From positions 1 through 25,636 of the IMG/VR virus record IMGVR_UViG_2199352024_000006: a DNA stretch of 25,636 nt, one strand, 5' to 3'. Position numbers and translations under genes: made by a program. Shown here one piece after another: positions 1 through 25,636 of this stretch. Source of the DNA: a virus. A model generated the notes under the pieces. The model did not search any database. It was not told the origin of the DNA and saw only the letters and a list, made by a program, of their open reading frames with translations. Within the stretch, counting starts at the first letter, position 1, and each line of letters starts with the position of its first letter.

Positions 1-19
1 GTCGCAGACCAAAGACCTT

Positions 20-400
20 TCAGACTTTGGACCCGCCCCCACCCGGTCCAGCGTTCCAGGGATGGCTCGCATCGATGGGCAAGCCATCGAGTCCGGCGCC
101 AGGCATTAGCCGACCGTGCTCCTCGCCCTGCTTCACGCGGTCGTGGCAGTCGCGGCAGAGGGCCTGCCAATTGGTCACATCGAAGAACAACTGTTCATTG
201 CCCTTGTGGGCTTTGATGTGGTCGACCACCGCGGCCGCGGTGGTCCGACCCTGACGCCGGCAATACTCGCAGAGCGGATGCTCAGCGAGGAACAGCGCCC
301 GGCCCTTGCGCCAACGTGCGGTGTGGTAGAGACGACGCCAAGGCCTATCGCCCGGGCCCGACCATGGGGGGGAAGTGGTCGGGCCCGGGTTATTTGCCAT
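20..400 (-). CDS. HNH endonuclease, first gene of the late operon
   Basis: A 126-residue protein with a compact HNH/zinc-finger nuclease fold. It shows CEYC (about residues 44-47), then VVDHI with the catalytic histidine, then an asparagine in TNWQAL and a second zinc pair in CRDCH. Proteins of this size and motif order lie immediately upstream of the small terminase gene in HK97-like phages, where HK97 gp74 helps terminase cut at cos. Here the gene ends 19 bases from the left edge, so the next gene is not visible, but terminase is the expected neighbour. It follows a predicted Q-dependent promoter and terminator. The start ATG has only a weak ribosome site (GAGCTG). The C-terminus is Gly/Pro-rich. 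The nuclease class is well supported; the packaging role is inferred from position. Confidence 0.88.
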   Translation of the reverse strand: MANNPGPTTSPPWSGPGDRPWRRLYHTARWRKGRALFLAEHPLCEYCRRQGRTTAAAVVDHIKAHKGNEQLFFDVTNWQALCRDCHDRVKQGEEHGRLMPGAGLDGLPIDASHPWNAGPGGGGSKV

Positions 401-490
401 TCGCTTTACAGCTCGCTCTCTCTACGGGGTGCATAGGTCGCCCGCACGCGAACCGGCCCTAGTGAATGGGGAGGTGTTGCCGGTGGGCGG

Positions 491-528
491 GCGATTTAAA
501 ACGAGAAAGCCCCGCGTCTGCGGGGCTT
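491..528 (-). terminator. Intrinsic terminator upstream of the HNH/late operon
   Basis: A perfect 9-bp stem, AAGCCCCGC, loop AGAC, GCGGGGCTT (507-528), is followed on the minus strand by a T-rich tail (TCTCGTTTTAAA). It lies between the Q-like gene and the HNH gene, downstream of a promoter candidate. That is the position of the lambda tR' terminator, which Q overrides. The remaining 401-490 stretch shows no gene or clear signal. Confidence 0.8.
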
Positions 529-553
529 GGGGATTTTCCTTCGGGGACGGTTC

Positions 554-572
554 GGGAACCCATCGGGTTCCC
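554..572. repeat. Perfect 8-bp inverted repeat in the late leader
   Basis: GGGAACCC ATC GGGTTCCC forms a perfect hairpin with a 3-base loop. It has no T-tract on either strand, so it is not itself a terminator. It sits in the leader RNA between the predicted late promoter and the terminator. It could be an RNA structure for pausing or antitermination, or a protein-binding site; the function is unknown. Confidence 0.6.
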
Positions 573-619
573 GTCGCCTTCTCTATGCGGAAGGGGCTTA
601 GCTCAAGTTGTTGGGTCAC

Positions 620-649
620 TTTATACACCAGACCCACTACATCTTGCAA
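620..649 (-). promoter_or_regulatory. Predicted late promoter (PR'-like) at the 3' end of the Q-like gene
   Basis: On the minus strand a -35 box TTGCAA (649-644) and a -10 box TATAAA (625-620) are separated by 18 bp. The -10 box overlaps the stop codon of the Q-like gene. Transcription would start near 613 and meet the terminator at 528-507 after about 85-105 nt. Promoter, short leader and terminator directly after a Q gene is the arrangement of lambda PR'-tR'. Predicted from sequence only. Confidence 0.5.
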
Positions 650-1058
650 TACCCGCCCAAATTGGCCGTCCACGGCGGATGAGCGTGACGTCCTGCGCAC
701 GCAACGATTCGGTGACCATCTCGAGGGCTCGCGCCCAATACGATCGGTACTGCTCGCGCGGCAGCTTGAACATGTCGCAGAGCGAGTGTCGCGACGCGCG
801 ATAGACGTAGAGCTTCTTCAGGAAGATCCGTGCGGCCTGGCAGCGCAAGGCCACGACTGCTCGCTCGACGATCTCCGCGTCCAGGCTATTGATCGCCTGG
901 GTTATCCGATCGCAGGCCTGCTCGCCTTCGCCGAGCCGTGGCGGCACGTAGCGATGTTCAACGCTCGCGCAATGGCCATTCGCCCCGCTCGAGACATGAG
1001 CCCAGCGGCCCCAATTGTCCATGCGCGCATTGAGCTGCGCGAACTGTCCCTCTGTCAT
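621..1058 (-). CDS. Q-like late antitermination protein (helix-turn-helix)
   Basis: A 145-residue protein that resembles the phage antitermination Q family (PF06530 type). An N-terminal NWGRW-type motif is followed by a His/Cys-containing stretch (residues ~20-40). The C-terminal half is helical with a sigma-region-4-like helix-turn-helix around VYRASRHSLCDMFKLPREQY. Such proteins bind near the late promoter and let RNA polymerase read through the downstream terminator. Context supports this: the gene follows the replication gene, ends on a promoter candidate with a terminator beyond it, and precedes the HNH/late operon. The start ATG has GGGGA at good spacing and also overlaps the stop of a tiny leader frame. 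Another early HTH regulator remains possible. Confidence 0.6.
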   Translation of the reverse strand: MTEGQFAQLNARMDNWGRWAHVSSGANGHCASVEHRYVPPRLGEGEQACDRITQAINSLDAEIVERAVVALRCQAARIFLKKLYVYRASRHSLCDMFKLPREQYRSYWARALEMVTESLRAQDVTLIRRGRPIWAGIARCSGSGV

Positions 1059-1075
1059 GTTTTTCCCCGTTTCAC
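1055..1075 (-). CDS. Six-codon leader frame coupled to the Q-like gene
   Basis: A perfect ribosome site AGGAGG (1089-1084) is 8 nt before a GTG that opens a six-residue frame (MKRGKT). Its TGA overlaps the ATG of the Q-like gene as ATGA. The strong ribosome site is 25 nt from the Q start, too far to serve it directly, so translational coupling through this mini-frame is plausible. Too short to prove as a gene. Confidence 0.35.
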   Translation of the reverse strand: MKRGKT

Positions 1076-1133
1076 TGTAAAAACCTCCTACCCGTAGTGC
1101 CTTCGCTGCCTTCGCCTCGCCTTCGCTCCTCTA

Positions 1134-1153
1134 TCTCTTTCTCTCTAAAGAGA
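1134..1153. repeat. AT-rich inverted repeat inside the iteron region
   Basis: TCTCTTT and AAAGAGA form a perfect 7-bp inverted repeat around CTCTCT. The surrounding 1126-1165 stretch is pyrimidine-rich and then purine-rich, and is AT-rich compared with the rest of the window. It could be an unwinding element of the putative origin, or a weak hairpin in the RNA leading into the Q-like gene. Confidence 0.4.
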
Positions 1154-1179
1154 AAAACATGAAGCGAATGACGCGAAGG

Positions 1180-1236
1180 CACGCGCGCGCGCGATCGGGC
1201 GTGTGCGTGCGCGCCCGCACATGTGTTACGCGCGCG
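1180..1236. other. Alternating purine-pyrimidine (CG/TG) tract with Z-DNA potential
   Basis: Between repeat copies four and five is a run of alternating CG and TG/CA steps, including (CG)-type runs at 1181-1192 and 1229-1236 and a TG-rich centre. No convincing protein is encoded here on either strand. Alternating CG/TG DNA favours left-handed helix under negative supercoiling. The function is unknown. Confidence 0.45.
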
Positions 1237-1305
1237 TAGAGAGCCTTCGCCTCCTTCGCGTGAGCGCAAGTCTTTGAATCATTGGACCGAAATAGGCGAA
1301 GGCAC

Positions 1306-3147
1306 TCATGGGATAGAGCCTTCGCCTGACCCTTCGCCAGCCTTCGCTTCGTTGTCGTAGGCCCAGTCTCGGAGCCTCGAACGGAACTCATGGATGTGCA
1401 GGCCGAGCGCGTCCTGCTCGGTTTTGCCACTAGGCGGCAGCCAATCCGACGGCAGGTACACAACGCCCTCGGTGATGCGCTCAATTGATGCGTCCCAGAC
1501 CCGATACTTTTTCCGGACTGTTGGCACGCATTTGCGCAACGACGATAAAAACACCGCCTCGCGCGCTGGGCTGCGCTCACCGCGCTCATCGCAGAATTTC
1601 CGATAGGCCCGATACGCGTCGAGCGTGGCGCACGGCGCGAACGGCACGGGCAGGTCGCCAGCCTTCCAGGCGACCTCGAAGCGATCGAACGATTCCGCCG
1701 AGGCCTCCATCAGGTCCGACTTCGCCTGCGTCATCGGCGGCTTCGTGTGCTCATTAAACGCGCCGAGATCGCGCGCGAGCAGCTGCTGAAATAAGCCCGC
1801 GGCGCCGCCGGCGTCGAGCTCGGCGGCCACCGCAGCGTAGAACTCGGCGGGCTTCTCCTCGCGCGGCGTGTAGAGCACGCACATGCGCCGGTCCTTGCGG
1901 CCGAGAGAGAGCGGCACGGTGAAATTCGAGAGGAAAATGAAGTTTGCGTGATTCGCCTCTTCGCGCAGCGGCAGATTCTTCTCGTCGACCTGCCAAGTCG
2001 CCTCGGAGATCCATTGCCGCAGCTGCCCCTCGGCGTGTTTCAGCTCGGAGCGACTGATGACCTCATTGCCGATGACCAGGAGCTTGCGCGAGCCCCATCC
2101 GTTGAAGCGGAAGAATTCGAGCTGCGCCTGACCAATCTCGGTGCAGTACTCGCCATAGATTTGGCGCAGGGCCTTGAATAGAAGATTCTTACCGGCGCCC
2201 GGGAATCCATGGAATAACAGCGCCGTCTGCATTTTCGCGCCGGGATGCTGCAGCGGGAACGCCAGCCAATCGAGGACCCAATCCGTCAGCGGCTTTTCAT
2301 CGCCGCGCCCGTCTTCGGTGCTGCAGAGATGCTCGAGCAGTTCGACCAGCTTCTCGCAGGGCGCCGTCGCCGGCTTGAGCGGAAGGCCCTTGTACATGTT
2401 GATTGTGCCAGCGCGTGCATCATTGCCAGGCTCGAAGACCAAGTCGCGAGCGTGTACCGTGCGCCGCACCGGATGCCCGAGCCATTTCTTGACGCGATCG
2501 CGTGCCGCGGCGGCGCGCAGGGGCGCCATGCCGATGATGTGCCCCTTCCGCTCGTCCCAGATCGTCTCGGTCCCATAAATTAGGACGTAGTGCTTGAGCA
2601 GATCGGGCAGGGTTGGCCGCAATTCATCGACATTTGCCGCCGCGGCCTCGCCCAGCACCTCGAGCGCAAGTGCGCCGAGGCGTTCCTCGGCCAGCTCGAG
2701 CAATTCCTCGCTCGAGCGCCCTTCCGGATTGAACCCCATCGCCGTAAGCGCACGGCCGAGCGCAATGAATCGGCGTAGCCGTGAACGCTCGACGACCACC
2801 TCGCCGTAGCGAACGACGTTCTGAAGACTGTAGGTTTCGGAGGCGAGAAGACCGATATAGCTCGAGCCGCCCGCCGGCTCGAGCAAGCCGCGATCGCGCA
2901 AATACTCGGCGATCGTCAGGAAATCACAAGCCTTACCGCCTTTGATTATTTCCTGAATGGCCCGGTAGATGACCTGATGCTCGGAGCGGTAGAAATCGTC
3001 GGCGAGCAGCGGCAACTGCTCGAGCTCGCTCAGCGCCCCATTGTTGAGCAGTAGGCCGCCGAGGACCGATTGTTCAGCCTCGACGGAGTGCGGCGGCTCC
3101 TTGAATCCCTTGCGGGCGGGCGCCCCGCGGCTCGTCTCGGCGGCCAT
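1306..3147 (-). CDS. Replication protein: DnaB N-terminal domain fused to DUF5906 (SF3-type) helicase
   Basis: A 613-residue protein. Residues ~17-125 match the DnaB-like helicase N-terminal domain (PPHSVEAEQSVLGGLLL, then the DFLTIAEYL region), which normally recruits primase. Residues ~180-480 match the DUF5906/D5-like helicase of phage primases: WVLDWLAFPLQHPGAKM, Walker A GFPGAGKN at 314-321, a Walker-B-like KLLVIGNEV at ~355-363, and an NF sensor near NFIFLSNF. Asn in place of Ser/Thr at the end of Walker A is usual in that family. The start is the ATG whose A overlaps the preceding stop (TGATG); the frame stays open a further 63 codons upstream, but that part is not protein-like. The C-terminus is low-complexity (GEGSGEGS) because three iteron copies are read through. 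Likely the replication initiator helicase. Confidence 0.85.
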   Translation of the reverse strand: MAAETSRGAPARKGFKEPPHSVEAEQSVLGGLLLNNGALSELEQLPLLADDFYRSEHQVIYRAIQEIIKGGKACDFLTIAEYLRDRGLLEPAGGSSYIGLLASETYSLQNVVRYGEVVVERSRLRRFIALGRALTAMGFNPEGRSSEELLELAEERLGALALEVLGEAAAANVDELRPTLPDLLKHYVLIYGTETIWDERKGHIIGMAPLRAAAARDRVKKWLGHPVRRTVHARDLVFEPGNDARAGTINMYKGLPLKPATAPCEKLVELLEHLCSTEDGRGDEKPLTDWVLDWLAFPLQHPGAKMQTALLFHGFPGAGKNLLFKALRQIYGEYCTEIGQAQLEFFRFNGWGSRKLLVIGNEVISRSELKHAEGQLRQWISEATWQVDEKNLPLREEANHANFIFLSNFTVPLSLGRKDRRMCVLYTPREEKPAEFYAAVAAELDAGGAAGLFQQLLARDLGAFNEHTKPPMTQAKSDLMEASAESFDRFEVAWKAGDLPVPFAPCATLDAYRAYRKFCDERGERSPAREAVFLSSLRKCVPTVRKKYRVWDASIERITEGVVYLPSDWLPPSGKTEQDALGLHIHEFRSRLRDWAYDNEAKAGEGSGEGSIP

Positions 3148-3503
3148 CAGGGACGCAACGCATTCAACGCGCGCAACAGCCGGCGATAACCGCCCTCGCC
3201 TCGCTTGTCGCGCACGTGACGCAAATGCGTAGCGCGATCGGCCGAGCTCAATGCAGCGGCCCAGCGCGCCTCGAACTGCAGGAGCCGTGCGTGATTGGCA
3301 CAGACGTCGGCCCACCATTCGGCGTCGGAGGCCCATTGCCGGAGGCCGCCAGGCGCAGGCGTAGCCACCGAATCCTCAACAATGAAAGCTCGATCTCGGC
3401 GGTCACCGTGGACTCGCGCAGGATCTCGAGCGTCTGCTCCGTTCGGCGATGTCTCCGGGTCAGGAGCCAGATCTGGAAAGAGAGCCAGTGCCTGTTGAGC
3501 CAT
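3147..3503 (-). CDS. Small early protein upstream of the helicase, start uncertain
   Basis: At most 118 residues, ending in a TGATG overlap with the helicase start, so it is probably co-translated with it. The C-terminal half (LRQWASDAEWWADV onward, helical and Arg-rich) has the GC-rich third positions expected here. The first ~50 residues do not; in that stretch the coding signal lies in the overlapping frame of the 3248-3511 gene. A GTG at 3365 preceded by GAGGA may be the true start, giving about 72 residues. Alternatively the two frames form one gene broken by a -1 shift near 3350. No family recognised. Confidence 0.55.
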   Translation of the reverse strand: MAQQALALFPDLAPDPETSPNGADARDPARVHGDRRDRAFIVEDSVATPAPGGLRQWASDAEWWADVCANHARLLQFEARWAAALSSADRATHLRHVRDKRGEGGYRRLLRALNALRP

Positions 3504-3511
3504 GCGATCAT
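3248..3511 (-). CDS. Small early protein overlapping its downstream neighbour
   Basis: An 87-residue frame starting at an ATG with GGAAGG at 7 nt. The first ~57 residues are basic and leucine/isoleucine-rich and form a likely helix (IWLLTRRHRRTEQTLEILRE onward), with strong third-position GC. Small phage proteins with a similar hydrophobic start and charged helix are common in early regions. The C-terminal ~30 residues (Gly/Pro/Ser-rich) look unselected and overlap the well-coded part of the next frame. It may end early in function, or be the front half of a frameshifted gene. No function assigned. Confidence 0.5.
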   Translation of the reverse strand: MIAWLNRHWLSFQIWLLTRRHRRTEQTLEILRESTVTAEIELSLLRIRWLRLRLAASGNGPPTPNGGPTSVPITHGSCSSRRAGPLH

Positions 3512-3539
3512 CGCCTCCCCTTCCGAGATTGAGATTCAG

Positions 3540-3758
3540 ATGAGCGCAGACGCGGAGACGCTGAATGTCGTGCAACAGGTTTTGCGCGGCGTGGTCGTTT
3601 CATTGGCGATGCACCGCCAGGACGACATGGCCAGACTTGGGAGCGCTTTAGAAGCTTTCGCCATTCATCAGCGGTTAGAGCCAATGGCGAAGCAGATGCT
3701 GCTCGACCTCGCGATGGGATGTAATGTCCTCGGCCGCGCGAAGACAAATCCGTCCTGA
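3540..3758 (+). CDS. Small conserved-looking protein, antisense to the early operon
   Basis: A 72-residue frame on the plus strand (MSADAETLNVVQQVLRG onward), helical with regular hydrophobic spacing. By hand count the codon positions have about 64%, 39% and 72% GC, the pattern expected for real coding DNA in a genome of this composition. The opposite-strand frame over the same DNA has the reverse pattern. It is divergent from the gene starting at 3511 (28 bp apart) and convergent with the gene ending at 3810. The ribosome site is weak. Function unknown. Confidence 0.5.
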   Translation: MSADAETLNVVQQVLRGVVVSLAMHRQDDMARLGSALEAFAIHQRLEPMAKQMLLDLAMGCNVLGRAKTNPS

Positions 3759-3809
3759 ATAGAGAAGAAGCGAGCCATCGCGAAATATCCCTCGAGCGAA
3801 GGATGCGCT

Positions 3810-3926
3810 TCATAGAAATTGGATCCCGATGACGACGGCCGCGGCGAGCAGAATGAACCGCGGGAACCAGCGGTCGGCCAACCGCTCGAGCGCCGAGCGC
3901 GGATAGGCGGTCCCCTCCTCGCTCAT
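3810..3926 (-). CDS. Small single-span membrane protein (38 aa)
   Basis: A 38-residue frame starting in an ATGA overlap with the stop of the CII-like gene. It has a charged N-terminal half (ALERLADRWFPR) followed by a hydrophobic segment FILLAAAVVIGIQFL that ends the protein, so the C-terminus would lie in or just across the inner membrane. The overlap and clean membrane segment support a real gene. Early phage membrane peptides of this type include superinfection-exclusion and host-takeover proteins, but no specific role can be assigned. Confidence 0.6.
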   Translation of the reverse strand: MSEEGTAYPRSALERLADRWFPRFILLAAAVVIGIQFL

Positions 3927-4315
3927 GCGACGGAGCGCAGCCGCGGCTTCAGAGCATCGACCTGATCCAGGAGCGCCCTCAGTTCCCCGCTCTTCTCGAA
4001 TAAGGCGGCCTGCAGCGCCGCCGCCTGTTCAGCCGGCGTCACCGGCACCGGCCTCGTATGGCTCAGCTGATGGCAGGCGTAGTGCAGCCATTCGAAGCGG
4101 CCCGTGAACTGGGCGATGAAAATGTGCTGATCAGCCGTCAGCCGCTCGCTCCGATTCTCGTTCAGGGCGTTCGACAGGGCCGTGCGGGCCGCGTCGACGG
4201 TCTTGTCGGGCCAGAGGGCCCGCGCGACCTCCTTAATTTCACGCCCGGAGGCCTGGATGGCGTGTTTTGTGGCCGCCTCGCTCGATTCGAAGAACGGAAA
4301 CGCTTCCTGGCTCAT
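3923..4315 (-). CDS. CII-like early transcriptional regulator
   Basis: A 130-residue protein resembling the phage CII regulator family (PF06892 type). The N-terminal half has a helix-turn-helix-like region (IKEVARALWPDKTVDAARTA, then LSNALNENRSERLTADQH), followed by FIAQFTGRFEWLHYACHQL. The C-terminal third is a Gln/Leu/Ala helix, possibly a coiled coil for oligomerisation. It is the second gene of the cro-led operon, the place of cII in lambdoid phages, where the protein activates repressor synthesis. The ATG has a good ribosome site (GGAGAGG, 5 nt). Family assignment is by motif resemblance. Confidence 0.6.
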   Translation of the reverse strand: MSQEAFPFFESSEAATKHAIQASGREIKEVARALWPDKTVDAARTALSNALNENRSERLTADQHIFIAQFTGRFEWLHYACHQLSHTRPVPVTPAEQAAALQAALFEKSGELRALLDQVDALKPRLRSVA

Positions 4316-4399
4316 CCAAACCTCTCCAAAAGAATTGGAACGTGTTGGAACGACGGGCTCCGGGCAAAAAAAGAGACTGACGATGTGGAAAACATGCTT

Positions 4400-4600
4400 T
4401 CAAGCGGCCTCACGCCGCTGCCGCAGCAATCGGCCCGGGACCGTCAACCCTTTGCGAACAGCAGCAGCGATAACTCGATCCGCGATTCGGGAGGGAAGCA
4501 CTGGCGGCCAGCCGCTGACTGATTGAATGGAAATGCCAATCGCGGTGGCGGCGGCCGTTGGCGTGCCCCCCAAGAGTTCGATGGCCTCGGACTTCTTCAT
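4400..4600 (-). CDS. cro: Cro-like repressor (P22 Cro type)
   Basis: A 66-residue protein with a single helix-turn-helix of the P22 Cro/YdaS type: MKKSEAIELLGG, then AAATAIGISIQSVSGW as the recognition unit, then VLPSRIADRVIAAA. It is divergent from the cI-like gene and heads the minus-strand early operon. The start was chosen because a promoter (-35 TTGACT, 17 bp, -10 TAAGCT) would start transcription at or next to this ATG, giving a leaderless message. An in-frame extension to 4669 exists with a good ribosome site (GGAGG at 7 nt) but would run through the operator and encodes a signal-peptide-like segment. Cro would bind the adjacent palindromes to limit early transcription. Confidence 0.75.
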   Translation of the reverse strand: MKKSEAIELLGGTPTAAATAIGISIQSVSGWPPVLPSRIADRVIAAAVRKGLTVPGRLLRQRREAA

Positions 4601-4607
4601 GGAACGA

Positions 4608-4636
4608 AGCTTAGGCATTCCTAAGCATGAAGTCAA
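4608..4636 (-). promoter_or_regulatory. Predicted cro/early promoter
   Basis: A -35 box TTGACT (4636-4631) and a -10 box TAAGCT (4613-4608) are separated by exactly 17 bp. The -10 box ends 7 nt before the cro ATG, so the transcript would be leaderless or nearly so. An 18-bp palindrome fills the spacer and overlaps the -10 box, so a bound repressor would block polymerase. Confidence 0.6.
4609..4626. promoter_or_regulatory. Operator O1: 18-bp palindrome in the cro promoter
   Basis: GCTTAGGCATTCCTAAGC is a perfect 7-bp inverted repeat with a 4-bp centre. It sits between the -35 and -10 boxes of the cro promoter. A related 18-mer, matching at 13 of 18 positions in the reverse orientation, lies in the promoter of the plus-strand operon at 5147-5164. 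A further half-site (ACTAAGGC) occurs at 4644-4651. Expected ligand: the CI-like and/or Cro-like protein. Confidence 0.7.
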
Positions 4637-4653
4637 AGCCATCACTAAGGCCA

Positions 4654-4675
4654 ATGCGAATAGCTTCATTCGCAT
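4654..4675. promoter_or_regulatory. Second palindrome, spanning the cI start codon
   Basis: ATGCGAAT and ATTCGCAT form a perfect 8-bp inverted repeat around a 6-bp centre, overlapping the predicted cI ATG at 4674. A third copy of ATTCGCAT lies at 4704-4711 in the first codons of cI. The sequence is unrelated to O1, suggesting a second regulator or a repressor autoregulation site. Confidence 0.5.
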
Positions 4676-5123
4676 GCCTCCAAATAATTTATTGTCCGAT
4701 CGCATTCGCATCGCACTGAATCGCGCCAGGCGACAGCCTGCCCAACTCGCCGCGGCGTGCGGAATTAAGCAGCCCTCGGTATCGGGTTGGCTCAGCGGTG
4801 AAACAAAGAACCTACGCGGGAAGAATCTCTATAACGCAGCGACATTCCTCGGCGTCAGTGCGCGTTGGCTGGCAACCGGCGATGGCCCGATGACAGGCCC
4901 CGAAGCCCAGGGCGGCGGCTTGGATATTCCCTTGCTCGAAAAATGCTGGCTGACATTGGAGCGCAGCATTCGGGGGTTCCAATCGTTGTCGACCCACGCC
5001 AGAGCCCAGATGCTGGGAACGCTCTATGAATTCGGCCGGAAAAGCGGCGGGCTCGCATTGGATGCGGCGGCCGAGCTCATTCAACAGGAACAAACCAAAT
5101 CGAGCCCGCCGGATCACGCCTGA
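4674..5123 (+). CDS. CI-like repressor lacking the LexA-type peptidase domain
   Basis: A 149-residue protein with an N-terminal HTH_3 domain: PAQLAAACGIKQPSVSGWLSG is a textbook helix-turn-helix, followed by NLYNAATFLGVSARWLATGDG. The C-terminal ~60 residues are helical and lack the Ser/Lys catalytic region of S24 peptidase repressors such as lambda CI (about 236 aa), so RecA-stimulated self-cleavage is not expected. The gene is divergent from cro. The start is uncertain: ATG 4674 lies in a palindrome and has no ribosome site, and TTG 4692 also fits. The frame is open upstream to 4527, but that DNA carries cro. It is presumed to maintain lysogeny by binding O1 and O2. Confidence 0.75.
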   Translation: MPPNNLLSDRIRIALNRARRQPAQLAAACGIKQPSVSGWLSGETKNLRGKNLYNAATFLGVSARWLATGDGPMTGPEAQGGGLDIPLLEKCWLTLERSIRGFQSLSTHARAQMLGTLYEFGRKSGGLALDAAAELIQQEQTKSSPPDHA

Positions 5124-5135
5124 TTCAGGCATAAC

Positions 5136-5165
5136 TTGACAGCGTTACTAAGGCAAGCCTAACCT
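5136..5165 (+). promoter_or_regulatory. Predicted promoter of the plus-strand operon
   Basis: A consensus -35 box TTGACA (5136-5141) and a -10 box TAACCT (5160-5165) are spaced 18 bp apart, just after the cI stop. The spacer and -10 box contain operator O2. The layout copies the cro promoter, with the operator starting 4-5 bp after the -35 box in both. It would drive the genes from 5210 to the integrase. CGTTACT (5143-5149) and AGTAACG (5173-5179) add a wider inverted repeat. Confidence 0.6.
5147..5164. promoter_or_regulatory. Operator O2 in the plus-strand operon promoter
   Basis: ACTAAGGCAAGCCTAACC, read on the minus strand as GGTTAGGCTTGCCTTAGT, matches O1 at 13 of 18 positions and is an imperfect palindrome centred on AGGC-AA-GCCT. 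Its position between the promoter boxes predicts repression by the protein that acts at O1. Confidence 0.6.
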
Positions 5166-5209
5166 CGGCCCCAGTAACGGCTCATCCCGAGCCGATAGTG
5201 GGAGCCCAG

Positions 5210-5473
5210 ATGGCCAATGCAACTCTCGAATCCGCGTCGAACTGGCTAGTCCGGAAGACCGATGCCCGTCGCGCTACGCGCATCGCCCAGGAAGATATCG
5301 ATGCGATGCAGCGCAAATTCGCGCTCACCGATGAGGAATCTCAAGAGGCCCACGGTTGGGCCGAGGACGAGCTCGCCGACCGGTGTGATGACCATCCCCT
5401 CGATATCGCCGCGATGCAGGATCGCGAGGATCAATGCGCAGGGATTGATACGCCATGGTGGAGACACCCATGA
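5210..5473 (+). CDS. Unknown small acidic protein, first gene of the plus-strand operon
   Basis: An 87-residue protein, start chosen at the ATG preceded by GGGAG at 5 nt (an upstream in-frame GTG at 5198 lacks such a site). It is helical, moderately acidic and rich in Asp, Glu and Ala, with no membrane segment or recognised motif. It ends in an ATGA overlap with the ParB-like gene. Being first behind the repressible promoter and coupled to the ParB-like gene, it may act with it, but no function is recognised. Confidence 0.65.
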   Translation: MANATLESASNWLVRKTDARRATRIAQEDIDAMQRKFALTDEESQEAHGWAEDELADRCDDHPLDIAAMQDREDQCAGIDTPWWRHP

Positions 5474-6696
5474 GCGGAGTTTCGCCTGCGAAAGTCGCCC
5501 CCGCCCCAGTCGCCCAGCTGCTCGCCCTCGACCAGCTGATTGCCGACCCCAATCAACCCCGCAAGACCTTCGACCAGGCCGCGCTCGAGGATCTGGCCGC
5601 CAGCCTCCGCGCTGAAGGGTTCCTGCAGCCGATCCTCGTCAAACCAAATGGCAAGGGCCACATCATCGTCGACGGCGAGCGGCGCTACCGCGCCGCCAAG
5701 CTGCTCGGCCTCAAAGAGGTCCCGGTCTTGGTCCGGGCGGATCTCAAGGACCAGGACGTCACGGCGCAGCAGCTCGTCGCCAACCTGCAGCGCGCCGACC
5801 TGACCCTGGCCGAGCAATGCGATGCGGTGGCCAAGCTGGTCAAGCGCCTGAACGGGCCCGAGGGCAAGGGCGGCCAGACCCGCGCCGCCGCTCAGCTCGG
5901 CAAGAGCGAAGCTTGGGTCAGCAAACGGGCCGGCATCATTGCCGCACCGGTCGAAGTGCAGCTGCTGGTCAAGAAAGGCTCGATCACGGACGTCGAGATC
6001 GCGGCGGGCTTGACCGAACTGCATCAGGTCGCGCCGAAAAAGAACTTCGACAGGATGGTCGAGCAGGTCCGTGCCGGCGAGGACAATTATGGCGCCAGCA
6101 TCACGCGCGAATATGTCCGCGACGAGGTCGCCGACGCCAAGGATGAGAAAAAACGCCGCGAGGCCGCAGCCGCCCAGGCCGAAAAGGATCGCAAGGCCGG
6201 CAAGAAGGCCAAGCCGGTCGACAGCTGGAAGGCCCAGCAAGCGCGCGAGCAGGCGCAGAAAAAAACGCGCATCGAGCGCTGGCAGGCGATCGGCCCGGTC
6301 ATCAAGAAATTCAGCGAGCTGCTCGCGAAGGCCACCGGGCTCGTAATCGACGGGCCCAGCTATGACGGCTACAGCGTCCCGATTCCGCCGGCCTCGATCG
6401 ACGGCCACAAGTTCACCTGGCGCTTCAGCGGATCCGGCGCGCTGGCCAAGCAGATTGCTTCCAAAACCGGCCTAACGCTCAAGCTCGAGCATTCCCTCCA
6501 GAACCTGACGCCCGATCAGGCCGCGAAGATCGAGCAGGTGCTGGGCCGCAAGCTTGAATGGCGAGTCGGCTGGGGCCGCCATGAACTGACCGGCAAACAA
6601 CTCGTCGCCGCCGCGGCGAAGGCCGGCACGAAGCTGCAGATCCCGGAGCTGCCCAAAGCCCAGGCCAAGCCCACGCCGAAAAAGGCGGCGAAGTGA
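5470..6696 (+). CDS. ParB/Srx-domain DNA-binding protein
   Basis: A 408-residue protein with a typical ParB N-terminal domain: DPNQPRK (about 25-31), then the CTP-binding box GERRYRA (69-75), then a helix-turn-helix AAAQLGKSEAWVSKR (~139-153). A Lys/Arg/Glu/Ala-rich helical linker follows (~205-260), then a C-terminal domain not recognised. ParB proteins bind parS-type sites and slide as CTP-dependent clamps; with ParA they segregate replicons, and alone they often act as regulators. No ParA gene is seen in the window. The start is the ATG in the ATGA overlap, with GGAGA at about 6 nt. Confidence 0.85.
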   Translation: MSGVSPAKVAPAPVAQLLALDQLIADPNQPRKTFDQAALEDLAASLRAEGFLQPILVKPNGKGHIIVDGERRYRAAKLLGLKEVPVLVRADLKDQDVTAQQLVANLQRADLTLAEQCDAVAKLVKRLNGPEGKGGQTRAAAQLGKSEAWVSKRAGIIAAPVEVQLLVKKGSITDVEIAAGLTELHQVAPKKNFDRMVEQVRAGEDNYGASITREYVRDEVADAKDEKKRREAAAAQAEKDRKAGKKAKPVDSWKAQQAREQAQKKTRIERWQAIGPVIKKFSELLAKATGLVIDGPSYDGYSVPIPPASIDGHKFTWRFSGSGALAKQIASKTGLTLKLEHSLQNLTPDQAAKIEQVLGRKLEWRVGWGRHELTGKQLVAAAAKAGTKLQIPELPKAQAKPTPKKAAK

Positions 6697-6974
6697 GCGC
6701 CGCCCCGTCGAGCGCGCCGCTCAAGGATGCGCTCGTCGATGCGATGTACAAAGCGATGTTCGATCGCCCACGCGACGCGACGAGCGCCGCCTACAAAGCC
6801 GGCGCGCGCGCCTGGATTAAACGCGTCGTGCTCGGCCATTCCGTGCGTAATCCCTACAGCCCCGGCACGGCCGAATGCGATGCATTCTGGAGCGGCAAAG
6901 ACGGCGCGATCGCATCACTCGACGCCGCCGGATTCAAGTCGCGCGCGCCGCTATTGGATGAGAACCGCGCGTGA
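6693..6974 (+). CDS. Small protein with Rmf/CrpP-like pattern
   Basis: A 93-residue protein starting with GTG in a GTGA overlap with the ParB-like stop. The stretch AYKAGARAW, then NPYSPGTAECDAFWSGKDGA resembles the ribosome modulation factor/CrpP family (G..., NP[YF], aromatic..G). Rmf binds ribosomes and promotes their hibernation; phage-borne relatives have mostly unknown roles. The resemblance is confined to about 40 residues and is a weak call. It ends in a GTGA overlap with the next gene. Confidence 0.65.
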   Translation: MSAAPSSAPLKDALVDAMYKAMFDRPRDATSAAYKAGARAWIKRVVLGHSVRNPYSPGTAECDAFWSGKDGAIASLDAAGFKSRAPLLDENRA

Positions 6975-7138
6975 TTGCGAGCTGCGCGAAGTGCCATCAG
7001 CTCTGGGACGCCCCGAGTGAGGAAGACGCCAACCGGCCAGGCAATACCTGCCCCAGCTGCTGGCGCGATGGCTGGCGGCCCGACGGAATCGGAAATGTGA
7101 TTTTCGAGAAACGGGAGACGACCGCCCAATGGCCATGA
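6971..7138 (+). CDS. 55-residue zinc-ribbon protein
   Basis: A GTG-started frame in GTGA overlap with the preceding stop. It encodes two Cys pairs, CAKC near residue 5 and CPSC near residue 29, the pattern of a small zinc ribbon, with Trp/Arg-rich spacing between and after. It ends inside the start region of the next gene. Such proteins are common in phage early operons as nucleic-acid- or protein-binding adaptors. Function unknown. Confidence 0.6.
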   Translation: MIASCAKCHQLWDAPSEEDANRPGNTCPSCWRDGWRPDGIGNVIFEKRETTAQWP

Positions 7139-7335
7139 GGATTGTGTGGCGGACCAGGGCCGAAGCGCAGACCGCCGTCGCGATGATGAAAGCGCGCATG
7201 GCGATCATGGGCACCGCGGTCGCCGATGCGCTCAACGAAGCACAGCGCGATATCCCGGATTGCCGTCGCATCGTCGAGCTGCTCTCAAAGGCGCGCGCCG
7301 CGCATACCAAACCCCTGCAGATGGAGACTTTATGA
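7129..7335 (+). CDS. Unknown small helical protein
   Basis: A 68-residue basic protein rich in Ala, Arg and Met, predicted all-helical. The start is ATG 7129 with GGAGA about 10 nt upstream, or ATG 7135, which overlaps the preceding stop as ATGA. It ends in an ATGA overlap with the next gene. No domain recognised. Confidence 0.55.
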   Translation: MAMRIVWRTRAEAQTAVAMMKARMAIMGTAVADALNEAQRDIPDCRRIVELLSKARAAHTKPLQMETL

Positions 7336-7679
7336 GTTCCGTCCCCGCCCATAAGCCCGCTGATCTGAAGACAGCGCTCGACGCATACGCCGACGCCCTC
7401 GGGCGCGTCCATGACCTCGAGCAGCAGCGTCGATTGCTTGATAACCGAATTCGCCAGGCCGGTGCCGAGTGCTGGGAAACGCAGAAGATCGCCGCGAAGG
7501 CGCTGCGGCATCAGGAGGGCGCGGTCGTGCACCGCGGCCGCTCGTGGAAAGTGCGGGAGCGGACGGACGTCATCGACTGCGAAGTCATTCAGGTCAACCT
7601 GGACGCCGCGGCGCGCGCCGCCGATGGCGAGGCGACGGACCTCTCACTGACGCAGCCACCGTCGGAGAAAGCAGCATGA
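7332..7679 (+). CDS. Unknown protein with coiled-coil-like N-terminal half
   Basis: A 115-residue protein with GGAG 5 nt before the ATG and ATGA overlaps at both ends. Residues ~12-55 form a heptad-rich helix (LKTALDAYADALGRVHDLEQ onward). The central part (VVHRGRSWKVRERTDVIDCEV) looks like beta-strands. No enzymatic motif is visible. Position in the operon suggests an accessory early function. Confidence 0.65.
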   Translation: MSSVPAHKPADLKTALDAYADALGRVHDLEQQRRLLDNRIRQAGAECWETQKIAAKALRHQEGAVVHRGRSWKVRERTDVIDCEVIQVNLDAAARAADGEATDLSLTQPPSEKAA

Positions 7680-7849
7680 TCGACCCGCTCAAGAACCTTC
7701 GCGTCGTCAGTGCGCCGCCGACCGTGATTCGCGATCGCAAAGGCCGCCTGGTAATTATCGACGATGCGGTGCTGGCGCCGATGCGCAACGAGATCCCGGT
7801 CGACGAACCCCTGCAGGTTGCTGAGCGGGCCGAGCGGCGGGCCGCATGA
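7676..7849 (+). CDS. Unknown 57-residue protein
   Basis: A small frame with ATGA overlaps to both neighbours. The sequence alternates short hydrophobic and charged runs (VIRDRKGRLVIIDDAVLAPM), suggesting a small beta-hairpin. The conserved overlaps and GC-rich third positions support a real gene. Function unknown. Confidence 0.55.
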   Translation: MIDPLKNLRVVSAPPTVIRDRKGRLVIIDDAVLAPMRNEIPVDEPLQVAERAERRAA

Positions 7850-8079
7850 GCGACGCCCGCATCGTCTCGAAACAACTGCAATCAATTGCAGCCGACCTCG
7901 GCGTCCGCCTCGAGCAATTGACCGGGCATCGCGTCGCATTCTCCCTTTTCGTTTGGACGGACGGCCGCGCCAGTTACATCAGCACCGCCGCGCGGCATGA
8001 AGTCATTGCGGTGCTCGAGCAAATGCTCGCCGGCTGGCGCAAGGGCATGCCGGATGTGCCGGCCCATGAGGTCGACTGA
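7846..8079 (+). CDS. Unknown 77-residue alpha/beta protein
   Basis: Starts in an ATGA overlap and ends immediately before the next ATG. An N-terminal helix, a short beta region (VAFSLFVWTDGRASYIS) and a C-terminal helix (EVIAVLEQMLAGWRKG) suggest a compact fold. Proteins with this helix-strand-helix pattern are frequent in phage accessory operons, without an assigned function. Confidence 0.6.
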   Translation: MSDARIVSKQLQSIAADLGVRLEQLTGHRVAFSLFVWTDGRASYISTAARHEVIAVLEQMLAGWRKGMPDVPAHEVD

Positions 8080-8292
8080 ATGCGCCGCTTCTGGTGCGAA
8101 TGCGGCACGACCGTCGAAGCCCAGGTCGAGTATCGGAATGACGCCTATGAGGCGGAGTTTTTCGATTCTCAGGATCTGATGCCGGTCGAGCGCTGCCCCA
8201 GCTGCGACGAGCAACTCTATCCGATGTTTGTCGAGGGAACACTCAGCGATCGGCCGCCGGAGCGGCGGCTGCGCATTGTAGGAGGACACTGA
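8080..8292 (+). CDS. Small zinc-ribbon protein
   Basis: A 70-residue protein with CEC near residue 6 and CPSC near residue 38, the four-cysteine arrangement of a zinc ribbon. The region between is acidic. It follows the previous stop without a gap, and its own stop overlaps the next start (TGATG). Function unknown. Confidence 0.6.
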   Translation: MRRFWCECGTTVEAQVEYRNDAYEAEFFDSQDLMPVERCPSCDEQLYPMFVEGTLSDRPPERRLRIVGGH

Positions 8293-8612
8293 TGGCGACT
8301 CTTGTTGAAATCGTGAACGAAGTTCACCTCGAGCGGATGCGCCAGATCAGGGAGGAAGGCTACTCCCTCAAGCATGACGACGAGCATGACCCCGGCGAGA
8401 TTTGTGGCGCTGGCGCCGCGTATGCGCTCAATGCAGCCTGCCTGCTGCATCCGCTCAATGGCACGGCCATCGAGGATCCCACCCTGGTCGGCTTCCCGCC
8501 GAACTGGACCTGGAAGCCGAAGGGCCCTCGCCGCGATTTGATTCGCGCAGCGGCTCTGCTCATCGCTGAGATCGAACGCCTTGACCGCGCGCGGCCGCCC
8601 TCCGACCTGTGA
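8292..8612 (+). CDS. Conserved phage protein with HDDEH motif
   Basis: A 106-residue protein with the pattern ERMRQIREEGYSLKHDDEHD, then GAAYALNAACLL, W-W-K-P near residue 75, and RRDLIRAAALLIAEIERLDR. This motif series is widespread in phages and prophages of proteobacteria and is of unknown function. The ATG has AGGAGG about 5 nt upstream, a strong ribosome site, so it is probably well expressed. The His/Asp cluster could bind a metal, but no activity is established from the sequence. Confidence 0.8.
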   Translation: MATLVEIVNEVHLERMRQIREEGYSLKHDDEHDPGEICGAGAAYALNAACLLHPLNGTAIEDPTLVGFPPNWTWKPKGPRRDLIRAAALLIAEIERLDRARPPSDL

Positions 8613-8770
8613 AAAAGGCAAGAACATTCATCGGCTGGACTGAGGCAAAGCCGACGATGCCGCTCCTCATTACGAGCAAGGAGTTCCCGGGCGACATTCG
8701 GGTGCGCGTTCATGTTGCCCCGTTGCAATCCAATCATTCCAAACCCCGGAAGAAAAACCGGAAGGAGTAA
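8609..8770 (+). CDS. Unknown 53-residue basic protein
   Basis: A GTG-started frame in GTGA overlap with the preceding stop. It encodes a short protein with a very basic tail (KPRKKNRKE) and a central strand-like region (DIRVRVHVAPL). The overlap and in-register spacing support it; otherwise this would be an unexplained 160-bp gap. Function unknown. Confidence 0.5.
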   Translation: MKKARTFIGWTEAKPTMPLLITSKEFPGDIRVRVHVAPLQSNHSKPRKKNRKE

Positions 8771-8773
8771 TTC

Positions 8774-9055
8774 GTGGAGAACGTTATCGAATTGGGCGAC
8801 CTCGCGAAGGACCGGATTACCGGCTTCGAGGGCGTCGTGTATGGAATCACGACCTGGCTGAATGGCTGCCAGCGCATCACGCTGGCGCCGCGGGCGCTGG
8901 GCGAGCATGGCCGCCTGCCATCGACTGAGACTTTCGACATCGAGCAGGTCGAGCTGGTCAAGAAAGCCGTCGTCACAACTGCCAAAGGCCAGCGCGCCGA
9001 AGTCGCGCGCCGCAAGGAAAGCGGCGGCCCGATGCCGAATGTCCCGCAGCGCTAG
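8774..9055 (+). CDS. Conserved phage protein (ITGFEGVV motif)
   Basis: A 93-residue protein starting at GTG with AGGAG exactly 6 nt upstream. The stretch LGDLAKDRITGFEGVVYGIT, then LNGCQRITLAPRAL, is a pattern seen in many small phage proteins and suggests an SH3/KOW-like beta-barrel. The C-terminal third is basic and probably flexible. The function of this group is not known to me. Confidence 0.75.
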   Translation: MENVIELGDLAKDRITGFEGVVYGITTWLNGCQRITLAPRALGEHGRLPSTETFDIEQVELVKKAVVTTAKGQRAEVARRKESGGPMPNVPQR

Positions 9056-9064
9056 GGCGAGGCT

Positions 9065-9649
9065 GTGACCAAAACCGAAATGCTACTGCGCGGCGTCGAC
9101 CACATGCAGAGCTTCTGCGCCGTGAACGCCCTCGCCGTTCCGGAGGTCAACGCGCGCTCGCGGGACGATTGGCATGTTGATGCCTGCGCCTATTATCGCC
9201 CGGTCAAAATCGAGATTTGCCCGGAGGCGTGCGCGGCAATTGGCTCAGTCGGGCGCGCGTGGTCATTCCCAGGCTACTCCGTCGATAGAACCCCGTTCGG
9301 CGTCATCGCCCACGAACTCGGGCATCACGCCGATCATTCGAGATCCGAAAGACGCGGCCCGTATTTCGGCGACTACAGCATCAAGATGCGCGCCGCATCC
9401 AGCGAGCAGCCTCTAACGTCCTACTGCCCGAACGATGCGGAGTGGTTCGCCGAAATGTTCCGGCTGTTCGTGACGAATCCCGACCTCCTGCGCTTGATCC
9501 GGCCGACGACCTTTGAATTGATCGCCGCGGATTTTCTCCCGTCGATTACAGCGGGATGGGATGTCGTTCTGCAGGGAGCGCCCGCGCGGACTATCGAGGC
9601 CGCGAAGCGAAAGATAGAAGACGTCGGCAGGCGGCAGCGCCTCATCTGA
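9065..9649 (+). CDS. Putative zinc metallopeptidase (HExxH)
   Basis: A 194-residue protein with IAHELGHHAD, the zincin motif HExxH (His83, Glu84, His87), and downstream acidic residues in NDAEWFAEMFRLFVTNPDLL that could give the third zinc ligand (Glu126 or Glu130). No signal peptide or membrane segment, so it would act in the cytoplasm. Phage operons carry such proteins with unknown targets; by analogy with ImmA-type peptidases, repressor or host-factor cleavage is conceivable, but nothing here proves a substrate. The start is GTG after GAGGCT. Confidence 0.75.
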   Translation: MTKTEMLLRGVDHMQSFCAVNALAVPEVNARSRDDWHVDACAYYRPVKIEICPEACAAIGSVGRAWSFPGYSVDRTPFGVIAHELGHHADHSRSERRGPYFGDYSIKMRAASSEQPLTSYCPNDAEWFAEMFRLFVTNPDLLRLIRPTTFELIAADFLPSITAGWDVVLQGAPARTIEAAKRKIEDVGRRQRLI

Positions 9650-9654
9650 GGGGG

Positions 9655-9852
9655 ATGGAAGTGATCTATCGAGTGACGTATCAAAGCATGACCGCGTTCT
9701 ATGGTCCGACATTCATCGAAGCTGAGAGCGAGGCCCACGCGCGGCGCAAGTTCGCTGGCGATGCGTTCCGCCAAGAGGAAATGTGCCTGATCAATGTCAA
9801 GCCATCGAGCATGCGCGAAGCGATGGCCCACGCTTCACCTCACGGAGATTGA
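9655..9852 (+). CDS. Unknown small protein
   Basis: A 65-residue protein beginning with a beta-strand pair (VIYRVTYQSMTAFYG) followed by a helix rich in Ala, Glu and Arg (EAESEAHARRKFAG). GAGGGGG directly precedes the ATG; a GTG two codons later (9661) would be better spaced. Function unknown. Confidence 0.6.
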   Translation: MEVIYRVTYQSMTAFYGPTFIEAESEAHARRKFAGDAFRQEEMCLINVKPSSMREAMAHASPHGD

Positions 9853-9857
9853 AGGCC

Positions 9858-10265
9858 ATGCCCTCTGATATCAGTCCAGCGGAGCGGTTGCTCGGAAGGC
9901 TTTCCGTATTTGGCGGCATGACGGCAGGCGGCGGAATCATGTGGCGACCAAACGGACTGAATCGCGCCGTTGAATTATTCGAGCTTGCCGCCGACGCCAT
10001 CGCCGAAGTCCGCCGGCTTCAAGCCGAACGAGCTGCCAGCCGATCCGCTGAGCTCTCGGCGCAGCAGCAAGCGCAGCGCCTGATTGTCCAGACCGATCGA
10101 CGGGCCAGGACGGAGGCGACCCAAGCCGAGCAACTGCGTCAAAGCGGGCTGGTGAACTATTTGATCGGCGCGCTCAAAGTCATCGAGGCCAAAGGCCGCG
10201 CCGGCGAATCGGCAGCGGTTCTCGCGCAGATTGCCAGCGATGCATTGGTGGCGAGGCCCCAATGA
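9858..10265 (+). CDS. Unknown helical protein
   Basis: A 135-residue protein, start chosen at the ATG after GAAGG. Residues ~40-85 are a long Ala/Arg/Gln helix, probably a coiled coil, and the C-terminal part (LIGALKVIEAKGRAGESAAV) is also helical. It ends in an ATGA overlap with the ASCH gene. No recognised domain. Confidence 0.6.
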   Translation: MPSDISPAERLLGRLSVFGGMTAGGGIMWRPNGLNRAVELFELAADAIAEVRRLQAERAASRSAELSAQQQAQRLIVQTDRRARTEATQAEQLRQSGLVNYLIGALKVIEAKGRAGESAAVLAQIASDALVARPQ

Positions 10266-10870
10266 AGGCGCGCCCGATCCTGATGCATGCGCGATCGATC
10301 CAGAACCTGCTCGCAGGGCGCAAGAGCCAGACCAGGCGGATCGTAAAGCCGCAGCCGAAGCGAAGATGGCTGGCAGAGATGTTCGACGGCTGCGCGCTGT
10401 TCTCGCGCCCGGGCACGCTGGCCGGCGAATTCACCCAGGCGGTGAAATGCCCATACGGCCTCGTCGGCGATCTGCTCTGGGTGCGCGAGACTTTCGCACC
10501 GAATAGGGTCCTGCCGATGTCCCATCGCGAGCCAGGCGAGTTTATCTACCGAGCGGATCGCGACCCGGAAGATGGCGGCGTGAAGTGGTCAGCAAATTGG
10601 AAGCCGTCGATTCACATGCCGCGCCGGGCCTCGCGCCTCACGCTGCAACTGACCTATGTGCGCGTCGAGCGCGTGCAGGACATCAGCGATTGGGACGCCT
10701 ACGCCGAGGGCATTAAGGACGGCGATGCTCCTGCCAGCACTCCATGCCAGCAATTCGAGCGACTCTGGAACAATACCAACGGCCCCGGCGCGTGGAAGCG
10801 CAATGATTGGACGTGGGCACTCTCCTTCGAAGTCCTGCGCAAGAACGTCGATGCGGTGCTCGCGCAATGA
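10262..10870 (+). CDS. ASCH-domain protein
   Basis: A 202-residue protein matching a well-known phage ASCH group: MKARPILMHARSIQNLLAGR, KSQTRRIVKPQP, CPYGLVGDLLWVRETFAP, WKPSIHMPRRASRLTL, RVERVQDISDWDAYAEGI, then ERLWNNTNGPGAW. ASCH domains have a PUA-like RNA-binding fold, and some (YqfB) are amidohydrolases acting on modified nucleosides. The phage role is not established. Overlaps with both neighbours by ATGA show it is part of the operon. Confidence 0.85.
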   Translation: MKARPILMHARSIQNLLAGRKSQTRRIVKPQPKRRWLAEMFDGCALFSRPGTLAGEFTQAVKCPYGLVGDLLWVRETFAPNRVLPMSHREPGEFIYRADRDPEDGGVKWSANWKPSIHMPRRASRLTLQLTYVRVERVQDISDWDAYAEGIKDGDAPASTPCQQFERLWNNTNGPGAWKRNDWTWALSFEVLRKNVDAVLAQ

Positions 10871-11061
10871 GTGTCGGCGTCGTCAGTTGTGCGGGCTCAA
10901 TTTGGGTCTATGAATTGAGCGAGCGCGGCAACCTGGTAAAGGTCAATGAATTCGGGAAGCCCGCGCTCCCTCGAGGCACGCCGCTGAATGCGGATCTGGC
11001 CGAGGCGATCGAGCGCGATATTTCCCATCAAAAGGCGAAGGCCGGTGCCGATTCGCCCTGA
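10867..11061 (+). CDS. Unknown 64-residue protein
   Basis: A small frame in ATGA overlap with the ASCH gene and overlapping the next gene by 17 bases. The N-terminal half is hydrophobic and beta-like (VGVVSCAGSIWVYELSERGN), the C-terminal half helical and charged. No signal peptide or motif recognised. Confidence 0.5.
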   Translation: MSVGVVSCAGSIWVYELSERGNLVKVNEFGKPALPRGTPLNADLAEAIERDISHQKAKAGADSP

Positions 11062-11389
11062 GAACCGCGCGCGCTATCCGAAGGACTGGAAAGCGATTAG
11101 CGCGCGCATTCGCCGCCGTGCCCGGAATCGCTGCGAATGCCGCGGCGAGTGCGGCCGCGGGACGCATAAGGGGCGCTGCCCAAATCGAAACGGCAAGCCG
11201 GCTTATGGCTCCAGCTCGATCGTCGTGCTGACGACCGCGCATCTCGATCACACGCCCGAGAACTGCAGCGATGACAACCTGAAATCGATGTGCCAAGGCT
11301 GTCATCTGCATTACGATTCCGAGCATCACGCGCAGACGCGCTACGCCACCTGGCGCGAGGGCAGAGCCCTTGGCGATCTCTTCGAATGA
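11045..11389 (+). CDS. HNH-type zinc-binding endonuclease-like protein
   Basis: A 114-residue protein starting at GTG. It has a Cys cluster (CECRGECGRG), then TAHLDHTPENCSDDNLKSMC and QGCHLHYD. Paired cysteines around an HLDH motif with a downstream Asn and C-H pair are the HNH/zinc pattern of small phage nucleases often annotated as HNH or phage Gp49-like proteins. It is distinct from the HNH protein at 20-400 in length and Cys layout. Possible roles are DNA nicking or processing. Confidence 0.75.
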   Translation: MPIRPENRARYPKDWKAISARIRRRARNRCECRGECGRGTHKGRCPNRNGKPAYGSSSIVVLTTAHLDHTPENCSDDNLKSMCQGCHLHYDSEHHAQTRYATWREGRALGDLFE

Positions 11390-11553
11390 GCGCGCCCGAG
11401 CGTCGACAGCCACCGCTGCATGCGACGCGGCCGGCGCTGTTGCGTCTGGCTCGAATTCTAGGAGCCCAGGCTGCCCGCGAATATCTGGCGGCCTGCAAGG
11501 CCGGCAAGAATAACGTAGAGCCGACGCTTCAGAGTTCTGCGACAAAGCGTTAG
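11386..11553 (+). CDS. Small basic protein directly upstream of the integrase
   Basis: A 55-residue basic protein in ATGA overlap with the HNH-like gene and ending 11 bp before the integrase start. It has one likely helix (ALLRLARILGAQAAREYLAA). Its position invites the idea of a recombination directionality factor or an integrase partner, since these are small and often adjacent to large serine integrases, but the sequence gives no family match. Confidence 0.5.
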   Translation: MSAPERRQPPLHATRPALLRLARILGAQAAREYLAACKAGKNNVEPTLQSSATKR

Positions 11554-11564
11554 AGTCGGCCCCC

Positions 11565-13124
11565 ATGCGAACGGCCGCCTATGCCCGCTTCAGTTCTGAT
11601 CAACAGCGCGCCGCGTCGATCGATGACCAGCTGCGAAATATAGGCGAGCGCTGCAGGCGCGAGGGCTGGCCAGCACCGCGGGCCTTCGAGGATCGCGCGA
11701 TGACAGGCGCGCGCCACGATCGTCCGGGCTACCAGGCGATGCTTGCGGCGGCCGAGGCCCGGGAATTTGAAGTCCTGCTGGTTGACGATCTCTCCCGCCT
11801 TTCTCGCGACGAACTCGAAAGCAAGCGCGCCATTCGCGCCCTGCGCTTCTGGGGCATCCGCGTCATTGGCGTATCCGATGGCATCGACACGGATCGGAAG
11901 GGGCACAAGATCGAAGTCGGCCTGCGCGGCCTGATGAGCGAACTTTATCTCGACGAACTCGCGGACAAGACCCATCGCGGGCTGATGGGGCGAGCATTGG
12001 CCGGCAGCTCAGCGGGCGGGCTGCCGTTCGGATATCGCGTCGCCGGCGCCGGGCAGCGCGTCATTGACCAGGCGCAGGCGGCCGTGGTCTGCCTCATCTT
12101 CACGCGTTACGCATCCGGGCAGACACCTCGAGCGATCGCCGCGGATCTCAATCGCCTCGGCACGCCAGGGCCTCGAGGCGGCAGCTGGTGCATGACGGCG
12201 ATCTACGGCGACTGGCGGCGCGGCATCGGGATCCTCGCGAACCCAATCTATCGCGGGCAGATGATCTGGAATCGCTCGAAATGGAGCAAGGATCCATTCA
12301 CCGGCCGCCGGCGGCGCAGCGAAAAGCCGGAGTCGGAATGGGTCAGCGTCGAGCATCCCGAGCTGCGGATCATTGATGAGGATCTCTGGAACGCGGTGCA
12401 GCGACGGTTCGCCGAAGTGAACGCGCGCACTCAAGGCCGCAGGAATCCGGGCGCGAAGCCGAAATATCTATTAAGCGGCCTCATGAAATGCGGCACCTGC
12501 GGCGCGTCGATGGTTGTCGTCGATCGGTACCGCTACGGCTGTGCGGCGAACAAAGACCGCGGCGCTGATGTTTGCGACAACGGGATCCGCGTCGCTCGAG
12601 CTCGAGCTGAGGCTGTTCTCCTGCAGGCGGTTCGCGAGGAATTGCTCAGCGCCGAGGCCTATCGCGCATTCGAAGCCGAGGCCAGGCGCGTGCTGCGCGA
12701 GACAATTCCGGACCCAAAGGCGGCCCATCGGGAGCTCGCCGAGGCCCAGCGGATTCGCGCCAACCTGGTCGAGAACATCCGACAGGGCGTCGTCTCGCCG
12801 ACCGTGCGAGCCGAGCTATTCAAGGCGGAGGGCGCCGTAGCCACCGCCCAGGCCGCGCTCGAGCAGCTACAGCGCTGCGGGCCGACCCAGCTGCTCCCCC
12901 GCGCCCGGGAGACGTGGGAGCGCCTGGTGCAGCAATTAGACCGGGTTGACGACGTCGACGGCGCCAGGGCGGCGCTGCGGGAGCTGTTGGGCGAGATCCG
13001 GCTGGTACCGGAAGCCGGGCGCCTGGTGGCCGAAATGGCCGGCGGCGTCAGTGAGATTGGGATGGTAGCGGGGGCAGGCTATGGACTCAATCTCATCGCC
13101 AGCCCGCTACGGCTACCGCTATAA
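11565..13124 (+). CDS. int: Large serine recombinase (phage integrase)
   Basis: A 519-residue protein. The resolvase domain opens with YARFSSDQQ (Tyr6, Arg8, catalytic Ser10) and contains DDLSRLSRD. A recombinase domain follows (GLPFGYRV, then ANPIYRGQMIWNR), then a zinc ribbon (CGTCG with a second Cys pair in the YGCAANK/DVCDNG region), and a C-terminal helical, partly coiled-coil part. Such enzymes join attP and attB without host factors and need a directionality factor for excision. The length is normal for the class. It is the last gene of the plus-strand operon and ends 40 bp before a strong terminator. No clear ribosome site precedes the ATG. Confidence 0.93.
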   Translation: MRTAAYARFSSDQQRAASIDDQLRNIGERCRREGWPAPRAFEDRAMTGARHDRPGYQAMLAAAEAREFEVLLVDDLSRLSRDELESKRAIRALRFWGIRVIGVSDGIDTDRKGHKIEVGLRGLMSELYLDELADKTHRGLMGRALAGSSAGGLPFGYRVAGAGQRVIDQAQAAVVCLIFTRYASGQTPRAIAADLNRLGTPGPRGGSWCMTAIYGDWRRGIGILANPIYRGQMIWNRSKWSKDPFTGRRRRSEKPESEWVSVEHPELRIIDEDLWNAVQRRFAEVNARTQGRRNPGAKPKYLLSGLMKCGTCGASMVVVDRYRYGCAANKDRGADVCDNGIRVARARAEAVLLQAVREELLSAEAYRAFEAEARRVLRETIPDPKAAHRELAEAQRIRANLVENIRQGVVSPTVRAELFKAEGAVATAQAALEQLQRCGPTQLLPRARETWERLVQQLDRVDDVDGARAALRELLGEIRLVPEAGRLVAEMAGGVSEIGMVAGAGYGLNLIASPLRLPL

Positions 13125-13204
13125 GGGCGCGCATTCTAACCTCAGAACCCTAAAAGAAAAAGAGCCCGCCCCTTTCGGGGCGGGCGTTCTTTCGCTTGCG
13201 AAAC
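13125..13204. other. Candidate attP region between integrase and lysis arm
   Basis: An 80-bp non-coding stretch between convergent genes. Serine integrases usually act at a site of about 50 bp next to their gene. The terminator occupies 13164-13185, leaving 13125-13160 as the freest candidate. No clear core or inverted repeat was found, so this is inference from position. Confidence 0.25.
13164..13185. terminator. Bidirectional terminator between integrase and lysis-region genes
   Basis: GCCCGCCCC and GGGGCGGGC form a perfect 9-bp stem with loop TTTC. It has T-rich sequence to the right (GTTCTTTCGCTT) and A-rich sequence to the left (TAAAAGAAAAAGA), so it can end both the plus-strand integrase operon and the minus-strand late operon. 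Confidence 0.85.
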
Positions 13205-13762
13205 CTACCAGGCCCAGCCGATCAGGACGCGTGCCTCCGAACCTCCCTCGCGTAATGCGCTCACTTCGACGCCGAAACGCAGGCGCCAGATGTCGCGGTG
13301 CACGAAAACACCATAGGCCTGCTGGCCCGCATAGCTGACGCCGGCAGTCCATGGCCTCGGATTCGCGATCGCGATAGGCTCACCGCTGACGATCGGGACA
13401 TCGACCCCGCCGGTAATGCGCCCATCCGGGCTCGAGGCGATGACACGCTGGCCACCCTCGCGATCGCGGACCACGCTGAGATCGAGCTGCACCGGCGGAC
13501 ATGGCGCAGCGTAGGGCAGCAGCGTGAGGCTAACGCGACGCGTCTCCTTCGTGCCGGGCGGGATCTCATGCGGAGGCGCCGGCAACATCTGCGGCACCAC
13601 CGCGCGCTCGAGCTCGAGCGAATTGTCCGCCTGGCGTTGCTCTGGGCGCGGGGGTTCGGCGCTTGGAGCCCTGCCCCAGATGAACCAGCCAATCCCGACG
13701 CCAATGAACAGGGACAGCATCGCTGCAGCGCCCAACTCCGCGCCCACGAATCTGTCGTTCAT
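13205..13762 (-). CDS. Membrane-anchored protein at the end of the late operon
   Basis: A 185-residue protein with one N-terminal membrane segment (residues ~11-30, AAAMLSLFIGVGIGWFIWG), a Pro/Glu-rich linker, and a beta-rich C-terminal domain (~85-185) ending in IGWAW. With an N-in orientation the C-terminal domain would be periplasmic. It is the last late gene, next to a DUF5675 gene, where lysis genes often lie. It lacks the long helix of Rz-type spanins. It could be a lysis accessory protein or a lysogenic-conversion protein; no family recognised. Confidence 0.65.
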   Translation of the reverse strand: MNDRFVGAELGAAAMLSLFIGVGIGWFIWGRAPSAEPPRPEQRQADNSLELERAVVPQMLPAPPHEIPPGTKETRRVSLTLLPYAAPCPPVQLDLSVVRDREGGQRVIASSPDGRITGGVDVPIVSGEPIAIANPRPWTAGVSYAGQQAYGVFVHRDIWRLRFGVEVSALREGGSEARVLIGWAW

Positions 13763-13763
13763 C

Positions 13764-13832
13764 TTATGGCGCGCGATCAGGCCAGATCAGATCGAACAGG
13801 AACTTCCAGAACCGGCTAAGCAGCGCGCGCAT
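13764..13832 (-). CDS. 22-residue hydrophobic peptide gene
   Basis: A tiny frame starting inside the last codons of the DUF5675 gene and ending one base before the ATG of the membrane protein. The peptide is aromatic and amphipathic (core LLSRFWKFLFDLIW), with third codon positions about 80% GC against about 43% at second positions. The downstream gene has no ribosome site of its own, which suggests translational coupling. It may be a membrane-active peptide or just a coupling leader. Confidence 0.4.
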   Translation of the reverse strand: MRALLSRFWKFLFDLIWPDRAP

Positions 13833-14295
13833 ACACATCTCGATCGACGATCGTGATCCAGACCTCGTCGCCGCGCAGAATGGCGTCCCGCACGCGCGGG
13901 TAGAGACGTTGGTAGGCGAGTACGGAACTCGCGACCGAACCGCCGCCGTCCGGATTCATCAGCGCCGTGAGCCCGACCAGGATGCAGCCGTCGGTATCAC
14001 GGGCGTCATTGCCGATATGGATGTAGACGTATTCAAAGCCAGGCACGTCCTGCAGCCAGAGCATTCCTTTATGGAACTCCGGCCCGAAGCGCTTCAGATA
14101 TTGCTCATGCATGCCGCCTTCGGTGCGCAAGACGATTCGATATCGCCGGCCATCGCCCGGGATGCGCGTCTCGTGCACAACCTTCTCGGCGCGGTATTCG
14201 TCCTCGCAGGTCATGCATGCAAAGCGCTCATCCACCAAAAGCGCGCCGACCGTGCTATTGGCGTCGGAGGTTAAGCGTTCGGCGACGAGTTGCAC
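13816..14295 (-). CDS. DUF5675 family protein (lysis region)
   Basis: A 159-residue protein matching DUF5675: RLTSDANSTVGALLVDERFA, then RIPGDGRRYRIV, then DVPGFEYVYIHIGNDARDTD and GCILVG. The conserved HxGN and GCILVG motifs resemble the active-site region of L,D-transpeptidase-like or peptidoglycan-active domains, and members often lie in phage lysis cassettes; the activity is not established. The start was chosen at GTG 14295, two bases after the DUF2793 stop (TAACCGTG), since upstream codons overlap that gene. Confidence 0.8.
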   Translation of the reverse strand: MQLVAERLTSDANSTVGALLVDERFACMTCEDEYRAEKVVHETRIPGDGRRYRIVLRTEGGMHEQYLKRFGPEFHKGMLWLQDVPGFEYVYIHIGNDARDTDGCILVGLTALMNPDGGGSVASSVLAYQRLYPRVRDAILRGDEVWITIVDRDVYARAA

Positions 14296-14297
14296 GG

Positions 14298-14699
14298 TTA
14301 TGCCGGCGTGAGCCGATATTCGCCCCAGGCGCTTCCGCTCCATATCGCCTGGACGATTTCAGTGGGGCTACCGGATCCGCCGCGCAGCACCACGTGCATC
14401 CCCTTCTGTCGCGCGCCCATGACGATCGGCGAGCCATTTGAATCGCTGCCGGGAACAAAGCGCCACCCGCCGGCCGTATAGATGGCCACGCAATTCGCGC
14501 GCCCCGCCCAAGCGCCCGTCGGTGCTGCGCCGACGATGAAAGCATCGCCATCGAGCGCCGCCGGCGGCGCATTCTGTCCGCGATCGATAACGCCATTGAG
14601 CAGCGCCTGCAGCAAATAGAGCGCTTCGTTGTGCGTTACCTCCGGCTGCGCCTGTTGCAATGCAATGAAGGGCAGGCCGAAGTCGGCTGAGGTCGTCAT
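14298..14699 (-). CDS. DUF2793 tail-associated protein
   Basis: A 133-residue protein with the DUF2793 pattern: LPFIALQQAQPEVTHNEAL at the N-terminus, then AFIVGAAPTGAWAGRANCVA and GGWRFVPG. These small proteins follow the tail-tip gene in gene-transfer-agent-type tails and are thought to be accessory tip, fibre or head-spike components. The C-terminal ~45 residues (VVLRGGSGSPTEIVQAIWSG) resemble short beta-rich carbohydrate- or fibre-type modules. Starts in an ATGA overlap with the tip protein. Confidence 0.8.
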   Translation of the reverse strand: MTTSADFGLPFIALQQAQPEVTHNEALYLLQALLNGVIDRGQNAPPAALDGDAFIVGAAPTGAWAGRANCVAIYTAGGWRFVPGSDSNGSPIVMGARQKGMHVVLRGGSGSPTEIVQAIWSGSAWGEYRLTPA

Positions 14700-17212
14700 A
14701 CAGTGAACTCCGCAGGATAGCCGCGCCCGATCGTGGCGCTGATCTGATAGACCCGGAATGTCACCGGGCTGCCGGGCGCGAGGCCGTCGGCGGTTTGTTC
14801 GGCAGCTGTGTACTCCACGCTCGGCGTATTCGTCGTCAGCGTGCGGGCGATGTCAGGGCTGCCGCCGACGACGACGTCGACCTCGTATGCCTCGAGGGCC
14901 TCGCCGACGGGCACCTCACCGCCGCCGAGAGTCGGCGGAAATTGGCGATTGCGCCGGGCCCACGTGAGCGTGAGATTGTTCGCGCCATCGCGCGCGCCGG
15001 CGCCGTGCACCCCACTGCGCGGCTTGAGCCGCTCGCCGGTCGCCGTGAAGACGAACGGTACCGAGTCTTCCTCGTCCTGCCCGAGCGCCAGCGCCGTGTA
15101 GAAACGCTCGAGGCCCCACTCGCTTTGACCGTAGTCGACCGTCCCCAGACCATCCGTCGGAATGAGCACGACCGCATCACCGACAGCATGCGAGCCGACG
15201 TAATGCTCGGTGCCGCGGCGGCCACGCAGCAGGCCGGAAAGATCCCAGGTTGTCCCGCTGCGGCGCTGCGCGGTGGTGAATTGGATCAGCTCGCCATTGC
15301 GGCCGCTCGCGCTGCCGACCCAGAGCAGATTGAGCATGGCATTGCCGAGCACCTGGTCCTCGGTCAGCGTCTCGAGCTCGGCGTCGACATTGAGCAAGTC
15401 GACGCTGATGGTATTCAGCCGATCCCAGATATCTGTCGGCCCTGAAGGCAGCAGCGCGAGCGCGATGCCGACTGTATTGCGGCGCTGGCTATAAGCGGCC
15501 GTCTGCCACGTTGCGCCCTGGTCGACGCTGCGCTCGAGCGTCGCCTGCGACCAGCTCGCGCCGGCCGTATCGAAGGCGCAATGGAAGCCGCTGTCGTCAT
15601 CGTCGGTCGTGAGCATTGGCGCGTTGATGAGCCGCGCCTCGATATCCTCGTAGATGGTCGGATTCTGCTCGAAGACGTAGACCGCACCGCCAGGCATGTT
15701 CCCTTCGTAGGCGACAGCGTCTTCGCGCGCAGCGGCGATCTCGATGATGCCGTCGTCGCCACGCTGCACGTCCAGGGCCCGGAACACCGTGTAGCCGCCG
15801 GGCACCTGCGCGGCAAAAAGATTGCCGGGCTGGAGATGCCCGTACTTCGGCGACGTGCGCATCGGACGCACCTGCTCGCGCGTGAGCCAGCCCTCCCAGA
15901 GCATGCGCTCGGCAACTGCGCTCGCCTCGTCGCCCGTCAGGGTGATGGCCACCTGCTCGTTCAGAACCGATGCGGAATCCCCGCCGGCGCGGCGCGCAGT
16001 CTGCGTGCCCTGCTGATAGCCGTTATCCGGATCGGTGTAGGTGAGCGATGCCTCGCTAGGCAGCTCATGGTTCGGCAGGCGCTCGATGGGGAACACCGCC
16101 AGGCGATTCTCGTCCGGCCGTCGCGCACCCATGTCCTCGAGCGGGATGGTGCAGACCGGCGAGGTCTGCCGCGGCGTGAAGCGGACCTGCCCGTCCTGAT
16201 CGCAAGCGTCGAACGGGTAGACCTTCATCAGCGGCACGATGGCCGAGAAGGCGTTCCTGGCGGAGCCAACGGAATAACCGCGCAACGGGAATTCGCTCAG
16301 CGCGCCGCGCGGCACTACCTCGTCAACCGTCGCGCCGGCGCGATCGCAGATGTCGGCGAGCACCTGGTCGACAGTGTCGCCGCGCAGGCCGCTGCAGACG
16401 ACTTCGATAGTCGGGATCTGATTGCCGAAGCGCCCGAGCTGCATGTCGCGAAAGACGAGATATGCCGTGCCGCGATAGGCCGGCCGATCGGCGCCCATGA
16501 AAATGCTCGTCGGTTGGTCGACCGTGCCCGGGAACCACTCCATCTCGCTGAAGTCGCCGCCGCTGAACAGGACAGCATTGCGACCACCGTGAGCGATGCC
16601 TCCGCCGCCGGAGGTCGCCGCGCCCACCTGACGGGCCAGCATCCATGGCGTGAAGTCCGGCATCAACGCCGCCTCGACGTAGGAGCTCAGGAACGGCGCG
16701 TTGTTCCTGCGCTGCATACAAAAGGCGAAGCCGCTGCGAATGGGGTTGCAGAAAGCCGCCTGTTTGCCGTCGCGGATATCGAGCTTCGCAAGATTGTCGA
16801 GCGTGCCCTGCCGCGTCCAGATGAGCTTTCCGTTCGCATAGATGGCCTCGATGTTCCGCATCGGGCCCGCACCGAGTGCAATGGCAAAGCTCGCGGTGTA
16901 GTTGTAGCTCACCTGGTAGCCGCTGAACCAATCCCCTTCCTTCTGCTCGTGCTCGACCAGGTTCGACGACCAGATGACATTGCCACCGATGCGGTTCTGC
17001 CGGCCGTAGACCAGCGGGATGGTCTTGCCATAGGTGCTGGCGCGCACATTGAGGTCGCCGAGATGCGGCCCCTCCGTGCGATTCGGGTCGATGGCGCTGC
17101 CGATCAGACCGCCGGCCAAGCCGCCGAAGTAGGCGCCAAGGGCGCCGGCGCCTGGGATATAGGCCCCGGCAACGGAGCCGACGATCTGGAGCGCTACGCT
17201 GAGGCCAGACAT
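14696..17212 (-). CDS. Tail tip/host-specificity protein (GTA gp15 / gpJ-like hub)
   Basis: An 838-residue protein. The N-terminus is Gly/Ala-rich and hydrophobic (GLSVALQIVGSVAGAYIPGA). Then comes RASTYGKTIPLVYGRQNRIGGNVIW, typical of phage tail-tip proteins, a central Phage-tail_3-type region (EASLTYTDPDNGYQQGTQ and around), and a C-terminal half with beta-sandwich/fibronectin-like segments (WARRNR, then VTFRVYQISATIGRG). Such proteins form the tip hub and contact the host surface. It starts in a TGATG overlap with the DUF2163 gene, and the order DUF2460, insert, DUF2163, tip protein matches gene-transfer-agent-type tails. Confidence 0.85.
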   Translation of the reverse strand: MSGLSVALQIVGSVAGAYIPGAGALGAYFGGLAGGLIGSAIDPNRTEGPHLGDLNVRASTYGKTIPLVYGRQNRIGGNVIWSSNLVEHEQKEGDWFSGYQVSYNYTASFAIALGAGPMRNIEAIYANGKLIWTRQGTLDNLAKLDIRDGKQAAFCNPIRSGFAFCMQRRNNAPFLSSYVEAALMPDFTPWMLARQVGAATSGGGGIAHGGRNAVLFSGGDFSEMEWFPGTVDQPTSIFMGADRPAYRGTAYLVFRDMQLGRFGNQIPTIEVVCSGLRGDTVDQVLADICDRAGATVDEVVPRGALSEFPLRGYSVGSARNAFSAIVPLMKVYPFDACDQDGQVRFTPRQTSPVCTIPLEDMGARRPDENRLAVFPIERLPNHELPSEASLTYTDPDNGYQQGTQTARRAGGDSASVLNEQVAITLTGDEASAVAERMLWEGWLTREQVRPMRTSPKYGHLQPGNLFAAQVPGGYTVFRALDVQRGDDGIIEIAAAREDAVAYEGNMPGGAVYVFEQNPTIYEDIEARLINAPMLTTDDDDSGFHCAFDTAGASWSQATLERSVDQGATWQTAAYSQRRNTVGIALALLPSGPTDIWDRLNTISVDLLNVDAELETLTEDQVLGNAMLNLLWVGSASGRNGELIQFTTAQRRSGTTWDLSGLLRGRRGTEHYVGSHAVGDAVVLIPTDGLGTVDYGQSEWGLERFYTALALGQDEEDSVPFVFTATGERLKPRSGVHGAGARDGANNLTLTWARRNRQFPPTLGGGEVPVGEALEAYEVDVVVGGSPDIARTLTTNTPSVEYTAAEQTADGLAPGSPVTFRVYQISATIGRGYPAEFTV

Positions 17213-18252
17213 CAGCCGCGGTCCGGCGTGAGGTTCAGGGCGTCATCGCCCGGCAGATCCGGGAATCCGCCGAAGTTGATGCCATTGGAATAACGACCCA
17301 CGCAGTCCTCGTCGAACCGCTTGCCGCACCCCGGGCGCAAGGTGTAGGTGTCGCCGATCGCGATGTCGAACGGGCACGGCTTCCAGAGCGTCACAACGCC
17401 GGCGCTCGAGCTTTTCACCTCGACCGTGATACCGGCGTTGTCGCCGGTGTTCCAGGTGAGCCGGCCGTTGCGATATACCCCCGCGGCCTCGATGCGCGCC
17501 GCATCGCCGAACTGCCGCCGGTTGGCCTGATTGACGACGTTCCTCGCCGCGATGCCGGTCACCGTGCCGGCGACCTCGAGCGCAGTCGCGTTGACGCCGC
17601 ATTCGGCTGAACCGAATTCCCACCGACAGAGCGGCGAATAAACCTTCAGGAGCGGCTGCTGCTCGAGACGCGCGCCGCCGGTCAGGACGGTCAGCGTGTA
17701 CGAATTCTCTTTCTGCACGACGCGCGAAACCAGCCCGCGGGTGAGCTGCCGGCCGACGCCGGTGCGCCAATCGACCAGGAAGACCTGCACGATGGCGCCG
17801 TCATAGAGGCCGCCGTAGAGGTCGCGCTCGTCGAGGGCATCGTCCGAAAGCAGGCCGGACATTTGGACGTCGCCGGTCACCTGACCGCTGGCCGACGTGC
17901 CGCTGACGGCGCTGGCTTTGAGGCTGGCGCAACGCAGATAGGTGATGCCGCCGAAGTCCACGTCCCCGTCGTGCGTGGTGAAAGCCTTCACCACGCCGTC
18001 GCGCCGCGTAATTTTCCAGCACTGCACGCGGCTGGTCGCGCATTCGAACTCTGTGTAGAGGACGAGCGCCGCGACCTGGCTGATGCGTTTGTCGGCGGGG
18101 ACTTCGCCGAGCGACAGAACGGCGGCCTGCGTAGTGCGCATCGGCGGGACTGGCCCGAACATCGCCAGCAGCGCCGTTTGGGACAGGCGCGCATCGCTCG
18201 CCAAAGCCTCCAGCGCGAGCGCGGCGCTTTGAGTGACGCGTGCGTCAGTCAC
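17212..18252 (-). CDS. DUF2163/BR0599 tail tip component with N-terminal repeat extension
   Basis: A 346-residue protein. Residues ~70-230 match DUF2163 (ECATSRVQCWKITRRDG, then FTTHDGDVDFGGITYL). Residues ~240-340 match the phage BR0599 C-terminal domain (YSPLCRWEFGSAECGVN, then CPFDIAIGDTYTLRPGCGKRFDEDC). The cysteines fit a metal or disulfide site as in the gene-transfer-agent cell-wall peptidase/hub region. The first 70 residues are not part of the usual family: they hold four copies of an R-x-[TS]-Q-x-A unit with an exact 17-residue period (Arg5, Arg22, Arg39, Arg56). Part of the distal tail. Confidence 0.88.
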   Translation of the reverse strand: MTDARVTQSAALALEALASDARLSQTALLAMFGPVPPMRTTQAAVLSLGEVPADKRISQVAALVLYTEFECATSRVQCWKITRRDGVVKAFTTHDGDVDFGGITYLRCASLKASAVSGTSASGQVTGDVQMSGLLSDDALDERDLYGGLYDGAIVQVFLVDWRTGVGRQLTRGLVSRVVQKENSYTLTVLTGGARLEQQPLLKVYSPLCRWEFGSAECGVNATALEVAGTVTGIAARNVVNQANRRQFGDAARIEAAGVYRNGRLTWNTGDNAGITVEVKSSSAGVVTLWKPCPFDIAIGDTYTLRPGCGKRFDEDCVGRYSNGINFGGFPDLPGDDALNLTPDRG

Positions 18253-18255
18253 GCT

Positions 18256-19920
18256 TTACGCCGTGCGCTTGAGGCGCAGATATAACGCATTCACCTCGGC
18301 AGGAGTAAAGGGTGCGCCTGTAGCTGGGTTGATGGGGAAGACGTCGCTGTAATAGGCATATGCAGTCGTGATCGGCGTGTCGGCGCCGAGCACCTCGCTC
18401 CCGCCGGAGACGAGCCCGCTCTGAATGTTGCACGGGCCGGCATCCGTCTTCTCCGCGCGAGTCACAGCCTGCAGCGCGGAAACCGTCCCGGCCGTCGAGG
18501 GCAGATCATCGAGGCCGTAGTCGCCTTGAACCGGTGCCGTGCCCGCGCCGAGATAGGTGACGTCGTCGTCCGGCGAGGCTTCATTGATCGCCTGATAGCC
18601 GGCCATGTCGGTCGCCGGCGCGAGCGCGATCTGCACCGAGGTCCAATCCGCCGTGCCACTCAGGTTTTCGGTCTGATCGCCGGTGGCGCCGGTCGCATAG
18701 TTCAGCTGATAAGCGAGCGCAATGGCGCCGGAATTGCTGCCGCCGAAGCTGTCAGCATATTCATAGGCTAGCGTGTATCCGGATGGAGCCGTGCGGCCGC
18801 TCCCGCCATGAGAACCGTCGATGAGCAGAATGACGCAGCCGCTCTGCGAAGGCGTGATCGAGAGATGCTCGATGCTCGCATCGCTTCCGGCGTTCAAGAT
18901 GCCGACCGTGTCGATCGGGTCGCCGGTTTGCCTGACGTTCCGGAATGCCTTGACCTTGCCGAGCATCGCGAGGCCAGAGGCCTTCGTCGCGGTCATGTTC
19001 GGCACGGTTCCTTCATAGCGGAACCACCAGACGGATAGGCGGCTCGTCGTCCCGCCACCATTGTCCTGAATGATCTCGTTCCAATCGGGAAGCGAGTGCG
19101 GGTTCTGGTCGGAACTATGAAGGACCGCAATCCAGAGGTCGCCTTTCTTCAGCGATGCAGGAGCGCCGAGCGTGCAGCCGGTGTTGCCGCTTACGGAAGC
19201 ACCGTTGTTGTGAGCAACCTGCGCCGCATTGATGGTGAAGCCATTGCCGGAGGATTCGGCATTCGGGTACAGCGTGGCGACCTTTTTGTCGCCGATGAAG
19301 TCATTCAGCGTCTCGCCGCTGATGCCCTCATTGACCCACGCGAAGAGATCGTCCTGGGCGAATCCGGGATGACCGGCGCCGTACTTCGCCGCAGCTACTT
19401 TCGACACACGGCCAGCGCCGGTATGAGGACGGGTGTTGATGCCGGTCAGGTTGACGACGGTTATCCCGTTGATGCGAACCTCGAACGCTCCGCTGCTGAC
19501 GTCGCAGTCGATGCGCGCCTCCATGTGAATCCACGCGCCAGTCGTCAATACCGGAGAGGCTGTCGTGTAAAGCAACGTCCCGGACTCCGCGTTGCCGCTG
19601 CGAATGCGGAGATTCCCGGTCGAGTCGCGATTGACCGCCACTTGGGTCTCACCGTCCGCGTCCTGGAACGCGATAAATGCAGCGTCGTCGGACTGCATGT
19701 CATGGCACCAGACCGCATGGCCGAACCCGGCGACACGATAGTCGCCTCCGTAGACCCGACTAAAGCCGCCGACTCCTATGCACCAGTCGCCCGTACGCGG
19801 CGTCAGGCCGCTTATGTCTCCGGCCTTAGCGATAGTGCCAATAGAGAGGAACGCGCCCTGAACGGCCTTGGCCGCGTCGCCGCCGTAGTGGTCGACACCG
19901 TCCATCCACTTGAGTGTCAT
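18256..19920 (-). CDS. Probable receptor-binding/tail fibre protein with ConA-like domain and insert
   Basis: A 554-residue beta-rich protein. Residues ~1-230 resemble a concanavalin/LamG-like jelly roll (LTTGAWIHMEARIDCDVSSG, then FEVRINGITVVNLTG, then NEGISGETLNDFIGDKKVAT). Residues ~235-445 look like a separate adhesin-type beta domain (KKGDLWIAVLHSS, then RLSVWWFRYEG, ending near WTSVQIALAP). The final ~110 residues (YQAINEASPDDDVTYLG, then TVSALQAVTRAEKTDAG) resemble the continuation of the first module in related tail proteins. It lies between DUF2460 and DUF2163. A cell-surface recognition role is inferred from fold and place. Confidence 0.7.
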   Translation of the reverse strand: MTLKWMDGVDHYGGDAAKAVQGAFLSIGTIAKAGDISGLTPRTGDWCIGVGGFSRVYGGDYRVAGFGHAVWCHDMQSDDAAFIAFQDADGETQVAVNRDSTGNLRIRSGNAESGTLLYTTASPVLTTGAWIHMEARIDCDVSSGAFEVRINGITVVNLTGINTRPHTGAGRVSKVAAAKYGAGHPGFAQDDLFAWVNEGISGETLNDFIGDKKVATLYPNAESSGNGFTINAAQVAHNNGASVSGNTGCTLGAPASLKKGDLWIAVLHSSDQNPHSLPDWNEIIQDNGGGTTSRLSVWWFRYEGTVPNMTATKASGLAMLGKVKAFRNVRQTGDPIDTVGILNAGSDASIEHLSITPSQSGCVILLIDGSHGGSGRTAPSGYTLAYEYADSFGGSNSGAIALAYQLNYATGATGDQTENLSGTADWTSVQIALAPATDMAGYQAINEASPDDDVTYLGAGTAPVQGDYGLDDLPSTAGTVSALQAVTRAEKTDAGPCNIQSGLVSGGSEVLGADTPITTAYAYYSDVFPINPATGAPFTPAEVNALYLRLKRTA

Positions 19921-19921
19921 G

Positions 19922-20590
19922 TCAGCAAAGCCTCGTCTCGATGAAGGTCAGATCCGCCGTGCCGCCAAGCCCGAAATCCCGCACCACACCCTCAAAGGCG
20001 TCATCGCTTTCGAAGCGAACGGGAACGTCGAACAGGAAGCCGCCGCTAATGGTGGTTCCGGCGGGCGGCGGATAGTCGAACGTCACGACGCCGCCAGGCC
20101 TGCTCACCGAATATGGCGGGAGTGAAACAATGGTCGGGCTGCCAGCCTGAGATCCCTGCAGCAGCACCGACGCGAGCACCGGCAGCTCGATCTTGCGGCT
20201 GTAGCTCTGCGCCCCGCGGCTGTAGAGCTTGACGAGCTGGAAGTTGCTCTCGAATCCGTCGGCGACCCCGAGCACCTGATCTGCTGCGCTGATGGTCGGT
20301 ACGGTATTCGGCAAAACCAGCGCCACGCTGGCGAAGTCCAGCGGGTCGCGAAACGGCCAGATATGGAACGGCCCACGCATGACCAGCCAGTGGTCGCGGA
20401 TGGCGTTGAAGGTTTCCATCTCGCGCACGACGTCCGGGAGATGGAACCGGTGCAGCACGTTTTCCCAGCGCTGATTGGCGGCCTCAGCGCCACTGTCCAC
20501 CTGCATCAGGTCGGTGCTCCATCGAGGAGCGCTCACGCATGGGTAGGTGGCCACGCAAGCGTTGATGTACTCGTCGACGAAGCGCGTCAC
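19922..20590 (-). CDS. DUF2460 distal tail protein
   Basis: A 222-residue protein of the DUF2460/TIGR02217 family. The typical features are HRFHLPDVVREMETFNAIRD, then FHIWPFRDPLDFASV, then KLYSRGAQSYSRKIELPV and VTFDYPPPAGTTISGGFLFD. In gene transfer agents this protein forms the distal tail ring to which the hub attaches. It overlaps the tape measure gene by ATGA. Length is normal for the family. Confidence 0.9.
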   Translation of the reverse strand: MTRFVDEYINACVATYPCVSAPRWSTDLMQVDSGAEAANQRWENVLHRFHLPDVVREMETFNAIRDHWLVMRGPFHIWPFRDPLDFASVALVLPNTVPTISAADQVLGVADGFESNFQLVKLYSRGAQSYSRKIELPVLASVLLQGSQAGSPTIVSLPPYSVSRPGGVVTFDYPPPAGTTISGGFLFDVPVRFESDDAFEGVVRDFGLGGTADLTFIETRLC

Positions 20591-22356
20591 AGACCAAGGC
20601 CTCGCCGGCCAGCGCGTTGGATCTGACGCTGCGACGAACGGAAGCTGTCAGCGTCCGGCGTCGAGATGTTGAAGATCTGCGTCATGCCGCCCGTTTTCGA
20701 CAGCTTGTCGTTCGGGACGATGTAGCCAGCCATGCTCGGCACCAGCAATTCAGGCCCGCGCTCGCCTACGATGATGGGCTCGTTCGCGCCGAACCCTCCG
20801 CCAGCCGCATGGTGCGTGGGAGCCGCGCCCGCCCCGGCTCCGATCGACGCGAACAAACTATTAATGCCGAGCGAGCTGAAGATTTGCGCGGCGGCGGCCT
20901 GCGCCACCATCTGCTGGATGACGCGCCCGAAATTCTTGAGCATTCCGTCGAGCCCATCCTTGAACGGATCGAACAGGAACTGCGCGAAAGCATCCTGCAT
21001 GTTGTGCGCAGCCTCGACCCAATACTCGGTCATCGTTTTGCCGGCGTCGTGGGCCTTCTTCGTCAACTCATCAAACTGGACCTGCGCCTGCTCAACCGCG
21101 CGGCGATAGGTTTCCTGGTCAAGAATCGGGTCGCCCTGGGCATTGCGCGCGTTGCGCAATTCGCCCAGGCGCTTGATCTGCGCCGCGAACTGCTCAGCCG
21201 GAGTGCGCGTGCGCTCGAAGATGTCGGCGACCTCAGACAGGGCGTCGGCCTGTTCTTTCAGGATCTCGATGTGCTTGAGCGAGCTGGCCGCGAGCTCGAG
21301 CTGCTTGTTGTTCGCCCCCGCCATCGCCAATTTGTAGAGCTCGATCTGCGTCGCGTTCTGGCCGAAGGTTTGCTCCTGCTCCTTCAGCGCCGCAATCATT
21401 TCCTTGAGATGATTTTTTGCGGCGGTATCGTCGCTAAGCGTGAGGGCCAGATGCTTGCGCTGCCCGCTGCTCCCATCCAGGGCGCCATTGCCACGGAAAG
21501 CCGGAGGCGCGGCCGCGCTGTCACTGCTACCGAGCAGGCCAATAGCCTTTTTGGCGACGATGAAAATCGGCAAATAGCTCGCGAACTTCGCCATCGCGGA
21601 GAGAGCCGTCACCGCAGCTGAGCCGATCTTGAGAATGAGGTTTGCGAAGGAAATGATCCCGGCCTGCACTTCCGGGTCGGTCAGCTTGTCCAGGAACTTC
21701 TGCATCTGCGGCAGCACGCCCTCGGCCAGCTTGTTGCCAAAGCCGGCGGCCTGTTCCTTGAGCCTGCCGATGGTGTCATTGAAGCGGTCGGCGTCGGCGG
21801 CGGCCTTGCCGGAGATCGTTGCGCCGAAGCGATCAGATTCATCGGCAAACTTCTTGAGGCCGGCCGCCCCTTCATTGAACAGCGGGATGAGTTCCGCGCC
21901 GCTGCGGCCGAGGTACTTGATGGCCAGCGCGGTTTTTTCCGGGCCATCGGGCAACTTGGAAAACTTGTCGGCGATGTCGGCGATCGCCTGGTTCATGCTG
22001 ACGCCGGCCGTCGCAGCCTCTTTCGCGAGATGCTGCAAACCGATGACCAGCGCATCCTGCGAAGTGCCGCTCTGTTTCGCGGCATAGCCAAGACGCGAGA
22101 TGTCTTCAGTCGTGATGCCCAGGCGCTTGGAAAGATCGTTAGCCTGGTCGGCCGCGTCGATCTGCTTCTTGATGAGGAAGCCCAGGCCAATGGCCGCCGA
22201 CGCGCCCAGCGCCACGAACGACGCACCGATGCGCCCCATGATCGCGGAACCGTCGACCTGAAAGCGCGACAGCTGACGCCGTGCCTTTTCGAGTTCCGCC
22301 TGGTATTGCGCCGTTTGTGCCTCGAGGCGCACGACCAGCTTGGCTAGATCGGCCAT
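20587..22356 (-). CDS. Tail length tape measure protein
   Basis: A 589-residue, largely helical protein. The N-terminus is heptad-rich (LAKLVVRLEAQTAQYQAELE), followed by a hydrophobic segment (ASFVALGASAAIGLGFLIKK). Long coiled-coil regions and a Gly/Ala-rich C-terminal part with a membrane-active look follow. It lies directly after the tail chaperone frame, the usual place. At the common rule of about 0.15 nm per residue, the tail would be near 90 nm. The size is modest for the class. Confidence 0.9.
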   Translation of the reverse strand: MADLAKLVVRLEAQTAQYQAELEKARRQLSRFQVDGSAIMGRIGASFVALGASAAIGLGFLIKKQIDAADQANDLSKRLGITTEDISRLGYAAKQSGTSQDALVIGLQHLAKEAATAGVSMNQAIADIADKFSKLPDGPEKTALAIKYLGRSGAELIPLFNEGAAGLKKFADESDRFGATISGKAAADADRFNDTIGRLKEQAAGFGNKLAEGVLPQMQKFLDKLTDPEVQAGIISFANLILKIGSAAVTALSAMAKFASYLPIFIVAKKAIGLLGSSDSAAAPPAFRGNGALDGSSGQRKHLALTLSDDTAAKNHLKEMIAALKEQEQTFGQNATQIELYKLAMAGANNKQLELAASSLKHIEILKEQADALSEVADIFERTRTPAEQFAAQIKRLGELRNARNAQGDPILDQETYRRAVEQAQVQFDELTKKAHDAGKTMTEYWVEAAHNMQDAFAQFLFDPFKDGLDGMLKNFGRVIQQMVAQAAAAQIFSSLGINSLFASIGAGAGAAPTHHAAGGGFGANEPIIVGERGPELLVPSMAGYIVPNDKLSKTGGMTQIFNISTPDADSFRSSQRQIQRAGRRGLGL

Positions 22357-22973
22357 TTACTTTTTCCCCTTCTTTCGCGCCATCGTGCGCAGGGCAGTCA
22401 GAAATGCGGCATTGCCGCGGCTCTTGCGGGCCTCGAGTTCGCCCTTACCCACCAGCATGAAATCGCTGGCCGTTACGGTTTTTCTGGACTTGCCAAAGGC
22501 GTTCGCGGCATTGACTACAGTCGAAGCGACGATCCCGGCATGCACGTTGTCGCGCAGAGCGCCCCACGGCTCCTCTGCGTAATACGCCACCCAGTTATCG
22601 AGCTCGGCCGCGCCCAGCGTCGCCCGCAGCTCCCCGACCGTGCGCCCGAGTCCGAGCGCGAGCCGATGCAGGAAAATCTCCTGCGGGCCTAGGCTTTTGG
22701 GGGCTTGGCTTGCGCCTCCATGCCGCTCAGGTTCATGGCCTTGTCCGCGATCGCCTCGACCACATCCGGCGGCCAGTCGGCGGCCTGCTCATAGGTCTTG
22801 CAGAGCAAAGCCCCGGTGCCATCGACCGCGCACATCTGCGCCGCGATGATCTGCGCCGTGAGTGGGCTGACCTTCGCCGCCTCGAGGACAGCGGTACGCG
22901 CGCCGGCGGTGAGTTCGCGGACGAGAATCTTCTCGCCGCGAACTTCAACCGCCTCGGTTTTCAGGCTGAACAT
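22357..22973 (-). CDS. Tail assembly chaperone GT, made by -1 frameshift
   Basis: The G frame (22973-22689) has the slippery heptamer C CCA AAA at 22701-22695, two codons before its TAG. A -1 slip continues without a stop through LGPQEIFLHRLALGLGRTVG, then AELDNWVAYYAEEPWGALRD, to 22357, giving about 205 residues. The T part matches the short tail-chaperone T family (LALGLGRTVGEL, then WVAYYAEEPWG). In lambda-like phages the G and GT products bind the tape measure and recruit tail tube subunits. There is no good independent start for the T part. Confidence 0.8.
22689..22973 (-). CDS. Tail assembly chaperone G
   Basis: A 94-residue protein, the unshifted product. It starts in a TGATG overlap with the tail tube gene, with beta strands at the N-terminus (FSLKTEAVEVRGEKILVREL) followed by helices, as in tail-assembly chaperone and gene-transfer-agent chaperone families. 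It ends two codons after the slippery site. Normally made in large excess over the shifted product. Confidence 0.82.
   Translation of the reverse strand: MFSLKTEAVEVRGEKILVRELTAGARTAVLEAAKVSPLTAQIIAAQMCAVDGTGALLCKTYEQAADWPPDVVEAIADKAMNLSGMEAQAKPPKA
22695..22701 (-). promoter_or_regulatory. -1 ribosomal frameshift site CCCAAAA
   Basis: Read on the minus strand, the zero-frame codons are CCC CCA AAA GCC TAG. The heptamer C CCA AAA fits the X XXY YYZ rule, and slipping one base back pairs CCC and AAA. The new frame stays open to the end of the T part, and the peptide it makes is family-typical, which supports real shifting. Confidence 0.75.
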
Positions 22974-23398
22974 CAGTAGCTCCAGGTCACAGCGCCGCTG
23001 ATCTTGAGCTGGAAGGTGATGCCAGACTTGTCACCGACCGGGGCCTTGACCTTCCAGCCACGAATCGTCGCGGCGAAGGCGAAGGTTTCCGTCGGGCTGC
23101 CGCCGATCACGACGATCCTGAAGTTGCGCGTCCGATTGGCCTTGTAGTCCTGATAAAGGTCGCGGGCGCGCTGCTCGCCGTCCTTGAAATTCAACTCGAG
23201 CGGGATCTCGAGGCCATCCGCCAGGCCGTTGCGATATTCGCGCGCGCTCGAGCAGAGCGTCGTGATATCGAGCAGCGTCTTTTCCTCGCCGAATTCGCCG
23301 AAGTTCAGAGCCGCGCAGATGTCGCTGAAATTCTCAGAACCAGCGCCGTCGCCGACCTGAAACCGGAAGTCATTGCCGATATTTGCCTCTGCGGTCAT
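22973..23398 (-). CDS. Major tail (tube) protein
   Basis: A 141-residue protein starting at an ATG with GGAG at 7 nt (an upstream in-frame start at 23449 would run through a terminator hairpin and was rejected). Motifs: NIGNDFRFQVGDGAG, then EEKTLLDITTLCSSAREYRNGLADG, then GITFQLKISGAVTW at the C-terminus, typical of the tail tube family of HK97-like and gene-transfer-agent tails. It sits between the tail terminator and chaperone genes. Confidence 0.88.
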   Translation of the reverse strand: MTAEANIGNDFRFQVGDGAGSENFSDICAALNFGEFGEEKTLLDITTLCSSAREYRNGLADGLEIPLELNFKDGEQRARDLYQDYKANRTRNFRIVVIGGSPTETFAFAATIRGWKVKAPVGDKSGITFQLKISGAVTWSY

Positions 23399-23413
23399 TG
23401 CCAATCTCCAAAT

Positions 23414-23436
23414 AAAAAGCCACCCGAGTAGGTGGC
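23414..23436 (-). terminator. Intrinsic terminator/attenuator just before the tail tube gene
   Basis: GCCACC, loop TACTCG, GGTGGC forms a 6-bp stem, followed on the minus strand by TTTTTA and then the ribosome site of the tail tube gene. It lies inside an operon that must continue through it, so it would be a partial terminator, an antitermination target, or a mark of a new promoter nearby. Confidence 0.6.
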
Positions 23437-23474
23437 CTGAGTGGGTCAACCGCGCGAGGCGGCCGTGGGGTGAA

Positions 23475-23879
23475 TTAGGGTGCGTCGTGCCAGATCGTGA
23501 ACGTCATGGAGACGCGATGCAGGCCCGGCTCGATGTCGAGCAGGTCGATTTCATTATCCAATATCGCCGTGCTGATGCGGACGCCGGCGACGCTGCCGCG
23601 GTAATCGACCAGGGCCGTGCGCACAGCATTCGCCAATGCCTCGGCGCCGGCATAGGTCTGCGCATAGCAATCGATTGAGAAGACCGAGGACATCGTCGGG
23701 CTGGTGCCGCAGAGCGTCTGCTGCCGGCCGACCCCGGTGCGCTGATAGACGATGCAGGGCTTCTTGCTCAGCCCGTCAAAATCCTCCTGCGGGATGATCT
23801 GCGGGAAAACGCGATCGCCGGCGAGATCGGCTACACCCGGATTATTCGCAAGGATAGAGACGAGCGCCTGCTTGATCAT
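23475..23879 (-). CDS. Tail terminator protein (DUF3168)
   Basis: A 134-residue protein of the DUF3168/Gp17-like family: ALVSILANNPGVADLAGDRVFP at the N-terminus, then CIVYQRTG, then SIDCYAQTYAGAEALANAVR, ending in MTFTIWHD. The protein forms the ring that ends tail tube growth and joins the head. It overlaps the HK97-gp10-type gene by ATGA. Confidence 0.88.
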   Translation of the reverse strand: MIKQALVSILANNPGVADLAGDRVFPQIIPQEDFDGLSKKPCIVYQRTGVGRQQTLCGTSPTMSSVFSIDCYAQTYAGAEALANAVRTALVDYRGSVAGVRISTAILDNEIDLLDIEPGLHRVSMTFTIWHDAP

Positions 23880-24292
23880 GAACGCGCCGCCTTCTCAATG
23901 CGTTCTTTCAGGGCCTTGGCGAGCGCCTCGATCTGCTGCTGCTGCGTCGCCTGGAATGCAGGGCCAAGCCATGGATGCCTGGGATATTTGGCGGTCCCGA
24001 GCTCGATGAACTGGAGCGCGTAGTACGCCTCGCGCCGCACGCCGAGCAGCGCCGCTGCGCCGCCAATGAGCTTCGTAGTGATGATCCGCAGGCTGCGCAG
24101 CGCGAAACCTGGCGAGACGAGACGGCCTTTGTAGGTCTTATGGGCGACGGTGCCGACCGGCACCGTTTCTTTCGCCCGCGAAAGTGCCGGCTTCACGGCC
24201 TGGCGCACCGCCTGCCGCAGGATCTTGCCGCCCACGGCTGGGCCAAGTGCGCGCAGCTTCCGATCGAGCTCGGCGAAGCCTTCGAGGGACAT
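23876..24292 (-). CDS. HK97 gp10-like head-tail/tail completion protein
   Basis: A 138-residue protein with the HK97 gp10 pattern: GFAELDRKLRALGPAVGGKI, then AKETVPVGTVAHKTYKGRL, then YYALQFIELGTAKYPRHPWL and GPAFQ. The conserved E.GT....PHPFL-like motif is clear. It is needed for head-tail joining in related phages. Basic overall, in the usual position before the tail terminator. Confidence 0.9.
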   Translation of the reverse strand: MSLEGFAELDRKLRALGPAVGGKILRQAVRQAVKPALSRAKETVPVGTVAHKTYKGRLVSPGFALRSLRIITTKLIGGAAALLGVRREAYYALQFIELGTAKYPRHPWLGPAFQATQQQQIEALAKALKERIEKAARS

Positions 24293-24294
24293 TC

Positions 24295-24816
24295 TCAGCT
24301 CAGGTCCACTACCTGATACAGCACGGTGATGGTCAACGTGCCGTCGCCAGTGGTGAGGTTCTGAGCGGCGGCACCTAATACCAGAGCAGAAGTAGCCTGC
24401 GCTCGCGTCAGCGATACATCTGGACCGGAGAAGATGAGTGCTCCCCCGAAAAAGGCTTTTGATTCACTCGCATCAATCAAGGAAATTGCTGTAATGGGCT
24501 GATCTATCGACACACCGCCCATCTTCAACGCGGCCCTGCCATCGTTTGGATCGACATAAGCAACCGTGCCGAACTTGTAGTCGTAGTAAACGGCGGTCGG
24601 GAAAATCGCCTTCCCCACCCCCGGAGCCGGGATGATCTCCACCGGGTTCGCAACGAGGTCCTTCAGTTGCGCGGAGGTGACGGTGATGGGGCCGGTGCTG
24701 AGCAGGACGCCGAGAGCAGACGCGGGCGCCTTCTTCGTCACACCGCCCTGAACGACGGCAACAAGTTCGGCGCCAGTGATGGTGTCGGCGGCGGGTAGCG
24801 CAGAAAGTTTGGGCAT
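24295..24816 (-). CDS. Probable head decoration/fibre-type protein inserted in the connector module
   Basis: A 173-residue protein. The N-terminus (KLSALPAADTITGAELVAVV, then QGGVTKKAPASAL) is a short module found at the start of many phage fibre, head-fibre and tail proteins. The rest is Ala/Gly/Val-rich and beta-like, including FPTAVYYDYKFGTVAYVDPN. It lies between the head closure and gp10-like genes, where this phage type usually has no gene. It may decorate the head or neck. Function is inferred from the N-terminal module only. Confidence 0.55.
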   Translation of the reverse strand: MPKLSALPAADTITGAELVAVVQGGVTKKAPASALGVLLSTGPITVTSAQLKDLVANPVEIIPAPGVGKAIFPTAVYYDYKFGTVAYVDPNDGRAALKMGGVSIDQPITAISLIDASESKAFFGGALIFSGPDVSLTRAQATSALVLGAAAQNLTTGDGTLTITVLYQVVDLS

Positions 24817-24819
24817 GGG

Positions 24820-25296
24820 TCACTCCACGAGCAGCGGTTCGCCGGCTTCGGTCAGAAGCGGTTCGCCGGCTTCGGTCAGGATTGCGTCGGCTGGCGTCGT
24901 CTCGACTTCCTCCGTCGTCGCCGCCTTCTCCGCGCGAAAGCCATCAGCCTCGCGCTGGGAGCACATCAGATGAATTTCGCGGTTGCGCTCATTGAGGTTA
25001 AGTACGGCCTCGATGTTGTAGTAGCGCGCCACGCTCGGGCTGCCAGCGCCAACCTCGATCTCATGAACCGCGCGCATCGAGGTGCGGACCCCCGGCACGT
25101 AGCGGATCCGGATGCGCGCTGATAGCGCGCCCTGAACCTGCTGCGCCGCGAAGAATTCGCGGCCTTGCAGCGGCTCGATCGACGCCGGAATCCACGGCGT
25201 GAACGGCACCCAGGCCCAGGTCGTTTCGCCGAAATCATTGCGGCTCTCCTGCTTCCGCTCGATCCTGATTCGGTGCCGCAAGCTTCCGGCCAACAT
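24820..25296 (-). CDS. Head closure/head-tail adaptor (SPP1 gp16-like) with repeat tail
   Basis: A 158-residue protein. Residues 1-115 match the phage head-tail joining family (PF05521): LRHRIRIERKQESRNDFGET, then WVPFTPWIPASIEPLQGREF, then YYNIEAVLNLNERNREIHLM. The C-terminal ~43 residues are an unusual extension, acidic and ending in a tandem LLTEAGEP-type repeat. It closes the connector after DNA packaging. Confidence 0.85.
   Translation of the reverse strand: MLAGSLRHRIRIERKQESRNDFGETTWAWVPFTPWIPASIEPLQGREFFAAQQVQGALSARIRIRYVPGVRTSMRAVHEIEVGAGSPSVARYYNIEAVLNLNERNREIHLMCSQREADGFRAEKAATTEEVETTPADAILTEAGEPLLTEAGEPLLVE
24833..24880. repeat. Tandem 24-bp repeat in the adaptor 3' end
   Basis: Two units of 24 bp (24833-24856 and 24857-24880) are identical at 23 of 24 positions. 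They encode the repeated eight-residue unit LTEAGEPL at the C-terminus of the head closure protein. In-frame and recent, probably made by slippage or duplication. Confidence 0.8.
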
Positions 25297-25636
25297 TTAG
25301 GCGCAAATCCGGTGCGGATAGAGCAGTGATTCGACTGCCTGCGGCATTTCGAACGGGCTCTCGCCACGACCGAGCACCACGCTCTCGCGGTTCTCGTAGT
25401 AGTGCCCGACGAGCAACCTGATTCCGTGCCGGATCGATTCCGGCAGGTTCTCTAGATAGTCGGTCGGCGAGCCCGCACCAGGCGCGTAGCCCGCGATGTA
25501 GCGCACTCGAACCGCATTCTGCCGCCGCTGGCTGTAGGGAAACACGTAGCCGGCGATCGGCTCGATGCGAGCCGGCACCGAGTCGAGGTCGACACGATAT
25601 TGGTCCGCGTCCCAGGTCTGCTCGACGCCGTCACTA
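25297..25636 (-). CDS. Head-tail connector gp6-like protein, 5' end outside the window
   Basis: The frame runs without a stop to the right edge, so the start is missing; a GTG at 25578 is internal. Visible motifs are QTWDADQYRVDLDSVPARIE, then YSQRRQNAVRVRYIAGY, then LPESIRHGIRLLVGHYYENR, matching HK97 gp6-like connector proteins (PF05135/TIGR01560 type). These form the ring under the portal. Upstream, outside the window, the capsid gene is expected. Confidence 0.85.
   Translation of the reverse strand, partial: SDGVEQTWDADQYRVDLDSVPARIEPIAGYVFPYSQRRQNAVRVRYIAGYAPGAGSPTDYLENLPESIRHGIRLLVGHYYENRESVVLGRGESPFEMPQAVESLLYPHRICA

Follow-up and report, generated by a model that had tools for sequence, protein, structure and literature searches.

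Mirrored iterons directly 3' of a DnaB-N/DUF5906 helicase gene: a probable replication origin of a tailed phage

Origins beside SF3 helicase genes

An arrangement in which iterons directly follow the gene of an SF3 initiator helicase on its 3' side is already known from the crr of P4 and from the origins of SaPI and PICI elements. The crr of P4 (4291-4590 in our locus L287) consists of two direct 120-bp repeats and contains ten annotated ori type-1 iterons of 7-8 bp in both orientations, which start 46 bp 3' of the stop of alpha; a second iteron cluster lies approximately 4.5 kb away at ori. P4 needs both crr and the separate ori. The product of alpha is a primase-helicase with Toprim and zinc primase domains that also matches DUF5906, and its C-terminal winged helix binds the ori repeats (PMC4234260). 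The iterons of SaPI lie immediately 3' of the rep gene and are recognized by the C-terminal domain of Rep (PMC7581432), and this reading has been described as involving two hexamers. Gram-negative PICIs follow the same plan, and a rep-ori replicon drove plasmid replication (PMC6092414). Published descriptions of SaPI and PICI origins place an A+T-rich region between two iteron sets. Related arrangements include the putative origin of SCCmec, in which residues 400-538 of the helicase Cch2 bind direct repeats (AAGTG) just past the gene, and the origin of plasmid pRN1, in which an essential cis element lies directly 3' of the gene for ORF904, an SF3 helicase with a C-terminal winged helix.

Here we analysed a window of 25,636 nucleotides of viral DNA (IMG/VR record IMGVR_UViG_2199352024_000006, positions 1 to 25,636). 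Genes for tail proteins, for head closure and for a serine integrase identify the window as part of the genome of a tailed phage that was probably temperate. The probable integrase is a large serine recombinase (11565-13124, plus strand; phrog_95, 3e-81). An HTH repressor-like protein is also encoded, as is a ParB-N/KorB-like protein (5455-6696, plus strand), which lies on the strand opposite to the replication and structural genes. We conclude that DNA replication of this phage very likely starts at 1100-1347, or that this segment is its main replication element in cis.

The CCTTCGC array and its helicase

The original prediction placed ten copies of CCTTCGC at 1100-1347, in three groups with two copies inverted, and proposed that three copies shape the GEGSGEGS tail at the helicase 3' end. 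A recount of exact positions confirmed the number and the place, and the positions of the exact copies agree with the grouping and the two inversions. Three copies do lie within the helicase 3' end and encode its GEGSGEGS tail, and the other seven of the ten are non-coding. An eleventh site with one mismatch (GCGAATG) is located at 1164-1170. On the minus strand, the helicase gene (3150-1306) is followed by the array and then by a Q-like gene (1058-621), such that the array fills the gap between the DnaB-N/DUF5906 (SF3-type) helicase gene and the Q-like antiterminator gene. The features are as follows.

1341..1347, plus strand: iteron 1, proximal half, inside helicase CDS; exact CCTTCGC
1331..1337, plus strand: iteron 2, proximal half, inside helicase CDS; exact CCTTCGC
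1319..1325, plus strand: iteron 3, proximal half, inside helicase CDS; exact CCTTCGC
1296..1302, minus strand: iteron 4, inverted, proximal half; exact CCTTCGC
1253..1259, plus strand: iteron 5, proximal half; exact CCTTCGC
1244..1250, plus strand: iteron 6, proximal half; exact CCTTCGC
1180..1243, no strand: central core between half-arrays, 64 bp; 16-nt alternating run at 1199-1214
1173..1179, minus strand: iteron 7, distal half, inner group; exact CCTTCGC
1164..1170, minus strand: degenerate iteron 8, distal half, inner group; GCGAATG, at a distance of 9 bp from iteron 7 that relatives share
1127..1163, no strand: A+T-rich spacer, candidate unwinding element; GC 0.32
1120..1126, plus strand: iteron 9, distal half, outer group; exact CCTTCGC
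1109..1115, plus strand: iteron 10, distal half, outer group; exact CCTTCGC
1100..1106, plus strand: iteron 11, distal half, outer group; exact CCTTCGC
1306..3150, minus strand: putative initiator helicase, 614 aa, with DnaB N-terminal domain, DUF5906 SF3-type motor and predicted C-terminal winged helix; Pfam, AF2
2788..3099, minus strand: DnaB-like N-terminal domain, helicase residues 18-121; Pfam
1336..1692, minus strand: C-terminal domain with predicted winged helix (residues 487-605), candidate reader of the iterons; AF2, weak RFX5 similarity, co-divergence
621..1058, minus strand: Q-like antitermination gene, neighbour downstream of the putative origin and not part of it; phrog_79, 4.1e-6

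Consistent with a specific cluster, the k-mer enrichment that had been proposed as a check bore out the array: CCTTCGC occurs 23 times in the whole window compared with 9.1 +/- 3.2 expected, and none of 100 shuffles reached 23. It forms the strongest 7-mer cluster of the window (10 copies in 250 bp), other 7-mers having at most 8 non-overlapping copies per 250 bp and the runner-up being the overlapping CGAAGGC; in 60 first-order Markov-resampled windows, the best cluster of any 7-mer had 4 or 5 copies. GC skew, also proposed as a check, was flat across the window, with no switch at the array, and was uninformative about the origin. An Rfam search of 1-3600 found nothing, and the only matches from a nucleotide search of phage records were short, falling in an HNH endonuclease and close to the 5' end of the helicase gene. 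CCTTCGC also clusters in other viral contigs; these clusters resemble low-complexity tandem repeats and are probably coding, and we rejected them as homologous arrays.

In Pfam, the helicase matches DnaB (5.6e-26) and DUF5906 (1.3e-13). Its best PDB match, by the fold of its AF2 model (pLDDT 80; 2e-19) and by sequence (1.3e-33), is the C-terminal region of NrS-1 polymerase, which has an N-terminal Prim/Pol whereas the window helicase has DnaB-N; further fold matches were to ASFV PrimPol, followed by SaPI5 Rep (1.3e-8) and the poxvirus D5/E5 helicases. These Pfam, PDB sequence and fold matches place the protein in the DUF5906/D5/VapE-like SF3 group, and its profile aligns with P4 alpha through the motor into the C terminus (hhalign E 1.2e-4, probability 55%). 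DnaB-N stands in place of the primase modules that are usual in relatives: among 61 relatives, one had a fusion of DnaB-N to a DUF5906 SF3-type motor, and most of the rest had Toprim or Prim-Pol domains. Searches of phage and plasmid records gave no match covering 80% or more of the helicase, single-sequence searches of viral and genome contigs returned no close relatives of it, and the Q-like protein had no tblastn match in phage records.

The C-terminal piece of the helicase (AF2 pLDDT 88.5) has the predicted order H-E-H-H-E-E-H, which is that of a winged helix. Foldseek gave no match to this piece with E below 0.001, recovering a weak match to RFX5 only and not the origin-binding domain of P4. 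Because the structural matches are weak, the winged helix is likely rather than proven.

Placement and geometry in relatives

A profile search of viral contigs and bacterial genomes added 160 loci, and we scored 164 loci (the window, phages and profile-search loci) over 500 bp around the helicase stop, [stop-120, stop+380]. In a k-mer scan that includes two-letter repeats such as ACCCAACA, an 8-mer occurred at least four times at the helicase stop in 141 of 164 loci, compared with 36 of 3,948 control windows, and at least five times in 119 of 164 loci, compared with 9 of 3,948 other windows. Across loci, the sites begin sharply at the helicase stop and end approximately 350 bp later; the window is atypical in that three of its copies precede the stop. 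The letters of the iteron are lineage-specific (CCCTGCACA, CCCAACACA and GCGTAAC among others). Five phages with related helicases have a short word repeated after the helicase stop, mostly a different word; the iteron is CCCAACACA in pAN and Meadow, TCAGACA in H4907, CCCTGCAC in Mcat5 and CCCGCACA in S1. The complete phage genomes of pAN, S1 and H4907 have one cluster each. The constant neighbour of the array is the helicase gene, whereas the next gene varies and may encode a Q-like or other regulator, a terminase small subunit or a protein of unknown function.

Fewer than four copies were found in 23 of the 164 loci, some of which have degenerate arrays. In eight loci with related helicases (L138, L142, L145, L146, L161, L174, L213 and L237), no array of exact repeats stands out clearly 3' of the helicase gene. 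Possible explanations for loci without a clear array are that they may have degenerate arrays, another place for the origin or limits of assembly.

We compared the layout in 63 loci, which have less than 75% mutual protein identity except for S1, pAN and Meadow, added afterwards without this filter; the loci are not fully independent. A script set halves, gap and spacers by rule, dividing each array at its largest gap and accepting sites with one mismatch. Six was the modal site count in each half (28 of 63 and 26 of 63 loci), and the two halves had opposite majority orientation, as in a mirror, in 55 of 63 loci. The window has 6 + 5 sites, 11 rather than 12. Its proximal half, with spacings of 10, 12, 23, 43 and 9, is closely matched by that of L140 (9, 12, 21, 44 and 9), which has the same orientation pattern and a different iteron, GCCTAGA. 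The helical phasing suggested originally was supported by this comparison: same-orientation distances inside the half-arrays of the 63 loci were most strongly periodic at 10.5-11 bp (vector length 0.43-0.49, compared with 0.07-0.22 at 9-9.75 bp).

The gap between the halves (median 78 bp across the 63 loci; GC 0.73 in the window) is marked by alternation of purines and pyrimidines. The longest strictly alternating run of the whole window, 16 nt, falls within the core at 1199-1214. Among the 63 loci, 81% have an alternating run of at least 12 nt in the gap, compared with 3% of random windows and 1.5% of downstream control windows. In 53 of 63 loci, the window included, the longest alternating run of the entire locus falls within the gap or abuts it, even though gaps make up 1.3% of the sequence, and in 48 of 63 loci the gap run exceeds shuffles of its own composition at p<=0.01. 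Runs of up to 35 nt occur in gaps of loci L127-L286 (for example, L134, L139 and L240). Because the core runs differ in their letters, alternation itself seems to be kept. The distal half, for its part, often holds an A+T-rich spacer that separates inner from outer sites. Only 0.016% of 37-nt windows have a GC content as low as that of the spacer at 1127-1163. Distal spacers of at least 30 nt have a mean GC content 20 points below that of the locus, and 26 of 36 are more than 10 points below it, compared with 12% of background windows.

Similarity between iterons followed similarity between helicase C termini after helicase-core similarity was removed (partial Mantel r=0.24, permutation p=0.0005, 58 loci), in a test that removes shared ancestry incompletely. 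This co-divergence was maximal at helicase residues 540-580. The helicase is the likely reader of the CCTTCGC sites, and its predicted C-terminal winged helix is the candidate reading domain.

A probable variant origin and its alternatives

The window shares with P4 crr and the SaPI/PICI origins a repeat cluster 3' of the helicase gene, a helicase of the SF3 group and two iteron sets. Similar to crr, its 7-bp sites occur in both orientations just 3' of a DUF5906 helicase gene. By contrast, the window has a single, mirrored cluster, and neither crr nor ori of P4 has an alternating core (longest run 7 nt in both); in place of the primase domains of alpha, the window helicase has DnaB-N. The locus is not a P4 crr proper, as the window, itself a fragment, has neither two 120-bp direct repeats nor a second iteron cluster. 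Similar to SaPI and PICI, the iterons lie directly 3' of an SF3-type rep gene and would be read by a C-terminal domain. Those elements are satellites, whereas the phages here are helper-independent, and the A+T-rich region is found not between the sets but inside the distal set, with the alternating core at the centre. SCCmec Cch2 resembles the window in the binding of repeats just past the gene, but its repeats are of 5 nt and the element and helicase subgroup are others; the pRN1 element is a stem-loop without iterons. An origin of the lambda O type, with iterons inside the initiator gene and a separate DnaB-loading protein, was rejected: the array lies 3' of the helicase gene, with only three copies inside it. 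Because placement, helicase group and two-set layout agree, whereas the A+T position and the core differ, we infer from these sequence comparisons that the array belongs with the initiator-binding origins of P4, SaPI and PICI, as a variant that would work in a similar way.

The alternative that survives best, although we consider it improbable, is an accessory element similar to P4 crr, bound by the helicase and needed for or controlling replication (copy control, origin pairing), with the strands opened elsewhere. This would fit P4, in which crr sits 3' of alpha and the same iterons recur at the separate ori, and a second replication element could be missing here because the window is a fragment. 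However, the window and each of the three complete relatives have one cluster, the array includes an A+T-rich spacer and a core, which an array for binding alone would lack, and the same position in SaPI/PICI is the origin. Operators of a transcription factor controlling a late or Q transcription unit are a very unlikely reading: the array lies just upstream of the Q-like gene and the window encodes the HTH repressor-like protein, but the helicase rather than the following gene is the constant neighbour, site sequence tracks the helicase C terminus, and no sigma-70-like promoter was found at 500-1500, a stretch that also showed no terminator pattern. We give hardly any credence to a centromere-like array for the ParB/KorB-like protein of 5455-6696, despite its being encoded in the window, as the CCTTCGC site is non-palindromic and pAN, S1 and H4907 keep the layout with no ParB annotated. 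A functionless coding or low-complexity repeat, as CCTTCGC clusters elsewhere appear to be, is extremely improbable given the non-coding and inverted copies and the place and layout kept in relatives with other sequences.

For the preferred reading as an origin, the neighbouring helicase would be its own initiator, with its C-terminal winged helix reading the CCTTCGC sites. Two oppositely oriented helicase rings would probably form, one on each half-array, as suggested by the site count, the mirror geometry and the two-hexamer reading by SaPI Rep. Judging from composition, the rings may melt the 37-bp A+T-rich spacer, and the core, which is prone to form left-handed (Z) DNA, might, more speculatively, absorb negative supercoiling and aid melting. 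By analogy with general DnaB biology, the DnaB N-terminal domain may recruit the host DnaG primase. A broader and more tentative proposal, which we regard as possible, is a tailed-phage origin class that fixes geometry and not letters: mirrored sets of approximately six sites, one site per subunit of two opposed rings, an alternation-selected core and iterons that change together with the wing, realized here by a self-loading DnaB/SF3 hybrid ring that calls the host primase.

These results favour the earlier suggestion of an origin or multi-site binding region, because an array with the same place and geometry, and another iteron sequence, is present in most relatives, as the proposed comparison had called for. 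The claim that the array belongs to no known iteron type held in part: CCTTCGC as an iteron was not found in the literature searched, but its arrangement is that of P4 crr and the SaPI/PICI origins. Our literature search, which covered few subscription journals, turned up no paper that describes such an origin for phages with DUF5906. Relative to that literature, the new elements are the breadth in tailed phages, the mirrored halves under changing sequence, the Z-prone alternating core and the DnaB-N helicase.

Most of the phages and prophages that we examined have a very similar array, and the many lineage-specific pairs of iteron and reader domain offer material from which a recognition code could be derived. 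With a core in which alternation is conserved without conservation of sequence, a role of Z-prone DNA in opening the origin could be tested directly. The DnaB-N/SF3 hybrid points to a way in which initiator helicases can manage without a primase of their own.
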